Assembly: GCF_019456655.1 (NCBI RefSeq)
Contig: NZ_CP080332.1
Location: 3,224,001-3,288,000, forward strand
Length of the DNA stretch: 64,000 bases
Source of the DNA: Mycolicibacterium diernhoferi
GTDB taxonomy: Bacteria > Actinomycetota > Actinomycetes > Mycobacteriales > Mycobacteriaceae
Direction: 5' to 3'
Part shown: positions 1-64,000 of the stretch, one piece after another
How the letters are laid out: each line of letters begins with the position of its first letter
How positions within the stretch are numbered: the stretch's first letter is position 1
Program-made: the position numbers and the translations under genes
The notes under the pieces: generated by a model
Told to the model about the DNA's origin: nothing
What the model saw: the letters and a program-made list of their open reading frames with translations, nothing else
Databases searched by the model: none

Positions 1-624
1 GTGCCCGGCGTCGTTGGGATGGACCCCGTCGACGGCGATCAGATCGGGCCGGTCGACGAACCAGCGTTCGGCGAGCGGATCGACGAATGTGGCGCCCGAG
101 GCCCGCGCGACCGTGGCCAGGGCATCCCTGATCTGCAGGATCCGCACCGGCACATCCGCTGTCGGCCACGGTGGCCCGATCACCAGGAACCGGGCGGTCG
201 GCGCCTTACGCCGCGCGAGTTCGTAAGCGCTGCGCGCCAATCCGGCCACTTCGACGGCCTCGACCGGCTGATCGTTGCGGGACCCGAAGAACACCACGAG
301 CGCATCATCGGGCCGTACCGCGCGTGCCGTCAGGTCGCCGAACGTGCTGTTGTGGTCGCCCCGCACGCCGTACCCCGCGCGGCCCTCGGCCGCCACGTCG
401 GCGGCCACCGGTTTGCCCTCCGCCGCCAGCAGTTGCCAGGCCAGCGCGGGCCAGCCGCTGGTGCCGTGGCCGCCCAGATCGGTACCGGTGGTGTAGGAAT
501 CGCTGATCACCGCGACCCGGCTCAATGTGGACTCCCGGCCCACCAACTGCACGGCGACCGGGGCGGGCGGTGCCGCGGCGACCAACAACGCAACCGAGGC
601 CACCAGCATGGTCAGACGACGCAC
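1..624 (-). CDS. Secreted SGNH/GDSL-type hydrolase, C-terminus beyond window
   Basis: Reads leftward off the window edge; 208 codons are present and the stop is not seen. A GTG at 624 follows a strong ribosome site (GAGGAGG) and starts a hydrophobic, Ala/Val-rich signal-like stretch of about 24 residues. The block I motif ISDSYTTG (nucleophile Ser in the GDS position) follows near residue 47. A late DGVHPNDAGH block carries the Asp and His of the SGNH triad, and FFGSRND supplies the Asn-type oxyanion position. These are the hallmarks of SGNH esterases/acyl hydrolases. The protein is probably exported and acts on an acylated surface polymer or glycolipid; the substrate cannot be told from sequence. 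It lies 76 bp downstream of an acyltransferase 3 gene on the same strand, a pairing often seen for acetylation/deacetylation of surface glycans. Confidence 0.8.
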   Translation of the reverse strand, partial: MRRLTMLVASVALLVAAAPPAPVAVQLVGRESTLSRVAVISDSYTTGTDLGGHGTSGWPALAWQLLAAEGKPVAADVAAEGRAGYGVRGDHNSTFGDLTARAVRPDDALVVFFGSRNDQPVEAVEVAGLARSAYELARRKAPTARFLVIGPPWPTADVPVRILQIRDALATVARASGATFVDPLAERWFVDRPDLIAVDGVHPNDAGH

Positions 625-700
625 GGGACATCCTCCTCGGTGAACAATCTGCGTCAGCCTACTCGACGCGCAGATACCGTGGCGCGCAGAACGATTCGTG

Positions 701-1933
701 TCAGGCCGAGAGTTTGGAATCGACCCGGTCGGCGGCGACCCGTTTCACCTCCGGCGCCGCGGCCCGGACGTCGACCATCCGGCGCATCCAGTGCCGGGCG
801 GGTTCTTCGACGAGGTGGTAGAGCAGCGCCGAACTGGCCAGGGTGACGGCCAGGATCGCGGTGAGCAGCCAGGGACCGCCGGGCCCGACCAGCGTGAGCT
901 CGAACTGTTGGGCGGCCCAGATCCAGGCGGTATGCACCAGTTCGTGAACCATGTAGAGGCTGAAAGAGATCTGCCCGCCGTAGACCAGCGCCCTGGCGGA
1001 CAGCAGTCGCGGCAGGGTGCCGGTCCCGATGGCCAGCGTCACCACCAGCGGGACGAACAGCAGATCGACCACACCGCCGCTGTCGATCACGCTCGGGATG
1101 GGATGACCGTCGAGCCAGTAGAGGATGCCGATGATGGCCGCGACCAGAAGGATTGACGCCACCCCCGCCGCGGTCCTGGTGCGTTCGGTGGGATGCAGCC
1201 GGCGCACCGCCGCGCAGGCGATGGCGCCGGCGGTGAACTGCAGCAGGATGCGGGGCAGCCAGCTCCACGGTGTGTAGAACTGGCCGCTGGCCAACAGGAA
1301 CATCACCGGAGGCAGGGTCGCCGCGAACGCGAGCAGCAGCAGGCTGCGGGCGCGGGTGGCCCGCGCCAACCGGAAGATCACCAGCGCCAGGAATCCGAAC
1401 GTCAGGTACGCCAGCCATTCGGCGCTGATCGACCAGGCCGGGCCGTCCCAGCTGGAACCGTCGAAGTACGGCTGGAACCACAGCTGCACGAGGAAGAGCT
1501 GGCGGATATAGCTCGTCGCGGTCAGGGTGTCGGCGTTCTCGGCCGGCACGTGTCCGACGTTGAGGGTGAAGATGATCCACAGCGCGGCCAGGTGCAGTGT
1601 CACCAGGTAGACCGGCCACACTCGGGCCAACCGCATCCACAGGAAATGCAGGGTGTCCCGGGTCGACCAGGCCGGGCCCATCCGGTCCAGGTAGTTCCAC
1701 GCCAGCACGAATCCACTGAGGATGAAGAAGAGGTCGACGCCCTGGGCGCCACTGTTCAGAACGGGCGCGAGCGCGGAGCTGAGATCGGGGACCGCATCTT
1801 GGAGCAGTGGGCGGAAGTGGAACAGCACCACCCAGACCGCAGCGAAGAGCCGAAGACCGGTGAGGGCCTTGATTTCTCCGCTGCGCACAACACTCTTTCC
1901 CGCGTTTCGATCGTCATCCGCGCTGACGCGCAC
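701..1933 (-). CDS. Acyltransferase 3 family integral membrane protein
   Basis: The protein has 410 residues and about ten predicted membrane segments. The N-terminal motif ITALTGLR-like (here EIKALTGLRLFAAVWVVLFH) carries the conserved Arg and His of the OafA/YrhL family, and FFILSGFVLAW is the usual second block. Such proteins move an acyl group (often acetyl) across the membrane to sugars or lipids. The start is taken as GTG at 1933. A GTG at 1888, preceded by GGGAAAGAG, is a reasonable alternative because residues 1-18 are charged and not conserved-looking. The SGNH hydrolase lies downstream and a secreted protein upstream on the same strand, so a role in cell-envelope decoration is likely. 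The acceptor is unknown. Confidence 0.85.
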   Translation of the reverse strand: MRVSADDDRNAGKSVVRSGEIKALTGLRLFAAVWVVLFHFRPLLQDAVPDLSSALAPVLNSGAQGVDLFFILSGFVLAWNYLDRMGPAWSTRDTLHFLWMRLARVWPVYLVTLHLAALWIIFTLNVGHVPAENADTLTATSYIRQLFLVQLWFQPYFDGSSWDGPAWSISAEWLAYLTFGFLALVIFRLARATRARSLLLLAFAATLPPVMFLLASGQFYTPWSWLPRILLQFTAGAIACAAVRRLHPTERTRTAAGVASILLVAAIIGILYWLDGHPIPSVIDSGGVVDLLFVPLVVTLAIGTGTLPRLLSARALVYGGQISFSLYMVHELVHTAWIWAAQQFELTLVGPGGPWLLTAILAVTLASSALLYHLVEEPARHWMRRMVDVRAAAPEVKRVAADRVDSKLSA

Positions 1934-2045
1934 TCACCGGGCGGACAGCTCCCCACGCCCAGACAGCCGGTGACCACCGAAGAATAACAGTGCTACCGGG
2001 TCTGGCGTGAGCAGCGAAAACCGCGACGTTGCTGGAGAACTCCGA

Positions 2046-2594
2046 TCAGGGCGTGCCGGCCGGCGGGGGCGCAGGCTGTGGCGGGTTCGCGTCATACTGC
2101 GCAGCGTTGCGGTTGAGCGTGTCGAGATAGAGCTTCCACTGCAACGCCGCGACCATCGGGTGGGTACCCGGTCCGGGCGGCGGCTGATTGGTCAGCTGCC
2201 AGGTCTGGCATCCGGTGGTCTTGAAGTAGCCGTCGTCCGCCTTGATCTCGACGACTTGGGGCTGCTTGGTGAAGGCGCGGTCCAGCGTCTCGCCCGGCTC
2301 CCCCTCGGGGGTGAGGCCGGCGATGCGCCGCCATGAGCAGGTGCCCTCGGGCAGCGGGCCCCCCGAGCCGTACACGCCGGGAAGGATGTCGGTGCCCACC
2401 TTGTAGGTGCCGTCCTTGTCGATCACATTCGCGGGCGCGGCCGGAGCGGCAGTGCCGGGATCGGCCGGGGGCGCCTCGAGCGACGGGCTGACCGGAATCG
2501 CCGGATCGGCGGGCTCGGCGGCCGCAGGCCCCGCGGCGACCAGTCCGGCGAGCGCCAGCGCGGCGGACACGGTGATCGACAGTTTGAGCCCCAT
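2046..2594 (-). CDS. Secreted protein of unknown function
   Basis: The start is ATG 2594 (182 residues); longer upstream readings have no ribosome site. A -10-like TACCCT (complement of 2603-2608) lies 8 nt before the ATG, suggesting a leaderless transcript. Residues 1-28 form a signal peptide ending AAGPAAAEP, with no lipobox cysteine. A Pro/Ala-rich spacer follows. The folded part begins near IDKDGTYKVGTDILPGVY, has two cysteines (TCSW and TGCQT), and ends in a Pro-rich tail. The 'G.Y.VG.DI.PG.Y' pattern resembles small actinobacterial secreted proteins whose role is not known. The protein probably sits in the periplasm or culture fluid. No function is assigned. Confidence 0.75.
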   Translation of the reverse strand: MGLKLSITVSAALALAGLVAAGPAAAEPADPAIPVSPSLEAPPADPGTAAPAAPANVIDKDGTYKVGTDILPGVYGSGGPLPEGTCSWRRIAGLTPEGEPGETLDRAFTKQPQVVEIKADDGYFKTTGCQTWQLTNQPPPGPGTHPMVAALQWKLYLDTLNRNAAQYDANPPQPAPPPAGTP

Positions 2595-3004
2595 GGCAGT
2601 CCAGGGTAGGCGCGCATCGATACCTTCGGGAATACCGTGGGTACCGTCACAACACCGACGCGTGCGTCGTCGGGCCGGACCGAGGTCGGTCGCCCGCGTC
2701 CCGGCCGAGACGCTCCCGCGATCGGCCGCCGAGGTGGAAACCGCCGCCGCACCCACCTCGCGGGGCCCCGTTTGAACCGGCCAATCCGCAGGTAGAGGCC
2801 TTGCCGTGCGACCGCACAGGCGACGTGGCGCGGACGCCGGATACGGGCTCCACGTTCACTCTGTTATATGGGCTAAGCTCTCCCTTACCTCAGCAGGCAT
2901 GTGGTCGAGGTAACAATTTTCAAGGGCGCCGGCCGGACCGGCCCGGGACGGCTCCCGCCGGTTCGCGACGGGGCGAGACAAGGCAGCGGGGAACTCGATT
3001 CTCG
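2595..3004. promoter_or_regulatory. 410-bp divergent intergenic region with the mmpS promoter
   Basis: This region lies between the divergent secreted-protein gene and mmpS and holds no convincing gene. The left part must carry the leaderless promoter of the minus-strand gene. The right part contains a locally AT-rich patch around 2853-2890 with TTCACT (2855-2860) and TAAGCT (2874-2879); their 13-bp spacing is too short for a classical pair, so only the TAAGCT -10 is a reasonable candidate. This leaves an untranslated leader of more than 100 nt before mmpS. No clear operator palindrome was found by eye. Confidence 0.35.
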
Positions 3005-3436
3005 ATGACGATTCTGAAGCGGATCTGGATCCCACTGGTCATCGTCGCCGTGGTGCTGGTGGCGACGTTCACCGTGATGCGGGTGCGGACCTTCTTCGGC
3101 ACCGGCCCGGGCTACATCTCCACCGAGAACAGTGCCTCCGATGACACCGAGCCGTTCGACCCGAAGGTCGTCAAGTACGAGATGTGGGGCGAGCCCGGCG
3201 CCACGGCGAACGTGAACTACATGGATCTGGACGCCAAACCGGTGCGCGCCGACAACGTCACCCTGCCCTGGGAGATCACCTTGAGCACCACCGCACCGTC
3301 GGTGTTCCCGACCATCTCCGGCCAGGGTGACGGCAGCACGCTGTCCTGCCGGATCACCGTCGATGACGAGGTGAAGGACGAGCGCACCGTCAACGGCGTC
3401 GGCGCGCACACCTATTGCCTGGTCAAGTCCGCATGA
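3005..3436 (+). CDS. mmpS: MmpS family membrane-anchored accessory protein
   Basis: The protein has 143 residues, the usual MmpS size. One N-terminal membrane anchor (about residues 7-25, IWIPLVIVAVVLVATFTVMR) is followed by a periplasmic beta-rich domain with the family features VKYEMWGEPGATANVNYMD, LPWEITLSTT, and a late Cys pair (SCRITVDDE ... HTYCLVKSA). MmpS proteins partner the MmpL transporter encoded next to them and are needed for export of siderophores or glycolipids in mycobacteria. The start ATG 3005 lies about 12 nt after GCGGGGAAC. The stop codon TGA (3434-3436) overlaps the first ATG of a 65-bp repeat, so translation may run through coupled mini-ORFs into mmpL. Confidence 0.93.
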   Translation: MTILKRIWIPLVIVAVVLVATFTVMRVRTFFGTGPGYISTENSASDDTEPFDPKVVKYEMWGEPGATANVNYMDLDAKPVRADNVTLPWEITLSTTAPSVFPTISGQGDGSTLSCRITVDDEVKDERTVNGVGAHTYCLVKSA

Positions 3437-3501
3437 GCGAGCAACGCGAGCGAATCATCGGCACTGAATGCGGCGCCCGAGCCTGCGAGGTGGCCGCATG
3501 A
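3433..3501 (+). CDS. Possible 22-residue mini-ORF in first MIRU-like unit
   Basis: The reading frame runs ATG 3433 to TGA 3499-3501 and starts MSEQRERII. Its start overlaps the mmpS stop (ATGA) and its stop overlaps the next unit's start. It is a short, charged peptide with two cysteines and resembles no protein known to me. It may only keep ribosomes moving from mmpS to mmpL rather than make a functional peptide. The second unit encodes a near copy. Confidence 0.35.
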   Translation: MSEQRERIIGTECGARACEVAA

Positions 3502-3562
3502 GCGAGCAACGCGAGCGAATCATCAGCGTTGAATGCGGCGCCCGAGCCTGCGAGGTGGCCGC
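3433..3562 (+). repeat. Tandem pair of 65-bp MIRU-like units between mmpS and mmpL
   Basis: Units 3433-3497 and 3498-3562 are direct, abutting copies differing at three positions. Each begins with ATGA and ends GAGGTGGCCGC, so each unit places a Shine-Dalgarno-like GAGGTGG four bases before the next ATG. The ATGA junctions overlap the mmpS stop, join the two units, and overlap the mmpL start (3563). Mycobacterial interspersed repetitive units (MIRUs) are known to sit at such stop/start overlaps inside operons. Assignment as MIRU-like rests on this architecture and the GAGCGAATCATC-type core, not on a database match. Confidence 0.75.
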
Positions 3563-3566
3563 ATGA
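3498..3566 (+). CDS. Possible 22-residue mini-ORF in second MIRU-like unit
   Basis: This near copy of the preceding mini-ORF differs at two residues (GT to SV near position 10-11). ATG 3498 overlaps the previous stop and TGA 3564-3566 overlaps the mmpL start codon. The preceding GAGGTGG is a good ribosome site. Its likely role is translational coupling; a peptide function is unproven. Confidence 0.35.
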
Positions 3567-6457
3567 GCGTAGACGAACTGCGGACCGACACCATCCCGGT
3601 CACCCAGCCCCCGCGCCGGGGCGCCATCCCCCGCACCATCCGCACGCTGGCGCTCCCGATCATCCTGGGCTGGATCGCGCTACTGGTGGTTCTGAACAGC
3701 GTCGTCCCGCAGCTCGAAGAGGTCGGGCAGCTGCGCGCGGTCTCGATGAGCCCGGACAACGCACCGTCCATGATCGCGATGAAGCGGGTCGGCGCGGTCT
3801 TCGAGGAATTCAAGTCCGACAGTTCCGCGATGGTGGTCCTCGAGGGCGAGGAACCGCTGGGCGAGGCGGCACACAAGTTCTACGACGAGCTGATCGACAA
3901 ACTGGAAGCCGACACCGAACACGTCGAGCACGTCCAGGATTTCTGGGGCGACCCGCTGACCGCCGCCGGCGCCCAGAGCCCCGACGGCAAGGCCGCCTAC
4001 GTTCAGGTCTATCTCGCCGGCAACCAGGGCGAGGCGCTGGCCAACGAGTCGGTGGAGGCCGCGCAGGACATCGTCAACAGTGTCACTCCCCCGCCCGGGG
4101 TGAAGGCCTATATCACCGGCCCGTCGGCGCTGGCCGCCGATCAGCACATCGCCAGCGACCGCAGCGTCCGGGTGATCGAGATGCTCACCTTCACGGTCAT
4201 CATCGCGATGCTGCTCATCATCTATCGCTCGTTCGTCACCACCGTCCTCGTGCTGGCGATGGTGGTCGTCGCGCTCGGCATCACCCGCGGCGTCATCGCC
4301 TTCCTCGGCTATCACGAGATCATCGGGCTCTCGATGTTCGCGGTGAACCTGCTGGTGACACTGGCCATCGCCGCGTCCACCGACTACGCCATCTTCCTGA
4401 TCGGCCGATATCAGGAGGCACGCGCCGAGGGCGAGGACCGGGAGTCGGCGTACTACACCATGTTTCACGGCACCGCTCATGTGGTGCTCGGCTCGGGCCT
4501 GACCATCGCGGGCGCCACCTTCTGCCTGCACTTCACGAAGCTGCCCTACTTCGTCTCGCTGGGCATCCCGCTGTCGATCGGCATGGCGGTCGCGGTCCTG
4601 GTCGCGTTGACCCTCGGGCCGGCCGTCATCTCGGTGGCCACCCGGTTCCGCAAGATTCTGGAGCCCAAGCGCACCATGCGCACCCGCGGGTGGCGCAAGA
4701 TCGGCGCCGTCATCGTGCGCTGGCCCGGACCCGTCCTGGTCGCCACCATCGCATTGTCGATGGTGGGTCTGCTGGCGCTGCCGGGCTATCAGACCAACTA
4801 CAACGACCGGAAGTATCTGCCCGACGACCTGCCGGCCAACGTCGGCTACGCGGCGGCCGATCGGCACTTCTCGCAGGCCCGGATGAACCCGGAACTGCTG
4901 CTGGTGGAAAGCGATCACGATCTGCGTAACTCGGCGGACTTCCTGGTGATCGACAAGATCGCCAAGTCCGTCTTCCGGGTGCCCGGTGTGGGCCGGGTGC
5001 AGGCCATCACCCGCCCGCAGGGCACCCCGATCGAGCACACCTCGATCCCGTTCCAGATCAGCATGCAGGGCACCACGCAGAAAATGAACGAGAAGTACCA
5101 GCAGGACATGATGGCCAACATGCTCAAGCAGGCCGACGACATGCTGACGACGGTCACCAACATGGAGAAGATGAGTTCGATCACCGTGCAGATGGCTGCG
5201 GTGACGAACTCGATGGTCACCAAAATGAAGGACATGACGCTCGACATCGCCGAATTGCGGGACAACATCTCGAATTTCGACGATTTCTTCCGGCCGATGC
5301 GCAACTACTTCTACTGGGAACCGCACTGCTTCAACATTCCCGGCTGCTGGGCGCTGCGCTCGATCTTCGACACCCTCGACGGCATCGACGTGATGACCGA
5401 CGACATCGAGGCCATCATCCCGGACATGGAGCGGCTCAACGCACTGATGCCGCAGATGGTCGCGCTGATGCCGTCGATGATCGCGACGATGAAGAACATG
5501 CGCACCTACATGCTGACCATGTATCAGACCCAGAAGGGCATACAGGATCAGATGTCGGCGATGCAGGACAATTCGTCGGCCATGGGCGAGGCCTTCGACG
5601 CCGCGCAGAACGACGACTCCTTCTATCTGCCGCCGGAAACCTTCCAGAACGAAGACTTCAAGCGCGGCATGAAGAACTTCCTGTCCCCCAACGGGCATGC
5701 GGTGCGCTTCATCATCAGCCACGAGGGCGACCCGATGAGCCCGGAGGGGATCGCCCACATCGAGGCGATCAAGCAGGCGGCCAAGGAAGCCATCAAGGGC
5801 ACCCCGCTGGAAGGCTCCAAGGTTTATCTGGCCGGCACCGCCTCGGTGTTCAAAGATATGGCCGAGGGCTCCAAGTGGGATCTGATCATCGCCGGGATCG
5901 CGTCCATCGGGCTGATCTTCATCATCATGCTGATCATCACCCGCAGCATCGTGGCCGCCGCGGTGATCGTCGGCACGGTGACGGTCTCGCTGGGTTCGGC
6001 GTTCGGGCTCTCGGTGCTCATCTGGCAGCACATCATCGGCATCCCGTTGCACTGGATGGTGCTGGCCATGGCGGTGATCGTGCTGCTCGCCGTCGGGGCG
6101 GACTACAACCTGCTGCTGGTCGCCCGGTTGAAGGAAGAGATCCACGCGGGCCTGAACACCGGCATCATCCGGGCCATGGGCGGCACCGGTTCGGTGGTGA
6201 CCTCAGCCGGTCTGGTGTTCGCGTTCACCATGATGTCGATGGCGGTCAGTGAACTCACCGTGATCGGGCAGGTCGGCACCACCATCGGCCTGGGCCTGCT
6301 GTTCGACACCCTGGTGATCCGGGCGTTCATGACGCCGTCGATCGCCGCACTATTGGGTAAGTGGTTCTGGTGGCCGCAACGGGTGCGCGAACGCCCGCTG
6401 CCGGCACCGTGGCCCAAACCCGAAGCCGTCGGGGCTGCCAGCTCCTCACAGGAATGA
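3563..6457 (+). CDS. mmpL: MmpL family RND transporter (MmpL4/MmpL5 type)
   Basis: A 964-residue inner-membrane exporter. The first membrane helix is at about residues 26-46, followed by periplasmic domain 1, a bundle of helices (about 200-390) containing [16 protein letters not shown], and a long second periplasmic region. The C-terminal bundle holds [15 protein letters not shown]. The two Asp-Tyr pairs match the proton-relay residues of MmpL/RND proteins. The second loop (about residues 510-690) is Met-rich and helical, as expected for the coiled-coil hairpin of MmpL4/5, with the paired cysteines in [13 protein letters not shown]. MmpL4/5 with MmpS export carboxymycobactin-type siderophores and some drugs in M. 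tuberculosis; other MmpLs export glycolipids. The cargo here is inferred only by type. ATG 3563 is preceded by GAGGTGG from the repeat; two secreted-protein genes follow. Confidence 0.95.
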
Positions 6458-6461
6458 GTCG

Positions 6462-6791
6462 ATGATGTTCAAGCCCATGGTGGCCATCGTGACCGCCGGC
6501 GCCGCTTCCGCACTTGTGCTGGCTGCACCGGCGCAGGCCGACCCGGACACCGCCTTCGCCAAGGAACTGCAGAGCTACGGCATCTACGGGCAGAAGGACT
6601 ACAACGCCTGGATCGGCAAGATCGCCTGCAAACGCCTCGACCGCGGGGTGGACGTCAACGCCCGGGACTCGGCGAAATTCGTCTCCGATCAGCTGCAGCG
6701 CGGCAGCAGCACCGAACAGGCCTGGCAGTTCCTGGGCGCGGCGATGAACTACTACTGCCCCGACAAGCGCGTTCTGCTCACCGCACAGTAG
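6462..6791 (+). CDS. Secreted DUF732 family protein
   Basis: The gene starts 5 bp after mmpL (ATG 6462 behind an AGGAAT ribosome site), so it is in the same transcript. The 109 residues comprise a signal peptide (about 1-26, ending APAQADP) and a small helical domain. That domain has the DUF732 pattern: F..EL...GI...D, a GKIAC cysteine near residue 51, and a second cysteine in NYYCPDKR. A disulfide between these is likely in the periplasm. DUF732 proteins are common in mycobacteria and often lie next to mmpL genes, but their biochemical role is unknown. The context suggests help in export or handling of the MmpL cargo. Confidence 0.85.
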   Translation: MMFKPMVAIVTAGAASALVLAAPAQADPDTAFAKELQSYGIYGQKDYNAWIGKIACKRLDRGVDVNARDSAKFVSDQLQRGSSTEQAWQFLGAAMNYYCPDKRVLLTAQ

Positions 6792-6801
6792 GGAGTCCAT
6801 C

Positions 6802-7248
6802 ATGGCGAAGATCACGAAAATGGGTGTGGCCACCCTCGCGGCGGCCGCCGCCCTGACGCTGGCCCCGGCGATCGCATCCGCCGACGCCACCGACGACTAC
6901 CCGATCCCCAACAAGATCCTGCACACCCCGTGCACCGCCGAGCAGATCCTGGCCGCCACCCGCGACACCAACCCGGTCTACTACGAGCGCTACATGATCG
7001 ACTACAACAACAAGTCACCGGAAGTGCACCGCGCCGTCCAGGACCGCATCCACTGGTTCTTCGCCATGGACTACGCCGGCCGCCGCCAGTACTCCGAGGA
7101 CACCGCCACCAACGCCTTCTACGAACAGCTGTCCTGGAACTGGCCGAACTGGGCCAAGATCTTCTTCAACAACAAAGGCGTCGTGGCGGCATCCACCAAG
7201 GTCTGCATGAACTACCCGCCCGACGACATGTCGGTCTGGGTCTGGTGA
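6802..7248 (+). CDS. Secreted Rv0455c-like (DUF5078-type) protein
   Basis: Last gene of the mmpSL operon, 10 bp after the DUF732 gene with AGGGAG before ATG 6802. The 148 residues include a signal peptide (about 1-27, ending AIASADA), DDYPIPNKILHTPC, YYERYMIDYNN, FFNNKGVVA and a terminal CMNYPPDDMSVWVW. From memory this pattern and length match Rv0455c of M. tuberculosis, a small periplasmic protein closed by one disulfide and required for siderophore secretion with MmpS4/L4 and MmpS5/L5. Here two conserved cysteines (about residues 44 and 134) could form the same bridge. The direct operon link to mmpS-mmpL supports a role in the same export path. The match needs an alignment to confirm. Confidence 0.75.
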   Translation: MAKITKMGVATLAAAAALTLAPAIASADATDDYPIPNKILHTPCTAEQILAATRDTNPVYYERYMIDYNNKSPEVHRAVQDRIHWFFAMDYAGRRQYSEDTATNAFYEQLSWNWPNWAKIFFNNKGVVAASTKVCMNYPPDDMSVWVW

Positions 7249-7292
7249 ATCCGAATCGGTCGTAGGCCTCGTCGCCGCACCGCATTCACCCG

Positions 7293-7332
7293 AGGTCCCC
7301 GGAACGGATTGCAACGTTTCGGGGACCTTTCT
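7293..7332 (+). terminator. Hairpin terminator after mmpSL operon
   Basis: A 14-bp stem (7293-7306 pairing with 7315-7328, one G-T pair) with an 8-nt loop is followed by a short T-rich run (tttctgtt). It sits 45 bp past the last operon gene and most likely ends the transcript. Confidence 0.75.
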
Positions 7333-7650
7333 GTTGCCGGAGCCGTCGGCGCCCGTTGCATGGCGTCTGAACATGCTGTGCTGCAATACATTTCGAACTC
7401 CGAAGCCGACGAACCAGAGTGCCAACACAATTCATATTCGTCGTGACATGACGTTGCTCGCACACCTCAGACGACCATGCCGCACAACATGTTTGCGAGA
7501 ACTGCAGAACGCGTCCAGCAACTCTCGAATATCGGTCTCCGACAAGGGTGTTCACCAGGGCTTTTACGAGATCGAGTACGCGATACCGAATTGTGAAGGC
7601 AGTCACAGAATTTTGCTCGGGCCCTAATCGCTCTGTTACCGTTCGTCGGC
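7333..7650. other. AT-richer intergenic stretch, no supported gene
   Basis: About 320 bp of clearly lower GC than its surroundings. A short open frame here has no codon bias or ribosome site, and I do not accept it as a gene. The region presumably contains the promoter of the gene starting at 7651, but no confident -35/-10 pair could be picked. The base composition could mark an old insertion or a regulatory region. Confidence 0.4.
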
Positions 7651-8226
7651 ATGTTTGCTGTAGCTTCACTTCTGGCGCTCGTGAGCCAGGTGTCGGGAAC
7701 GCCGTACATCTCCGGTGGGGATAGCCCCGCAGGGACCGACTGCTCGGGCCTGGCATCATGGGTCAGTAACGCCGCCACGAATCGTCCGGTCTTCGGTGAC
7801 CGGTTTCACACCGGAAATCAGGAAAGCGCCCTGCTGGCCCGGGGCTTCCGGTACGGCACCCAGCCCGGTGCCCTGAACATCGGCTGGAACAGCGGCCACA
7901 CCGCTGTCACGCTGCCCGACGGCACGCCCGTCTCGTCCGGCGAGGGCGGCGGCGTCAAGATCGGTGGCGGAGGCGCCTTCCAACCCCAGTTCACCAAGCA
8001 CATGCACCTCCCGGCGGACCCCGCCCCGGCACCGGCGCCCGAGGGCTTCCTCCCGCCGCCGCCGTCCGAGCTGCCGCCGCCACTGCCCGCCGACGCCATG
8101 GCCCCCGCACCGCTCAATGTTCCTCTGCCGCCGCCGGTCGATCCGATGGCTCCCCCGCCGCCTCCGGCCGACCCGATGGCGCCGCCGCCCGCCCCGGAAG
8201 GGCTGCCGCCGACCTTCCCGTTGTAG
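7651..8226 (+). CDS. Peptidoglycan hydrolase-like protein (NlpC/P60-type, Rv0320-like)
   Basis: A protein of 191 residues. The core has the papain-like cysteine peptidase features AGTDCSGLASWV (catalytic Cys near residue 32) and GHTAVTLPDGTPV (His near 89), with DRFHTGNQE between them. From about residue 125 the sequence is a Pro/Ala tail with repeats of the type PPPADPMAPPP. Mycobacterial proteins of this pattern (I recall Rv0320) are annotated as exported; NlpC/P60-fold enzymes cut peptide stems of cell-wall peptidoglycan. An in-frame stop upstream rules out a longer start, and the first residues (MFAVASLLALVSQ) make a short, weak signal-like helix, so export is probable but not certain. 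It is monocistronic and its 3' end lies 3 bp from the convergent transporter gene. Confidence 0.65.
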   Translation: MFAVASLLALVSQVSGTPYISGGDSPAGTDCSGLASWVSNAATNRPVFGDRFHTGNQESALLARGFRYGTQPGALNIGWNSGHTAVTLPDGTPVSSGEGGGVKIGGGGAFQPQFTKHMHLPADPAPAPAPEGFLPPPPSELPPPLPADAMAPAPLNVPLPPPVDPMAPPPPPADPMAPPPAPEGLPPTFPL

Positions 8227-8229
8227 CGG

Positions 8230-9489
8230 TTACACGTAGCGGGGCCGACCGGCCAACGCTCCCAGCACGATCTGGGTGATGTAGACCACCATCAGCATCA
8301 ACCAGGGCACCGTCCAGCCCCCGCTGATCTCGTGCAGCAGACCGAACAGGAACGGTCCGACGCCCGCCAGCAGGTAGCCGAGGCCCTGAACCATCCCGGA
8401 CAGCCGGGCGGTGTCCTCGGCGGTCCGGGCACGCAGCGCGATCACCGCGAGCGCCAGCGAGAAGACACTCATGCCCAGGCCCAGCAGGACCGTCCAGAGC
8501 ACGGGCGCGGCGGCCGGCGCGACGGTGAGGCCGAGGACCCCGGTGATCCCGATCAGGCCCAGCCCGACGATCCAGCCGCTCTGGCCGGCCCGTCGGGCGG
8601 CCATCGGTGCCACCACGATGCTGATCGGCACCGCGATCAGGGCGTTGAGCCCGAGCAGCAGTCCGGCGTCGCCCTGGCTCAGCCCGTTGTCGATGAAGAC
8701 CTGGGGCAGCCAGCCCATCACCACGTAGGCCATCATCGACTGGCAGCCGAAGAAGCCGGTGATGATCCAGGCCAATCTGCTGCGCAGCAGTGACCGCCCG
8801 GGCGCGGAGGCGGTCCGCGTCACCGACATGGACTCGCGTCGCGACCACATGACGACCAGCCAGACGGCCAGCGCCACCAGGGCGAGCACCGCCCAGGCGC
8901 CCAGCGCGAACCGCCAGCTGTCGAATATTCCGTCGAGTGCCGGGGTGAGGGCCGAACCGGCGGCGCCGCCGCCCTGGAGCGCGGCGGTGTAGATCCCGGT
9001 CATCAGCCCGATCCGGGTCGGGAACGACGCTTTGATGACCACCGGGATGAGCACATTGACCAGGGCGATGCCGGCGGTGGCGACCAGCGTGCCGCCGATC
9101 ACCACAGCTGGCCCGTCGGTCACCCGGAGCAGCAGGCCCACCGTGAGTGTGAGCAGGCCGCCCGCGATCGCCGGGCCGAGTCCGAAACGTCTGGCCAGCC
9201 GCGGTGCGCCCAGGCCGGCGGCGGCGAAGCACAAACCCGGCAGGGTGGTCAGCACGCCGGCCCACAGCGCCGAGGTGCCCAGTCCGTCCCGCATCTCGCC
9301 GAGCAGTGGGCCGACGCTGGTGATGGCGGGCCGCAGATTGAGTGCGGTCAGCACGACCGCGACGATCAGGAGTACCCCGCCGGCCGCTCTCTCGGCCGGG
9401 CGCAACTGCACCGATCCGTCAGATGGGGCAGTCCCGAAAACGGGCTCCTGCTGGCGGGTTCGACTCACCTGCACTAGCGTGCCATACAT
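8230..9489 (-). CDS. CynX/NimT family major facilitator transporter
   Basis: About 419 residues with twelve membrane segments starting near residue 38. The signature NLRPAITSVGPLL after the first helix is typical of the CynX/NimT (cyanate / 2-nitroimidazole transporter) branch of the MFS. The substrate is not known; these proteins handle small organic anions or toxic compounds. It diverges from a GntR/FadR-type regulator, which probably controls it. The listed ATG (9489) lies inside the regulator palindrome, so the true start may be GTG 9474 or GTG 9468, perhaps on a leaderless message; residues before about 30 are not conserved-looking. The Pro-rich tail gene converges from the other side with a 3-bp gap. 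Confidence 0.85.
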   Translation of the reverse strand: MYGTLVQVSRTRQQEPVFGTAPSDGSVQLRPAERAAGGVLLIVAVVLTALNLRPAITSVGPLLGEMRDGLGTSALWAGVLTTLPGLCFAAAGLGAPRLARRFGLGPAIAGGLLTLTVGLLLRVTDGPAVVIGGTLVATAGIALVNVLIPVVIKASFPTRIGLMTGIYTAALQGGGAAGSALTPALDGIFDSWRFALGAWAVLALVALAVWLVVMWSRRESMSVTRTASAPGRSLLRSRLAWIITGFFGCQSMMAYVVMGWLPQVFIDNGLSQGDAGLLLGLNALIAVPISIVVAPMAARRAGQSGWIVGLGLIGITGVLGLTVAPAAAPVLWTVLLGLGMSVFSLALAVIALRARTAEDTARLSGMVQGLGYLLAGVGPFLFGLLHEISGGWTVPWLMLMVVYITQIVLGALAGRPRYV

Positions 9490-9503
9490 CCGATGATTGG
9501 ATG
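9487..9503. promoter_or_regulatory. Palindromic GntR operator in divergent promoter
   Basis: CATCCGATGATTGGATG is an inverted repeat (CATCC...GGATG with inner AT...AT pairs) centred between the transporter and the regulator. Its position in a 26-bp gap suggests one site controls both genes and that the regulator represses itself. Confidence 0.6.
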
Positions 9504-9515
9504 AAAGGGTTTTCC

Positions 9516-10193
9516 ATGCCGCTGGCCGTCACCCGCCGCACCGGGCTGGTCGAGCAGGTCATCGATCAGCTGCGCACATCGGTGAGCACCGGCGAATGGC
9601 CGGTGGACACCAAGATCCCCACCGAACCCACCCTGGCAGAGACGTTGGGGGTCGGCCGCAATACCGTGCGCGAGGCCGTCCGCGCGCTGGCGCACAGCGG
9701 GATTCTGGAAGTGCGGCAAGGCGACGGGACCTATGTGCGAGCCACCAGCGAGGTCTCCGGCGCTCTACATCGGCTCTGCGGCAACGAATTCCGCGACGTG
9801 CTTCAGGTCCGCCGTTGCCTGGAAGTCGAAGGCGCACGGCTGGCCGCCTCCGCCCGGACCGACGCCGATCTGACCGAGCTCTGGCAGCTGCTGGAACGCA
9901 GCGAAGCGCTGCAGAACGACGGTCCGGCCGCCGATTTCGCCCGGGCCGACGCCGACCTGCATTTCGCCGTGGTGAGAAGTTCGCAGAACCTCGTGCTGAC
10001 CGAGCTCTACCGCGGGCTCACCGAAGTCGTGTCGGCCAGTGTCATCACCACCACCGAGGACCCACCGGTCGCCGGACTCGCCAGACACCGTGGGCTCATC
10101 GAGGCGATTGCCGCACAGGACATCGAGCGAGCGGGCCGCGAAGCCGGCGGCTTCCTCGACGAACTGCTGAGCCGGCTACCCGACCACGACTGA
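9516..10193 (+). CDS. GntR family (FadR subfamily) transcriptional regulator
   Basis: A 225-residue protein. The N-terminal winged helix-turn-helix spans about residues 8-72 with IPTEPTLAETLGVGRNTVREAVRALAHSGILEVRQGDGT-type order (read in parts: LAETLGVGRNTVREAVRAL, then VRQGDGTYV). The C-terminal FCD ligand domain is all helical, about 85-220, with D...H..V metal/ligand positions (ADADLHFAVV, LARHRGLIEAI). ATG 9516 is chosen over 9501 because AAAGGG lies 7 nt upstream. The gene diverges from the CynX-type transporter with a palindrome between them, so this is most likely its local repressor, responding to the transported compound. Confidence 0.88.
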   Translation: MPLAVTRRTGLVEQVIDQLRTSVSTGEWPVDTKIPTEPTLAETLGVGRNTVREAVRALAHSGILEVRQGDGTYVRATSEVSGALHRLCGNEFRDVLQVRRCLEVEGARLAASARTDADLTELWQLLERSEALQNDGPAADFARADADLHFAVVRSSQNLVLTELYRGLTEVVSASVITTTEDPPVAGLARHRGLIEAIAAQDIERAGREAGGFLDELLSRLPDHD

Positions 10194-10198
10194 GCCGG

Positions 10199-10477
10199 TT
10201 ATTCCGGCGTCAGCACGTCACTGTTGACGAAGGTCAGCGATCCCGAATCCAGCAGCACCGCCCAGCGGCGAGCCGGATCCGCAATATGGTTGTCGCCGAT
10301 GTCCACCGAATAGCCTGCGCTGTCGCCGAAGTCGTCGACGATCACGCCCACGACCTCTTCATCGGTGCCGGCGTGCACGCGCACCCGCACGTCGACGGCG
10401 AACTCGCTGTCGTCCGCGTGATCCTGGTCGTGGTCGTGGCCGCCGGCCTCGGCGTCGACGGTTTCCTGAGCTGTCAC
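10199..10477 (-). CDS. Small acidic hypothetical protein
   Basis: The start is GTG 10477, behind a strong AGGGGAG ribosome site, giving 92 residues; an upstream ATG at 10564 lacks one. The first 25 residues are rich in His, Asp and Glu (GGHDHDQDHADDSEF). The rest looks like a small beta-sheet domain with VVGVIVDDFGDSAGYSVDIGD and DPARRWAVLLDSGSLTFVNSD. It is not recognised as a named family. The gene ends 5 bp from the convergent GntR gene. The His/Asp-rich head could bind metal, but that is only a guess. Confidence 0.6.
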   Translation of the reverse strand: MTAQETVDAEAGGHDHDQDHADDSEFAVDVRVRVHAGTDEEVVGVIVDDFGDSAGYSVDIGDNHIADPARRWAVLLDSGSLTFVNSDVLTPE

Positions 10478-10935
10478 CAGCGCTCCCCTGTCATCTTCGG
10501 CGACCACGGCTGGCGGTCGTCGTCCGATCCCATCATGGACATCAATGCGCGGAATACATGTCATCTAGCCGACCGACAAACCTCGTCAGCTAATACACCG
10601 GGCCGTGCAACCGCGCATCGTCCGATATCCATGATCGCAGACTTCTTCTGTCGCGACGCCACTACTCAATCCAAATGCACTCCATTGCGATCATTTCGCA
10701 TTTCGGACGAGACACAATTCGTCGGTCTCCGCACCCGCAGACACCGGCTGACCATGCTCGATGACGGCGGGATCGGGGCACATCGTCGTCCCGCATCGCC
10801 GAGCCGAGCGCATCATTCGATCCGATGTTCGAAACACGGCGGATGAACGAGGTGGCCGATCCGACGACGATTCACGCGCCCGGGAATGAAATGGTCGCCG
10901 CCGAAGCCGGGGCCCGGTCACCGGCCCTGCTCCGC
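10478..10935. other. Low-GC intergenic stretch without a supported gene
   Basis: About 450 bp, noticeably richer in A/T than the neighbouring genes. The short frames in it lack ribosome sites and mycobacterial codon bias. It must hold the promoter of the small acidic protein at its left end. No RNA gene, terminator or repeat was recognised. Confidence 0.35.
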
Positions 10936-10947
10936 TAACCTCTCAGC
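10936..10947 (+). promoter_or_regulatory. Leaderless -10 element of yaaA
   Basis: TAACCT (10936-10941) is followed by six bases and then the GTG start. This is the standard spacing for transcription that begins at the first base of the start codon in mycobacteria. Confidence 0.6.
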
Positions 10948-11694
10948 GTGATCGTGCTGCTGCCCCCGTCGGAAACCAAACGATCCGGCGGCGACGGCCC
11001 GCCACTGCGTCTGGATCAACTCAGCTTCCCCGCGCTCAACGAGCTGCGGGCCGAGCTGGTTGCCGAGCTCGGTGCGCTGTCGGCCGACGTGGCCGCCTCC
11101 CGGCGGGCACTCGGCTTGACCGTCAAGCAGGACGCGGAGATCGAGCGCAATGCCACCCTGACGAGCACCCCGACGCTGCCCGCGATCGATCGCTACACCG
11201 GAGTGCTCTACGACGCTCTCGACATCGACTCGCTGCGCGGCGCCGCCGCGGCCCGGGCCAGGGCCCGGCTGGCCGTCGGCTCGGCGCTGTTCGGTCTGTT
11301 GCGCGCCGACGATGCGGTGCCCCCGTACCGATTGTCCGCCGGGTCCAAGCTGCCCGACCGCCCGACGCTGGCGGCCCGGTGGCGACCGGTTCTCGAACCG
11401 GTGCTCGCCGAGATCGCGGCCCAGGAGTTGATCGTCGATCTGCGCTCCGGGTCGTATGCCGGGCTCGGGCGGGTCTCCGGCGCGGTCCGGGTCAACGTCC
11501 TGGCCGAACACCCCGACGGACACCGCACCGTGGTCAGTCATTTCAACAAGGCGCACAAGGGAAAACTGGCCCGGGCCCTGGCCACCAGCAAGGCCGAGCC
11601 CGACGACGCGGCCAAGGTTGCTACGGTGGCGCGGCGGGCCGGCATGCAGGTGGAACGCGAGGGTGACGACCTCGTGGTCGTGGTGCCCGCCTGA
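10948..11694 (+). CDS. yaaA: YaaA family (UPF0246) peroxide-stress protein
   Basis: 248 residues, matching the family length. The start MIVLLPPSETKR is the typical YaaA opening, with LYDALD and SALFGLLRADDAVPPYRLSAG in the middle and VVSHFNKAHKGKLARAL near the end. In E. coli YaaA lowers free iron and protects DNA during hydrogen peroxide stress. Structures show a DNA-binding fold with a positively charged cleft, and the conserved Lys/His-rich C-terminal block fits this. GTG 10948 is supported by the leaderless promoter just upstream and by the family start. The gene stands alone, with no obvious regulator beside it. Confidence 0.9.
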   Translation: MIVLLPPSETKRSGGDGPPLRLDQLSFPALNELRAELVAELGALSADVAASRRALGLTVKQDAEIERNATLTSTPTLPAIDRYTGVLYDALDIDSLRGAAAARARARLAVGSALFGLLRADDAVPPYRLSAGSKLPDRPTLAARWRPVLEPVLAEIAAQELIVDLRSGSYAGLGRVSGAVRVNVLAEHPDGHRTVVSHFNKAHKGKLARALATSKAEPDDAAKVATVARRAGMQVEREGDDLVVVVPA

Positions 11695-11724
11695 GCGGGT
11701 CGCTGGAGTTAAACCGTTTCATAA

Positions 11725-12930
<1,206 letters not shown>

Positions 12931-12973
12931 GCAATCCCCGACCCGCCACGGCCGGTGTCGGTAGCGTGACCGT

Positions 12974-14344
12974 ATGAAGTTGATCTCGCCGACCGATGCG
13001 CTGTTCCTCGTCGGCGAGTCACGGGAGCACCCGATGCATGTCGGCGGACTGCAACTGTTCGAGCCGCCCGCCGATTCCGGGCCCGACTTCCTCGCCGACC
13101 TGTACGCGGCCATCTCCGAGCACGACGACTTCCAGCCCACGTTTCGCAAGCACCCGGCGCGACTGTTCGGTGGAATCAGCAATGCCACTTGGGCTTTCGA
13201 CAACGAGGTGGACGTCGACTACCACCTGCGGCGGTCCGCCCTGCCGCGCCCCGGACGCGTTCGGCAGCTGTTCGAGCTGACGTCACGGCTGCACGGCACG
13301 CTGCTCGACCGGCACCGCCCGCTATGGGAGGCCTACTTCGTGGAGGGCCTCGACGACGGCCGCTTCGCGGTGTACACCAAGATCCACCACTCGCTCATCG
13401 ACGGCGTATCCGCGCAACGGCTGATGATCCGCACCCTGACCACCGATCCCGAGGACCGGGAAGTCCGGGTGCCCTGGGCGCTGCAGACCAAGAAGCGCAC
13501 CACCGCCCCCTCGGGTCAGGCATCGTCGTTGTTGCGTGCCGTCGGCGACGCCGCCGGGGCGGTGGCCGGCCTCGCGCCGACGACCGTCTCGCTGGCCCGC
13601 GCGGCGCTGCTCGAACACCAGTTGACCCTGCCGTTCCAGGCACCCAAGACCATGTTCAACGTCCCCATCGGCGGTGCGCGACGGTGCGCGGCGCAGTCCT
13701 GGAAGCTGGAACGGATCAGATCCCTCAAGTCCGCGGTCCCCGACTCCACCATCAACGACGTGGTGTTGGCCATGTGTTCCGGTGCGTTGCGCTCCTACCT
13801 CGAAGAGCAGCACGCGCTACCCGAAACCCCGTTGGTGGCAATGGTTCCGGTGAGCCTGCGGGGTGAGCACGAGCAGGACGCCGGCGGCAACATGGTCGGC
13901 ACCATCCTGTGCAACCTGGCCACCGACGAGGTCGACCCACTGAAGCGGCTGGAAACCATCAGCGCGTCCACACGGGACAACAAGCGCATCTTCAGCCAGT
14001 TGCCGCGCACCCAGGCGCTCGCCCTGTCCGGCTTCCTGATGGCCGGCCTCGGGCTCAGTCTGGTACCCGGGTTCGTCTCCTCGGCGCCGCCGCCCTTCAA
14101 CATCGTCATCTCCAACGTCCCCGGCGCGCGTGAGCCGATGTACTGGAACGGAGCCCGGTTGAACGGAAGCTATCCGTTGTCGATCGCCCTCGACGGACAG
14201 GCCCTGAACATCACCCTCACCAACAACGCCGACAATCTGGACTTCGGCCTCGTCGGCTGCCGCCGGAGCGTGCCGCATCTGCAACGGTTGCTGACGCACC
14301 TGGAGAATTCGCTGGCCGCCCTGGAACGGGCCGCCGGACTCTGA
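12974..14344 (+). CDS. Wax ester synthase/diacylglycerol acyltransferase (WS/DGAT)
   Basis: 456 residues, full family length. The active-site motif HHSLIDG occupies residues 138-144. The opening LISPTDALFLVGESREHPMHVGGLQLF and the C-terminal FNIVISNVPGAREPMYWNGA block (seen as NVPG) are typical. These enzymes move an acyl group from acyl-CoA to an alcohol or diacylglycerol, making wax esters or triacylglycerol storage lipid at the inner membrane. Mycobacteria carry many paralogues; substrate preference cannot be read here. A TAGCGT -10 element lies 6 nt before ATG 12974, so the mRNA is probably leaderless. It follows the Ag85-type gene by 43 bp but has its own promoter. Confidence 0.93.
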   Translation: MKLISPTDALFLVGESREHPMHVGGLQLFEPPADSGPDFLADLYAAISEHDDFQPTFRKHPARLFGGISNATWAFDNEVDVDYHLRRSALPRPGRVRQLFELTSRLHGTLLDRHRPLWEAYFVEGLDDGRFAVYTKIHHSLIDGVSAQRLMIRTLTTDPEDREVRVPWALQTKKRTTAPSGQASSLLRAVGDAAGAVAGLAPTTVSLARAALLEHQLTLPFQAPKTMFNVPIGGARRCAAQSWKLERIRSLKSAVPDSTINDVVLAMCSGALRSYLEEQHALPETPLVAMVPVSLRGEHEQDAGGNMVGTILCNLATDEVDPLKRLETISASTRDNKRIFSQLPRTQALALSGFLMAGLGLSLVPGFVSSAPPPFNIVISNVPGAREPMYWNGARLNGSYPLSIALDGQALNITLTNNADNLDFGLVGCRRSVPHLQRLLTHLENSLAALERAAGL

Positions 14345-14545
14345 GTCCGCGGACCGGGAAGAAAGGAACTCGGGCGGCACGCTTTTGGGTCGTGTTGTGG
14401 TTGATTACCCGCATGGTCGGCCGTCGCAGTCACGGGACGGGCACCGCTTCGTATCGGATCGGTGTCGGCCAAAATCTGCAGTTTGCGCAAATTCGGAACC
14501 GCGATAGGTTCGCCTCGTAGTCAGCCGAGGGGAACCGCAAAATCC

Positions 14546-15745
14546 ATGTCACACACCGTAAATCGCCTTGCGCTGACATCCTTTGCCACGGCGGGACTGT
14601 ACTGCGGTGTCCTCGTGCTGCCAGCGCAGGCGTTTGCTGAGCCCAGTCCCGGGGTGCCGTGCCTGGAGTTGGTTCATGATCTGGCCGCCGCACCGGAGAT
14701 CATTCCCCAGTCCCTGGAGGGCGGCGCCGCCGCGCTGACCGAGGCCCTCACACCCGCCCCAGCACCGGTCGAACCCCCGCCCGCGCCGGTCGAAGCGGCA
14801 GCGCCGCTGATCGAAGCCGCCGCCGTGCCTGCGCCACCGGCGGACGTCGCCGCGCCCCCGGCACCCCTGCCCGTCGCCGCGCCGCTCGCGACACCGGCGG
14901 ACAGCGCCGTTCCCATCGCCGCGTCCGCGCCGGTCGCAGAGGCCGTTTCGGTACTCGATACCGCTGTCGCCGCCCCGGCACCCCTGCCCGTCGCCGCGCC
15001 GATCGCGGCACCGGTGGTTCCGGTGGCGACGCCACCGGTCCCCGTGGTGGCGCCACCGGTCCCCGTCGTGGTGCCGCCCGCGGCGGTGCCGGCCGTCACA
15101 CCCGCGGCACCTCTGGTGCACGCGGCGGCGGTCCCGGCCGAGGCTGCCCCGCCGATCGAAGCTGCTCCCCCGCCGCCGGCCGAGGCGGCACCGCCGCTGC
15201 CGCCGATCGAGGCAGCGCCGATTCCTGCGCCTCCGGCCGAAGCAGCGCCGCCACCACCCGTCGAGGCCGCACCGCCTCCACCGCCGGCCGAAGCAGCGCC
15301 GGCTCCCGCGCCGCCGATCGAGGCGGCCACACCACCGCCACTGCCGGAACCTGCACCGCCGGTGGATATTCCACCCGCTGCGCCGCTGGTCGAGGCGGCC
15401 ATACCGGTCGAGGCCGCCGTACCGGTCGCCGCGGTGGCGCCCATCGACGCCGCCGCGCCCGTTGCGGTGGCAGTGCCCCCGGCACCCACCGCGGCGGCAC
15501 TCGTCAGCGATGCCGCGGGCAGTGTGCTGCCGGCCATCGCGAATGTGCCGTCGGTGCTCGCGGCCACGCCGCCGCCCCCGCTGGCGTTACCGTCGGTACC
15601 CGGACTCCCGACGCTGCCGACCGAGCTCACGATCCCCCGCGACTTCGTATGCGAAGGCACGGCGTGGTCGGCGCAGACCGACGGCGAAGGCGATGTACGA
15701 ACACCGGGCAGCGTGGAACGCGAAGCGGGCCGGGTCGACTGGTAA
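14546..15745 (+). CDS. Exported Pro/Ala-rich low-complexity protein
   Basis: The start is ATG 14546, behind GAGGGGAACC; 399 residues. The signal peptide (about 1-31, ending LPAQAFAEP) is followed by a short segment with one cysteine (GVPCLELVHDL). About 300 residues made almost only of Ala, Pro, Val, Glu and Ile come next, in loose repeats such as PPAEAAPPPP and PPIEAAP. The end (from about 365) is ordinary sequence, LPTELTIPRDFVCEGTAW, with a second cysteine. The two cysteines at the ends of the repeat region could pair. Such extended Pro-rich proteins often span or decorate the mycobacterial cell wall; I recognise no domain. It ends 7 bp from the convergent GNAT gene. Confidence 0.75.
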   Translation: MSHTVNRLALTSFATAGLYCGVLVLPAQAFAEPSPGVPCLELVHDLAAAPEIIPQSLEGGAAALTEALTPAPAPVEPPPAPVEAAAPLIEAAAVPAPPADVAAPPAPLPVAAPLATPADSAVPIAASAPVAEAVSVLDTAVAAPAPLPVAAPIAAPVVPVATPPVPVVAPPVPVVVPPAAVPAVTPAAPLVHAAAVPAEAAPPIEAAPPPPAEAAPPLPPIEAAPIPAPPAEAAPPPPVEAAPPPPPAEAAPAPAPPIEAATPPPLPEPAPPVDIPPAAPLVEAAIPVEAAVPVAAVAPIDAAAPVAVAVPPAPTAAALVSDAAGSVLPAIANVPSVLAATPPPPLALPSVPGLPTLPTELTIPRDFVCEGTAWSAQTDGEGDVRTPGSVEREAGRVDW

Positions 15746-15752
15746 CCCCGCG

Positions 15753-16409
15753 TCAGACGCTGGGCGCGCGCACCACCACCGGCACCGCCGGGAAGTAGAT
15801 CGCCATCTCGGAGCGTGATTTGCGCAGTGCCGCGGTACCGTAACCGCGCTTACGCAGGTCCGGACGGATCCAGATGCGCACCTCGACCTCATGGTCGACG
15901 AGCTCACCCAGAACCAGGCCGACCTTCTCCTCACCCTCGAGGGCGACGAACCAGGCCGCCTCCTCGGCGTCCAAACGTCCCAACGCGGAGGAGATCTCGT
16001 CGTCGAGGCTGCCCGCCGGGACGCCCGAACCGTCGCCGGCCGTGTGCAACTCGTCTATCCGGGCGGCGAAGATATCGCGGTCCTGCTCGCCCGAAAAGGC
16101 CCGCAGCACCACCGTTTCAGCGGACGCGGCGGGCCGCTCGTTGAGGGTGAACGTGAGCTGGGAGTTGAGGTCCTCCAACTCGGCGGCGATGAGCGCACGG
16201 GAGTCCCGGGTCAGCCGGTCGAAAGACAGCCCGATCACCGCTTCACTGCCGGCGTGGGAGGTGCCGAGCAGGTCGGCGATGGCGGCGACCGCCGAGTTCC
16301 GGTCGGCGGCGTCGACGATGACATCGAGCACCTCGTGCCGGCGGTCAAGCGCCTTGACCAACGCGTCGGCGATATCGCGGCGGGCGGCGGCACGGTCCAG
16401 ATCGGTCAT
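15753..16409 (-). CDS. GNAT acetyltransferase with GyrA-linker-like N-terminus
   Basis: 218 residues in two parts. Residues about 20-88 (RRHEVLDVIVDAADRN... IGLSFDRLTRDSRALIAAEL) resemble by eye the helical segment of DNA gyrase/topoisomerase IV A subunits around '...LL....A..IL.MRL..LT..E...I..E...L'. Residues about 98-218 form an acetyl-CoA-binding GNAT fold with motif A RPDLRKRGYGTAAL (182-195). The enzyme would acetylate an amine on a small molecule or protein; a related mycobacterial protein (Rv2170, from memory) acts on a metabolic enzyme, but I cannot claim the same target. TAGGCT six bases before ATG 16409 marks a likely leaderless promoter. Confidence 0.78.
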   Translation of the reverse strand: MTDLDRAAARRDIADALVKALDRRHEVLDVIVDAADRNSAVAAIADLLGTSHAGSEAVIGLSFDRLTRDSRALIAAELEDLNSQLTFTLNERPAASAETVVLRAFSGEQDRDIFAARIDELHTAGDGSGVPAGSLDDEISSALGRLDAEEAAWFVALEGEEKVGLVLGELVDHEVEVRIWIRPDLRKRGYGTAALRKSRSEMAIYFPAVPVVVRAPSV

Positions 16410-16467
16410 GGACCAAGCCTAGATCGTGCCGCCGTCCGGTGCGCCGGAACCCCGCTGCGCACATGCG

Positions 16468-17730
16468 TCAGACCTGAGCGAACCGCTTCTCATCGTAGAT
16501 CCGGGCCCACTCGGCCCGCGGCCGGATCGAGGTGTCGACGTCGGTCGCGGTGGCACGTAAGGCGCCTACCGTTGCCTGTTCGCGGGGTGTCAGCTTGAAC
16601 GGGTCCCAGCCGAAGAACCGGCAGGAGTTCTCCCAGGTGATCTTGTTGATGTCGGAGTCCGAGGCCCCGGCCCCGAGCAGTTCGGCGTGCACCTTCTCCG
16701 GGGCGTCCGGCCAGAAGCAGTCCGAGTGCGGGTAGTCGCACTCCCAGGCGATGATGTCGATGCCGATCTCGTGCCGCAATTTCAGCGACGTCTTGTCGGT
16801 GACGTAGCAGGCCAGCGAGTGCTCGCGGAAGACGTCGGAGGGCAGTTTGTCACCGAAGTCACGGCGCAGCCACTTCTGGTTGGTGTAGTGCCGGTCGGAG
16901 CGATCCAGGTAGAACGGGATCCAGCCGATGCCGCCCTCGGAGAATGCGAACTTCAGGTCCGGGTAGTTGCGCATCGCCGGTCCCCACAACAGGTCCTGGG
17001 CGCACATCGCCGACACCTGGGTGGCCAGGATGATCAGGTTGTCGATCGGTGCGTTGGGCGCCATGCTGATTGCGCCGAAACCGGTGCCGATGTGCAGGCA
17101 CATCACCACCTGCTCCTCGGACAGGGTGCGGAACACCGGGCCCCAGTATTCCTCGTCGTGGTAGCTCGGAATGCCCTCCAGATGCGGCAGTTCGGGCATG
17201 GTGACCGCACGGCAGCCCTTGGCGGCGACCCGGCGGATCTCCTTGCACATGGCCTCCGGGTTCCAGGTCGGAAGGATCGCGATCGGGATGAAGCGGTCCG
17301 GGTAGCTGCCGGCCCATTCGTCGATGTGCCAGTCGTTGTAGGCCGACACCATGACCAGGGTGACGTCTTCCCGGGTCATGTTGAGGTGGCGGGCGGAGAA
17401 GCCGGTGAACGTCGGGAAGCACATCGAGGCGAGGATTCCGTTGCGGCTCATGTCCCGGACCCGCTCGTGCACGTCGTAGACACCGGGGCGCATCTCGGCG
17501 AATCCGGCGGGATCGCGGCCCCATTCCTCGGCCGGCCAGGACACCACCGCGTTGAGGCCGCTGACGCCCTGCGGCCGGCCCTGATACATCCACTGGTCGA
17601 CGCCCTTCTCGTCGGTCACGACGATGGGGGCATCGGCCTTGTACTTGGCCGGTACGTGGTTCAGGAACATGTCCGGCGGTTCCACGACGTGGTCGTCGAT
17701 ACTCACCAGAATCAGGTCGTCGGTCTGCAT
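16468..17730 (-). CDS. Amidohydrolase family 2 (TIM-barrel metal hydrolase)
   Basis: 420 residues. The opening ILVSIDDHVVEPPDMF carries the D-x-H metal motif in the first strand. Later metal/active-site positions fit CLHIGTGFG (His), FSEGGIGWIPF and WECDYPHSDCFWPD (Asp/His near residue 350). This subgroup includes decarboxylases such as ACMSD and hydrolases of cyclic or amide compounds. Long mycobacterial members of this kind are frequent in catabolic loci, substrate unknown. It diverges from an AraC-family gene with 24 bp between the starts, so it is probably the regulated target. ATG 17730 fits the family start. Confidence 0.85.
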   Translation of the reverse strand: MQTDDLILVSIDDHVVEPPDMFLNHVPAKYKADAPIVVTDEKGVDQWMYQGRPQGVSGLNAVVSWPAEEWGRDPAGFAEMRPGVYDVHERVRDMSRNGILASMCFPTFTGFSARHLNMTREDVTLVMVSAYNDWHIDEWAGSYPDRFIPIAILPTWNPEAMCKEIRRVAAKGCRAVTMPELPHLEGIPSYHDEEYWGPVFRTLSEEQVVMCLHIGTGFGAISMAPNAPIDNLIILATQVSAMCAQDLLWGPAMRNYPDLKFAFSEGGIGWIPFYLDRSDRHYTNQKWLRRDFGDKLPSDVFREHSLACYVTDKTSLKLRHEIGIDIIAWECDYPHSDCFWPDAPEKVHAELLGAGASDSDINKITWENSCRFFGWDPFKLTPREQATVGALRATATDVDTSIRPRAEWARIYDEKRFAQV

Positions 17731-17754
17731 ACCTAACTAGTACCCTCGGAATCC

Positions 17755-18612
17755 GTGACCGTCTCTGCGCGATCGGACAGAGGTTTGACGTTTTCGGCCA
17801 AGCTGGGCAGCCCCGGCCGGCCCGTGATCGAGTTGCGCCGCGGGGGCCGGGCACCTGCGGGCAGTTACCTCTACGAGGGCGATGGGCTGATCACCGGCTG
17901 GCACTCCCATGAGGTGCATCAGATCGAGTACGCCCTGCACGGCGTCGTCGAGGTGGAGACCGATGCCGGCCACTATCTGCTGCCGCCGCAACAGGCGGCC
18001 TGGATCCCGGCCGGGCTCGAACACCAGGCGGTGATGAACCCCGACGTCAAGACCATCGCGGTGATGTTCGAGCCGCAGCTGATTCCCGACGGCGGCGACC
18101 GGGCCCGGATCATCGCGGTCTCACCGCTGATCCGCGAGATGATGATCTATGCGCTGCGCTGGCCCATCGAGCGGCGCGGCGTCGACGAGGACGAGGCGGT
18201 GTCCGACGGGTTCTTCCGCACCCTGGCACACCTGGTCACCGAGGCGCTCGATCACGAGGCCCCGCTGAGCCTGCCCACCTCCGAGGACCCCATCGTCGCC
18301 GCGGCGCTGGCCTACACCAAGGAGAATCTCGCGTCTGTGACGGCCGAGGAGGTGAGCCGGGCGGTCGCGGTGTCCGAGCGCACCCTGCGCAGACTGTTCG
18401 CCGACACCCTCGGGCTGTCGTGGCGGACCTATCTCCTGCACGCCCGGATGCTGCGCGCGATGGCCCTGCTCGCCGCGCCCGGGCAGTCGGTGCAGGCGAC
18501 GTCGTCAGCGGTCGGCTTCGACAGCCTCAGCTCGTTCACCCGCAGCTTCACCCAGTTCTGCGGCGAGACACCGTCGGCCTACCGGAAAAGGGTTGCCGGC
18601 GAGAAGAATTGA
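17755..18612 (+). CDS. AraC family transcriptional regulator
   Basis: 285 residues. An N-terminal cupin sensor, about 40-125, contains GWHSHEVHQIEYALHGVVEV and WIPAGLEHQAVM. A C-terminal double helix-turn-helix occupies about 190-280 with VSERTLRRLF and FDSLSSFTRSFTQFCGETPSAYRKR, the classic AraC ending. GTG 17755 is 8 nt after TACCCT (17741-17746), consistent with a leaderless start. The divergent amidohydrolase, 24 bp away, is the most likely target. The end is 1 bp from the convergent TetR gene. Confidence 0.9.
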   Translation: MTVSARSDRGLTFSAKLGSPGRPVIELRRGGRAPAGSYLYEGDGLITGWHSHEVHQIEYALHGVVEVETDAGHYLLPPQQAAWIPAGLEHQAVMNPDVKTIAVMFEPQLIPDGGDRARIIAVSPLIREMMIYALRWPIERRGVDEDEAVSDGFFRTLAHLVTEALDHEAPLSLPTSEDPIVAAALAYTKENLASVTAEEVSRAVAVSERTLRRLFADTLGLSWRTYLLHARMLRAMALLAAPGQSVQATSSAVGFDSLSSFTRSFTQFCGETPSAYRKRVAGEKN

Positions 18613-18613
18613 T

Positions 18614-19261
18614 TCACCCAGCCGCCTCGGGGCTGTCACCTCGACGGAACAGCCCGTCCCGCAGCAGACCGTTGACCGACTCCTGCCAGCGGTGCAGTTG
18701 CTCCGAGGAGGTGAACGCCCCGGACATGTGCCGTTCGATGTGCCCGCGCATGCTGATCGTGCCCAGGGCCAGGATCATGGAATTGATCACCGCCCACTGG
18801 AGGTCGATGTCGGGCCTGGTCTCACCACGCTCGAGGCGGGTCTGCCACCGCAGGGTGCCCACCTCGTACAGGGTGTCGAAGATCGTCGCCCCCAGTTGGC
18901 TGCCGTCCACCAGCGCCCGGCCCAGATACGCGGCGATATCGGGATGATCGGAGATTATCCGCTGGACCCGGTGCCCGACCTCGGAGACCGAGTCGGGCGC
19001 GAGATCGGAGACCGGCTGGGCCATCGGGGTGATGACCACATCCAGCACGTACCGGTCGACGGCCTCGATCAGGCCGGCCTTGGTGGCGAAGTGATGCTGG
19101 ACCAACCCCAGCGAGACGCCGGCCGCGGCGGCGACCCCGCGCAGCGTCGTGGCGGACGTGCCGCATGCCGCGAAGCTCCGTAGCGCCGCGGTACGGATCT
19201 TGTCGATGCTGCTCGGTTCCACACCATCCGCCGCAGCGGCCTCAGGACTCACAATTGCCAC
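18614..19261 (-). CDS. TetR family transcriptional regulator
   Basis: About 215 residues from GTG 19261. The helix-turn-helix is clear: IRTAALRSFAACGTSATTLRGVAAAAGVSLGLVQHHFATKAGLIEA in parts, with VSLGLVQHHF as the recognition helix. The all-helical ligand domain follows with DLQWAVINSMILALGT near the end. The start is uncertain: GTG 19276, TTG 19270 and GTG 19252 are in frame, and no ribosome site is decisive. A palindromic region (19294-19327) lies between it and the divergent whiB6-like gene, so the protein probably represses itself and may control that gene. The ligand is unknown. Confidence 0.85.
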   Translation of the reverse strand: MAIVSPEAAAADGVEPSSIDKIRTAALRSFAACGTSATTLRGVAAAAGVSLGLVQHHFATKAGLIEAVDRYVLDVVITPMAQPVSDLAPDSVSEVGHRVQRIISDHPDIAAYLGRALVDGSQLGATIFDTLYEVGTLRWQTRLERGETRPDIDLQWAVINSMILALGTISMRGHIERHMSGAFTSSEQLHRWQESVNGLLRDGLFRRGDSPEAAG

Positions 19262-19293
19262 CGTAGTCAATCTCACTCCGTCGCGACTCGACG

Positions 19294-19327
19294 ATACGGG
19301 CGTACCGTAAGTACGATACATCCGTAT
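19294..19327. promoter_or_regulatory. Nested inverted repeats between tetR and whiB6-like genes
   Basis: CGTACCGTAAGTACG (19301-19315) is a perfect 5+5 inverted repeat. It lies inside a wider ATACGG (19294-19299) / CCGTAT (19322-19327) inverted pair. The position in the shared promoter fits a TetR operator covering both directions. Confidence 0.6.
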
Positions 19328-19362
19328 GGTCCAACCGACTAGGGAAGGGACGGTGGGGGGAC

Positions 19363-19629
19363 GTGTATCCGATATCGATCGAAGACGGAGTGTGGACGGC
19401 GCCGTGCACGCAGAATCCCGACCGGTGGACAACGACGGCCGATGAGGGTGCCAAGGCCCTGTGCCGCGCCTGCCCGCGCCGCTGGCAATGCGCCAAGGAA
19501 GCCTGCGTGACCCCGGGCGCGGAGGGACTGTGGGCCGGCATCGTGGTGCCGCCGTCCGGGCGCAGCAGGCAGTTCGCCCTCAAACAGCTGCGTTCCCTGG
19601 CCGAGCGCAATGCAGGCACCCGACGATGA
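19363..19629 (+). CDS. whiB6: WhiB family iron-sulfur regulator, WhiB6-like
   Basis: 88 residues with the four WhiB cluster cysteines C15, C34, C37 and C43 (CTQNPDRW, LCRACPRRWQC). The GLWAG turn is at 55-59, followed by a basic C-terminal helix. The blocks CTQNPDRWTTTADEGAK and GLWAG..VPPSGR..QFAL..LRSLAERN are close to what I recall for M. tuberculosis WhiB6, a 4Fe-4S protein that senses redox/NO and tunes ESX-1 gene expression. This copy is shorter at the N-terminus than Rv3862c. GTG 19363 follows GGTGGGGGGAC, a usable ribosome site. It diverges from the TetR gene. No ESX-1 genes are in this window. Confidence 0.85.
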   Translation: MYPISIEDGVWTAPCTQNPDRWTTTADEGAKALCRACPRRWQCAKEACVTPGAEGLWAGIVVPPSGRSRQFALKQLRSLAERNAGTRR

Positions 19630-19667
19630 CGACCTGACTTTCCGATCCGCACCACTACCCCATCTCC

Positions 19668-19835
19668 TCAGCGCGGTTGCGTGCCCGAACAATCCGGGTC
19701 GACCTGTATTGCGTAGGACGTGGTGACGCTGATCTGGGCCCCGGTGGACTCGAAGGTGTCGCAGCCGGCGACCGCCGTGACCGCGTTCGGTCCGCCATGG
19801 CGGGCCATCGCGCCGCGGTCGATCGCATCGTCCAT
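19668..19835 (-). CDS. Possible 55-residue small protein
   Basis: ATG 19835 is preceded five bases upstream by GAGGAGG, one of the best ribosome sites in the window, and the frame runs 55 codons to 19668. The peptide begins MDDAIDRGAMARHGG and holds two cysteines (AGCDTF, PDCSGT). I recognise no family. It may be a real small gene or the remnant of a longer one: the frame stays open further upstream. It lies between the whiB6-like gene and an alpha/beta hydrolase gene, opposite to both. Confidence 0.4.
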   Translation of the reverse strand: MDDAIDRGAMARHGGPNAVTAVAGCDTFESTGAQISVTTSYAIQVDPDCSGTQPR

Positions 19836-19958
19836 GAAGTCCTCCTCGATCGCATGGGTGGCAACGGAACCGGCGTCCGAACGAGCCTTGCATGTCGGCG
19901 TCCCGCGCATGGTGAGGCCGCGATATTGCAGGCCTGTAATCCATGACACACTCAGCGC

Positions 19959-20879
19959 ATGGTTCCTCCCATCGCGCGCCCCAAGCTTGAGGGCAATGTC
20001 GCCGTCGGCGTGGACCGGCGGCTCGGTTTCGCGGAGTTCGGCGATCCGCAGGGGCGGGCGATCTTCTGGTTGCACGGCACACCCGGGGCCCGCAGGCAGA
20101 TCCCCGCAGAGGCCAGGGCGTATGCCGAACTGGAGAAGATCCGGCTGATCGGGGTGGACCGGCCGGGAATCGGATCGTCGACCCCCCACCAGTATCCGAA
20201 CGTGCTCGCCTTCGCCGACGACCTCCGCACCATCGCCGACACCCTGGGCATCGATAAGTTCGCCGTCATCGGACTGTCCGGCGGCGGTCCCTACACCCTG
20301 GCCGCGGCCGCGGCCATGCCCGAGCGGGTGGTTGCCGCCGGCGTGCTCGGCGGCGTAGCCCCCTACGTCGGCCCCGACGGCATCAGCAGCGGACTGATGA
20401 ACCTCGGCTCCACCGTTGCCCCGGTGCTCGAGGTCGCCGGCATGCCCATCCGGCTGGCCGCCGCCACGCTGATCAAGTTCATCGCACCGGTCGGCTCGCC
20501 GGTCCTGGAGATCTACGCCAGGATCTCCCCCGAGGGCGATCGCCGACTGCTGGCGCGCCCCGAATTCAAGGCGATGTTCCTCGACGACCTGCTCAACGGC
20601 GGACGCAAACAGCTGTCGGCGCCGTTCTACGACATCGTCGACTTCGTCCGCGACTGGGGATTCCGCCTCGACGAGGTGAAGGTACCGGTGCGATGGTGGC
20701 ACGGGGACAAGGACCACATCGTCCCGTTCGAACACGGCGTTCACGTGGTGTCCCTGCTGCCGGACGCCGAGATGACGGTGCTGCCCGGTGAAAGTCACCT
20801 CGGGGGCCTCGGCTTCGCCGAGGAGATCCTCCGTAGCATGCTCGACATCTGGGATCGTGACGGCCACGGATCTCACTGA
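19959..20879 (+). CDS. Alpha/beta hydrolase
   Basis: 306 residues with an intact alpha/beta hydrolase layout. The oxyanion loop is WLHGTPGARR (about residue 39), the nucleophile elbow is VIGLSGGGPYTL (Ser near 107), the acid turn is WHGDKDHIVP (Asp near 250), and the His is in LPGESHLGG (near 279). A cap domain lies between about 140 and 225. This DUF-free group includes esterases and haloalkane/epoxide hydrolase relatives; the substrate is not predictable. CACACT lies 6 nt before ATG 19959, a weak leaderless -10. Two LLM oxidoreductase genes follow on the same strand at 34 and 21 bp, so the three may share a transcript. Confidence 0.87.
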   Translation: MVPPIARPKLEGNVAVGVDRRLGFAEFGDPQGRAIFWLHGTPGARRQIPAEARAYAELEKIRLIGVDRPGIGSSTPHQYPNVLAFADDLRTIADTLGIDKFAVIGLSGGGPYTLAAAAAMPERVVAAGVLGGVAPYVGPDGISSGLMNLGSTVAPVLEVAGMPIRLAAATLIKFIAPVGSPVLEIYARISPEGDRRLLARPEFKAMFLDDLLNGGRKQLSAPFYDIVDFVRDWGFRLDEVKVPVRWWHGDKDHIVPFEHGVHVVSLLPDAEMTVLPGESHLGGLGFAEEILRSMLDIWDRDGHGSH

Positions 20880-20913
20880 CATTCTCTGAAACTCTCTGAA
20901 AGGAGTTCGGCAC

Positions 20914-21774
20914 GTGGAACTTTCGGGCACCGGAATCTGGAGTTCACACCTTCGGTACGGCGACGCGCAGCAAGCCGCCGAGGCCGCGGCCGAACTGGAG
21001 GAACTCGGCTACACGGCCCTCTGGATCCCCGATGTCGGTGGGCCGGTTCTCGATTCGGTGGAGAACCTGCTGAGCGCAACCAAGTCCGTCACGATCGCCA
21101 CCGGCATCCTCAATCTCTGGATGCACGATCCTGCCGATGTCGCGGCTGCTCATGCCCGGTTGTCGGCGGCACATGGCCGGCGCTTTCTGCTCGGCATCGG
21201 CGTCAGCCATGCGCCGCTGATCGACTCCAAGTCCCCTGGCACGTACCGCAAGCCACTGGCTGCCACGGCGGCGTTCCTGGACGGCCTCGACAACGCCGAA
21301 CAGCCGGTGGCTCCCGAGGACAGAGTGCTGGCCGCGTTGGGACCGAAGATGCTGCGGCTGGCCGCCGATCGTTCACGCGGCGTCCACCCGTACCTCGTCA
21401 CACCCGAGCACACCGCCACCGCACGCGAGGTCCTCGGCGACGGGCCGCTGGTGTTGCCCGAGCAGACCGCCGTCCTCACCGAGGACCCGGAGACGGCACG
21501 CCCCATCGCGCGCAAGTGGCTGCAGAGCTACCTGGCACTGCCCAACTACGCGAACAACCTGCTGCGTTCCGGCTTCTCCGAGGATGACGTGCATTCGGTC
21601 AGCGACCGCCTGGTCGACGCGATCGTGGTGTGGGGTGACGAGGATGCGATCCTGGCGCGGGTCGACGAACACAAGGCTGCCGGCGCCGATCATGTGTGCG
21701 TGCAGATCCTCGACTCCGACCTGTCGGCGCTTCCGCTCGAGCAGTGGCGCCGGCTGGCTCCCGTGCTGAACTGA
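20914..21774 (+). CDS. LLM-class, probably F420-dependent oxidoreductase (MSMEG_4141-like)
   Basis: 286 residues with a luciferase-like TIM barrel. The start VELSGTGIWSSHLRYGD and the block ELEELGYTALWIPD...G are the pattern of a mycobacterial F420-dependent subgroup. TIATGILNLWMHDP and GRRFLLGIGVSHAPLI are the usual barrel strands. GTG 20914 follows AAAGGAG at good spacing. The enzyme should reduce or oxidise a small organic compound with coenzyme F420 (or flavin) in the cytosol. It lies between an alpha/beta hydrolase and a second LLM protein, suggesting a short degradative or detoxifying set. Confidence 0.85.
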   Translation: MELSGTGIWSSHLRYGDAQQAAEAAAELEELGYTALWIPDVGGPVLDSVENLLSATKSVTIATGILNLWMHDPADVAAAHARLSAAHGRRFLLGIGVSHAPLIDSKSPGTYRKPLAATAAFLDGLDNAEQPVAPEDRVLAALGPKMLRLAADRSRGVHPYLVTPEHTATAREVLGDGPLVLPEQTAVLTEDPETARPIARKWLQSYLALPNYANNLLRSGFSEDDVHSVSDRLVDAIVVWGDEDAILARVDEHKAAGADHVCVQILDSDLSALPLEQWRRLAPVLN

Positions 21775-21795
21775 TACGGCCGGTGGAGCACGGCC

Positions 21796-22734
21796 ATGGC
21801 TGACCTGGACATCGGTGTCTACGTCCCACAGATGGGTTTCTCCTATCAGGACGTGCTGCACCGCGCACTGCGCTGCGAGGAACTCGGCATCGGATCGCTG
21901 TGGCTATACGACCATCTCTACGGCCCGGGGATGCCCGAGATCGACTCGCTGGAGGCCTGGACGCTGGCCACCGCGCTGCTGAGCCGCACCGAACGGCTAC
22001 GTGTCGGGCATATGGTGCTGTGCAACCAGTTTCGGCATCCGCTGCTGGTGGCGAAGATGGCGACCACGCTGGACCAGATCTCCGCGGGGCGGCTGCAGTT
22101 GGGTATCGGCAGCGGGTCCATCGAGGATGAGCACCGCCGTGCCGGACTGGACTGGGGGACGTTCGCGACCCGGTCCGCCCGGCTCGGCGAGTCGCTGGAG
22201 ATCCTGACCCAGGCGTTCGGGACCGGCACCGTCGACTTCAGCGGCGAGCACTACACGGTGCAGGACATGCCGATCCGGCCCGGGGCCGTTCAGCAGCCGC
22301 GGCCGCCCATCGTCGTCGGTGGCGTCGGCGAGAAGTACACCCTGCCCTTGGTGGCCCGCTACGCCGACGTCTGGAATGTGCCCACCTACGCGCTGGGCGA
22401 ATTGGCGCACAAACTGTCGGTGCTGCAATCCATCTGCGCCGATATCGGGCGCGACCCCGCGTCCATCGTGATGTCGGTCGAGGCGGTGATGGCGCTCGCC
22501 CCCGATGAGCGGTCACTGCCCGACGTCCGCGCATTCGCAGAGAAGCGTTTCGGCGGACCGGGTTTCGGGCTTGCCGAAGGCGGGTTGATCGGCACCGCCC
22601 CGATGATCGCCGAGCGCCTGCGACAGTGGCAGGACATGGGCTTCGGCCAGGTGGTGCTGTTCACCCATGACCGCGCCTCCGACCAGACCCTCGAAGGCCT
22701 GGCCGCCGGGGTCATCGCGGAGTTCGCGAGCTAA
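21796..22734 (+). CDS. LLM-class flavin/F420-dependent oxidoreductase
   Basis: 312 residues of the luciferase-like monooxygenase family. Visible are [53 protein letters not shown] and [25 protein letters not shown], covering the cofactor-binding face of the barrel. It differs clearly from the preceding LLM protein, so the pair is not a recent duplication. The start is 21 bp after the preceding stop. The last 4 bp overlap the convergent cinA gene. The substrate is unknown; both LLM genes probably act in the same route. Confidence 0.87.
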
Positions 22735-24017
22735 CCGGACCGCTGCGCGAGCAGTTCGCCGCGCAGCAGGTGCATGGCGACCGTCGTGGACCGTTCCCGC
22801 ACATCGGTGCGGTCTCCGGGCAGCCGCACGGTGCGGACCAGGGTGGGCCTGCCGGCCAGCGCCACCCCGAAACACACCGTGCCGACCGGTTTTTCGGCCG
22901 ATCCACCGCCGGGACCTGCGATCCCGGTGATCCCCACCGCGGTGTCGGCGCCGAACCGGGCCAGCGCACCCTCGGCCATGGCGCGGGCCACCGGCTCGGA
23001 TACCGCGCCGTGATCGGCGATCAACGCGGGGTCGACACCGAGCAAGTCGACCTTGGCCTGGTTCGAGTAGGACACCACACCGCCGGCCAGATAGGCCGAC
23101 GAACCCGCCCGGTCGGCGATCCGGGCCGCGAGCAGGCCGGCCGTGCACGATTCAGCGGTGGCGAACGTCCGCCCGGCGAGCAGCGCGGCGACCTGATCAT
23201 CGATCAGCGCCCCGTCCTCGGAGAACAATTCAGCCGGGTAGCGGTCCCGCAGCAGATCGATCAGGGCGGTGTAGGCATCCGAGGCGGTCGACTCATAGCG
23301 TGTGACGATCTCCAACTCGCCGCGGCGCAGACAGGTGGTGATCTCCAGCTCGGCGAAACCCTCGATGCGAGATTCGGCCTCGCGCAACGTTTCTGCCAGG
23401 CCGGACTCCGCCAGCCCGAACATCCGCACGGTGTCCTGCCGGTAGACCGTGCGCCCGGCGATCGCCTGCTGCACAGCGGCGGTCTCGACCGCCCGCGGCC
23501 ACATGGGTTGCAGTTCACGCGGCGGGCCGGGCAGCACGACGATCGCGGGCCTACCGGGGCCGGGCTCGACGACCACACCGGGTGCGGTGCCCACCGGGTC
23601 GAGAATTTGCGCGCCGGCGGGCACCATGGCCTGCTTGCGGTTCGCGGCCATCACCGCCTCGAAGTCGACCTCGCCGCCCCGGGCCGCCATCAGGGTGCGC
23701 AGGATCTCCGCGATCCGCGCCTCCAGAGCGGTGTCGAGCACCAGATCACGGCCGGCGAAGTGGGCCACTGTGGCGACCGTCAGATCGTCGGCCGTCGGCC
23801 CCAGCCCGCCGCTGGTGATGATGAGGTCGACCCCTTGTGCGGCCAGGAACTGCAGCTCGGCCTCGATGTCGGCGGCCCGGTCCCCGCATTGGGTGACGTA
23901 GGCAAGCTCCACCCCCAGCTCCAGCAGCCGGTCGGCGATCCACGGCCCGTTGAGGTCCTGGACCCGCCCGGTCAGTACCTCGGTCCCGGTGACGACGATG
24001 CCGGCGCGCACACTCAT
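22731..24017 (-). CDS. cinA: CinA family protein (nicotinamide-nucleotide amidase type)
   Basis: 428 residues, the full two-domain length. The N-terminal molybdopterin-binding-like domain opens [21 protein letters not shown] with [13 protein letters not shown]. The C-terminal CinA domain contains [19 protein letters not shown] and [19 protein letters not shown]. The C-terminal domain deamidates nicotinamide mononucleotide to recycle NAD; in mycobacteria CinA has also been linked to drug tolerance by cleaving NAD-drug adducts. TAGGCT six bases before ATG 24017 marks a leaderless promoter. It converges with an LLM gene with a 4-bp overlap. Confidence 0.93.
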
Positions 24018-24042
24018 GCGCTGAGCCTATGCAGCGCGGACG

Positions 24043-24267
24043 TCAGCGCGACAGCCAGCCCTTCACCGTCGCCAGATCGCGGGAGTACTGCTCCATGATG
24101 TCGTCCTGATGCCGTGAACTACCGCTGAGCGCGTCGTCACCCGACCAGATCACCCGGATACGGGCGGCACCACGCATGTAGATGTCCACCCGGTCCGCGA
24201 CCCGCCGATTCCAGCCGCGCTCCTCGCCGGTGGCGGCAAGGGTCTGCCGTTCTGTTGCGTCGGCCAT
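24043..24267 (-). CDS. Small hypothetical protein
   Basis: 74 residues from ATG 24267, with AGGAGG nine bases upstream; the longer frame to 24444 has no such support and would run into the next gene. The sequence MADATERQTLAATGEERGW continues with a basic amphipathic stretch and GWLSR at the end. There is no signal peptide or cysteine. It lies 25 bp upstream of cinA on the same strand and is preceded by an SDR gene 94 bp away. It is not recognised as a named family. Confidence 0.7.
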   Translation of the reverse strand: MADATERQTLAATGEERGWNRRVADRVDIYMRGAARIRVIWSGDDALSGSSRHQDDIMEQYSRDLATVKGWLSR

Positions 24268-24361
24268 CGTGATCCTCCTGTGCTGGGCGCCCCGGTTCAG
24301 AGACTGCCGCCCATTGTCCCCTGCCCCGACTGCCCGCCGGGGACCGACCCACGGGGGACGC

Positions 24362-25105
24362 TCAGAAGGTGCCCTTGTGCGGTACGTCGGTGATGAGCCC
24401 GCCGTCCACCACGAACTCGCCGCCGGTGGCGAAGGATGATTCATCGCTGGCCAGGAACACCACGAAGGTGGACACCTCTTCGGAGGTGCCGGGGCGGCCC
24501 AGCGGGGCGGTGACCATGTCGTCGGGGAAGTACTTGGTCATCGGGGTGCGGATGAAGCCGGGGTGCAGCGAGTTGATCCGGATGTTGTGCACCCCGAGTT
24601 CGATCGCCGCCGACTTCGCCAGGCCGCGCACCGCCCACTTGGAGGCGACGTAGGGGTGCACCATCGTCGCCCCGCGCATGCCCTCGATGGACGACACGTT
24701 GATGATGGAGCCACCGCCGGCGGCCTTCATCGGTTCGACGACGGCCTGCATACCCAGGAAGGTGCCGGTCAGGTTGACGTCGATCACCTTCTGCCACTTG
24801 GCCATGTCGAACTGACCGATCTTGCCCAGCGCCACGATGCCGGCGTTGTTGACCAGGACGTTGAGCGTCCCGAACGCCTCCAGTGCGGTCGCGACGGCAG
24901 CCTCCCACTGATCGGCCTGGGTGACGTCGAGCGGGACGTATCGAGCCGCATCACCGAGTTCCTCGGCGACCGCCCGGCCCTTCTCGTCGAGGATGTCGCC
25001 GATGACCACCTTGCCGCCCTCGGCGACCAGTGCCCGGGCGTGCGCGGCGCCCATCCCTTGAGCGCCGCCACTGATGAGTGCAACTTTTCCGTCCACGCGT
25101 CCCAT
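24362..25105 (-). CDS. Short-chain dehydrogenase, FabG3-like hydroxysteroid dehydrogenase
   Basis: 247 residues of the classical SDR type. The cofactor motif SGGAQGMG is at 12-19, NNAG at 86-89, catalytic Ser138/139 (INVSSIEG), Tyr152 and Lys156 (PYVASK). The blocks VVIGDILDEKGRAVAEEL and ARYVPLDVTQADQW closely follow what I recall of M. tuberculosis FabG3 (Rv2002), a NADH-dependent 3-alpha/20-beta-hydroxysteroid dehydrogenase. A sterol substrate is therefore likely but not proven. ATG 25105 is used because the upstream extension lacks a ribosome site and covers the KstR-like box. That box, 33 bp upstream of the start, suggests induction by cholesterol-derived acyl-CoAs. Confidence 0.87.
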   Translation of the reverse strand: MGRVDGKVALISGGAQGMGAAHARALVAEGGKVVIGDILDEKGRAVAEELGDAARYVPLDVTQADQWEAAVATALEAFGTLNVLVNNAGIVALGKIGQFDMAKWQKVIDVNLTGTFLGMQAVVEPMKAAGGGSIINVSSIEGMRGATMVHPYVASKWAVRGLAKSAAIELGVHNIRINSLHPGFIRTPMTKYFPDDMVTAPLGRPGTSEEVSTFVVFLASDESSFATGGEFVVDGGLITDVPHKGTF

Positions 25106-25137
25106 GGCCGGGAAGGCTACCGTAGCGAGCTGAAACT

Positions 25138-25151
25138 TAGAACATGTTCCA
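25138..25151. promoter_or_regulatory. KstR-like operator
   Basis: TAGAACATGTTCCA fits the KstR consensus TnnAACnnGTTnnA exactly and is extended to TTAG...CCAA. KstR is the TetR-family repressor of cholesterol catabolism genes in mycobacteria and rhodococci. The site lies between two divergent genes and could control both. Confidence 0.65.
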
Positions 25152-25206
25152 ATTTCCGCACGGCCCCCGCATACTGCGAGGACCACACACTCTCCAGGAG
25201 ACCCGT

Positions 25207-26283
25207 ATGCCCATTCGCGTGGCACTCGTCGGCACCGGAAACTGCGGTCAACTGGCGTTGATCCAGCTGATCGAGGACCCGCGGTTCGAGCTTGTCGCGG
25301 TGGGCACCTCGACCGAGGACAAGGTCGGTGTCGACGCGGGCACGCTGGCCGGACTCGATGTGCTCACCGGCGTGACCGCGACACCGGGCATGGACCAGGT
25401 GCTCGCCACGAAGCCGGACTGCCTGGTCTACTGCGCCATGGGCGACACCCGCCCCATCGAGGCCACCCGCGATGTGACGGCGGCGCTGGCCGCCGGTATC
25501 AACGTGGTCGGCTCGGCGCCCGGTGGCCTACAGTTCCCGTGGGGCGCCATGCCGGCCAAGGCCATCGCCCGCGTGGAGGAGGCTGCCGCGCAGGGCAATT
25601 CGAGCGTCTACATCACCGGGGTGGACCCGGGCTTCGCCACCGACCTGGTGCCCTTCGCGATCGCGAGCACGTGTCAGCGCATCGACCAGATCAAGACCAT
25701 GGAGATCGCCGACTACGCCACGTACGACGGCACCGAGGTGATGTCGATCGTGATGGGCTTCGGCAATCCCCTGGACCAACCCGGCATGCTCTTCCTCCCC
25801 GGCGTCTTGAGCGCGGCCTGGGGCACCGCCATCCGGATGCTGGCTGCCGGCCTCGGTGTCCAGGTCGACGAGATCACCGAACACTACGAACTCGAACCGG
25901 CGCCCGAGGACATCCCCGTGGCCACCGGCGTCATCGCCGAGGGCACGGTCGCCGCGATGCGCTTCGAGATCAACGGGATGGTCGACGGCGTGCCCGTCAT
26001 CGTCGTCGAGCACGTCACCCGGGTGCGTCCGGACCTGCGCCCGGACTGGGCCCAGCCGGCCCAACCGGGGGGCTCCTACCGCATCGAGATCACCGGTGAA
26101 CCGTCCTACGTGGTCGACATCTGCCCGACCAGCACGCGCGGCGACCACAATTACGCGGCGATCCTGGCCGCGGCGGGCCGGATCGTCAACAGCATCCCCG
26201 AGGTGATCGCGGCGCCGCCAGGTATCCGCACCACCCTCGACCTGCCCCTGGTCACCGGCAAGGGGCTGTACGCCGCGCAGTAG
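25207..26283 (+). CDS. DapB-fold NAD(P)H-dependent dehydrogenase (amine dehydrogenase-like)
   Basis: 358 residues from ATG 25207, with CCAGGAG ahead. The N-terminal Rossmann fold opens RVALVGTGNCGQLALIQLI. The region around DCLVYCAMGDTRPIE and INVVGSAPGGLQFPWG matches the dihydrodipicolinate reductase-like fold of proteins annotated as 2,4-diaminopentanoate dehydrogenase or NAD(P)H-dependent amine dehydrogenase. In mycobacteria such proteins are numerous and mostly of unknown substrate. The gene is transcribed away from the FabG3-like SDR, with a KstR-like box 56 bp before the start, so both may serve steroid or lipid metabolism. Confidence 0.8.
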   Translation: MPIRVALVGTGNCGQLALIQLIEDPRFELVAVGTSTEDKVGVDAGTLAGLDVLTGVTATPGMDQVLATKPDCLVYCAMGDTRPIEATRDVTAALAAGINVVGSAPGGLQFPWGAMPAKAIARVEEAAAQGNSSVYITGVDPGFATDLVPFAIASTCQRIDQIKTMEIADYATYDGTEVMSIVMGFGNPLDQPGMLFLPGVLSAAWGTAIRMLAAGLGVQVDEITEHYELEPAPEDIPVATGVIAEGTVAAMRFEINGMVDGVPVIVVEHVTRVRPDLRPDWAQPAQPGGSYRIEITGEPSYVVDICPTSTRGDHNYAAILAAAGRIVNSIPEVIAAPPGIRTTLDLPLVTGKGLYAAQ

Positions 26284-26314
26284 GGCGCCATTGCCCCACC
26301 GCGCGGCGACGGAC

Positions 26315-27571
26315 TCAGCTGAACGAGGAGCGCGGCGCGCCGATGCCCGGATCGATCTTGACCGGGCCGGCGGCCGAAGGGGCGATCGGGAAGTCGAAGA
26401 TCGCGGTCGGAATGTACACCGTTGCACAGGCATTCGGTATGTCCACGACACCGGACAGCCTGCCCTCGATGGGCGCGGCGCCGAGCAGCAGATAGGCCTG
26501 CTCCGGGCTGTAGCCGAACTTGGTCAGGTAGTCGATCGCGTGCAGGCAGGCCCGCTGGTAGGACAGATGCGAGTCCAGGTAGCGCTGTTCGCCGTCGAGA
26601 GTGACCGAAGTGCCGGAGAATGCCAGCCACTCCGAGTACTGCGGATCGGTGTTTCCCGGCATGAAGATGGCGTTCTCGCTGACCCCGTAGGTCTCCATGC
26701 CGCCGGGGATCACGTCGACGCGCAGGTCGATGAACCCGCCCATCTCGATGGCCCCACAGAAGGTGATCTCGCCGTCACCCTGCGAGAAGTGCAGGTCGCC
26801 CACCGACAGATTGGCGCCGTCGACGAACACCGGGTAGAAGATGCGGCTGCCCTTGGTGAGGTTCTTGATGTCCTGGTTGCCGCCGTTCTCCCGCGGCGGG
26901 GCGGTCCGCGCGGCCTCGGCGGCGGCCTTGACGAAGCCATCCCCGGAGAGGCCACCCAGAATCGCGTCCTGAGGCTCGGGCGGCAGCGCCAGTGGCGGCA
27001 CCCGGTCGGGGTCGGTGGCGATCAGCGCCGCCTCGCGGGTGTTCCAGGTGGACAGCAGTTTCGCCGACGGCGCGGTACCCATCAGTCCGGGGTGGACGAT
27101 GCCGGTGAACTCGACCCCGGGAATGTGGCGCGAGGTCGCCTTCTGCCCGGAGAAGTCCCAGATCGCCTTGTAGGCATCGGGGAACTGTTCGGTGAGAAAG
27201 CCGCCACCGTTCTCGGTCGGGAAGATCCCGGTGTAACCCCAGCCCTGGCCGGCCAGCGGGCCGGAATCCTCCTGCGGGATCGGGCCCACGTCGAGGATGT
27301 CGACGATCAGCAGGTCGCCGGGCTTTGCACCCTCGACCGCGATCGGGCCGGACAGCACGTGCACCGTGGTCAAGGGGGCGTTGAGGATGTCGTCGGCGGA
27401 ATCGTCGTTGACGATCGCACCGTCGAACCACTCACGGCAGTGCACCCGGAACGAGTCACCCTTCTTGACCGTCACCGCCGCCGGGATATCCGGATGCCAG
27501 CGATTGTGGCCGAGCTTCTCCTGGTCGGTGAACTTCTTGGTGGAATCCAGCGGGAATACGACGTCGGGCAT
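26315..27571 (-). CDS. fmdA: Formamidase/acetamidase (FmdA/AmdA family)
   Basis: 418 residues, the normal family length. FmdA/AmdA features seen are DGAIVNDDSADDILNAPL, HVLSGPIAVEGAKPGDLL, FPTENGGGFL, HPGLMGTAP and GDLHFSQGDGEITFCGAIEM, which carry the metal and active-site residues. The enzyme hydrolyses formamide or acetamide to the acid and ammonia in the cytosol. ATG 27571 follows AAGGAG and lies 9 bp after fmdB, so fmdB-fmdA is an operon, as in other actinobacteria and in M. smegmatis acetamidase. It stands at the downstream end of the nitrogen-catabolic block and a PucR regulator gene is next to it. Confidence 0.93.
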   Translation of the reverse strand: MPDVVFPLDSTKKFTDQEKLGHNRWHPDIPAAVTVKKGDSFRVHCREWFDGAIVNDDSADDILNAPLTTVHVLSGPIAVEGAKPGDLLIVDILDVGPIPQEDSGPLAGQGWGYTGIFPTENGGGFLTEQFPDAYKAIWDFSGQKATSRHIPGVEFTGIVHPGLMGTAPSAKLLSTWNTREAALIATDPDRVPPLALPPEPQDAILGGLSGDGFVKAAAEAARTAPPRENGGNQDIKNLTKGSRIFYPVFVDGANLSVGDLHFSQGDGEITFCGAIEMGGFIDLRVDVIPGGMETYGVSENAIFMPGNTDPQYSEWLAFSGTSVTLDGEQRYLDSHLSYQRACLHAIDYLTKFGYSPEQAYLLLGAAPIEGRLSGVVDIPNACATVYIPTAIFDFPIAPSAAGPVKIDPGIGAPRSSFS

Positions 27572-27580
27572 GGAAACTCC

Positions 27581-27862
27581 TTATGCTCGTGGCAGTTTCT
27601 GGTGAAGTGGATTGGTGGTGACCTTCTGGCGCCGGCCTGGCGCCGACGGTCGGGTCACCACCGCCGGCCGGTCGGCGGTCGCCCGGGTGGCATCCTGCAG
27701 TGCCATCGCGGCACCGGAACGGCCCAGGTTCGGGGCCGCGATCATCCTGCGGGCCGGACCCGCACAGGTGGGACAGTCGATGACGTCGGGACGATCATTC
27801 ATCGAATACAGCTGCGCCGTAACATCGCAGCCTGACTTGCAACGAAATACGTAGAGAACCAA
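27581..27862 (-). CDS. fmdB: FmdB family zinc-ribbon protein
   Basis: 93 residues. The first 45 form a zinc ribbon with cysteines in FRCKSGCDV and CPTCAGPARRMI, the usual FmdB layout, ending in a basic, disordered tail. The start is the rare TTG at 27862, giving MVLYVFRC, which matches the family opening, and GAGGAA lies 6 nt before it. FmdB proteins accompany fmdA and are thought to regulate amidase formation, though the mechanism is not settled. It is the first gene of fmdBA and has about 190 bp of upstream sequence as promoter. Confidence 0.85.
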   Translation of the reverse strand: MVLYVFRCKSGCDVTAQLYSMNDRPDVIDCPTCAGPARRMIAAPNLGRSGAAMALQDATRATADRPAVVTRPSAPGRRQKVTTNPLHQKLPRA

Positions 27863-28055
27863 TAGGTTTCCTCACGGTGTCTGACGGTTGCACTGAAGAC
27901 AACCGCAACACTACCGCCGGGGGCCGGGGTCGGCAGGGCACTTGGACAAGCCTACATACGAACCGGATGCGGGTGTAGCGGTGTACAGACGTACCCACCG
28001 GCCAGCCCTGAACCGCAGCGACTACTTTGCGCCGGAGTGCTTCCCGCTCAACGGA

Positions 28056-29258
28056 TCAGCGGCGCGGCACGGCGCCTGCGTTACCGGTGGCGGCGTGCCG
28101 GGCCGCGGTGTCGCGCATCCCCATCTTCACCGCGGCCCACAGAGCGATGCGGAAGTTGATCCGGTCGGTCTCTTCGAACGGATTGGCGCCGGTGAGCTCG
28201 GTGACCTTCGCCAACCGGTTACGCAGCGTGTTCACGTGGACGTACAGCGTGTTGGCGGCGGAGCTGATGTCGCGACCCGGCGCCAGGAAGGCCTCCAGGG
28301 AGGACACCAGATGGGAATTGTTCACCCGGTCGTGATCGACCAGCGGGACCAGCAGCCGCTGCACGAACGGGACCAGCCGGACCTTCGGGACGGCTGCCAG
28401 CAGGCCGTCCAGGGTGGCGATCTCGTCGATGTGCACAGTGCGCCGCCACCGGACGGCTTCCTGCAACGCCTCCATGGCCTCCGGGATGGCATAGGCCATC
28501 GACTGGGCGTCCGGCGCCATCGCGACGCCGCAGACCAACTCGGACTCCGACAGCGCGGCGGTGAATTCCTCGGTGTGCGCGCACAGCGCCACCAGGCCGT
28601 CGTCGAGGAGCGCCACCGTACCGCCGTGGGAGTCCACCAGCTGGTGCACCGCACCGTGGGAGTCCGGCGCGAAGGCGCACACCACCACCGGGCCGGCGGC
28701 CAGGCCATGCTCGGCCAGGGCACTCTGCACCGGGCCGACCCCCAACGTGCCCGCCACGAACCAGCGCAGGAGCGACCCCAGGTCGCGTTCCCGGGCACCG
28801 ACCTCGCGGTCGGCGGTTCGCATCGATTCGGCCCAGTCCACGATCCGCCGGAACGGAATCTCGGCGGGCAGCGTCAACAGCGGCAGGCCCGCATCCTGGC
28901 AGGCGTGCAGCAACGCCGCCGGTGGCTCGTCGAACAGGTCGCCGAGTCCGACCACCAGTGCGCTGACACCCTGACCGGCCAGCGTGCTGACGTACCGCCG
29001 GACCGCCGCGTCCGGCTGATCGGCCACCGGTACGCCGACGCTGAGGATGAGCTCCCCGCCCGACAGGTACGGCGAGGGGTCGGCCAACTCGGTCGGATAG
29101 ACGTAGCGGATCGGCTGCGCCGACTCCCGGATCGGCGTCAGCGCGCCGACCTGCAGAGTCGGTTCCGAGAGCAGGTCGCACAGCCGCATGGTGCCGTCGT
29201 GCGGTGCTGCACAGTCGACCGCCGCAGCGCGCTCCGCTATCCGCCCAGCTGAGGTCAT
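28056..29258 (-). CDS. PucR family transcriptional regulator
   Basis: 400 residues. The N-terminal sensor domain starts near residue 24 (MRLCDLLSEPTLQVGAL) and matches the purine-catabolism regulatory type. The middle GGDEF-like segment is degenerate. The C-terminal PucR helix-turn-helix at about 335-385 has the family signature NTLYVHVNTLRNRLAKVTELTG. PucR-type proteins activate purine, amine or other nitrogen catabolic genes when the substrate is present. ATG 29258 follows GGGAGGT. It lies 57 bp after the reductase gene and before fmdBA, so it is the likely regulator of both sets. Its operator is not identified. Confidence 0.9.
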   Translation of the reverse strand: MTSAGRIAERAAAVDCAAPHDGTMRLCDLLSEPTLQVGALTPIRESAQPIRYVYPTELADPSPYLSGGELILSVGVPVADQPDAAVRRYVSTLAGQGVSALVVGLGDLFDEPPAALLHACQDAGLPLLTLPAEIPFRRIVDWAESMRTADREVGARERDLGSLLRWFVAGTLGVGPVQSALAEHGLAAGPVVVCAFAPDSHGAVHQLVDSHGGTVALLDDGLVALCAHTEEFTAALSESELVCGVAMAPDAQSMAYAIPEAMEALQEAVRWRRTVHIDEIATLDGLLAAVPKVRLVPFVQRLLVPLVDHDRVNNSHLVSSLEAFLAPGRDISSAANTLYVHVNTLRNRLAKVTELTGANPFEETDRINFRIALWAAVKMGMRDTAARHAATGNAGAVPRR

Positions 29259-29315
29259 CGGTACCTCCCAGCGAGAGCGTTCATGTCAGGCGAGTCTAGG
29301 ACCGTGAAACCATCG

Positions 29316-30263
29316 CTACAGGTCGAGGGCCAGTCTGCTGCCGCAGCGAGCCCGTGATACGCAAATCATCATAGTGCTGTTCGCCTGCCGCTCGCTCTCG
29401 GTCAGCAAATCGTCACGGTGGTCAACATCACCGCCGAGCACCTTGGTCTCACAGGTCCCGCAGAACCCGGCCCCGCAGGAATAGGGCGTGTCCGGCAGCG
29501 CCTGCAGCACCGCGTCGAGCACGCTCTCCCCCGCCCCCACCGAGACGGTCACCCCAGTGCGGACCAGTTCCACCTCGAAGGCCTCGTCATCGTCGGCCGC
29601 CACGGGTGCGGAGCTTCCGTCGGCGGTGAACCGCTCGATGTGCACCACCCGGTCCGCGAACTGCTCCCCCGCCTGCTGGACGGCCGCCAGCATCCCCGGC
29701 GGGCCGCAGCAGTACACGTGGGTGCCCGCGGGACTGGCGTCGAACAGCCCCGCGATGTCGGGCAGCCCGTCCTCGTCCTGCGGCATCACCGTGACGTCCG
29801 CCCATGCCTGCAGACGGTCCAGGTACGCCATCGCCGTCCGGGTGCGCCCGCCGTAGACCAACCGCATCGGAGGCGGGCTGGGCTGGGCCCGCAGGGCTTC
29901 CATCATCGCCAGGATGGGGGTGATGCCGATCCCGCCGGCCAGGAACAGGTACTGCGGGGCCGGCCCCAACTCGAAGTTGTTGCGCGGCTCGCCGACCTCC
30001 AGTGCCTCCCCGATGCGTAGCTGTTGGTGGATCTCGCGTGAGCCGCCCCGCCCGTCGGCCACCAACAGCACCGCCACGGTGTAGCTGTACGGATCGTCGA
30101 GCGGACCGCACAGCGAGTACTGCCGGACCAGGCCCGACCCGAGGGTGAGCGGGACATGGGCGCCGGGCGCCCATGCCGGCAGCCGCTCCCCGGTGGGACT
30201 GCGCAGTTGCACCGAGATCACACCGTCTGCTTCCAGCCGGAGTTGTGTGACGTGCAGCTTCAT
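29316..30263 (-). CDS. PDR/VanB-type oxidoreductase (FMN, NAD, 2Fe-2S)
   Basis: 315 residues in the order flavin domain, NAD domain, ferredoxin. The FMN-type flavin domain has RQYSLCGPLDD (about residue 47). The NAD-binding part has FLAGGIGITPILAMM (near 107) and YCCGPPGML (near 185). The C-terminal plant-type 2Fe-2S domain has CGAGFCGTCETKVLGG and a final cysteine in MMICVSRA. Such reductases pass electrons from NAD(P)H to a Rieske oxygenase (vanillate demethylase VanB type). The gene begins 4 bp after the Rieske gene, so the two form one enzyme system. It is cytosolic. Confidence 0.93.
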   Translation of the reverse strand: MKLHVTQLRLEADGVISVQLRSPTGERLPAWAPGAHVPLTLGSGLVRQYSLCGPLDDPYSYTVAVLLVADGRGGSREIHQQLRIGEALEVGEPRNNFELGPAPQYLFLAGGIGITPILAMMEALRAQPSPPPMRLVYGGRTRTAMAYLDRLQAWADVTVMPQDEDGLPDIAGLFDASPAGTHVYCCGPPGMLAAVQQAGEQFADRVVHIERFTADGSSAPVAADDDEAFEVELVRTGVTVSVGAGESVLDAVLQALPDTPYSCGAGFCGTCETKVLGGDVDHRDDLLTESERQANSTMMICVSRARCGSRLALDL

Positions 30264-30267
30264 CGCA

Positions 30268-31302
30268 TCAGTTCCGCCCGGGCTCGTCGGTGTTCAGTCC
30301 GCGCGCCTCCTGGATGGCCTGCACCGCGAATTGCGTTGCCCGGCGGTAGTTCAGCGTGTAGATGTCCGCGGGTGCGGAGACTTCGACAGCCTGGCCGGCC
30401 AGCGGAACCTCCTTGGGTTCAAGGCCACCCAGTATCGGGGTGTCCTCGTTGAACACCTTGGTCTCGATTTCCAGGATCTCGTCGACGGTGCCGCCACGGA
30501 AGTCACGATCGGTGGCGACACCCCAGAAGATGATGCACTTGTCGTAGCTGACCGGGGACGGGAAATCCACCAGATACCGCTTGCCGGTCTCCGGTCCGAA
30601 GTCGTACAGGATCGTCGCGATACCCGGCGCGTAGGAGTGGTAATGCATCCAGGAGTCGCCGATGTCGGAGAAGTCCGAATCCGGCACCTGCTGGTAGAAG
30701 TAGGACGCCCAGACCTCGCGGCCCTCCCGCTTGACGTCGAGATCGGAGACCACCGGATTCACCTCGCCCATCGAATCCGCGTGCACGAACGGGAAATGCG
30801 CCATGTCACGGAAGTTCTCGGTCGCCGCCATGAAGCCGCAATCGGCGTGAATCGGTTCGGCCGCACGCCATTCCAGTTCCAGATCGGCGATCTCCGGCGG
30901 GTTCGGCAGGTCGAAGACCGGGTCTCCCAGGCACGTCCAGATGTGCTCGAACCGCTCGATCACCGGGTAGGCCTTGATCGCGGCCTTCGGCGGAATCCGG
31001 CCGCCCTCGGGCAGTGAGGGGATGGCCGTGCACGCTCCGGACTGGCCGTCGAACTGCCATCCGTGGTACGGGCAGGCGATACTGTCACCTTCGACGACAC
31101 CGTCGGCCAGGTTGCCGCCACGATGGATGCAACGGCGATCGGTGACCCGGGCCGCGCCGGTGGAATCACGGAAGACCACCAGGTTGTGATCGAGCAGGCG
31201 GGCCTCCTGCGGTGTGTCGATGTCCTGTGAGCGGGCCACCACGAACCACACGTGCTGATAGGCCTCACGGAGCTTCTCCGGGGTGAGCGCTTCCTGTTTC
31301 AT
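30268..31302 (-). CDS. Rieske non-heme iron oxygenase, alpha subunit (VanA-like)
   Basis: 344 residues from ATG 31302 (AAGGAG upstream). The Rieske cluster ligands are C58, H60, C77 and H80 (CIHRGG, CPYHGW). The mononuclear iron site is seen in TENFRDMAHFPFVH: D166 bridging, with H169 and H174 as ligands. The length and single-component oxygenase form match the vanillate O-demethylase/N-demethylase group, so the reaction is probably hydroxylation leading to O- or N-dealkylation. The start overlaps the deacetylase stop by 4 bp, and the electron-transfer partner is encoded 4 bp downstream. The neighbours suggest a nitrogen-containing substrate. I cannot name it. Confidence 0.92.
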   Translation of the reverse strand: MKQEALTPEKLREAYQHVWFVVARSQDIDTPQEARLLDHNLVVFRDSTGAARVTDRRCIHRGGNLADGVVEGDSIACPYHGWQFDGQSGACTAIPSLPEGGRIPPKAAIKAYPVIERFEHIWTCLGDPVFDLPNPPEIADLELEWRAAEPIHADCGFMAATENFRDMAHFPFVHADSMGEVNPVVSDLDVKREGREVWASYFYQQVPDSDFSDIGDSWMHYHSYAPGIATILYDFGPETGKRYLVDFPSPVSYDKCIIFWGVATDRDFRGGTVDEILEIETKVFNEDTPILGGLEPKEVPLAGQAVEVSAPADIYTLNYRRATQFAVQAIQEARGLNTDEPGRN

Positions 31303-32192
31303 CGGTCGATACTCCTTACGGTGGGCGTGAATTCGGGTCGGGTCAGGGTGCGCGGGGTGAGCTGCTGGGCCCGCACATGCTCGGCGATCTGTGCCATGCT
31401 CGCGATCCACACGTCGTCCATCGCGGCGACGTCGGCGATGAACTCCCGCAGTGCTGCCGCGCGGCCGGGCCGTCCGGACAGGAACGGGTGGTTGGTGAGG
31501 ATCCAGGCACCACCCACCTCCCGCATTGCGTCGAGTTCACTTCGGTAGAGCTCGATCGCCTTGGCCGGTGTCTCGATCATTCCGACGGAGAAGTCCGGCA
31601 CGAAGCAGTACTGCTGCCAGTCGTCGAGCGCCCAGCTGACCGGGAGTTCGACCAACGATTCACCGTCGGTGACTGCGAGTTCGTAGGGATGATCGGAATC
31701 CATCAGGGTGGAGTCGTAGAGGAAGCCGAACTCGGCGAGCAGTTTCGGTGTGTGCCAGTTCATCTCCCACATCGGGGCGCGGTACCCGACCGGGGTCACC
31801 CCGGTGACCTCGACCAGCGCGTCCATACCGCGCTGCAGATACGCGCGCTCGGTGGCCTCGTCGACACCGACCAGCGACTCGTGCAGGTAACCGTGATGGG
31901 CGATCTCGTGTCCGGCCGTGACGAGCGAGCGGATCGGCTCGGGATGCCGGTGTGCGGTGTAGCCGGGAACGAAGAACGTGGCCGGGACCTGCAGGTCGTC
32001 CAGGATGCCGAGCAGCCGCGGTATGCCCACCAGCGGCCCGTAGGCCTGATGCGACATCGAGCCCATCCGATCGGCGAAGGCCGGATCTGTGGTCAGCAGC
32101 GGAGATTCGGCATCCACGTCGAAGGTGAAGGCCACGGCGCAGGTCTTGCCGTCCGGCCAGGACACCGGTCCGGCGGGGATCAGCGCGGTCAT
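31299..32192 (-). CDS. NodB-fold polysaccharide deacetylase family protein
   Basis: 297 residues. The NodB metal motif [10 protein letters not shown] has D25 and D27; the histidines are in [13 protein letters not shown] (H99, H100, H104). [10 protein letters not shown] is the third block, and [10 protein letters not shown] carries the late His. The FDVDAES form is typical of cytosolic members that hydrolyse C-N bonds, such as PuuE-type allantoinase and related amidases, rather than of secreted chitin/peptidoglycan deacetylases. There is no signal peptide, which supports that. It overlaps by 4 bp both the ureohydrolase stop upstream and the Rieske start downstream, so translation is coupled. 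Role inferred: deformylation, deacylation or ring opening of a nitrogen compound. Confidence 0.88.
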
Positions 32193-33148
32193 CGCTGCAC
32201 CTTCCTTGCGAATACGGACAGGAACTCCCAGGTCACGTTGGCGGCAGCGATCGAGGTGATCTCGGCGTGGTCGTAGGCCGGAGAGACCTCCACGACGTCG
32301 GCGCCGACGAGGTTCACGCCATCCAGACCGCGGACGATGTCGAGCAGTTCACGGCTGGACATGCCACCGGCCTCGGGGGTCCCGGTGCCCGGCGCGTGAG
32401 CCGGGTCCAGGACGTCGATGTCGACCGAGACGTAGACCGGCGCGTCACCGACCCGTTCCTTGATGCGTGCCAGAACGCCTTCGGCGCCCAGACTGTCGAT
32501 ATCGCGGCAGGTGATGACCGAGAACCCGAAGTTGGCGTCCTCGACCAGATCCTGGCGGCTGTAGATCGATCCGCGAACCCCGACATGGACATTGCTGTCG
32601 AGCAGGAGCCCCTCTTCATAGGCCCGCCGGAACGGCGATCCGTGCGTGATATCGGCTCCGTAGTAGGTGTCCCAGGTGTCCAGGTGCGCGTCGAAGTGCA
32701 CCAAGGCCATCGGGCCGTGCACCGAGTGCGCCGCCCGCAGCGACGGCAGTGCCACCGAGTGGTCGCCACCGAGGATGACCGCCCGGGCTCCCCCGGCCAG
32801 CAGACCGGTGAGCTCCCCGCTGATCTGGTCCACCGCCTGGCCGATGTCGAAGGGGTTGCAGGCGATATCGCCGGCGTCGGCGATCTGGCAGACCTCGAAC
32901 GGGCTGATGTCGAGTTCCGGGTTGTAACCCCGGATCAACCGCGAACCCTGCCGAATGGCGTTGGGGCCGAAGCGGGCACCCGGCCGGTAGGTGACGGCGC
33001 TGTCGAACGGCACGCCCACCAGGAGGACGTCGGCACTGCTGACATCCTCCAGCCGCGGCAGCCGAGCGAAGGTCGTCCAGCCCGCGTAGCGAGGTTGCTG
33101 TTGGGGGTCGGCCGGCCCCACGATGGCACGGCCGCTGTCGTTGCTCAT
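32189..33148 (-). CDS. Ureohydrolase (agmatinase/guanidino-acid hydrolase family)
   Basis: 319 residues. All six manganese-ligand positions are present: H130 (GGDHS), D153, H155 and D157 (HFDAHLDTW), D243 and D245 ([19 protein letters not shown]). The enzyme cleaves a guanidino group to release urea. Family members act on agmatine, guanidinobutyrate, guanidinopropionate and, in recent reports, on guanidine or metformin-type compounds, so calling it agmatinase would be premature. The RPGARFGP and HGSPFRRA loops fit the agmatinase branch. ATG 33148 follows AGGAAAGG. It overlaps the next gene by 4 bp. No urease or urea carboxylase gene is in the window. Confidence 0.92.
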
Positions 33149-33178
33149 TTACTACCTTTCCTGGCTTTACTGGCTTTC

Positions 33179-33883
33179 TCAGACACGATTTCTGGACAAT
33201 CCGCCGTCGACGTTCACGATCTGGCCGACAGCTGCCCCGAGTTGACGCTGGCAGAGCAGTCCGATGGTGGCGGCCACCTGCTCCACCGAGCCCACCGCGC
33301 CGGTCGGCGGCAACGGTGCGGACGCGTCGCAGACCGACCACTCCGAATCCACCGCGCCGACGGCGACGGCATTGACACCCACCCCGAAACGGCCGAAGTC
33401 ACGGGTCAGGGTTTTGGTCAGAGCGACAATCCCGCCCGCGGCGGTCGCCACCGCCGAAAGGCCCGCACCCCCGATATGCCAACGCGAGGTGGTCAGCACG
33501 ATGCGTCCGCCGGAGTTGTTGTCGCGCATCGAGGTTGCCGCCGCCTGCGCGAAGAGGAAGCTTCCGGTCAGCGCGGAATCCACATGCTGCCAGAAGTCCG
33601 TCATCGACAGTTCGGTCAGGGGTGCGACGGTGGGCAGTCCGTGCGCGAGGACGAGGGCATCGATGCCGCCCATCGCCGCCACCGCCCGTTCGACCGCATC
33701 CTGCGCCTGCTCCACCGCACCAGGTCGGGCGTACACCTCCGGCGGGCCGTCGGGCACCGGGGCGTACCCCGCTGCCGCGTAGGTCCCGAAGGTATCTGCC
33801 CCACCGGCGATGAAGTGCTCGCGCACCGCCGCACCGAGTCGAGTATCCACACCGGTGACGAGCACCCGCGACTTGGCATCCAT
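33179..33883 (-). CDS. SDR-fold protein lacking catalytic Tyr and Lys
   Basis: 234 residues with an overall SDR fold, starting VLVTGVDTRLGAAV and ending QIVNVDGGLSRNRV as in FabG relatives. The motifs are broken: TGxxxGxG is TGVDTRLG, NNAG is LAHG (79-82), and aligning around SAVATAAGGIVALTKTL puts Val145 where the Tyr and Ala149 where the Lys should be. It is therefore unlikely to be a normal dehydrogenase. It may be a partner for the active SDR encoded just upstream (stop and start share one base, TGATG), as in heterodimeric SDR pairs. ATG 33883 is chosen because of that overlap. Confidence 0.8.
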   Translation of the reverse strand: MDAKSRVLVTGVDTRLGAAVREHFIAGGADTFGTYAAAGYAPVPDGPPEVYARPGAVEQAQDAVERAVAAMGGIDALVLAHGLPTVAPLTELSMTDFWQHVDSALTGSFLFAQAAATSMRDNNSGGRIVLTTSRWHIGGAGLSAVATAAGGIVALTKTLTRDFGRFGVGVNAVAVGAVDSEWSVCDASAPLPPTGAVGSVEQVAATIGLLCQRQLGAAVGQIVNVDGGLSRNRV

Positions 33884-34584
33884 CAGATCACCGTTCCGCT
33901 GTTGACCGACAACACTTCTCCGCACAGGAACAGGTCCTCCTCCACGAGCGCGCGGACCAATTCGGCCACCTCGCCGGGCAAGGCGATGCGTCCGGCCGGG
34001 ATGCTGTCGAGGAAACCCTGCTCCCGTTCCCAGGAGTCGGCGGGCAGCAGCGGGGTATCGCACGGGCCCGGCGCCACCGCGTTGACCAGCACCCCGTCCG
34101 GGGCCACCTCGACGGCGATGCTGCGCAGCAGGCTCAACGCGGCGGCCTTCGCCGCGGCGTAGTGCGCGTCGTTGCTGCCGCCGCCGATGGCGCGCTCGGA
34201 GGCGATACCGACGATCCGTCCGCTGCCCCGCTCGCGCATCTCCGGGAGCACCGCTGCGCAGATATGTGCCAGGCCGCCGACGTGGACGCGCAGCATCCGC
34301 TCCCAGGCCGACGGTGAGATCTCCAGCGCCGGCGTCTCCTCATAGTGCCCGGCACAGATGACCGCAGCGTCGATGCGGCCGAAACGTGCTCGGATTTCTG
34401 CGATCCCGTCCGCCACGGCACTTTCGTCGGCGACGTCGGCGACCAGCCACATATCGGTGTCCGGCGCCGGCTCCCGCGATATCGAGGTGACGATCCAGCC
34501 CCGCGCCCGGAGCAACCGCGCGATCGCCGCACCGATGCCGCTGCCGGCGCCGGTGATCACGGCTACCTGTCCGATGTCGCTCAC
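33883..34584 (-). CDS. Short-chain dehydrogenase/reductase
   Basis: 233 residues from GTG 34584, whose GTGA overlaps the permease stop. The cofactor motif TGAGSGIG follows VAVITG at the start, DVADESAV marks the adenine site, and the catalytic Tyr-Lys are in AHYAAAKAAALSLL. Unlike its neighbour it has the full active site. The C-terminus (LCGEVLSVNSGTVI) is FabG-like. It would oxidise an alcohol or reduce a carbonyl formed in the pathway of this operon. It is probably translated together with the permease and the inactive SDR. Confidence 0.88.
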   Translation of the reverse strand: MSDIGQVAVITGAGSGIGAAIARLLRARGWIVTSISREPAPDTDMWLVADVADESAVADGIAEIRARFGRIDAAVICAGHYEETPALEISPSAWERMLRVHVGGLAHICAAVLPEMRERGSGRIVGIASERAIGGGSNDAHYAAAKAAALSLLRSIAVEVAPDGVLVNAVAPGPCDTPLLPADSWEREQGFLDSIPAGRIALPGEVAELVRALVEEDLFLCGEVLSVNSGTVI

Positions 34585-36041
34585 ACCGGCTCCTTCACGG
34601 TCTCGGCCGCCGGTTCGGCGTCGCCGTCCGGAGTCGCCCGCCCGACCTTTCGAACCTTCACGATCACCACGCCCAGGGCGAGGATCGCGCCCATCGCAAC
34701 GAAGAAGGCCCAGTTGATGAACCACGATTCGGACACCGTGCGCGGCCAGACGATGTTGACGAAGGCGAATCCCGCCCACAGCGTCGCCAGCGTGGTCACC
34801 GGGGTGCTCCACCGGCCCAGGCTCCACGGTCCGGGTTCCCATTTGCCGCGCAACCGGGCGACCAGGCCGGTCACCAGGGGAAACAGGAAGGCCAGGTAGT
34901 AGCCGCCGGCCGTGAAGGTGACCAGCACCGAATACACGTCGGTGGCCGAGATCAGGTAGACCACAGCACCGATCACGGTGGTGACCAGAATTGCGCTCAT
35001 CGGCTGCGCTTCGGCCTTGGACAGTTTGGCCAGCACCCGGGAACCCGGGAGGACCTTGTCGCGGGCGAAGGCCCAGATAACCCGGGACGCCGAGGCCTGC
35101 AGCGCCAGGAAGCTGGCCAGGAAGCCGATGACGAATGTCAGCAGGATCGGTTTGACGGCGGATTCACCGAGCGCGGCGCCGAGCACGTAGGTCACCGGGT
35201 CGCTGACCTCGCCGGAGGCGATCTTGTCGAAGTCCGGCACCGCCAACGTGACCGCCAATGAGGCGTACGCGATGACGATCGCGATGAACGACACCGAGAA
35301 CAACATCGCCTTGGGGACGTTGCGCTGCGGTTCCTGGACTTCTTCGGCGATCGCACCGGCACTTTCGAAGCCCAGGATCGACCAGCTGGTGAAGGCCAGC
35401 GCAGCCAGGAACGGGCCGGAGATGTACGCCCAGGTCCAGCCGCTGCCGAAGTCGACGCCTTGCAGGATGACGTCCAGACCGTGATGGCGATGGAAGATCA
35501 GCAGGTAGGTGCTCAGGCCGACCGAAGCGATGATCTCGGCGACGATGCTGCCGACCATCAGGGTCTTCAGAAAGATCCGGCCCAGGATGTTCGCGCCGGT
35601 GCCGGCGAGCAGGATCAGCAGCGCGATGATGCTCTGCTGCACCGCGGTTGGGCCGTGGATGCCGACCAGCTCGGCCAGGAAGCCGGCGCCCCCGTAGGCC
35701 ACGGTGGCCATGATGATGACCAGCGCCCACATGTAGACCCAGCCGGCGAACCAGCCGGCCACCTCACCGGCCAGCCGTTTGGTCCACTGGTAGATGGATC
35801 CTTCGAAGGGCCAGCGGGAGACCAGTTCAGCGAAGGCGAGCGCGATGATGAACTGGCCGGTGCCGACGATGACGAAGGTCCACCAGAAGCCGGGGCCGGC
35901 GGTGGACAGCGACAGCCCGTAGATGCCGTACATCGCCACGATCGGCGATATGAACGCGAAGGCGAACGCGAACGCCGACCACAGCGAAAACTCCCGCTTC
36001 AATTCCGCTGGCGCGGAGGTTGTTTGACCGCTCGATGTCAC
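34581..36041 (-). CDS. APC superfamily amino acid/amine permease
   Basis: 486 residues from GTG 36041 (AAAGGGTGA upstream) with about twelve membrane segments. The start SLWSAFAFAFAFISPIVAMYGIYG and the GFESAGAIAEEVQEPQRNVPKAML block are typical of the amino acid-polyamine-choline superfamily, in the branch of GABA, choline/ethanolamine or polyamine permeases. It is the first gene of the minus-strand operon and most likely brings in the substrate that the following enzymes degrade. The substrate is probably a cationic or zwitterionic amine, in line with the ureohydrolase. The promoter must lie in the 219 bp before the divergent GGPP synthase gene. Confidence 0.9.
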   Translation of the reverse strand: MTSSGQTTSAPAELKREFSLWSAFAFAFAFISPIVAMYGIYGLSLSTAGPGFWWTFVIVGTGQFIIALAFAELVSRWPFEGSIYQWTKRLAGEVAGWFAGWVYMWALVIIMATVAYGGAGFLAELVGIHGPTAVQQSIIALLILLAGTGANILGRIFLKTLMVGSIVAEIIASVGLSTYLLIFHRHHGLDVILQGVDFGSGWTWAYISGPFLAALAFTSWSILGFESAGAIAEEVQEPQRNVPKAMLFSVSFIAIVIAYASLAVTLAVPDFDKIASGEVSDPVTYVLGAALGESAVKPILLTFVIGFLASFLALQASASRVIWAFARDKVLPGSRVLAKLSKAEAQPMSAILVTTVIGAVVYLISATDVYSVLVTFTAGGYYLAFLFPLVTGLVARLRGKWEPGPWSLGRWSTPVTTLATLWAGFAFVNIVWPRTVSESWFINWAFFVAMGAILALGVVIVKVRKVGRATPDGDAEPAAETVKEPV

Positions 36042-36260
36042 TGAGTCACCCTTTCGCAAGCTCTCGGATACCGGAAGTATGGGCACGGATGTTCCGGTGC
36101 GGCAGCACGATCCCGCGATCTCGGGTGGCGCGCACAGTTGACGGATGCGGCACTGTAGGGCCGTACAACGTCGCCGCGCCGAACCGGCACGGCGTAGCTG
36201 CCGCCCATAGACTCGCGGCGCTCACAGCCACACCGGACAGCCACGAATAGATGAGGTGTC

Positions 36261-37364
36261 GTGACCGACAACCCTGAGATCGCCGACTTCCTGCACGCCG
36301 TGGAACGGCGCCTGCACACGTGTGTCACCGGTGCAGTTGCTGAGCAGTTGCAGCTGATCGACCCCGAACTCAGCAGCTTCGCCCAGGTGAGTCTGTCCGC
36401 GGTGACCGGGGGTGGCAAGCGGCTGCGGCCCCGGTTCGCCTTCTGCGCGTGGCGGCTCGGCACCCCCGATCCGCAGCGCACCGATGCGATCGTGGCGCTG
36501 GCCGCGTCACTGGAACTGCTGCACGCGGCGATCCTGGTGCACGACGACATCATCGATCACTCCGACCTGCGCCGCGGCCGGCCGTCGGCGCGCGCCGCAC
36601 TCGCCGGCCAGCACCGGGAGCGGAACTGGTGGGGTGCCGCCCAGGAGTTCGGTGACGGCGCGGCTCTGCTGGTGGGTGACCTGCTGTGGTCGGCGGCGCA
36701 CGACGAGTTCGACGACATGACCTCCGCGCTGCCGCCTCAGCTCCGCAGGCAGGTCGCCGGGTGTTTCCGGTCCATGCGGGTGGAAGTGCTCTCCGGCCAG
36801 TTGCTGGAGCTGCGTGCGCAGGCCGCGCGCGACTACCGGCCCGACACCGCAGAGCAGATCCAGCGTTACAAGACGGGCTCCTACACCGTGGTGCGCCCGG
36901 TCGAACTGGGCTCGATCCTCGCCGGCTCCGCCACGCCCGCGGTCACGGACCCGCTGCGTAGCTACGCGGTGGCCGTCGGCCAGGCCTTCCAGCTGCGCGA
37001 CGACCTCGCCGACCTGTTCAGCCCGACCGAATCCACCGGGAAGCGGCCCGGCGACGACATCCGCAGCGGGAAGCCGACCGAGTTGCTGGGCGCCACCCTC
37101 ACGATGGCCACCGCCGCCGACGCTCAAAGCTTGACGCCGATCGTCGGCGATGCCGCGGCCGACGACGACCGGATCGCCGATGCCCAGCGGATCGCGCTGA
37201 GGTCCGGTGCGGTCGACCGCACCCGCAGCCGCATCGGCGGCCTCGTCGCCACCGCGGAGCAGGCGCTGTCCCGGCTGCCGGCGACGGTGGATCCCGGCGG
37301 GCGGGTGGAGCTCACGCGCCTGCTCACCGAGTGCACCGACCTGTCCTTCCTGCCCGCCGGGTGA
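36261..37364 (+). CDS. Polyprenyl diphosphate synthase (GGPP synthase type)
   Basis: 367 residues. The first Asp-rich motif is HDDIIDHSDLRRGRP (D95, D96, D99), the second is QLRDDLADLF near 246-255, and GGGKRLRP is at 50-57. These bind magnesium and the allylic diphosphate. The DDxxD form with a bulky residue pattern before it fits geranylgeranyl or longer-chain trans-prenyl synthases; chain length cannot be fixed by eye. GTG 36261 follows GATGAGGTG. A HAD phosphatase gene follows 31 bp later on the same strand, so it may act on the prenyl product, but no terpene cyclase gene is present. Confidence 0.9.
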   Translation: MTDNPEIADFLHAVERRLHTCVTGAVAEQLQLIDPELSSFAQVSLSAVTGGGKRLRPRFAFCAWRLGTPDPQRTDAIVALAASLELLHAAILVHDDIIDHSDLRRGRPSARAALAGQHRERNWWGAAQEFGDGAALLVGDLLWSAAHDEFDDMTSALPPQLRRQVAGCFRSMRVEVLSGQLLELRAQAARDYRPDTAEQIQRYKTGSYTVVRPVELGSILAGSATPAVTDPLRSYAVAVGQAFQLRDDLADLFSPTESTGKRPGDDIRSGKPTELLGATLTMATAADAQSLTPIVGDAAADDDRIADAQRIALRSGAVDRTRSRIGGLVATAEQALSRLPATVDPGGRVELTRLLTECTDLSFLPAG

Positions 37365-37395
37365 CCACCGCGCGCGGGAACCGCACAATGGAGGA

Positions 37396-38145
37396 GTGAC
37401 CGACCCGCTAGTGGCCATTGCCGCGAGTCCGCCGGGGCCCCAGATCGGAGCCTTCTTCGATCTCGACGGGACCCTGGTGCGCGGGTTCACCGCCACGGTG
37501 CATGCCGGCCATCGGATCCGAAACCGCCAATCCGGATTCGGCGAACTGTCCGGGATCCTGGAGGCCTCGGTCCGCTACAAGCTCGGGCGGATGGAGTTCG
37601 CCCGGCTGTTGCAGCGCGCTGCGGGCTACCTGGCCGGCGATGCACTGGCCGACCTGGAGGCGCTCGGTGAGGACCTGTTCAACGCGCGCATCATCGGGCG
37701 GTTGTTCCCGGTGATGACGGAGGTGGTGGCCGCCCATCAGCAGCGCGGTCACACGGTGGTGATGAGTTCCTCGGCGCTGACGATGCACGCCGGCCCGGTC
37801 GCGCGGCACTTGGGGATCGAGCACGTGCTGTGCAACCACTTCGAGGTCGACGACGCCGGCAAGCTGACCGGCAGGATCGTCCGGCCGATCATTTGGGGCG
37901 GCCAGAAAGCAAGAGCGGTAATGGAATTCAGCTCCGAACGCGATATCGATCTGGCCGGGAGCTTCTGCTATGCCGACGGCACCGAGGACCTGCCGGTACT
38001 CAACGCCGTCGGGCATCCGAATGCGGTGAACCCGCGGCCCGGCCTGGCCACCGCCGCGGCCCGCAACGGCTGGCCGATCCTGCGGGTCAGTCCCGAGGCC
38101 GACCGGCGGTGGTGGTCCCGCGACCAGCGCTCCGGGACTCGATGA
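37396..38145 (+). CDS. HAD-IB family phosphatase
   Basis: 249 residues from GTG 37396. Motif I is GAFFDLDGTLVRGFTA (nucleophile Asp), motif II is VVMSSSALTMHAGP, and motif IV is CYADGTEDLPVLNAVGHP with the metal Asp. The helical cap between fits subclass IB (SerB-like). These enzymes remove phosphate from serine phosphate, lysophospholipids or prenyl phosphates; mycobacterial members of this length are often of unknown role. It lies 31 bp after the prenyl synthase gene. Its 3' end overlaps the convergent ferredoxin gene by 59 bp, which may mean one C-terminus is really shorter. Confidence 0.85.
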   Translation: MTDPLVAIAASPPGPQIGAFFDLDGTLVRGFTATVHAGHRIRNRQSGFGELSGILEASVRYKLGRMEFARLLQRAAGYLAGDALADLEALGEDLFNARIIGRLFPVMTEVVAAHQQRGHTVVMSSSALTMHAGPVARHLGIEHVLCNHFEVDDAGKLTGRIVRPIIWGGQKARAVMEFSSERDIDLAGSFCYADGTEDLPVLNAVGHPNAVNPRPGLATAAARNGWPILRVSPEADRRWWSRDQRSGTR

Positions 38146-38287
38146 TCGCCCGCACCGTGCGCCGGCACCGCCCACAGTCGGCGCCGGCACCGCAGGCGAT
38201 CGCCACCTGTTTGGTCGTGCAGGCGCCGCAGTCCACTGCCTCGATCACCTCGTGACTGGTGATGCCGTTGCACAGGCAGACGAACAT
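38087..38287 (-). CDS. bfd: BFD-like [2Fe-2S] ferredoxin
   Basis: 66 residues. Cluster cysteines are C4 and C6 (MFVCLCNG), C38 and C41 (GADCGRC), the Bfd fingerprint. Bacterioferritin-associated ferredoxins reduce iron stored in bacterioferritin so that it is released. The start ATG 38287 shares a base with the stop of the upstream 206-residue protein gene (TGATG), so the two are co-translated. The last 15 residues (SRSAGRGTTTAGRPRD) are extra compared with the family and overlap the HAD gene. No bacterioferritin gene is nearby. Confidence 0.88.
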   Translation of the reverse strand: MFVCLCNGITSHEVIEAVDCGACTTKQVAIACGAGADCGRCRRTVRAIIESRSAGRGTTTAGRPRD

Positions 38288-38907
38288 CAGCCCTCGATGC
38301 GCATCATCTGCTGGAACTGACCGATGAACACCGGCGGATAGGCGCCCACTCCCGCCTCGGCCAACCACTCGGCCGCGTCGTCGGAGTCGTGCAACCAGCG
38401 ACGGGCGCTGGATTCGTCGTTGATCTGCTGCAGGATCAGTACCTCGTGTGCGTCGTCGAGCGCACGGAAACTCCAGAACCGCTGCACTCCCGAGGCACGG
38501 AAGGCGTCTCGGGCGGCATGCACGTGCGCGCTGAGCGCGCCCAGATCGGCGACCGGGGTCACCATCGACACCATCACCGGCGGGGCCGGATGCTCGTCGT
38601 GGTCGAAGTCGATGCGCTCGAACAGTTCGCCGGCGAACACCGCGGGCAGGTCCTGGACACCGACGGCGTCGAACCAGTCGAAGAACACCCGGGATCGCAG
38701 CAGATCCAGGACGGGTTCGCGGGAATGGATGCCGAGGATGACCAGTACCCGCTCGGGATCGGTCGTCGAGGTGTAGACCAGTACATGGTGCACACCCATG
38801 CCGGCCAGCGCCGACCGCCGGCGCTGCAACAACGGCCAGACCGCGCTCGGGTCCGGCACCCGGTAGTCCGAAACCAGCACCAACGAGTTCGCCAGCCAGT
38901 CCTTCAT
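38287..38907 (-). CDS. Protein with two tandem ferredoxin-like (ABM-type) repeats
   Basis: 206 residues without a signal peptide. The two halves (about 21-100 and 122-206) look like copies of the same fold. Each runs helix, a GV.....-type turn, a strand such as ERVLVILGIHS or HEVLILQQIND, a helix ending W, then an AVGVQDLPAVF or EAGVGAYPPVF block and FERIDF or MMRIEG. The pattern resembles antibiotic-biosynthesis-monooxygenase-like or dimeric alpha-beta barrel domains, which bind heme or small aromatics. No function is known to me. Its stop overlaps the Bfd start, so a link to iron or heme handling is possible. Confidence 0.75.
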   Translation of the reverse strand: MKDWLANSLVLVSDYRVPDPSAVWPLLQRRRSALAGMGVHHVLVYTSTTDPERVLVILGIHSREPVLDLLRSRVFFDWFDAVGVQDLPAVFAGELFERIDFDHDEHPAPPVMVSMVTPVADLGALSAHVHAARDAFRASGVQRFWSFRALDDAHEVLILQQINDESSARRWLHDSDDAAEWLAEAGVGAYPPVFIGQFQQMMRIEG

Positions 38908-39051
38908 ATCGTCGGCACTCCCCGATCGCGAATAGGGCCGCTGTTAATACAACTTCCGAAAAACGGTAATGGCATTCTCGCACGCTGTCGAGGTCCGCGC
39001 GGCCGAATAAGCCAGCCGTCCTTGCCAGAATCGGCGGTCGGGATACTAAAC

Positions 39052-39065
39052 TAGAACACGTTTCA
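39052..39065. promoter_or_regulatory. KstR-like operator
   Basis: TAGAACACGTTTCA fits TnnAACnnGTTnnA exactly, extended to CTAG...CAG. It lies 36 bp before the start of the nitronate monooxygenase-like gene, a normal place for a repressor site. Confidence 0.68.
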
Positions 39066-39101
39066 GTCGCGCGACTCGCGATCGCCCAATCTAGGAGCAG
39101 T

Positions 39102-40235
39102 ATGCATACCGCCCTCTGTGACCAGCTCGGCATCGATTTGCCGATCTTCGCCTTCACCCACTGCCGCGACGTGGTCGTCGCGGTCAGCAAGGCCGGCGGA
39201 TTCGGCGTGCTCGGCGCGGTCGGATTCACCCCCGAGCAGCTCGAGATCGAGCTCAACTGGATCGACGAGCACATCGGCGACCATCCCTACGGCGTGGACA
39301 TCGTCATCCCGAACAAGTACGAGGGCATGGACGCGACGGACCTGGATCCCGAGGTCCTCAAGAAGACGCTCAACGACCTTGTGCCCCAGGAACACATCGA
39401 CTTCGCCAAGAAGGTGCTGGCCGATCACGGTGTGCCGGTCGACCACAGCGACGACGACGCCCTGCAGCTGCTGGGCTGGACCGAGGCGACCGCCACCCCG
39501 CAGGTGGAAGTGGCCCTGCAGCACCCCAAGTGCACGCTGATCGCCAACGCGCTGGGTACGCCGCCGGCCGACATGATCAAGCACATCCACGATGAGGGCC
39601 GCAAGGTCGCCGCACTGTGCGGATCGCCGTCGCAGGCCCGCAAGCACGCCGACGCCGGCGTGGACATCATCATCGCCCAGGGCGGCGAGGCCGGTGGGCA
39701 CAGCGGCGAGGTCGGCTCGATCGTGCTGTGGCCGCAGGTCGTCAAGGAGGTCGCGCCGGTGCCGGTACTGGCCGCCGGCGGGATCGGCAGCGGCCAGCAG
39801 ATCGCCGCCGCGCTGGCGCTGGGCGCGCAGGGCGCCTGGACCGGCTCGCAGTGGGTGATGGTCGAGGAGTCCGAGAACACCCCGGTGCAGCACGAGGCCT
39901 ATGTGAAGGCATCCAGCCGCGACACCGTGCGCAGCCGCTCCTTCACCGGTAAGCCGGCCCGGATGCTGCGCAACGACTGGACCGAGGCCTGGGAGAACCC
40001 GGAGAATCCGAAGCCGCTCGGCATGCCGCTGCAGTACATGGTGTCGGGTATGGCCGTCGCCGCGACGCACAAGTACCCCAACGAGTCCGTCGACGTGGCG
40101 TTCAACCCGATCGGTCAGGTGGTCGGCCAGTTCACCAAGGTCGAGAAGACCTCCACCGTCATCGAGCGGTGGGTGCAGGAGTACCTGGAGGCGACCAATA
40201 CGCTCAACGACCTCAACGAGGCGGCGTCGGTTTAG
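39102..40235 (+). CDS. Nitronate monooxygenase family (2-nitropropane dioxygenase-like) protein
   Basis: 377 residues, FMN-binding TIM barrel. Visible blocks are LPIFAFTHCRDVVVAVSKAGGFGVLG at the start (read in parts), IIAQGGEAGGHSGEVGSIVL with the conserved GGHSG, and VLAAGGIGSGQQIAAALALGAQG for FMN phosphate binding. Family members oxidise alkyl nitronates or act as enoyl-CoA reductases; the M. tuberculosis relatives Rv1533 and Rv3553 (ipdC, sterol ring C/D degradation) come to mind. The KstR-like box upstream suggests a role in sterol catabolism here. A strong hairpin terminator follows. Confidence 0.88.
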   Translation: MHTALCDQLGIDLPIFAFTHCRDVVVAVSKAGGFGVLGAVGFTPEQLEIELNWIDEHIGDHPYGVDIVIPNKYEGMDATDLDPEVLKKTLNDLVPQEHIDFAKKVLADHGVPVDHSDDDALQLLGWTEATATPQVEVALQHPKCTLIANALGTPPADMIKHIHDEGRKVAALCGSPSQARKHADAGVDIIIAQGGEAGGHSGEVGSIVLWPQVVKEVAPVPVLAAGGIGSGQQIAAALALGAQGAWTGSQWVMVEESENTPVQHEAYVKASSRDTVRSRSFTGKPARMLRNDWTEAWENPENPKPLGMPLQYMVSGMAVAATHKYPNESVDVAFNPIGQVVGQFTKVEKTSTVIERWVQEYLEATNTLNDLNEAASV

Positions 40236-40251
40236 TTTTCCGTTCGAAACG

Positions 40252-40299
40252 CACGAAGTGGCTGCTCCCGGACCTCGGGAGCAGCCACTTCGTGTTTCT
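40252..40299. terminator. Bidirectional hairpin terminator
   Basis: A perfect 19-bp stem (40252-40270 with 40276-40294) and a 5-nt loop, with TTTCTC on the right and GAAAACT-type sequence on the left. It sits between the convergent ends of the nitronate monooxygenase-like gene and the secreted-protein gene and could stop both. Confidence 0.88.
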
Positions 40300-40319
40300 C
40301 AGCGTGCGGCGGGAGCGGC

Positions 40320-40793
40320 TCAGCCGACCGGGGGCGCCGGAAGCGGCACCACCGGAGCCGGAGCCGGGACGGGCGCCGGGACCGTCGGTGAGATCGGCAC
40401 GTTCGGCCCGGGCGCCTGCGCCGGGATCGGGGTGTTCAGGTTGCGCTGTGAGATCCCGAGTAGCAGCGCTTGTTTGCCGCTGAGTTCCTGGTTCTGTACC
40501 GCATGCCACAGGTCGCGCAGATAGCTCACGTTCGGCGACTCGGTACCGGCCATCACGCTGGGATCCATGGTCGCTCCCGGCGGCGGGGCGTCGGGGCTGG
40601 GCAGGTGCGGGACGCCTTCGGGCGCGGCGACGGTCTGGGCGGCGGTCTGGGCGGGCTCGGCGACGGTCTCACCCACCGGAGGCAGCGGTGTCGGCGGAAC
40701 CTCGGGTTCGGCCATCGCGGGCGCCGCGAACATCAGCGCTGTACACCCGCCGGCGACCACCATCAAGGCCTTGGCTGCGATATCGATCCTCAC
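40320..40793 (-). CDS. Secreted Pro-rich protein of unknown function
   Basis: 157 residues from GTG 40793, with AAGGAGCG upstream. The signal peptide (about 1-26) ends AAPAMAEP. Then comes a Pro/Ala stretch, a short conserved-looking helical core VSYLRDLWHAVQNQELSGKQ followed by ALLLGISQRN, and a Pro/Val/Ala tail. There is no cysteine in the mature part. The DLWHAVQ..E.SG..AL core occurs in a family of small mycobacterial exported proteins, from memory, without known role. It ends at the shared terminator and diverges from the CYP125 gene. Confidence 0.72.
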   Translation of the reverse strand: MRIDIAAKALMVVAGGCTALMFAAPAMAEPEVPPTPLPPVGETVAEPAQTAAQTVAAPEGVPHLPSPDAPPPGATMDPSVMAGTESPNVSYLRDLWHAVQNQELSGKQALLLGISQRNLNTPIPAQAPGPNVPISPTVPAPVPAPAPVVPLPAPPVG

Positions 40794-40956
40794 CGACGCT
40801 CCTTCCTCGGATGACTGTTCCTGGGCTCCTGTGAAGTTGTTCCGTCCCGGCGCGCAATTCGTTACAGGTACGAAAGCTTTGCCGACTCGAGGACGCAGAC
40901 TACGCCTCTGGTGTAGCAATGCGGTAGGACAGCATTCCTATCGCGGAGGTTGCGCA

Positions 40957-42213
40957 ATGCCGACACCCGACCTTCCTCCCGGATTCGACTTCACCGATCC
41001 GGACATCTACGCCGAGCGCCTTCCTGTGGACGAATTGGCTCAGATGCGCAAGGTTGCCCCGATCTGGTGGAACGCGCAACCGGAGGGCGTGGGCGGATTC
41101 GATGACGGCGGCTTCTGGGTGGTGACCAAACACAGGGACGTCAAGGAGGTCTCGCGACGCAGTGACGTGTTCTCCAGCCTGGAGAAGACCGCCCTGCCCC
41201 GCTACAAGGACGGCACCGTCGCGGCCCAGATCGACTCCGGCAAGTTCGTGCTGCTGAACATGGATGCCCCGCACCACACCCACCTCCGCAAGATCATCTC
41301 GCGGGCCTTCACCCCGCGGGCCATCGAGCAACTGCGCGCCGACCTCGCCGAGCGGGCCCGCCAGATCGCGGCCGCCGCGGCCGCGTCCGGACGTGGAGAC
41401 TTCGTCGAGCAGGTGTCCTGCGAGTTGCCGCTGCAGGCCATCGCGGGGTTGATGGGTGTGCCCCAGGAGGACCGGATGAAACTGTTCCACTGGTCCAATC
41501 AGATGGTGGGTGACCAGGATCCGGAGTTCGCGACCAACGACGCCATCAGCGCATCGGTGGAACTCATCACCTACGGCATGCAGATGGCCGCCGAACGCAG
41601 CGCCAACCCCGGCGATGATCTGGTCACCAAACTGATGCAGGCCGACGTGGAGGGCCACAAGCTCTCCGATGACGAGTTCGGTTTCTTCGTCATCCTGCTG
41701 GCGGTGGCGGGCAACGAGACCACCCGCAACTCGATCACCCAGGGCATGATGGCGTTCACCGATTTCCCCGATCAGTGGGAGTTGTTCAAGCGCAAGCGCC
41801 CCGGCACCGCCGCCGACGAGATCGTCCGGTGGGCGACACCGGTCACGTCATTTCAGCGCACCGCGCTGGAAGACACCGAACTGGGCGGGGTGCCGATCAA
41901 GAAGGGGCAGCGGGTGGTGATGTTCTACCGCTCGGCCAACTTCGACGAGGAAGTCTTCGACGACCCGTTCCGGTTCGACATCCTGCGTGACCCCAATCCG
42001 CATGTGGGCTTCGGCGGCACCGGGGCGCACTACTGCATCGGCGCCAACCTGGCCCGGATGACGATCGACCTGATGTTCAACGCCATCGCCGACGCCATGC
42101 CCGACCTCACCCCGCTGGCCGCCCCCGAGCGACTGCGCTCCGGCTGGCTCAACGGCATCAAACACTGGCAGGTCGACTATGCGGGGTCGACCAAACAGGC
42201 TGCGGCGCGCTGA
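40957..42213 (+). CDS. cyp125: Cytochrome P450 CYP125 family, steroid C26/C27 monooxygenase
   Basis: 418 residues. The opening PDLPPGFDFTDPDIYAERLP and blocks such as LPLQAIAGLMGVPQEDR, AVAGNETTRNSITQGMMAF and SGWLNGIKHWQVDY are almost those I recall for M. tuberculosis CYP125A1. The heme ligand is Cys360 in FGGTGAHYCIGANLAR; AGNETT is the oxygen-binding helix and EIVRW the K-helix region. CYP125 oxidises the cholesterol side chain at C26/C27 to start its degradation. GGAGGT precedes ATG 40957. No KstR box was found directly upstream. The usual neighbours (fadE28/29, fadA5) are absent, so this may be an extra paralogue. Confidence 0.93.
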   Translation: MPTPDLPPGFDFTDPDIYAERLPVDELAQMRKVAPIWWNAQPEGVGGFDDGGFWVVTKHRDVKEVSRRSDVFSSLEKTALPRYKDGTVAAQIDSGKFVLLNMDAPHHTHLRKIISRAFTPRAIEQLRADLAERARQIAAAAAASGRGDFVEQVSCELPLQAIAGLMGVPQEDRMKLFHWSNQMVGDQDPEFATNDAISASVELITYGMQMAAERSANPGDDLVTKLMQADVEGHKLSDDEFGFFVILLAVAGNETTRNSITQGMMAFTDFPDQWELFKRKRPGTAADEIVRWATPVTSFQRTALEDTELGGVPIKKGQRVVMFYRSANFDEEVFDDPFRFDILRDPNPHVGFGGTGAHYCIGANLARMTIDLMFNAIADAMPDLTPLAAPERLRSGWLNGIKHWQVDYAGSTKQAAAR

Positions 42214-42514
42214 CCCCGGGAGCGTTCCGGTAGTCCAGCAGTGAACGCCAGTAGTCCTCGTCGATCTCCCCGTTGCGGCGCAGCACCATCGCCAGTCCGG
42301 TGGCCATCGCGATACCGAGCAGCCCCAACCACAATCCGGCCAGGGCGATCACCACCCAGAGCACCGTGGTCAGCGTCGGCCACGGTGACAGCACGGCCAA
42401 CGCCGGCGCGAAGAAGAACCCGGTGCCGATGTACCAGGACGAACCCGCGCGGTCGCAACGCAGGACCATGCGAAGCCACCCGGGCACCGGCGCTTTGGCC
42501 TCAGTGTTCGTCAT
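42158..42514 (-). CDS. Small integral membrane protein
   Basis: 118 residues from ATG 42514. There are two clear membrane segments (FFFAPALAVLSPWPTLTTVLW and VVIALAGLWLGLLGIAMATG) and then a charged cytosolic part, RRNGEIDEDYWRSLLDY. The C-terminal 18 codons overlap the CYP125 3' end on the other strand. No family is recognised. It diverges from the XRE regulator, and a perfect palindrome lies between the two starts, so the regulator probably controls it. Confidence 0.65.
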   Translation of the reverse strand: MTNTEAKAPVPGWLRMVLRCDRAGSSWYIGTGFFFAPALAVLSPWPTLTTVLWVVIALAGLWLGLLGIAMATGLAMVLRRNGEIDEDYWRSLLDYRNAPGVSAPQPVWSTPHSRPASV

Positions 42515-42548
42515 GCCTTCACGGTGGGCCGCCGAGGTCAGCGCCGCA

Positions 42549-42565
42549 ATTACCCGGCAGGTAAT
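42549..42565. promoter_or_regulatory. Perfect palindromic operator of XRE regulator
   Basis: ATTACCCGGCAGGTAAT has six-base arms (ATTACC/GGTAAT) around CGGCA. It lies between the divergent small membrane protein gene and the XRE regulator gene. The form resembles TACCTG-type sites of MmyB-like regulators. Confidence 0.7.
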
Positions 42566-42599
42566 GGTGCCGCCGCCGTTCGTGGCCGACACTGGCTGG

Positions 42600-43385
42600 G
42601 TGACCGGTGTTCAAATACAGAGTCCGCCGTTCGGTTCGCTGATGAAGTCGTGGCGCCGGCGCCGCCGTCTCAGCCAGCTCGATCTTGCGCTGGAGGCCGA
42701 TGTGTCGGCCCGCCACGTCAGCTTCATCGAGACCGGCCGCTCGACGCCGAGCCGGGCCATGGTGTTGCGGTTGGCCGCCGCGCTGCAGGTGCCGGCCCGC
42801 GAGCAGAATCAGCTGCTCCTCGCGGCCGGGCTGGCCCCCGCCTATTCCGAACGCACGCTGGACGATCCCGGGATGTCCGCGGTACGCACCGGGGTGGAGC
42901 GAGTTCTCAACGCCTACAATCCATTTCCGTGTCTGGCCGTCGACCGTGATTGGAATGTGCTGCAGATCAACGCCGGTGCGAACCTGCTGATCGAGGGGGT
43001 GGCCGCGCATCTGCTGGCCGAACCCAACGCCCTGCGCATCTCCCTGCACCCCGACGGTCTGGCCCCGCGCATCCGCAACCTGGCGCAGTGGCGCCATTTC
43101 GTGATCGGGCGGCTGCGGCGGGAAACCGCACTGAGCGGATCGGAGGAGGCCGCAGCTCTGCTGGCCGAGATCGAGTCCTACCCGGGCGGCCAGAACGAGA
43201 CCGCGGATCTCGGTGGTGTCGTGGTACCGCTGGAACTGCTCGGCGACGACGGGCAGGTGCTCACCTTCCTGAGCACCGTCACCACCTTCGGGACCGCGCT
43301 GGACCTGACCGCCGCCGAACTCAGCATCGAGGCGTTCCTACCCGCCGACGACGCCACCGCCCGGGCGCTGCACGCCGGCAATTAA
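42600..43385 (+). CDS. XRE family regulator with MmyB-like ligand domain
   Basis: 261 residues from GTG 42600. The helix-turn-helix is at about 9-65: LMKSWRRRRRLSQLDLAL, then ADVSARHVSFIETGRSTPSR. After it comes the MmyB-type sensor domain, with AYNPFPCLAVDRDWNVL and ALRISLHPDGLAPRI near the middle and VPLELL..DGQVLTFLSTVTTFGTALD near the end. In related proteins this domain binds a fatty acid-like ligand. An ATG at 42564 is in frame but lies inside the palindrome, so GTG 42600 is preferred. Likely targets are itself, the divergent membrane protein and the AhpD-like gene 55 bp downstream. Confidence 0.88.
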   Translation: MTGVQIQSPPFGSLMKSWRRRRRLSQLDLALEADVSARHVSFIETGRSTPSRAMVLRLAAALQVPAREQNQLLLAAGLAPAYSERTLDDPGMSAVRTGVERVLNAYNPFPCLAVDRDWNVLQINAGANLLIEGVAAHLLAEPNALRISLHPDGLAPRIRNLAQWRHFVIGRLRRETALSGSEEAAALLAEIESYPGGQNETADLGGVVVPLELLGDDGQVLTFLSTVTTFGTALDLTAAELSIEAFLPADDATARALHAGN

Positions 43386-43440
43386 CTCGCGCGGCGCAAA
43401 ACCGTGGCCGCCGAACGCCATTGCGAGCAGGGTCATCCCC

Positions 43441-44052
43441 ATGACCGCCACCGCTGATGCCCCCGCCCTGACCCCGGCCGCCATCTCCAGGCTCCAGGTG
43501 CCCACCCTCGACGAGCTGGAACGGCCCGCCGTGAAGGGCTTCTTCGCCAAGCAGCAACGCGATGAGGGCCTGACGTCCAACTGGTTCCGCGCCCTGTCGC
43601 TCAACGAGGGCGACCTGGAGCGGTTGAACGGCTATCTGCTGCCGCTGCTGGGCACCGACGGGCGCGGCGGGCTCACCGAGCGGGAACGCGAGGTCATCGC
43701 GACCGTGGTGTCCGGTGAGAACCGGTGCGCCTACTGCCACACCAATCACGCCAACAAGCTGGGCAAGGTCGCCGGGGACTGGTCCTTCGGCCAGCGGGTG
43801 GCCATCGACCACACCCAGGTCGCCGAACTCACCGAGCGCGAACGTGCGCTGGGCGACCTCGCGGTGCTGGTCAACAACCATCCCCAGCAGATCCGCGAGG
43901 AGCATTTCGCCCGGCTGCGCGAGCTGGGCCTCGACGATCACCTGATCCTGGAGGGCATCTCGATCGCGGCGTTCATCGGTGCCACCAACCGGATCGGCAT
44001 CGCGCTGGCGGTGCCGCCGAACCCGGAGTACACCGGCATCCCCGGGCAGTAG
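43441..44052 (+). CDS. AhpD-like peroxidase-related protein (CMD family)
   Basis: 203 residues of the carboxymuconolactone decarboxylase/AhpD superfamily. The redox motif ENRCAYCHTNHAN has C96 and C99 with H100 and H103, as in AhpD-type peroxidases. The helical repeat REVIATVVSG precedes it. Such proteins reduce peroxides or recycle a peroxiredoxin in the cytosol. It follows the XRE regulator gene by 55 bp in the same direction and is probably co-transcribed. A GntR regulator gene with its own promoter follows. Confidence 0.87.
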   Translation: MTATADAPALTPAAISRLQVPTLDELERPAVKGFFAKQQRDEGLTSNWFRALSLNEGDLERLNGYLLPLLGTDGRGGLTEREREVIATVVSGENRCAYCHTNHANKLGKVAGDWSFGQRVAIDHTQVAELTERERALGDLAVLVNNHPQQIREEHFARLRELGLDDHLILEGISIAAFIGATNRIGIALAVPPNPEYTGIPGQ

Positions 44053-44069
44053 CCCACCCGGTACATAAT

Positions 44070-44080
44070 TGGTCTGACCA
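44070..44080. promoter_or_regulatory. FadR-type palindrome before GntR gene
   Basis: TGGTCTGACCA is a perfect inverted repeat of the TGGTC-N-GACCA kind used by FadR-subfamily regulators. It lies 36 bp before the regulator start and next to a TTGACC (44082-44087) -35 candidate, so autoregulation is likely. Confidence 0.65.
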
Positions 44081-44116
44081 CTTGACCTCTTACCGTGACG
44101 CTGCCAGGCTGAGCCC

Positions 44117-44839
44117 ATGGCGTTGCAACCGGTGAACCGGCGCTCGGTGCCCGAGGAGGTGTTCGAGCAGATCGTCGCCGACGTGCTCAGCGGCGAGATG
44201 AAGCCCGGCGACCCGCTGCCCAGCGAGCGCCGCCTGGCCGAGGTGCTGGGGGTGTCCCGGCCCGCGGTGCGGGAAGCCCTCAAACGGCTCACCGCCGCCG
44301 GTCTGGTCGAGGTCAGGCAGGGTGACACCACCACGGTGCGCGACTTCCGCAGGCACGCCGGACTCGACCTGCTCCCCCGGCTGCTGTTCTCCGCCGGTGA
44401 ACTCGACACCGCGGTGGTGCGCTCCATCCTGGAGACCCGCCTGCACAACGGGCCCAAGGTCGCCGGGCTGGCCGCGGCCCGGCGGGGCCCGGAGCTCGCC
44501 GGCCTGCTGGACGCCACCATCGAGGCGCTGCACGGCGCAAGCGATCCCACCGAACGGCAACGGCACGCTCTGACCTTCTGGGATCACCTGGTCGACGCCG
44601 CGGATTCCATCGCGTTCCGGTTGATGTACAACACGCTGCGGGCCACCTACGAGCCGGCGTTGCCCGCACTTGCCGCGATGATGGCCGCCGAGGTCGACCG
44701 GCCCGAGGCCTACCGCGCGATCGCCGCCGCGGTCGATGCCGGTGATCCCGAGGCCGCGGCCGGCGCGGCCCGCGCCCTGCTGGAACCCGCCACCACCGCG
44801 CTACTCGGCGCCCTCACCGACTTGGAGGTGCCGCGATGA
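44117..44839 (+). CDS. GntR family (FadR subfamily) transcriptional regulator
   Basis: 240 residues. The winged helix occupies about 8-72: [25 protein letters not shown], read in parts, ending [13 protein letters not shown]. The C-terminal domain is all alpha, about 85-235, of the FadR acyl-CoA or FCD type. ATG 44117 sits about six bases after CAGGCT, which is 17 bp from TTGACC, so a leaderless transcript is plausible. The stop overlaps the next start (ATGA, 44836-44839), which couples it to a sterol desaturase-family gene. That protein is the likely regulated function. Confidence 0.88.
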
Positions 44840-45483
44840 GCACCCGCCGCGGCCTCACCCTGACCCAGGCGGGCCGGGAGTTTCTGCGCCATCCCTCGCC
44901 GTGGATGCTGGCCGGCGCCCTGGCCGCCGCGGCCGGCGCCCGGATCGCGGTCGGCGACTGGCAACGCACCGATCTGGTGCTGCCGCTGGTGATGCTCGCG
45001 GTGTTCCCGTTCGCCGAGTGGGTGATCCACGTCGTCATCCTGCATTGGCGGCCGCGCCGGATCGCCGGTGTGACAGTCGATCCGCTGCTGGCCCGCGAAC
45101 ACCGGGCCCACCATGTCGAACCGCGCGACCTGCCGTTGGTGTTCATCCCGTGGCGGTCGCTGCTGTGGATCCTGCCGCTGGCCGTGACGATCGCACTGAC
45201 GGCGTTCCCCAGTCTGGGCCGCGGCCTGACGTTCCTGGTGTTCCTCACCCTGCTCGGCATCGGCTACGAGTGGTGCCACTATCTGATCCACACCGACTAC
45301 AAACCCAAAACCGCCGTCTACCGGTCGATCTGGCGCAATCACCGACAGCACCACTTCAAGAACGAGCACTACTGGTTCACGGTGACCAGCAGCGGTACCG
45401 CGGATCGGATGCTCGGCACCTACCCCGATCCGGGCACCGTCGAGTCCTCACCGACCGCGCGCAACCTGCACGCCGACGCGTGA
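44836..45483 (+). CDS. Sterol desaturase/fatty acid hydroxylase family membrane protein
   Basis: 215 residues with about four membrane segments. The di-iron histidine clusters are visible: [32 protein letters not shown] and [15 protein letters not shown]. This is the fatty acid hydroxylase superfamily (sterol desaturases, carotenoid and fatty acid hydroxylases), which uses oxygen to hydroxylate or desaturate a lipid in the membrane. GGAGGTG precedes the start. Its translation is coupled to the GntR gene by the ATGA overlap. The lipid substrate is unknown. Confidence 0.9.
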
Positions 45484-45498
45484 CGGTTCGCGAAAACC

Positions 45499-46245
45499 TC
45501 AGGCCTGCACGATGATCGGGTCGCCGATGCTGACGTTGTTGTAATACCAGTCGGCGTTGTCGGGGCTCAGGTTGATGCAGCCGTGGCTGACGTTGGCATA
45601 GCCCTGCGATCCGACCGACCAGGGCGCGCCGTGCACGTACACGCCGCCCCAGGTGACCCGGACCGCGTCGTAGACGGTGAGCTTGTAGCCCTCGGGGTCG
45701 TCCAGTGGAATGCCGATGGTGCGCGAATCCATCACGACCACGCTCTCTTTCCCCAGCGCGGTGAACCGGCCGACCGGAGTGGGGAACTTGGGCTTGCCCA
45801 TCGATGCCGGCATCTCCCGGGCCACCTCGCCGTCGATGCTCACGGTGAAGGTGTAGGCGCTGATGTCGGCGACGCCGACCACCTGGGCGCCGGTCTCGAA
45901 GGACGTCTTCAAGCCGTCGGCCTGCACGGTGATGGTCGAGTGCGCGGGCCAGTACTCGGTCGGGGTGAAACGCACGGTCGAATCATCGAGCCATTCGTAG
46001 CTGCCGTCCGGAACCGTGGGCGCCGAGAACGAGATGCCCCGCTCGGCCGACGCCCGGTCGACAACCGGTCCGCGGTAGGTCACGGTGACCGGATAGGCCA
46101 CACCGACGACGTCACCGGCCGCCGGGGACACCGCCACCGCGGCGCCCTGGGTGTGGACCGCGGCCGAACCCGTGGCCGTCGACGTCGACGACACCAGCGC
46201 CACAACCCCCGCGACGACCAGCAGATTCTGAAAAATTCTGCGCAA
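45499..46245 (-). CDS. ldt: L,D-transpeptidase (YkuD) with Ig-like domain
   Basis: 248 residues, close to LdtMt1 (Rv0116c) in size and layout. The signal peptide is about 1-29; one immunoglobulin-like domain spans about 35-120 (PAAGDVVGVAYPVTVTY); the YkuD catalytic domain follows. HGAPWSVGSQGYANVSHGC carries the His and the catalytic Cys223 (SHGCINLSP). The enzyme makes 3-3 cross-links in peptidoglycan outside the membrane and is inhibited by carbapenems. The long C-terminal tail of LdtMt2 is absent. The gene converges with the desaturase-family gene, 15 bp apart. Confidence 0.93.
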   Translation of the reverse strand: MRRIFQNLLVVAGVVALVSSTSTATGSAAVHTQGAAVAVSPAAGDVVGVAYPVTVTYRGPVVDRASAERGISFSAPTVPDGSYEWLDDSTVRFTPTEYWPAHSTITVQADGLKTSFETGAQVVGVADISAYTFTVSIDGEVAREMPASMGKPKFPTPVGRFTALGKESVVVMDSRTIGIPLDDPEGYKLTVYDAVRVTWGGVYVHGAPWSVGSQGYANVSHGCINLSPDNADWYYNNVSIGDPIIVQA

Positions 46246-46350
46246 GCTCGGTGAACCTCCCCTGATTCCGGACTTCCGGACCTGGCGTGCTGACTACATG
46301 GTAGATCGTGCCGGGTCCGGAAATTGTTAGCCGGCGACCGCTTCGGCTGG

Positions 46351-47613
46351 TCAGCCCATGGACGGCGGCCGGATGACCGCCGGCGGCCCCTGCTCGTCCC
46401 CACCGAGCCGCAACCGATCCCTGATCCGCTGGAGCAGCGGCTTCTTGGGCGGTTCGTACACCGGCGACACCACCGGGGGCGGCGCCACCGGCGGTGGGGC
46501 CAGCACCTGGGGCGGCGGCGCCGGCGCGGGCGCCTCGACGGGTGCCTCATAGGGCAGCTGGACGGGGGCGGTATCCAGTACGGGAACGACCTCGACCGGC
46601 GGCGGCACCGCCTCGACGACCGGCTCGACAACGGGTGCGACGGCCTCGGCCGGCTCGGCGATGACCGGGGCCTCGGCCGGGGGCACCGGCACAGGAGCCG
46701 GTACCCGGGACGGCGGGGCCGGTACGGAAACCCGCTCCGCGGTGGCGACCGGCTCGGGCGGGGCCGTCTGGCGCGGCGACAGTTGCACCGCGACCGCGAC
46801 GGAGGCGGACACCACGAACGTCAGCACACCGGCGGCCAACAGCCCGGTGAAGGCCTGCGACGGGGACGGACGACGCCCCCCTGCGCTGTGCCGGCCGCCT
46901 CGGGGCCCAGCGGTGAACGACCCGGTGTCCAGCGGCAGGTCGGCGCTGTGCGTCGAGGCGAGCGCGGCTCCCCGCGCCAGCGCCAGCGGAGCCTCCGGGG
47001 GTGCGAACACCGGAACCGAGAGTGCCTCCTGCAGGCGCGGCAGGACCGCGTCGAAGCCACCGGCGGACCCGACCAGCACCAGCGCCTCGGGCTGCCAGTC
47101 GGCCCGGGTGAACACCGTGCTGAGCCAGCCGATCAGACTCTCGTCGGAGTCGATCGTGTGGTTGATCGCCGTCTGCACCGCGCCGTCATCGGTGTGCACG
47201 ATCAGCGCGATGGCGGTATCCGGTTCCAGCACACAGACCGCACTGGTGCGGTATCCGATGACATCGGCCATCCCCCGGGCCAAGGCCTCGGTGGCCTCCG
47301 GCAGCCGGATGGGGACGACGTTGCCGAAGCCCGATTCGGTCAGCGACTCCATCAGCAGAGACGCCTCGGCGTCCGCGTCGTCGCTCCAGGTGACACCGAT
47401 GGACGTCAGTCGCCGGCCGTGCGACGCGGCGATCGCCTCCACCGCGGCGGCGGCCTGCTCGCTGGCCGCCCGTACGTCGGCGCCGTCGACGGCCATCTCG
47501 AAAGCGTCCTGCGGACCGCCGGCCCGGTGCCCGTCGCCGTCGTCCGGGTCTCCGCCCACCACCACGACAGACAGCGATCGAGTTGTCATCGACAAGCCGA
47601 GCACCGCGTCCAC
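46351..47613 (-). CDS. DUF7159-like ASKHA-fold membrane protein with Pro-rich tail
   Basis: 420 residues from GTG 47613 (GAAGGGG upstream). Residues about 1-215 look like an actin/Hsp70-type (ASKHA) domain: VDAVLGLSMTTRSLSVVVV at the start, SAVCVLEPDTAIALIV, ALVLVGSAGGFDAVLPRL and VFAPPEAPLALARGAALA at the end. One membrane helix follows (FTGLLAAGVLTFVVSASVA, near 255), then about 140 residues rich in Pro, Val, Ala and Glu, and a basic end. Proteins of this kind are common in mycobacteria and unassigned. The tail is probably outside the cell and could span the wall, with the ASKHA part inside. Confidence 0.75.
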   Translation of the reverse strand: MDAVLGLSMTTRSLSVVVVGGDPDDGDGHRAGGPQDAFEMAVDGADVRAASEQAAAAVEAIAASHGRRLTSIGVTWSDDADAEASLLMESLTESGFGNVVPIRLPEATEALARGMADVIGYRTSAVCVLEPDTAIALIVHTDDGAVQTAINHTIDSDESLIGWLSTVFTRADWQPEALVLVGSAGGFDAVLPRLQEALSVPVFAPPEAPLALARGAALASTHSADLPLDTGSFTAGPRGGRHSAGGRRPSPSQAFTGLLAAGVLTFVVSASVAVAVQLSPRQTAPPEPVATAERVSVPAPPSRVPAPVPVPPAEAPVIAEPAEAVAPVVEPVVEAVPPPVEVVPVLDTAPVQLPYEAPVEAPAPAPPPQVLAPPPVAPPPVVSPVYEPPKKPLLQRIRDRLRLGGDEQGPPAVIRPPSMG

Positions 47614-47879
47614 ATGAACCCCTTCGGACCCTCGGTCGCACATGCGCGACCATCGAGACGTTGCAGTCATCGTCCCGTTACCGGGCTGACACTACATCCG
47701 GAAGCCTGCCGGGACCCACCCGTGCGCGACATTGCCCTCGGTCGGGGTTTGCCATATGCCAAGCCCGCCGACGTTACCGCGTGAGCTCGAATTTGCCCGT
47801 CGCGCAAGCGTCGCTCCGGGCGGGTGTGACTCGGGCCGACCGCATCCGCATCCCGCCGTCGCCGTGCGAAGGTGAGGTA
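47614..47879. other. Divergent intergenic region
   Basis: 266 bp between the DUF7159-like gene and the peptide transporter gene, holding both promoters. No gene, palindrome or terminator was recognised. Confidence 0.35.
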
Positions 47880-49358
47880 ATGACTGGGGAGGACCACGCC
47901 GGGAACATCGGGGCCGCGCACCCGACATCCCGCACCATATTCGGCCATCCCATCGGACTGGCCAATCTGTTCGGTGTCGAACTCTGGGAACGCTTCTCCT
48001 TCTACGGGATGCTGACGATCCTGGGTTACTACCTGTACTACTCGGCGACCGATGGCGGCCTGGAGCTGTCGAAGGCGACCGCCACCGGCATCGTCGGGGC
48101 CTACGGCGGACTGGTGTATCTGTCCACGGTGCTGGGCGGTTGGCTCGCCGACCGGGTGCTCGGTATGGAGCGCACCGTGTTCTACGGCGGGATCGTCGTG
48201 ATGCTCGGCCATATCGCGCTGGCGGTGCTGCCGGGATTAACCGGTGTGGCAACGGGTCTGGTGCTGGTGGCGTTGGGCTCCGGGGCGCTCAAGGCCAACG
48301 CGTCCTCCCTGCTGGGCACCCTCTACGACAAGGGCGACGCCCGCGCCGACGGCGGGTTCACCCTGTTCTATCTCGGTATCAACCTGGGCGCCTTCATCGG
48401 TCCGCTGATCACCGGGCTGTTGCAGACCCGTGTCGGGTTCCACTACGGATTCGGCGCCGCGGCAATCGGTATGGCGCTGGGCCTGACCCAATATGTGGTG
48501 TTCCGCCGTAACCTCGGCAGCCACGGGCGCGAGGTGCCCAACCCGCTGCCGCGTTCCGGTGTGCTGCCGGCCGTCGGGATCCTCGTCGGGGTGATCGTCG
48601 TGGTCGTCGCCGCGTTCGCCACCGGTCTGGTGACGCTGGCCAATCTGTCCCAGGTCACCACCGGCGTCATCATCGTCGCGTCCATCGGTTACTTCGTGCT
48701 GATGCTGAAGAGTCCGAGAGTGTCTGTGCTGGAACGGACCCGCATCAGCGCGTTCATCCCGTTGTTCATCGCCAACGCGGTGTTCTGGTCGTTGTTCCAG
48801 CAGATCTTCACCGTGCTGGCGGTGTATTCGGACGAGCGGATGAACTGGTCGATCTTCGGCTGGACGGCCCCGTCGAACTGGATCGGGTCGATCGAGCCGG
48901 TCTGGATCATCCTGCTCTCGCCCGTCTTCGCCGTCATGTGGACCCGGCTCGGCCGGCGGGCGCCGACCACACCCCGGAAGTTCGCCTACGGCGTCATCGG
49001 TATGGGCGCAGCGTTCCTGCTGTTCCTGCCGATGGCCGGAACCACCGGGCGAGCCGTGCCCGCGCTGCTGGTGGTCGCCATCATGGCGGTCTTCGCGGTC
49101 TCGGAACTGATGATCTCGCCGATCGGCCTGGCGGTCACGACACAACTCGCCCCCGACGCGTTCCGGGCGCAGATGATGGCGCTGTACTTCTTCTCGGTCG
49201 GACTCGGGACCTCGATGTCCGGGGTGCTGGCCGGCTACTACGACCCGGCCCACGAGTTCGCGTACTTCGGCATTCTCGGGCTGGTCGCGATCGCGGCGGG
49301 CCTGATCGTGCTGGCCTTCACCGGCCGCATCAGCCGCCTGATGGAGGGCGTGCACTAG
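47880..49358 (+). CDS. POT/PTR family peptide:H+ symporter
   Basis: 492 residues with about fourteen membrane segments. GHPIGLANLFGVELWERFSFYG carries the ExxER-type motif (ELWERFSFYG) near the N-terminus. GGWLADRVLGMERT and FTLFYLGINLGAFIGPLITG are the PTR2 signatures. These transporters import di- and tripeptides with protons; bacterial members (DtpT type) have this length. ATG 47880 is preceded by AAGGTGAGGT. Mycobacteria usually have one such gene (M. tuberculosis lacks a clear one), so it fits an environmental species. Confidence 0.9.
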   Translation: MTGEDHAGNIGAAHPTSRTIFGHPIGLANLFGVELWERFSFYGMLTILGYYLYYSATDGGLELSKATATGIVGAYGGLVYLSTVLGGWLADRVLGMERTVFYGGIVVMLGHIALAVLPGLTGVATGLVLVALGSGALKANASSLLGTLYDKGDARADGGFTLFYLGINLGAFIGPLITGLLQTRVGFHYGFGAAAIGMALGLTQYVVFRRNLGSHGREVPNPLPRSGVLPAVGILVGVIVVVVAAFATGLVTLANLSQVTTGVIIVASIGYFVLMLKSPRVSVLERTRISAFIPLFIANAVFWSLFQQIFTVLAVYSDERMNWSIFGWTAPSNWIGSIEPVWIILLSPVFAVMWTRLGRRAPTTPRKFAYGVIGMGAAFLLFLPMAGTTGRAVPALLVVAIMAVFAVSELMISPIGLAVTTQLAPDAFRAQMMALYFFSVGLGTSMSGVLAGYYDPAHEFAYFGILGLVAIAAGLIVLAFTGRISRLMEGVH

Positions 49359-49525
49359 CGCGTCGACTGCGCGACCGCAGGGCGGTTACCACAGCTTGAC
49401 GGGATCTACGCCGACTCGTGATGCGCTCACCCGGTCAAACGCTGCGAGCTCGGCGGAGAATCGAAGTGCGCGCAGCGCGTACGTCCACTGACACCGAGGT
49501 CAGGTTGGCGAAGGAGAACTGCCCG

Positions 49526-49747
49526 ATGAGAACCGTGCTGTCCGAAGACCTGTTCACCGGACCCACCGGGCCGGGCACGGCGTACGTGCTCAACTGCGGG
49601 TGGGGCGATTCCACCGCGGGCTGTACGTGCGGGTGGTCGGGCCGGCGCCGGCGCCTCAAGGCGGCCGCCGAACAGGACGCCTGGGCGCACAGCGCGCGCC
49701 ACGGCTGCGCGGTGTCAGTGCCCCTGGTCAACCCCGACCGCTGCTGA
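49526..49747 (+). CDS. Small cysteine-containing hypothetical protein
   Basis: 73 residues from ATG 49526, with GAAGGAG upstream. Six cysteines are spread over the protein (NCGWGD, GCTCGWSG, HGCAVS, final C), with Trp-Gly neighbours. This hints at a small metal-binding or disulfide-bonded fold. There is no signal peptide, so metal binding in the cytosol is the likelier reading. Its last 33 bp overlap the convergent dehydratase gene. It is not recognised as a named family. Confidence 0.6.
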   Translation: MRTVLSEDLFTGPTGPGTAYVLNCGWGDSTAGCTCGWSGRRRRLKAAAEQDAWAHSARHGCAVSVPLVNPDRC

Positions 49748-50701
49748 GGCGCCCACGATGTCGGCGAGCAGCGCCGGTTCGATGTTCCCGCCGGACAGCA
49801 CCACCACGGTGGGGCCGGCCGGAGTTGCGTGCCGCCGGTAGGCGGCCAGCCCGACCGCGCCGCTGGGCTCACTGACCAGACGCGCCCGCACCGCGAGTTC
49901 CGCAACCGCGGAACGTATTTCGTCTTCGGACACGGTCAGCACATCGGTCAGCACATGCTGCAGATGCGCGAAGGTCAGCTCCGACGGTTCCGATCGCAGA
50001 CCGTCGGCGATGGTGCGGTTACGCTCCTGGATGGACATTCTGACCGGACTGCCGCGGCGCAGGCCCGCCGCGGTGTCGGCCGCCAATTCCGGTTCCACAC
50101 CGAAGATCTCGGCATGCGGGCACAATGCCCGGATCGCGGTGCCGATACCGGAGGCGAGCCCACCCCCGCTGACCGGAACCAACACGGTGGCGACGTCGGG
50201 TAGGTCCTCGGCGATCTCCAGTCCGATGGTGCCCTGGCCGGCGATGATGTCCGGGTGGTCGAACGGCGGCACGAGGGTGGCGCCGGTTTCCGCGACCAGT
50301 CGGGCGGCCACCGCCTCGCGCTGTCCCGCTTCGCACAACACGACCCGGGCGCCGTGACTGCGGGTGCGCACCACCTTGATCTCGGGGGTCTCCTCCGGCA
50401 TCACGATGTGGGCCTCGATACCGAAGCGCGCGGCCGCGTAGGCGACGGCCTGGGCGTGGTTCCCGCTGGAGTACGCGACGACACCGCGCCGGCGTGCCGC
50501 CGGGTCGATGCGGCTGATCGCGTTCAATGCGCCGCGGACCTTGAACGCGCCGATCACCTGCAGGCTCTCGGGTTTGATCCACAGCGGGCGGGCCGGGTCC
50601 GCCCAGGCGGCCGGGATGAGCGGGGTACGCAGAATGCTGCCGCGCAACCGTTCGGCGGCCGACCGGATGTCGTCGACCGTGACCAGGGTGGGCGCGCTCA
50701 T
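49715..50701 (-). CDS. Threonine/serine dehydratase-like PLP enzyme
   Basis: 328 residues of fold type II. The PLP lysine is K54 in GAFKVRGALNA, the substrate loop is SSGNHAQAVAYAA, and the phosphate site is VPVSGGGLASG. The length without a regulatory ACT domain fits catabolic threonine dehydratase (TdcB type) or serine racemase-like enzymes. It would deaminate threonine or serine to the 2-oxo acid. ATG 50701 fits the family start. It is divergent from a thioesterase gene. Confidence 0.88.
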   Translation of the reverse strand: MSAPTLVTVDDIRSAAERLRGSILRTPLIPAAWADPARPLWIKPESLQVIGAFKVRGALNAISRIDPAARRRGVVAYSSGNHAQAVAYAAARFGIEAHIVMPEETPEIKVVRTRSHGARVVLCEAGQREAVAARLVAETGATLVPPFDHPDIIAGQGTIGLEIAEDLPDVATVLVPVSGGGLASGIGTAIRALCPHAEIFGVEPELAADTAAGLRRGSPVRMSIQERNRTIADGLRSEPSELTFAHLQHVLTDVLTVSEDEIRSAVAELAVRARLVSEPSGAVGLAAYRRHATPAGPTVVVLSGGNIEPALLADIVGASAAVGVDQGH

Positions 50702-50799
50702 CGGGGGTCCGCCGGCAAGAGAATCACAGATCGATGGTAGCCGCGCGGCACGGAGGCGCCGTTTGTGGTCCGGCGTAGTTGTGGTGCATCGTAATTCGG

Positions 50800-51213
50800 G
50801 TGACGTCGCTGAAAGTGGTGCCTCGCTACGCCGAAATCGACCAGCAGGGTGTGGTCTTCAACGGCCACTACCTCACCTGGTTCGACGAGGCCTGCACCGC
50901 GCTGCTGGACGAGGTGTCGGTGAGCTATCCCGAACTGATCTCCTCAGGCGTCGATTTCCAGGTCGTGCACAGCGAGATCGATTTCCTCGCATCGGTCCGG
51001 TGGCGAGACGATGTGCGCGTCGACGCCGTCTGCGACCACGTCGGCATCACCAGCTTCGCCATCGCGTTCACGGTGCTGCGGTCCGCCCCGGACACCGACG
51101 GTATCGAGCAGGTCGCCGTCCGCGGGCGCAATGTGTACGTCGTGGTGTCCACCGACACCTGGGTGAAACGACCGCTGCCCGAACGTCTGCGCGAGGCGCT
51201 GGAAGCTCGCTGA
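50800..51213 (+). CDS. 4HBT-fold acyl-CoA thioesterase
   Basis: About 137 residues of the hotdog fold. The motif RYAEIDQQGVVFNGHYLTWFDEA is the 4-hydroxybenzoyl-CoA thioesterase/YbgC pattern, with the active-site Asp in EIDQQG. The enzyme should hydrolyse acyl-CoA thioesters. The start is uncertain between GTG 50800 and TTG 50779; the former gives the usual family N-terminus. A hairpin terminator follows directly. Confidence 0.85.
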   Translation: MTSLKVVPRYAEIDQQGVVFNGHYLTWFDEACTALLDEVSVSYPELISSGVDFQVVHSEIDFLASVRWRDDVRVDAVCDHVGITSFAIAFTVLRSAPDTDGIEQVAVRGRNVYVVVSTDTWVKRPLPERLREALEAR

Positions 51214-51218
51214 GCGGG

Positions 51219-51262
51219 TTTGCGGAGTGTTACCGGGATGAGTCCGGGTAACACTCCACAAA
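51219..51262. terminator. Bidirectional hairpin terminator
   Basis: An 11-bp stem, GGAGTGTTACC (51224-51234) with GGTAACACTCC (51247-51257), extended by mismatched TTTGC/ACAAA flanks. The T- and A-rich flanks suit termination in both directions between the convergent thioesterase and methyltransferase genes. Confidence 0.8.
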
Positions 51263-52153
51263 TCACGGCTTGTACAGGGTGAACTGGCAGACGTCGGTAT
51301 AGCCGTCCCGGAACAGCTCGGCGCATCCGGTCAGGTACCGCATGTAGCGGTCGTAGACTTCCTCGGACTGAATCGCGATGGCCTCGTCGCGGCGCTCGCG
51401 CAGCGCATCCGCCCAGATCGTCAGGGTCCGCGCGTAGTGCAGTCGCAGGGACTGCACCCGCTGCACCTCGAACCCGGCCTTGACGGCGTGGTCCTGCACC
51501 ACCGACACGAACGGCAGCTGCCCGCCGGGGAAGATCTCGTCCATGATGAATTTGAAGAACTTCAGCTTCGTCATGGTCAGCGGCAGTCCGCGGGCGGCGA
51601 ACTCCTCGTCGCTGGGTTTGACGATGGTGTGCAGCAGCATCGAACCGCCGGACGGCAGCGCGCCGTAGGCCATCGCGAAGAAGTCGTCGTAGCGGCCGGC
51701 ACCGAAGTGCTCGAAGGCGCCGATCGACACGATGCGGTCCACCGAGCCGGTGAACTGCTCCCACCCCTGCAGCAGCACCGTGCGGGAGCGTTCGGTGTCC
51801 AGTCCGTCGAACACGGCCTGGACGTGTGCCTGCTGGTTGCGGCTCAGGGTCAGACCGATGACGTCCACGTCGTAGCGTTCGATGGCGCGGCACAGGGTGG
51901 CGCCCCATCCACAGCCGATGTCGAGCAGGGTCATGCCGGGCTGCAGGCCCAGCTTGCCCAGGGACAGGTCGATCTTCGCGTACTGCGCTTCCTCCAGCGT
52001 CATGTCCTCACGCTCGAAATATGCGCAGCTGTATGTCTGGGTGGGATCCAGGAACAGACGGAAGAAGTCGTCGGACAGGTCGTAGTGCGACTGGACGTCC
52101 TCGAAATGCGGCCGCAGGCCGACCCCCGGGACCTGGTTTTCGGATACGGGCAA
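51263..52153 (-). CDS. Cyclopropane mycolic acid synthase family methyltransferase
   Basis: 296 residues, typical of CmaA/MmaA/PcaA proteins. The start LRPHFEDVQSHYDLSDDFF and FLDPTQTYSCAYFE are diagnostic. The SAM site is LLDIGCGWGATLC; GLTLSRNQQAHVQ, GAFEHFGAGRYDDFF and the late YTDVCQFTLYKP follow. The enzyme adds a methyl from SAM to a double bond of a meromycolate chain (cyclopropane, or hydroxy/methyl group); which product cannot be told by eye. It is soluble and acts on acyl-AcpM. It is separate from any mycolate biosynthesis cluster here. Confidence 0.92.
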   Translation of the reverse strand: MPVSENQVPGVGLRPHFEDVQSHYDLSDDFFRLFLDPTQTYSCAYFEREDMTLEEAQYAKIDLSLGKLGLQPGMTLLDIGCGWGATLCRAIERYDVDVIGLTLSRNQQAHVQAVFDGLDTERSRTVLLQGWEQFTGSVDRIVSIGAFEHFGAGRYDDFFAMAYGALPSGGSMLLHTIVKPSDEEFAARGLPLTMTKLKFFKFIMDEIFPGGQLPFVSVVQDHAVKAGFEVQRVQSLRLHYARTLTIWADALRERRDEAIAIQSEEVYDRYMRYLTGCAELFRDGYTDVCQFTLYKP

Positions 52154-52411
52154 AGCAGCCCTTTCACTCGTGCGCGAACTCGAACCGGCTCGCCAGGTGT
52201 GCGAGCCTCCCCCCTTTGCGTGAAGTTTAGCCCGGAAGCGGGGCCCCCGGCCGTCAGCGAACAGTCCGACGCACTCCCCCGGCCGACTGACCCCGTGTGA
52301 CCAGCGCCGTTCACCAGCAATCTCGGGACATCACAATCCGGATCGGTGCGAGCACGGGCGAACCGCTGGGCGTCCCTTGAATTGGCACCGGCAACGGCCC
52401 ACAGTGGAAAC
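52154..52411. other. Divergent intergenic region
   Basis: 258 bp between the CMAS gene and the small protein gene. It must contain both promoters. No conserved element was recognised. Confidence 0.3.
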
Positions 52412-52834
52412 ATGACCGACCAGTGGATCCAGGGGCACGTCCTGCAGCGGATCACCTTCCGTGATGGTCTGGTGCTCAACTTGGACGACTACAACGAACT
52501 CGTCATTTCCGTCCCGTTGGATTTGACATTGCCGCAGATCGGAGGCATGGCGGGCGCCGGCGAGCCGGAGGTCGTGACCATCGATCCGACCGCCGTGCGC
52601 AACGAGCAGAAACCGCTCTTCGATTTCGCCGGGGCGACCTGCACGCACGCCGACTGGGATGCAGACGGCAGCCTGCACCTGGGGTTCTCCGGCGGGCAGC
52701 ACATCGACGTCCGCAGCGACGATGCGCACACCTCCTGGGAGCTGTACGGCAAGCACCACGGCTATGTCGCCTGCCTGCCGCACGGCCGCGTCCGGGTGGT
52801 CCGTCACGACCTGCCCGAACCGGCCACCGACTGA
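52412..52834 (+). CDS. DUF6188-like small protein
   Basis: 140 residues from ATG 52412; an upstream in-frame start lacks support. A beta-rich soluble protein containing FRDGLVLNLDDYNELVISV and WDADGSLHLGFSGGQHIDV, then DDAHTSWELYGKHHGYVACL and a basic end. The pattern matches small actinobacterial proteins that I recall as DUF6188, of unknown role. There is no signal peptide. It is followed by the CYP124-like gene, which has its own leaderless promoter. Confidence 0.68.
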   Translation: MTDQWIQGHVLQRITFRDGLVLNLDDYNELVISVPLDLTLPQIGGMAGAGEPEVVTIDPTAVRNEQKPLFDFAGATCTHADWDADGSLHLGFSGGQHIDVRSDDAHTSWELYGKHHGYVACLPHGRVRVVRHDLPEPATD

Positions 52835-52884
52835 CCGGCGCCGATTCACCGGCGCCCGGTGCCCCGCGGCTCTAAGCTACGGCC

Positions 52885-54168
52885 ATGCCCATCGCGCAGC
52901 GGGTGAACGGAGCGCCGCCGCAGCCGGTGTCGTTGGCCGATATCGACCTCGGGTCCTGGCGGTTCTGGCAGCGTGACGACGACTTCCGGGACGGCGCCTT
53001 CGCCACGTTGCGGCGCGAGGCACCGGTCTGCTTCCACCGTCCGATCACCGCTGATGGGGTGGAGGCCGGCGCCGGTCACTGGGCACTCACCCGCTACGAC
53101 GACGTGCATTACGCGAGCCGTCATCCCGATCTGTTCAGCTCGAGCCCGAACATCACGATGGGCGATCAGACACCCGAACTCGCGGAGTACTTCGGATCGA
53201 TGATCGCCATGGACGATCCCCGGCACAGCCGGCTGCGCAATATCGTGCGGAGTGCGTTCACGCCGCGCGTGGTCGCCCGGATCGAGGATTCGGTGCGGGC
53301 CCGGGCGCGCCGTCTCGTCTCGGGGATGGTCGCCGATCATCCCGACGGCCGCGCCGACGTGGTCGCGACGCTGGCCGGGCCACTTCCGCTGCAGGTGATC
53401 TGCGACATGATGGGTATCGCCGAGTGCGACCACGACACGATCTTTCACTGGACGAACGTCATCCTCGGGTTCGGTGACCCCGACCTGACCACCGACTTCG
53501 ACGAGTTCGCGCGCGTCGCAATGGATATCGGCGCGTATGCGACGGCGTTGGCCGAGGATCGGCGGGCCCGGCCCGGCGATGATCTGACCACCGCCCTGGT
53601 CGCCGCCGAAGTGGACGGCGAGCGGTTGACCTCGGCGGAGGTGGCGTCGTTCTTCATCCTGCTCGTCGTCGCCGGAAACGAAACCACCCGTAACGCGATC
53701 AGTCACGGGGTCGCCGCGCTGAGCCGGTTCCCGGACCAACGCGACCTGTGGTGGTCCGACTACGAGGCGCTCGCACCGACCGCGGTCGAGGAGATCATCC
53801 GCTGGTCGTCTCCGGTGGCCTACATGCGCCGCACGCTGACCCGCGACACCGAACTCGCCGGCGTGCCGATGGCGGCCGGCGACAAGGTCACCCTCTGGTA
53901 CGGGTCGGCCAATCGCGACGAGAGCCGGTTCGCCGATCCCTGGCGCTTCGACGTGCGGCGCAGCCCCAACCCGCATCTGGGATTCGGTGGCGGCGGCGCG
54001 CACTTCTGCCTCGGCGCCAACCTGGCACGCCGCGAGATCACGGTCGCGTTCGAGGAGTTGCACCGCCAGGTCCCCGATGTCCGCGCCGACGGCGAACCGG
54101 ATCGGTTGCTCTCGGCGTTCATCCACGGCATCAAGCGGCTACCGGTGCGCTGGACGCCGAGCGGTTAG
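52885..54168 (+). CDS. cyp124: Cytochrome P450 CYP124 family, lipid omega-hydroxylase
   Basis: 427 residues. The blocks FRDGAFATLRREAPV, DQTPELAEYFGSMIAMDDPRH, IFHWTNVILGFGDPDL and VVAGNETTRNAISHGV are those I recall for M. tuberculosis CYP124A1. The heme ligand is Cys375 in LGFGGGGAHFCLGANLAR. CYP124 hydroxylates the terminal carbon of methyl-branched lipids and the side chain of cholesterol and vitamin D-like sterols. TAAGCT (52873-52878) is six bases before ATG, so a leaderless mRNA is likely. Its 3' end overlaps the convergent permease gene by 4 bp. Confidence 0.93.
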   Translation: MPIAQRVNGAPPQPVSLADIDLGSWRFWQRDDDFRDGAFATLRREAPVCFHRPITADGVEAGAGHWALTRYDDVHYASRHPDLFSSSPNITMGDQTPELAEYFGSMIAMDDPRHSRLRNIVRSAFTPRVVARIEDSVRARARRLVSGMVADHPDGRADVVATLAGPLPLQVICDMMGIAECDHDTIFHWTNVILGFGDPDLTTDFDEFARVAMDIGAYATALAEDRRARPGDDLTTALVAAEVDGERLTSAEVASFFILLVVAGNETTRNAISHGVAALSRFPDQRDLWWSDYEALAPTAVEEIIRWSSPVAYMRRTLTRDTELAGVPMAAGDKVTLWYGSANRDESRFADPWRFDVRRSPNPHLGFGGGGAHFCLGANLARREITVAFEELHRQVPDVRADGEPDRLLSAFIHGIKRLPVRWTPSG

Positions 54169-55619
54169 CGATCCGCGGGGCGAACGGCCTGGGCCCCCTC
54201 CCGGCCGACCCGCGCCCCGATGGCGGCACCCGCGACGAACGCCGCCGCGAGCAGACTCACGATGACCCAGGCCAGCACGCCGGACCCACCGACCAGATCG
54301 CTGAGATTCGACAGGATGAGCGCCAGCGCGGTCAACAGACCGAGCAGGCCCGCCGCCGGGGCGATCCACACCCGCCACACCGAATGGCCACGCCGGTCCC
54401 GGGCGAAGAACACCAGCACCGCGACGCTCGTCGCGATCATCAGGATGACGACGCCGACGGTCGTGGCGCCGGCGAACCAGGTGTAGAACTGCCCAGCCGG
54501 ATCCAGGTCGAACAGCACCGCGAGCAGCACGCTGACGGCGACAAATCCCGAGATCCACAGCGAAGCCTTGTGCGGCGAGCCATGTTTGGGGTGCGGACGG
54601 CTCAGCGACTCGGGCAGGACGTTGCGCTGTGACAGCGCGAACACGTAACGCGACACCACATTGTGGAAAGCCAGGATGCAGGCGAACAGGCTGGTGAAGT
54701 ACAGCACGGTGATCAGATCGGCGCCGAACACCCCGATGTAGCGCGCGGCGGTGTCACCGAGGAAGGTGCCGCCGGCGTCGGTGGCCTGCGCGACGGCGGC
54801 TTCGTCGCCCCAGCCCGAGATGAGCGCCCAACTGGTCACCGTGTAGAACACGCCGATCAGCACCAGCGCCAGATAGGTCGCCCGCGGGATCGTGCGTTCC
54901 GGGTCCCGCGCCTCGTCGCGGAAGATCGCAGTGGCCTCGAAGCCGACGTAGCTGATGATGGCGAAAAGCAGTCCGATGCCCAATGATCCGGAGAACACCG
55001 CATCGGGGGTCACGATGCCGGCGGACAGGCCGTGCGCTCCCCCACGCGCCACGATCACCGCGTCGAGTACCGCGATGATGGCGATCTCCGCGGTGAGCAG
55101 CACCGCCAGCACCTTGCTGGACAGTTCGATGTTCCGATACCCGAGGTAGGTGGTGACCACGAAAGCCGCGGCCGCGAACAGCCACCAGGGCAGGGTGGGT
55201 CCACCGAGCAACTCGACGACACCGATACCGGCCGGGCCGATCAGCCCGTACACACCGGCCTCGATCGCGACGTAGGTGACGATCGCGACGAACGCGATGC
55301 CGATGCCCGTCGGAAAGCCCAGCGACTGACGGACATACGAGAAGAACGCACCCGCCTCCGTGACGAACGGGGTCATCGCGGTGAACCCGACACTGAACAG
55401 CAGCAGGATCAAGGTGGAGATGACGAACGTCGCCGGGAAGCCGGCCCCGTTGCCCGAAGCCAGCCCGAGCGGCACCACACCGCCGATCACGCCCAGTGGC
55501 GCCGCCGCGGCCACCACCATGAACACGATCGACGCCACCCCGAGGTTGCCCCGCAGCTTGCGCGCGGGCTGGTCCGGTGGACCGCTCAGTTGCTCAGGTA
55601 CCGTCGTGATTTCAGACAT
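54165..55619 (-). CDS. APC superfamily amino acid permease
   Basis: 484 residues with about twelve to thirteen membrane segments. It starts LGVASIVFMVVAAAAPLGVIGG and contains the APC-type SYVGFEATAIFRDEARDPERTIP region and FHNVVSRYVFALSQRNVLP. The branch is that of YjeH/cationic amino acid-like proteins in actinobacteria. The substrate is uncertain. It differs clearly from the permease at 34.6-36.0 kb, so the two are not recent copies. A MetQ-like gene is divergent, so a link to amino acid uptake is possible. Confidence 0.88.
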   Translation of the reverse strand: MSEITTVPEQLSGPPDQPARKLRGNLGVASIVFMVVAAAAPLGVIGGVVPLGLASGNGAGFPATFVISTLILLLFSVGFTAMTPFVTEAGAFFSYVRQSLGFPTGIGIAFVAIVTYVAIEAGVYGLIGPAGIGVVELLGGPTLPWWLFAAAAFVVTTYLGYRNIELSSKVLAVLLTAEIAIIAVLDAVIVARGGAHGLSAGIVTPDAVFSGSLGIGLLFAIISYVGFEATAIFRDEARDPERTIPRATYLALVLIGVFYTVTSWALISGWGDEAAVAQATDAGGTFLGDTAARYIGVFGADLITVLYFTSLFACILAFHNVVSRYVFALSQRNVLPESLSRPHPKHGSPHKASLWISGFVAVSVLLAVLFDLDPAGQFYTWFAGATTVGVVILMIATSVAVLVFFARDRRGHSVWRVWIAPAAGLLGLLTALALILSNLSDLVGGSGVLAWVIVSLLAAAFVAGAAIGARVGREGAQAVRPADR

Positions 55620-55789
55620 GGGAGACCGTTCTTCCTGCCGACCTGGACGTTGCTCTTCGCAGACCGTAGGTCGGCCGCCGGTGACCGACCAGGGCTGCGG
55701 TCACCATGCGTTAAAGGCCGTAACAATCCGACACATTCGGCGCGGCCACCCGCGTTGCGATCGGCTGTGGCATCAGTACCCTTCGGGTC

Positions 55790-56542
55790 ATGACGAGCAG
55801 CGTGCGGTCGGTCAGCACGAAAGGGCTACGGCCCCTACGGGTCGGCGCCACCCCGCTGCCGCACGCCGAGATCCTGGAGAACGTCCGGCCGGATCTGGCC
55901 GCGTTGGGTGTCGACCTGCAGGTGGTCGTGTTCGAGAGTTTCGACGAGCCCAATCTTTGGCTGGCCGCCGGCCGGTTGCATGCCAACTACTTCCAGTACC
56001 TGCCGTTTCTGCAGGAGTTCAACCGGAGTCACGGCGCCGCGCTGGTCCCGGTGGTTCCCGTCCACATCGAACCCTTCGGGCTGTATTCCAGCCGGATCTC
56101 AGAGCTGGCGGCGCTGCCCGAGTTCGCGGAAGTGGCGCTGCCGTCGGATCCGGTGAACGCCGATCGGTCGCTGCGGATGCTCGACCGGCTCGGGGTGATC
56201 GGGTGCATGCCGGCGCCCGGGCACCTGAGCGCCACCGCCGATGTCCGGGCCAACCCGCTCCGGTTGGTGTTCAAGGAGTTGACCAGCTGGACGTTGCACA
56301 CCGCACTCGACGATTTCGATGCGGTGTTCCTGTTCGGCCCGCAGGCCATGGACCGCAATGTGCGCACCCATGCCGCGCTGCACTGCGACACGGCCGACCC
56401 GGCCTACGCCGAGTATCTGGTCACCGGCCCCACCGGCCGTGACGACCGCGATATCGGGGCGCTTGCCGACCTGCTGACCGGGTCCGGGACCCGACGGTTC
56501 ATCGAGTCCACGTACGCCGGTCAGGTGACGCCCGCCTTCTGA
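55790..56542 (+). CDS. MetQ/NlpA-like substrate-binding protein without signal peptide
   Basis: 250 residues matching the D-methionine-binding MetQ/NlpA fold. LRVGATPLPHAEILENVRP at the start, ANYFQYLPFLQEFN and VPVHIEPFGLYSSRI are family blocks. Ordinary MetQ is a lipoprotein with a lipobox; this one begins MTSSVRSVSTKGL, lacks a hydrophobic leader, and no ABC permease or ATPase is nearby. TACCCT (55777-55782) lies 7 nt before ATG, suggesting a leaderless start at this codon and so no missing leader. It may be a cytosolic methionine or ligand-binding protein. It diverges from an amino acid permease gene. Confidence 0.8.
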   Translation: MTSSVRSVSTKGLRPLRVGATPLPHAEILENVRPDLAALGVDLQVVVFESFDEPNLWLAAGRLHANYFQYLPFLQEFNRSHGAALVPVVPVHIEPFGLYSSRISELAALPEFAEVALPSDPVNADRSLRMLDRLGVIGCMPAPGHLSATADVRANPLRLVFKELTSWTLHTALDDFDAVFLFGPQAMDRNVRTHAALHCDTADPAYAEYLVTGPTGRDDRDIGALADLLTGSGTRRFIESTYAGQVTPAF

Positions 56543-56603
56543 GTTGCACTCACGCCGCGGGAAACCGTGGCCAGGCACCCCTGCGGTACGGCATCATGGC
56601 GCG

Positions 56604-57176
56604 GTGTACCAAGCAGGCCTGCCCGCGGCCACCGACTCCGCCGCTGCGGTGCAGGTGGTGCTGGTGTTCGACGTGCCGGCAGGGTTCACCGAACTACCGG
56701 CGCGCACCGCGCAGTTGGCGGACGAGTTCGGCCGGGTGATCGCCGACTCGGTGCCGGGAGTGCGGGTCCGTCCCGCGGTCATCACCTCCGCCCACGATGC
56801 GGCGGCGCCGGACCGTGACCCGGCGTCGCGACCGTTCGACGGACTGCTGATCGCCAGGGCCGGTCGGGAGGTCCGCGCCGGCGGGGCCCCGGTACGGCTG
56901 AGCTACCTCGAATTCGAACTGCTGTGCTTCTTGGCCGAGCATCCGCGCCAGACGGTGTCGCGTGCGCAGCTGATGCGCGAAGTCTGGGCCGGCACCGCGG
57001 GTGCGGAGCACACCGCGCTGTCCGGTCGCACCGTCGACACCCATGTCCGCAGGCTGCGGGTCAAACTCGGCGGATACGCCGGAGTCATCACCACGATCCG
57101 GGGCCGCGGGTACCGCTTCGATCCGGGACCCGAGGTGCGCTACCTACCGGCCGCGGCGGATCGCCACCGGGCCTGA
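56604..57176 (+). CDS. OmpR/PhoB-type winged-helix regulator without receiver domain
   Basis: 190 residues from GTG 56604. Residues about 95-180 form the OmpR/PhoB DNA-binding domain: LSYLEFELLCFLAEHPRQTVSRAQL (read in parts), GRTVDTHVRRLRVKLGG and RGRGYRFDPG. The first 90 residues (VQVVLVFDVPAGFTELPA...) are not a receiver domain: no Asp phosphorylation pocket is seen. A small-molecule or protein-bound signal is therefore more likely than a histidine kinase. CATCAT lies six bases before the start. The gene follows the MetQ-like gene by 61 bp. Confidence 0.82.
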   Translation: MYQAGLPAATDSAAAVQVVLVFDVPAGFTELPARTAQLADEFGRVIADSVPGVRVRPAVITSAHDAAAPDRDPASRPFDGLLIARAGREVRAGGAPVRLSYLEFELLCFLAEHPRQTVSRAQLMREVWAGTAGAEHTALSGRTVDTHVRRLRVKLGGYAGVITTIRGRGYRFDPGPEVRYLPAAADRHRA

Positions 57177-57181
57177 GTTCC

Positions 57182-57577
57182 TCAGAGTGTGGCGGTGACC
57201 GGGCCGGCGGCGCGGCAGAACATGACCGCCGGGCTGCCCGAATTCGCGCAGCTGCGACCGGTGGCCACATAGCTGGCCCCGGGGACGTACGGGGCGAGGG
57301 TCACCCGCGCGGTGGTGGGCCCGCCGGCCTCCTCGCACATCGGGGCCAGCGGGCTGCCCACCCGCTGCAGGCAGGCGACCTGCATTTGCGGTTCCGCGCG
57401 GTTGCAGACCCCCGGCGACACGGATGCCCACACCATCGGGGTGCCGGACACGTCGATCACCTGGGGTGCCGACACGGTCGTGGCGCAGCCGGGCTCCTCG
57501 GGCGCCGCGACGGCGGGGCCCGAGCCGTACAGCGCGCCGATCATCAAGACCGGCAGGACCAATCCGGGTGCTTTCAT
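57182..57577 (-). CDS. Secreted cysteine-rich small protein
   Basis: 131 residues from ATG 57577. The signal peptide (about 1-26) ends GPAVAAPEE. The mature part has six cysteines (PGCATTV, GVCNRA, VACLQ, PMCEEA, RSCANS, MFCRA), so up to three disulfides. TACGAT (complement of 57585-57590) is seven bases before ATG, a leaderless promoter. No family is recognised; small disulfide-rich proteins like this are common in the mycobacterial secretome. It ends 5 bp from the convergent regulator gene. Confidence 0.7.
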   Translation of the reverse strand: MKAPGLVLPVLMIGALYGSGPAVAAPEEPGCATTVSAPQVIDVSGTPMVWASVSPGVCNRAEPQMQVACLQRVGSPLAPMCEEAGGPTTARVTLAPYVPGASYVATGRSCANSGSPAVMFCRAAGPVTATL

Positions 57578-57679
57578 GTCCGGAATCGTATGGCACCTTC
57601 TCCTCGGACAGGTGCGCCCGGTGGAATTCGGTGTTCGAACGCCCACGGGGTGCGACCTGCGCGCGCATACTCTGCATCC

Positions 57680-58606
57680 ATGGGGGTTTCAGCGGTCCCC
57701 GGCGCGCTACGCGGCCGGGTCGCGGTGGTGGCCGGTGCCACCCGCGGGGCCGGCCGCGGTATCGCCGCGGGGTTGGCCGAGGCCGGAGCCACCGTGATCT
57801 GCACCGGTCGCAGCAGCGTGAGCGGATCCGGCGGTTCGGACTACGACCGCCCGGAGACCATCGAAGAGACTGCCGCACTGGTCAATACGTTGGGCGGCTG
57901 CGGTGTCGCGATCCAGGTCGACCATCTGGTGCCCGATCAGGTTCGCGCGTTGGCCGACCGGCTGCGCACGGACTACGGCACGATCGACATCCTGGTCAAC
58001 GACATCTGGGGAGCCGAGGTACTGAAGGGCGCACCGTCGACCTGGGGACGGCCGATGTGGGAGCACGATCTCGATGCCGGCCTGCGGATCCTCGATCTCG
58101 GGGTGCGCACCCATCTGATCACCGCCCACTGCCTGCTGCCCCTGATGGTCTCCCGACCGGGTGGCCTGCTGCTCGAGATAACGGATGGGACAACCGAATA
58201 CAATGCCGAAACGTTTCGACTCTCGGTGTTCTACGACCTCGCCAAGACGGCCCTCAACCGGCTCGCCTTCAGCCTCGGACATGATCTGCGGCGGGTCGGC
58301 GCCACCGCCGTCGCGGTCAGCCCGGGCTGGCTGCGTTCGGAGATGATGCTGGACAACTACGGTGTGACCGAGGACGACTGGCGCAAAGCCCTGTGCGCCG
58401 GCCGCGACGACGGATATCCCAGCGCGCCACCGGGATTCGCCGAATCGGAGACACCCCGGTTCGTCGGCCGGGGCGTGGCCGCGATCGCCGCCGACGAGCA
58501 CCGGGCCCGGTGGAACCAGCGGTCGGTCACCTCCGTCGCGCTGGCCCGCGAGTACGGGTTCACCGACATCGACGGATCCTGCCCCGACGGGTGGGCAACG
58601 GGCTGA
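57680..58606 (+). CDS. Short-chain dehydrogenase/reductase
   Basis: 308 residues from ATG 57680, eight bases after CATACT. VAVVAGATRGAGRGIAAGLAE is the cofactor loop, VNDIWGAE stands in place of NNAG, and the catalytic Tyr and Lys are in FYDLAKTALNRLAFSL. The NDIWG form and the extra C-terminal part (GFAESETPRFVGRGVAAIAAD) mark the subgroup often labelled SDR family oxidoreductase of unknown substrate in actinobacteria. A longer open frame upstream only reads through the regulator gene in another frame. It converges with a dienelactone hydrolase gene, 6 bp apart. Confidence 0.87.
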   Translation: MGVSAVPGALRGRVAVVAGATRGAGRGIAAGLAEAGATVICTGRSSVSGSGGSDYDRPETIEETAALVNTLGGCGVAIQVDHLVPDQVRALADRLRTDYGTIDILVNDIWGAEVLKGAPSTWGRPMWEHDLDAGLRILDLGVRTHLITAHCLLPLMVSRPGGLLLEITDGTTEYNAETFRLSVFYDLAKTALNRLAFSLGHDLRRVGATAVAVSPGWLRSEMMLDNYGVTEDDWRKALCAGRDDGYPSAPPGFAESETPRFVGRGVAAIAADEHRARWNQRSVTSVALAREYGFTDIDGSCPDGWATG

Positions 58607-58612
58607 GCCCGG

Positions 58613-59530
58613 TCAGCCGACGTGCGCCGCCAGCCAGTCCAACATCCGCTGCCAGGCGTCGGCCGCCGCGCCGGGATCGTAGCGGTCGCCGGTGTCGTTG
58701 AAGAATGCGTGGTTGGCCCCGGGTTCGATGACCAACTCGTGCACCAGACCGGCCCGCTGCAAGGCCGCCCGGGCGGCCGGTTCGGTCGCATTGACGCGCT
58801 GATCGAGCTCGCCGTAGAAGCCCAGCACCGCGACGTCCCTGCTGCCGGCGAAATCCGGATCGTCGGGCGTCGGGCCGTAGAACGGGACGGCGGCGGCCAG
58901 TTCGGGCACACCCGCGTCCAGCAGCCGCCACACCAGTCCGCCACCCATGCAGAAGCCGACGACCGCCGCCTTCGCGCCGGGTGTGCGCGCCTGGACCTCG
59001 CTGATCCCGGACCGTAGATCGGCGATCATGTCCGCGGGCGCGCGGTTGCCCAGCGCGGCGGTCGCCTCGGCGGGGTCGGCGAACGTGGCGGTGCCGCCGT
59101 CGGCGGAGAGCAGGTCTATCGCCAGGCTCGAATACCCGACCCCGGCCAGCCGGCCGGCAACCGAACGAACCCAGTCGTTGAGGCCCTTGTTCTCGTGGAT
59201 CACCAGGACGGCGCCGCGCGGCACGGGCGCCGCGGCCCATGCGCCCTGCAGTTCGCCGCCCGGTCCGGCCCAGGTCACCGGGGTCGTCTGCACGGCGGTG
59301 GCCATCCCCGGCGGCGCTGCGGCAGGGGCCGGCGGGGACGGTGTGTCGGGCTCCGCCGTGCTCGTGGTGGAATCCGGGGCGCTCTTGCCGCAGGCCGCGA
59401 TGACGGCTGCGGCCGCCGACGTGCCGAGGCCCAGTAGCGCGAGCCGGCGCAGCGCTTCCCGACGGGACAACAACCCATCGGCGTGGTCGGTGGCGATCTC
59501 TTCGGCGATGTAGCGCTGTAAGGGCGTCAC
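58613..59530 (-). CDS. Dienelactone hydrolase family Tat lipoprotein
   Basis: 305 residues from GTG 59530; CATACT seven bases upstream supports this start. The N-terminus has a twin-arginine motif (SRREALRRL) followed by a hydrophobic stretch and a lipobox, VIAACGKS, with Cys47, so export by Tat and lipid anchoring is likely. A Thr/Pro-rich linker leads to the DLH domain: LVIHENKGLNDW (Glu), VVGFCMGGGLVW (nucleophile Cys) and NHAFFNDTGDRYDP (His). This Cys-Asp-His triad hydrolyses dienelactones and related esters. An exported form suggests action on an extracellular ester. Confidence 0.88.
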   Translation of the reverse strand: MTPLQRYIAEEIATDHADGLLSRREALRRLALLGLGTSAAAAVIAACGKSAPDSTTSTAEPDTPSPPAPAAAPPGMATAVQTTPVTWAGPGGELQGAWAAAPVPRGAVLVIHENKGLNDWVRSVAGRLAGVGYSSLAIDLLSADGGTATFADPAEATAALGNRAPADMIADLRSGISEVQARTPGAKAAVVGFCMGGGLVWRLLDAGVPELAAAVPFYGPTPDDPDFAGSRDVAVLGFYGELDQRVNATEPAARAALQRAGLVHELVIEPGANHAFFNDTGDRYDPGAAADAWQRMLDWLAAHVG

Positions 59531-59600
59531 GGCCTTGAGTATGTGCCGATCGACCGCCGGTTTCGAGTAGACACCTTTTTCGATCTGTTCACGATTTTCG

Positions 59601-59635
59601 TTGACACCCGTACCCGGCGCTGCTCTGATGGCTGA
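59601..59635 (+). promoter_or_regulatory. SigA-type promoter of the amidohydrolase gene
   Basis: TTGACA (59601-59606), a 17-bp spacer and TCTGAT (59624-59629), followed by six bases and the GTG start. The perfect -35 and correct spacing make this one of the clearest promoters in the window, and the mRNA would be leaderless. Confidence 0.7.
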
Positions 59636-61423
59636 GTGACTTACGACACGATCATCCGCGGAGGCCGCTGGTTCGACGGCACCGGCGCACCGTCGGCGGT
59701 ACGCGACATCGGGATCCGGAACGGCCACGTCGCCGCGATCAGCGCCGAGGCACTCGATGACAGCGGATGCCCGCAGATCCTGGATGCCGCCGGGAAATGG
59801 GTGTTGCCGGGACTTCTCGACATTCACACCCACTACGACATCGAAGTGCTCGGCCTGCCCGCACTGCCCGAGTCGCTGCGCCACGGTGTCACCACGGTCA
59901 TGGTCGGTTCGTGTTCGTTGTCCACCGTGCACGTCGACGGCACGGAGGCCGGTGACCTGTTCGGCCGGGTCGAGGCCATCCCGCGGCAGTTCGTGATCGA
60001 CGCCGTCGACCGGCACAAGACCTGGACCGGGGCCGAGGAGTATGTGCAGGCGCTGGAGTCGCTGCCGTTGGGCCCCAACGTCGCGGCCTTCATCGGGCAC
60101 TCCGACATGCGCACGAAGGTGATGGGTCTGGATCGGGCCACCCGCAGGCGGCGCCGTCCCACCCGCGGCGAACAGTCCGAGATGGAACGGATGCTGACCG
60201 AGGCGCTCGACGCAGGGTTCGTCGGAATGTCCTCGCAACAGCTGCTTTTCGACAAGATTGACGGTGAGGCGTGCCGGTCCCGGACACTGCCCTCGACCTA
60301 CGCCGGTCCGCGCGAACTGCGCCGGCTCAAATCGCTGCTGCGGCGCACCGGCCGGGTCCTGCAGTCCGGACCCGACATTGCGAATCCGCTCAACCTCGGT
60401 TCGCAGCTCGCCCAGTCGCTGGGAGTCTTGCGCAATCCGCTCAAGACCAGCCTGCTGTCGGCGGCCGACATCAAGGCCAACCCGCATGCGGTCAAGGTGC
60501 TCGGCCCGCTGGCTCGGATGGTCAACGCGATGGGCGGCAACTTCCGCTGGCAGCATCTGCCGGTGCCCTTCGAGGTCTACGCCGACGGCATCGATCTGGT
60601 GGTGTTCGAGGAGTTCGGCGCCGGGGCCGCCGCGCTGCACCTGCGCGATGAGGTGGAGCGCAACGAGCTGTTGCGGGATGAGGCGTACCGCAGGCAGTTC
60701 CGCAAGGACTACGAGAACCGGCTCGGCGTTCGGGTCTGGCAACGCGATTTTCACGACGCCGAGATCGTCGGTTGCCCGGATGCCACCGTCGTCGGCAAAT
60801 CCTTCGGCCAGGTCGCGCTGGACCGCGGCCTGCACCCGGTGGACGCATTCCTGGATCTGGTGCTGGCCCACGGGCGCGATTTGCGTTGGCGCACCACGAT
60901 TTCCAACCACCGACCAGAGGTACTGAAGAAGCTCGCTCGCGATCCCGGCATCCAGCTCGGGTTCTCCGACGCCGGTGCACATCTGCGGAACATGGCGTTC
61001 TACAACATGGGACTGCGACTGCTCCGACACGTACGCGATGCGCACAACGCCGGGCGGCCGTTCATGACGATCGAGCACGCCGTGCACCGGCTGACCGGCG
61101 AGCTCGCCGACTGGTATCGCCTAGACGCCGGGCACCTGCGCATCGGTGATCGCGCCGACGTCGTGATCATCGACCCCGAGCGGCTCGACCATTCCCTGGA
61201 GTCCTACGCCGAGGAGGCCGTCGACTGCTACGGCGGGCTGTCCCGGATGGTCAACCGCAACGACGACACCGTCAACGCCGTGTTCGTCGGTGGCCGCGCG
61301 GTGTTCCTGGACGGCCGGCCCACCGATCTCCTCGGCCGGCAGCGCACCGGACGCTTCCTGCGGGCCGCGCACCGCTCCCCCGCATTGTCCTCGGGCACAG
61401 AAGATCTGGCCCATGTCAACTGA
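59636..61423 (+). CDS. N-acyl-D-amino acid deacylase-like amidohydrolase
   Basis: 595 residues. The metal motif DIHTHYDIE (H64, H66) follows the short beta domain at the N-terminus (TIIRGGRWFDGTG, GKWVLPGLLD). Later blocks include GFVGMSSQQLLFD, FSDAGAHLRNMAFYN near residue 442 with the catalytic Asp, and the terminal GRPTDLLGR. Proteins of this length are annotated D-aminoacylase or amidohydrolase 3; the true substrate is not known and could be an N-acyl amine or a cyclic amide. GTG 59636 is fixed by the promoter. The SnoaL-like gene overlaps its end by 11 bp. Confidence 0.85.
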   Translation: MTYDTIIRGGRWFDGTGAPSAVRDIGIRNGHVAAISAEALDDSGCPQILDAAGKWVLPGLLDIHTHYDIEVLGLPALPESLRHGVTTVMVGSCSLSTVHVDGTEAGDLFGRVEAIPRQFVIDAVDRHKTWTGAEEYVQALESLPLGPNVAAFIGHSDMRTKVMGLDRATRRRRRPTRGEQSEMERMLTEALDAGFVGMSSQQLLFDKIDGEACRSRTLPSTYAGPRELRRLKSLLRRTGRVLQSGPDIANPLNLGSQLAQSLGVLRNPLKTSLLSAADIKANPHAVKVLGPLARMVNAMGGNFRWQHLPVPFEVYADGIDLVVFEEFGAGAAALHLRDEVERNELLRDEAYRRQFRKDYENRLGVRVWQRDFHDAEIVGCPDATVVGKSFGQVALDRGLHPVDAFLDLVLAHGRDLRWRTTISNHRPEVLKKLARDPGIQLGFSDAGAHLRNMAFYNMGLRLLRHVRDAHNAGRPFMTIEHAVHRLTGELADWYRLDAGHLRIGDRADVVIIDPERLDHSLESYAEEAVDCYGGLSRMVNRNDDTVNAVFVGGRAVFLDGRPTDLLGRQRTGRFLRAAHRSPALSSGTEDLAHVN

Positions 61424-61856
61424 GCAGACGGTCCTGGGCATGTGGCGCGCATTGTCGGCGCGCGACTGGGACCAGGTGAAGACCCATCTCTCCCCGGACT
61501 GTATCTACGCCGACATGCCGGTGGGACCGGCCGCGGCGGCCCGCGGGCCCGAGGACATCGTCAAGAGACTCAAGATCGGGCTGGAACCGCTGGCCGGCTA
61601 CCAGAACCACGACGGCCTGCTCGTCGCCGACGGCCCCAACGTGATGTACGAGCACTCCGAGACCTGGACCTGGGTCAGCGGGGAGGTCGCCGTGCTGCGC
61701 TTCGTCACGGTGCACGAAGTCGTCGACGACAAGCTCACCCTGTGGAAGGACTACTGGGACATGAGTGCGCTGGCCGCGTTCGCCCCGCCGAACTGGTTGT
61801 CCGATTTCGCCACGGCCGACATGTCCTGGGTGTACGACGCCACCGGGCAGATCTGA
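61413..61856 (+). CDS. SnoaL/limonene-epoxide hydrolase-like (NTF2 fold) protein
   Basis: 147 residues from ATG 61413, which overlaps the preceding gene by 11 bp, so the two are translationally coupled. An NTF2-like cone fold is indicated by MWRALSARDWDQVKTHLSPD, YADMPVGPAAAARGPEDIV and FVTVHEVVDDKLTLWKDYWD; the last has the Asp/Tyr-Trp pattern seen in limonene-1,2-epoxide hydrolase-type proteins. It may hydrolyse an epoxide or isomerise an intermediate made by the amidohydrolase partner. The P450 gene follows 43 bp later with its own promoter. Confidence 0.8.
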   Translation: MSTEQTVLGMWRALSARDWDQVKTHLSPDCIYADMPVGPAAAARGPEDIVKRLKIGLEPLAGYQNHDGLLVADGPNVMYEHSETWTWVSGEVAVLRFVTVHEVVDDKLTLWKDYWDMSALAAFAPPNWLSDFATADMSWVYDATGQI

Positions 61857-61899
61857 CGAGTCGGTCTCGCGTCGTCCCGCCCCCGCCTAGGGTCCAATC

Positions 61900-63243
61900 A
61901 TGAGCAGCACCGAACTGCCACCCGGCCCGCCGCTGCCGGCCGCGGTGCAGGGCGTGCTGATGATGAACTTCTGGGCGCAGTACGTTTCCGCGTGCCGGCG
62001 CCGCTACGGCGAGGTGTTCACGCTGCGGGTGGCCACCATCGGCACCATGGTCTATCTGGCCGATCCGGCGGATATCAAGACGGTGTTCGGCGGGAACCCG
62101 TCGGTGTATCACGCCGGAGAGGCGAACGCCATGCTGACCGGCCTGCTCGGCCCGAATTCGGTGCTGGTGATCGACGGCGATGTGCACCGGGACCGCCGCC
62201 GGCTCATGCTGGCACCCTTCGGCCGGGAGGCCGTCGCCCGCCAGACCGCGGTGATGGCCGAGATCGCCGCGGACAACATCGCCGGATGGCCGGTCGGCAC
62301 CGAATTCCCGGTGGCGCCCCGGATGTCGGCGATCACGCTGGAGGTCATCCTGCGGACCGTCATCGGCACCACCGACGACGACCGGTTGGCGCGGCTGCGT
62401 GCCGTCATGCCGAAACTGCTCAGACTCGGGGCCTGGAACTCGCTGCCCGTCGCCGTGCCCGGCCTGCAACGGCTCAAACCGTGGCATGGGTTCCGGGATC
62501 GGCTGCACGAGGCCGACCGCCTGCTCTACGCCGAGATCACCGAGCGCAGGGCCGATCCGGACCTCGGTGATCGCCCCGACGCACTGTCGATGCTGGTGCG
62601 ATCGGGCATGTCCGACGCCGAACTGCGCGATCAACTGATGACCCTGCTGGTCGCCGGACACGATACGACCGCGACCGGACTGTCCTGGGCGCTGGAACTG
62701 CTGACCAGACATCCCGCGATCCTGGAGAAGGCCACCCGTGCGGCGCGCACCGGCGGCCCGGAGGCCGACGGATATATCGACGCGGTCTGCAAGGAGGTGC
62801 TGCGGATCCGGCCGGTGGTCTTCGACGTCGGCCGTGTCCTGACCGAGCCGACCGAGGTGGCCGGGCATCTGCTGCCGGCCGGGGTGATGGTGGCCCCGGG
62901 TATCGGGCTGGTGCACGCCGACGCCGCCCGGTATCCGCACCCCGATCGTTTCGATCCGGGCCGGATGCTGGGCGCGGCGTTGGGCCCGACCACCTATCTA
63001 CCGTTCGGCGGCGGCGATCGGCGCTGCCTGGGTGCGAACTTCGCCCAGGTCGAGATGGCCGTGGTGCTGCGGGAAGTCCTGCGCCGGGTGGATCTGGCCA
63101 CCACCACCGCACCTGGGGAACGCCAGCGGATCAAGGGCGTCATCCTGGTGCCGCACCGGGGCGCCCGCATCCGGGTCCGGGCGATGCGCGCCGCGCAGGC
63201 ACCGGACCAGGCAGGCTGCCCGCACCGCAATGCCACGAAATGA
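61900..63243 (+). CDS. Cytochrome P450, CYP135-like
   Basis: 447 residues. The opening LPPGPPLPAAVQGVLMM, GNPSVYHAGEANAMLTGLLG, LLVAGHDTTATGLSWALELL and EVLRIRPVVFDVGRVLTEP agree with what I recall of M. tuberculosis CYP135B1. The heme ligand is Cys376 in FGGGDRRCLGANFAQ; the ExxR motif is KEVLRIR. Substrates of CYP135 enzymes are not known. TAGGGT (61888-61893) is six bases before ATG, a leaderless promoter. It is not closely related to the other two P450s in the window. Confidence 0.88.
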   Translation: MSSTELPPGPPLPAAVQGVLMMNFWAQYVSACRRRYGEVFTLRVATIGTMVYLADPADIKTVFGGNPSVYHAGEANAMLTGLLGPNSVLVIDGDVHRDRRRLMLAPFGREAVARQTAVMAEIAADNIAGWPVGTEFPVAPRMSAITLEVILRTVIGTTDDDRLARLRAVMPKLLRLGAWNSLPVAVPGLQRLKPWHGFRDRLHEADRLLYAEITERRADPDLGDRPDALSMLVRSGMSDAELRDQLMTLLVAGHDTTATGLSWALELLTRHPAILEKATRAARTGGPEADGYIDAVCKEVLRIRPVVFDVGRVLTEPTEVAGHLLPAGVMVAPGIGLVHADAARYPHPDRFDPGRMLGAALGPTTYLPFGGGDRRCLGANFAQVEMAVVLREVLRRVDLATTTAPGERQRIKGVILVPHRGARIRVRAMRAAQAPDQAGCPHRNATK

Positions 63244-63328
63244 TCAAACCGGGTGCCGAGTGGGTACGTAGTAACGGCTGAGGCCCGACTAATCCAGCCG
63301 CGGGCCCGGTCCGAACCGGAGGTCCCCC

Positions 63329-63850
63329 ATGAGATTGCCCGCCCTCAGATTCCGCGGTGCCCGGCGCCTGCGAGCGCTTGCCCTGAGTCTGGCCGCCCTG
63401 GGCCTGCTGCTGGGTTTGGTCAGCGCCCCGGCCGCCCTGGCCGACGACCGCCTCGATTTCACCGGCACCACCCTGTCGGGGGCGCCGTTCAACGGTGCCA
63501 CCCTGCAGGGTAAGCCCGCGGTGCTGTGGTTCTGGACGCCGTGGTGCCCGTTCTGCAACCAGGAGGCCCCAAGCGTCAGCAAGGTGGCCGCGGCCAACCC
63601 GGATGTGACGTTCGTCGGGGTGGCCGCCCGCTCGGATGTGGCCGCGATGCAGAACTTCGTGTCGCGCTACAACCTGGGCTTCACCAACCTCAACGACGCC
63701 GACGGTTCCATCTGGGCGCGATTCAACGTGCCCTGGCAGCCGGCCTATCTGTTCGTGAAGCCCGACGGGGCCTCGACCTTCGTGAACAACCCGACGTCGG
63801 CGATGTCGGAACAGGACCTGGCGAACCGGGTCGCCGCGCTCACCGCCTAG
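63329..63850 (+). CDS. mpt53: Secreted thioredoxin-like disulfide oxidoreductase (Mpt53/DsbE)
   Basis: 173 residues. The signal peptide is about 1-38 (ending PAALADD). The thioredoxin fold follows, with the redox motif WTPWCPFCNQEAPS (C73, C76). FTGTTLSGAPFNGATLQGKP and NLNDADGSIWARFNVPWQPA are nearly those of M. tuberculosis Mpt53 (Rv2878c), an extracytoplasmic oxidant of unfolded proteins. AGGTCCCCC precedes ATG 63329. The ccdA gene starts at the base after its stop, as in the Rv2878c-Rv2877c pair, so the membrane protein probably supplies or exchanges electrons with it. Confidence 0.92.
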   Translation: MRLPALRFRGARRLRALALSLAALGLLLGLVSAPAALADDRLDFTGTTLSGAPFNGATLQGKPAVLWFWTPWCPFCNQEAPSVSKVAAANPDVTFVGVAARSDVAAMQNFVSRYNLGFTNLNDADGSIWARFNVPWQPAYLFVKPDGASTFVNNPTSAMSEQDLANRVAALTA

Positions 63851-64000
63851 ATGGACGCCGATCTGCTCGGTCTTGCGTTCGGGGCCGGGCTGATCGCCGC
63901 GGTCAATCCATGCGGGTTCGCGATGCTGCCCGGCTATCTGAGCCTGGTCATACAGGCGGACGCGGGCAGCGGACGGGCGGTGGGGCGCGCCCTGACCGCC
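63851..64000 (+). CDS. ccdA: CcdA/DsbD-like thiol-disulfide membrane protein (5' part only)
   Basis: Only the first 50 codons are in the window. GLAFGAGLIAAVNPCGFAML is the CcdA start, with the redox cysteine in the first membrane helix (NPCGFAMLPGYLSL). CcdA proteins carry electrons across the membrane to periplasmic thioredoxin-like proteins. The ATG abuts the mpt53 stop, so the two are one operon. Confidence 0.88.
   Translation, partial: MDADLLGLAFGAGLIAAVNPCGFAMLPGYLSLVIQADAGSGRAVGRALTA

Follow-up and report, generated by a model that had tools for sequence, protein, structure and literature searches.

A mycobacterial gene cluster that may degrade a cyclic guanidine-type compound

Background

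Which nitrogen compound would call for a permease, two short-chain dehydrogenases (SDRs), a ureohydrolase, a NodB-fold hydrolase, a Rieske oxygenase with its reductase, a PucR-family regulator and the formamidase pair fmdBA, all side by side? Such a cluster lies in the 64,000-nucleotide stretch of the Mycolicibacterium diernhoferi genome analysed here (the window). The initial annotation knew of no described pathway with exactly this gene set, and this is borne out within the literature searched, where no description of one was found. The probable role of the cluster is to obtain nitrogen by degrading a guanidine-like ring compound, with a substrate and products that we infer. The specific model developed below, in which permease to PucR and fmdBA are the two units of a catabolic regulon for a cyclic guanidine-type compound, is held at a little below even confidence.

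Results and discussion

Organization and conservation of the cluster

The cluster comprises ten genes, all on the minus strand and with no internal stops (Table 1), and the families of its proteins are confirmed by Pfam and NCBIfam. The ten genes and their junction spacings (-4, -1, +30, -4, -4, +4 and +57 bp) are as the initial annotation gave them. The gap of 193 bp between pucR and fmdB, absent from that annotation, points to fmdBA as a probable separate transcription unit.

Table 1. Genes and candidate operator sites of the cluster (positions within the window)
Feature	Position	Strand	Remarks
Palindromic operator candidate 1	36153..36168	(-)	111 bp before permease start; 2 mismatches
APC-type amino-acid permease	34581..36041	(-)	486 aa, GTG start; PF13520 165 bits; first gene of unit
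SDR1, short-chain dehydrogenase	33883..34584	(-)	PF13561/PF00106; Ser/Tyr/Lys in place; Ser for core-cassette Asp37
SDR2, SDR-fold protein	33179..33883	(-)	Catalytic Tyr and Lys replaced by V and A
Ureohydrolase	32189..33148	(-)	PF00491 321 bits; guanidino-acid hydrolases nearest
NodB-fold hydrolase, proposed cyclic lactam/imide hydrolase	31299..32192	(-)	NodB motifs; close relative of 3RXZ
Rieske oxygenase	30268..31302	(-)	PF00355 and PF19112; 2Fe-2S and mononuclear-iron motifs
Rieske reductase	29316..30263	(-)	PF00175, PF00111; NAD-binding and 2Fe-2S ferredoxin domains
PucR-family regulator	28056..29258	(-)	PF07905, PF13556; proposed palindrome reader
Operator candidate copy 2	27973..27988	(-)	110 bp before fmdB start; 2 mismatches
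fmdB, zinc-ribbon protein	27581..27862	(-)	TTG start; TIGR02605 29.5 bits, just under cut-off 31.3
fmdA, formamidase	26315..27571	(-)	NF045496 equivalog 698 bits, cut-off 500

A tblastn search for the same gene order in other genomes, a check that the initial annotation had proposed, found the order from permease to PucR in all ten clusters of the window's type (the window, L009, L010, L143, L144, L159-L162 and L184), the permease included in each; the L010 reductase is matched only in part. These Rieske-type clusters occur in two different upstream contexts. The fmdBA pair follows eight of the ten, and is absent from L143 and L184. In M. smegmatis, nitrogen limitation induces the agmatinase msmeg_4459 and the formamidase msmeg_4367 (PMC4617892); these genes could not be tied to the window's cluster. 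An aminotransferase gene near the L143 cluster has an NAD-glutamate dehydrogenase gene as its partner, along with a PucR gene of its own. It is treated as flanking sequence rather than as a cluster member because of that pairing, and because L184 keeps the same PucR and dehydrogenase with no aminotransferase match.

A palindrome with the consensus CTGTAG-N4-CTACAG stands before both units. A relaxed form of the pattern finds 11 sites across eight cluster-bearing genomes, every one inside the cluster. In a scan at up to 2 mismatches of 19 loci that belong to other types (five lack a permease match), L012 alone has a site shortly before the permease (site at 6877, permease match from 7038), while L127, L132, L140, L155 and L183 have sites at other places. 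Judging from this common palindrome, the permease-to-PucR unit and fmdBA apparently form one regulon. The sites are observed; the cluster's own PucR probably binds them and activates both units. The earlier idea of a single co-regulated route gains support from an operator candidate common to both.

A core cassette and a dead dehydrogenase

Many actinobacteria, among them Microlunatus, Cryobacterium, Mycobacterium and the source of an Acidimicrobiaceae MAG, carry permease, two SDRs, ureohydrolase and NodB hydrolase as a five-gene core cassette that has no Rieske genes. This core is the older arrangement, to which the mycobacterial version later added the Rieske oxygenase and reductase. The oxygenase thus joined a five-gene route at a late stage, a correction to the initial annotation, and the chemistry of that route has to be plausible even in its absence. 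In two distant lineages, Rubrobacter and the Acidimicrobiaceae MAG, the core adjoins beta-alanine catabolic genes, with MMSDH at 609 and 680 bits (cut-off 448.5). Core cassettes are the only ones with such neighbours, and their ureohydrolases share 51-61% identity with that of the window.

The two kinds of cassette differ at the second SDR. The YxxxK motif of an active classical SDR is absent from SDR2, which has V and A in place of the catalytic Tyr and Lys in all ten Rieske-type clusters; both residues are kept in the second SDRs of all 14 core cassettes examined. The pN/pS of SDR2 against five relatives is 0.33-0.43, and the protein is still under purifying selection despite its dead active site. 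The loss, confined to one clade, counts as one evolutionary event, not ten. In the core ancestor, an active SDR2 would have made a carbinolamine from an alcohol; in the mycobacterial lineage, the oxygenase would have taken over this step, with SDR2 persisting as a catalytically dead partner. The Ser of SDR1 at its cofactor position may mean NADP use and a reductive role.

Predicted enzyme activities

The ureohydrolase carries the metal-binding motifs GGDH, DAHxD and SxDxDxxDPA, and its nearest solved relatives are proclavaminate amidinohydrolase, 3-guanidinopropionase and guanidinobutyrase (1GQ6, 3NIP, 3NIO). It is closer to these solved guanidino-acid hydrolases (255-263 bits) than to solved agmatinases (205-213 bits), and the guanidino substrate proposed earlier is upheld in that a guanidino- or amidine-type compound is the likeliest class. 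Those described use free guanidino acids as substrates and are not known to work with SDR, NodB and Rieske partners. Scores above the NCBIfam agmatinase cut-offs (TIGR01230, 236 vs 174.3 bits; NF002564, 315 vs 302 bits) mean that, by score, agmatine may be a substrate. The Rubrobacter homologue beside beta-alanine genes also exceeds these cut-offs, so the models do not separate substrates. The enzyme has Tyr at position 157 of GpuA, which we take to be a 3-guanidinopropionase residue. It was dropped as proof of 3-guanidinopropionate since relatives beside a TPP decarboxylase-like gene (of the guanidino-keto-acid type) have it too.

The NodB protein keeps the motifs TFDxD, HHxxxH and RAP, and PMC10967932 describes its close relative 3RXZ as retaining all five active residues. 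Against the allantoinase model TIGR03212 it scores 96 bits, below the cut-off of 424.6, and the PuuE-type reading in the initial annotation is abandoned; a hydrolase of cyclic imides or lactams is the better fit. A precedent for the order of steps proposed here comes from the nicotinate pathway of Aspergillus nidulans, as described in PMC9304392. There HxnW, an NAD-dependent SDR, converts a ring hydroxyl carbon beside nitrogen to a carbonyl, and HxnM, a NodB-family relative akin to HpPgdA and PuuE, then opens the ring. That pathway differs in being fungal, in its pyridine-derived ring, in relying at earlier steps on different oxidising enzymes plus an old yellow enzyme, and in ending with an amidase, where the mycobacterial cluster has a ureohydrolase instead.

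The Rieske oxygenase has the motifs CxH-x17-CxxH and DxxHxxxxH. Its assignment to the VanA/VanB type holds as far as a VanA_C domain goes, but the nearest solved relatives are SxtT/SxtDIOX (113 bits) and NdmA (83 bits), which are distant even so. SxtT is a biosynthetic enzyme that acts on guanidinium compounds. Homologues at E <= 1e-60 in 148 genomes of the genus number 16: 15 have SDR genes alongside, together with either a NodB or a creatininase gene, and one is near a ureohydrolase. In three loci, L129-L131, a creatininase-family gene takes the place of NodB beside SDRs and Rieske; that of L130 scores 268 bits (cut-off 235), with a ureohydrolase present, and just one of the three clusters has a ureohydrolase. 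These loci may be likened to the creatininase route of creatinine breakdown, in which ring opening is followed by guanidine cleavage. The classical route relies on creatinase and is not known to involve an oxygenase or SDR.

Proposed pathway and alternatives

In the proposed route, a cyclic guanidine-type compound would enter through the permease. A ring carbon adjacent to nitrogen would then be hydroxylated by the Rieske oxygenase with its reductase, and SDR1 would oxidise the carbinolamine so formed, giving a lactam. Hydrolysis by the NodB enzyme would open the lactam ring to a guanidino acid, from which the ureohydrolase would release urea, leaving beta-alanine or a closely related short amino acid. 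Urea is likely to be released. Urease and methylmalonate-semialdehyde dehydrogenase, encoded elsewhere in the genome and able to take the products, would do so. Support comes from the confinement of all 11 operator sites of the cluster-bearing genomes to the cluster, the Rieske-free core, the adjoining beta-alanine genes, the HxnW/HxnM precedent, the company kept by 15 of 16 Rieske homologues, the creatininase swap of L130 and the Tyr/Lys contrast of SDR2. The model is weakened by the agmatinase-model scores, the non-diagnostic Tyr157, the cofactor change of SDR1, the scarcity of ureohydrolase among creatininase-type clusters, NodB relatives that stand alone (L133, L134, L136), the single event behind SDR2 loss, the occurrence of beta-alanine genes beside core cassettes only, and an FmdA that it leaves with no substrate.

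Release of formamide, a possible product, would explain fmdBA. In an amidine version of the pathway, which we consider rather unlikely, the ring bears a formamidine in place of a guanidine, and a HutG-like ureohydrolase frees formamide for conversion by FmdA to formate and ammonia. The operator before fmdBA and its presence after eight clusters, in two upstream contexts, favor this, as does Ala in place of Gly51 in all nine Rieske-type ureohydrolases examined (the Gly51 loop would line the pocket, according to alignments). Formimidoylglutamases also belong to the ureohydrolase superfamily, yet the score with the HutG model, 148 bits, is below its cut-off of 229, and the nearest solved relatives are guanidino-acid hydrolases. 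Moreover, two Rieske-type clusters lack fmdBA, L009 has fmdBA with no operator ahead of it, and fmdA turns up in other surroundings in 3 of 14 Rieske-free genomes of the genus searched.

It is improbable that the oxygenase instead acts by N-dealkylation, stripping a creatinine-like compound or a substituted guanidine of an N-methyl or N-alkyl group ahead of the NodB and ureohydrolase steps. The demethylases NdmA and NdmB are among its solved relatives, and G473 has a 70% identical Rieske protein near a guanidinase-clade ureohydrolase (473 bits to 9FEK), an arrangement that dealkylation of a substituted guanidine would fit. The G473 enzyme is doubtful as a true guanidinase, however, with Ser at the marker Trp of the guanidinase paper (a mapping that assumes a chain offset of two residues). 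Dealkylation would also leave SDR1 without a role and the loss of the SDR2 active site upon arrival of the oxygenase unexplained, and a formaldehyde-handling gene is absent among the ten.

Purine or allantoin catabolism, with the NodB protein as allantoinase and PucR as the usual purine regulator, has family resemblance to PuuE and PucR in its favor and is very improbable: a PuuE/allantoin route is rejected on the TIGR03212 score, other purine genes are absent from the unit, and in the eight cluster-bearing genomes the relaxed operator pattern has no match beyond the cluster. That unrelated neighbours share one strand by chance, as the separate occurrence of fmdBA and of NodB relatives might suggest, is scarcely conceivable given overlapping genes, an order kept in ten of ten clusters, two upstream contexts and one common operator.

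Conclusions

The cyclic guanidine-type model can be generalized, tentatively and at clearly less than even confidence, to an undescribed modular pathway by which actinobacteria would degrade cyclic guanidines or amidines. The carbinolamine would come from an oxidant module (SDR2, Rieske oxygenase or luciferase-type monooxygenase), the lactam from SDR1; NodB or creatininase would open the ring, and ureohydrolase would free urea or formamide. In mycobacteria, the oxygenase would have replaced the dehydrogenase, whose dead form would serve as subunit or scaffold of the live one. Vaguely named actinobacterial genes (agmatinase, polysaccharide deacetylase, SDRs) would become a testable ring-opening pathway. 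Nature may thereby offer cyclic guanidines or amidines as a source of nitrogen, and the cluster would offer a case of oxygenase gain alongside loss of a dehydrogenase active site, the protein itself being retained.

Gene content and conservation of the cluster

The genome around the window is a single contig of 6.0 Mb, and the gene families named in the initial annotation (permease, SDR pair, ureohydrolase, NodB hydrolase, Rieske oxygenase and reductase, PucR, formamidase) are borne out by Pfam and NCBIfam. From the permease to PucR the successive junctions measure -4, -1, +30, -4, -4, +4 and +57 bp; 193 bp separate PucR from fmdB, and 9 bp fmdB from fmdA. Besides one close fmdA, the genome holds a weak match of 30 bits. 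The initial annotation knew of no described pathway with this gene set, and we found no publication on it in the literature searched, which covered few subscription journals, most being outside its reach.

Features of the cluster in the window and the basis of their assignment
Feature	Position	Strand	Family or domain	Basis
Ten-gene cluster	36041 to 26315	minus
Permease			APC family	Pfam/NCBIfam
SDR1, SDR2			SDR family, two genes	Pfam/NCBIfam
Ureohydrolase			arginase family	Pfam/NCBIfam; motifs present
NodB hydrolase			NodB fold	Pfam/NCBIfam; motifs present
Rieske oxygenase			VanA_C domain	Pfam/NCBIfam; motifs present
Rieske reductase				Pfam/NCBIfam
PucR			PucR family	Pfam/NCBIfam
fmdB			zinc-ribbon FmdB	slightly below NCBIfam cut-off
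fmdA			FmdA formamidase	above NCBIfam cut-off

A search for the same gene order elsewhere, as the initial annotation had suggested, yields ten window-type (Rieske-bearing) clusters: the window, L009 (Mycolicibacterium frederiksbergense), L010 (M. septicum), and L143, L144, L159-L162 and L184 from genomes of the same genus. All ten keep the order from permease to PucR. The L010 reductase is matched only in part and may be interrupted; its first part (L010:12900-13326) is without a match, possibly from an interruption or an assembly error. The fmdBA genes follow the cluster in eight of the ten (not L143 or L184). Among nine clusters examined for their upstream setting, five have a polyprenyl-synthase neighbour (the window, L143, L144, L159, L160) and four lack one (L009, L010, L161, L162); fmdBA accompanies clusters of both settings. 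Among 20 hand-picked genus genomes, fmdA occurs in all six with the Rieske cluster (distant from it in G405) and in 3 of 14 without (G074, G407, G408), there in different surroundings. At L184, the cluster is separated from a glutamate dehydrogenase gene by a Mutator-family transposase gene (5851-7026).

A candidate operator

When the ten window-type clusters are aligned over their upstream regions, the palindrome CTGTAG-N4-CTACAG emerges. It precedes the permease in every cluster (five perfect, four with one mismatch, the window with two) and is found before fmdB in seven of eight upstream regions (perfect in three, two mismatches in four including the window), with none before fmdB at L009. 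The sites in the window lie 111 and 110 bp before the starts of the cluster's two transcription units. A relaxed pattern, YTGTASNNNNCTACAS, was scanned over ten whole genomes. Eight of these have the cluster and contain 11 distinct sites, all upstream of the cluster's permease or fmdB, and the two without it (G074, G407) contain none; the fmdB sites (3 of the 11) come from three of the six genomes, of the eight, that have fmdBA in the cluster. Matches are no more numerous than expected by chance: the pattern gives 17 rows (both directions, each palindrome entering twice) and the reversed pattern also 17, and the window alone has two sites within two mismatches against a shuffle mean of 1.4. 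Given these controls, and since the pattern was derived from the very sites it was then counted on, the operator case rests on position: there are no sites elsewhere, both units have one, and the sites are conserved amid diverged upstream DNA. The two units look like a single regulon, and PucR would be the protein that reads the palindrome.

A Rieske-free core cassette

A Rieske-free core cassette, which we take to be older than the window-type cluster, is found more widely. A ureohydrolase scan with one genome per species confirmed 589 stretches. Among the best 80 of these, NodB genes occur in 15 and Rieske homologues in two (L009, L010). In 11, NodB and SDR genes adjoin the ureohydrolase with no Rieske gene (L011, L012, L014, L018, L021, L024, L030, L033, L065, L079, L083; L079 runs into a contig end, and the permease is the last gene at L014). 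Variants with an NCS1-type permease are L025, with SDRs, and L028, a 7.8-kb contig with a cytosine-deaminase-like gene and no SDRs. The other 65 of the 80, many from Streptomyces and some on short contigs, have no NodB match. The core cassette at L135 has its gene order unchanged, and the Rubrobacter-type loci L140, L141 and L155 carry the core genes in a different order (L140 and L155 are identical in their ureohydrolase and NodB tree rows). The window's own genome has a second permease-SDR-SDR-ureohydrolase-NodB cassette, Rieske-free and with a divergent PucR gene (L123, G000:C1:970000-989999). Its third ureohydrolase gene lies at G000:C1:337780.

NodB relatives (E <= 1e-40) occur in 14 of 396 genomes of the phylum (18 matches). 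At L133, L134, L136 and L138 no query-set gene besides NodB is matched; NodB is thus not tied to the core cassette. In a quick ureohydrolase tree (62 rows, the Streptomyces-like remainder thinned to one quarter, long branches flagged), all nine Rieske-type rows fall into a single clade (SH-aLRT 100), with the core rows scattered. The ten Rieske-type rows of the NodB tree (the window's present twice) also group together, nearest the M. yunnanensis core and the lone NodB of L133 (SH-aLRT 92).

Other settings of the Rieske and NodB genes

Of 148 genus genomes, 16 have Rieske homologues at E <= 1e-60, and the surroundings of all 16 were inspected. Seven are window-type. Five (G505, G432, G444, G523, G445) combine NodB, an acyl-transferase-like gene, SDR, Rieske and reductase. 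In three (G498, G456, G531) Rieske is accompanied by a creatininase gene, two SDRs and a gene of TetR type or of similar size (one of the three scanned with Pfam); a ureohydrolase is present in one. The last (G473, L124) places a 70% identical Rieske and its reductase near an NCS1 permease and a ureohydrolase of the guanidinase clade without the marker Trp; a divergent GntR regulator and an APC permease are nearby. At E <= 1e-70, Rieske matches are found in 3 of 298 genomes of the order (G548, from another family, is of the NodB/SDR type) and, across 394 genomes of the class, in the window's own genome only.

Related clusters with NodB, SDR, Rieske and reductase (L125-L128, L132, L183), with no ureohydrolase matched, are probably a sibling ring-opening pathway; the five that were scanned have an acyl-transferase-like gene (PF03417), which in three of them comes with a glyoxalase domain. 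At L142 and L145-L149 (assigned by Pfam for L145 and L146, by BLAST clusters for the others), NodB and two SDRs adjoin acyl-transferase-like and luciferase-type monooxygenase genes, with HyuA-type genes at L142, L145 and L147. On plasmids of Streptomyces anthocyanicus (L151) and Nocardia (L152, which also has a cytosine permease), NodB adjoins NADH:flavin oxidoreductase, urea carboxylase-associated protein, PucR and amidase genes, which looks like a reductive ring pathway.

Proposed ring opening and probable end product

The NodB protein is distant from PuuE, scoring 96 bits against a cut-off of 425 on the PuuE model. It is close to 3RXZ (581 bits), a protein of M. smegmatis. The structure 3RXZ is described as functionally uncharacterised and as one of two in its group with all five active residues (PMC10967932). 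In Aspergillus, mutants and metabolites indicate that a ring hydroxyl adjacent to nitrogen is oxidised by the SDR HxnW and the resulting imide opened by HxnM, which is related to HpPgdA and PuuE (PMC9304392). The window's cluster would follow a like order, SDR oxidation and then opening of the ring by NodB. At L129-L131 a creatininase-family gene (Pfam, 185-188 bits) stands in place of NodB, with a ureohydrolase matched in L130 only.

In Rubrobacter radiotolerans, a run of CoA-acylating methylmalonate-semialdehyde dehydrogenase, alanine dehydrogenase, class III aminotransferase, ureohydrolase, permease, SDR, SDR and NodB adjoins divergent PucR genes. In an Acidimicrobiaceae MAG, a methylmalonate-semialdehyde dehydrogenase-family gene, two class III aminotransferases and a divergent PucR gene lie ahead of the cassette. 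Both dehydrogenases exceed the curated cut-off of 448.5 (609 and 680, respectively). These neighbours suggest beta-alanine or a near relative as amine product, and thus a 3-guanidinopropionate-like substrate for the ureohydrolase. Among all collected loci, such gene sets are found only at these two and L140, itself a match of the Rubrobacter record, so for the window the end product is reached by homology and not from its own neighbours. The ureohydrolases of both the window and Rubrobacter pass the NCBIfam agmatinase models. In the window's genome, urease alpha has two matches, and two methylmalonate-semialdehyde dehydrogenases score over the cut-off. For the cluster we infer the substrate class, the step order, and urea or formamide as product.

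Loss of the SDR2 active site

The catalytic Tyr and Lys of SDR2 are replaced by V and A in all ten window-type clusters; both are intact in all 14 core second SDRs examined (L140 and L155 being alike). In SDR1, Asp37 is replaced by Ser in 10 of 10 clusters, and the next residue is Arg in nine and Gln in L184; core rows have Asp at this position in 15 of 17 and a gap in two. Against five relatives, SDR2 has a pN/pS of 0.33-0.43. The permease, SDR1, ureohydrolase, NodB and Rieske genes range over 0.15-0.28, and the reductase and PucR genes over 0.29-0.47, with synonymous changes close to saturation for some pairs. By these ratios, the dead SDR2 copy is not decaying. Our reading of the SDR changes is that the oxygenase took over SDR2's step, but within one clade they count as a single event.
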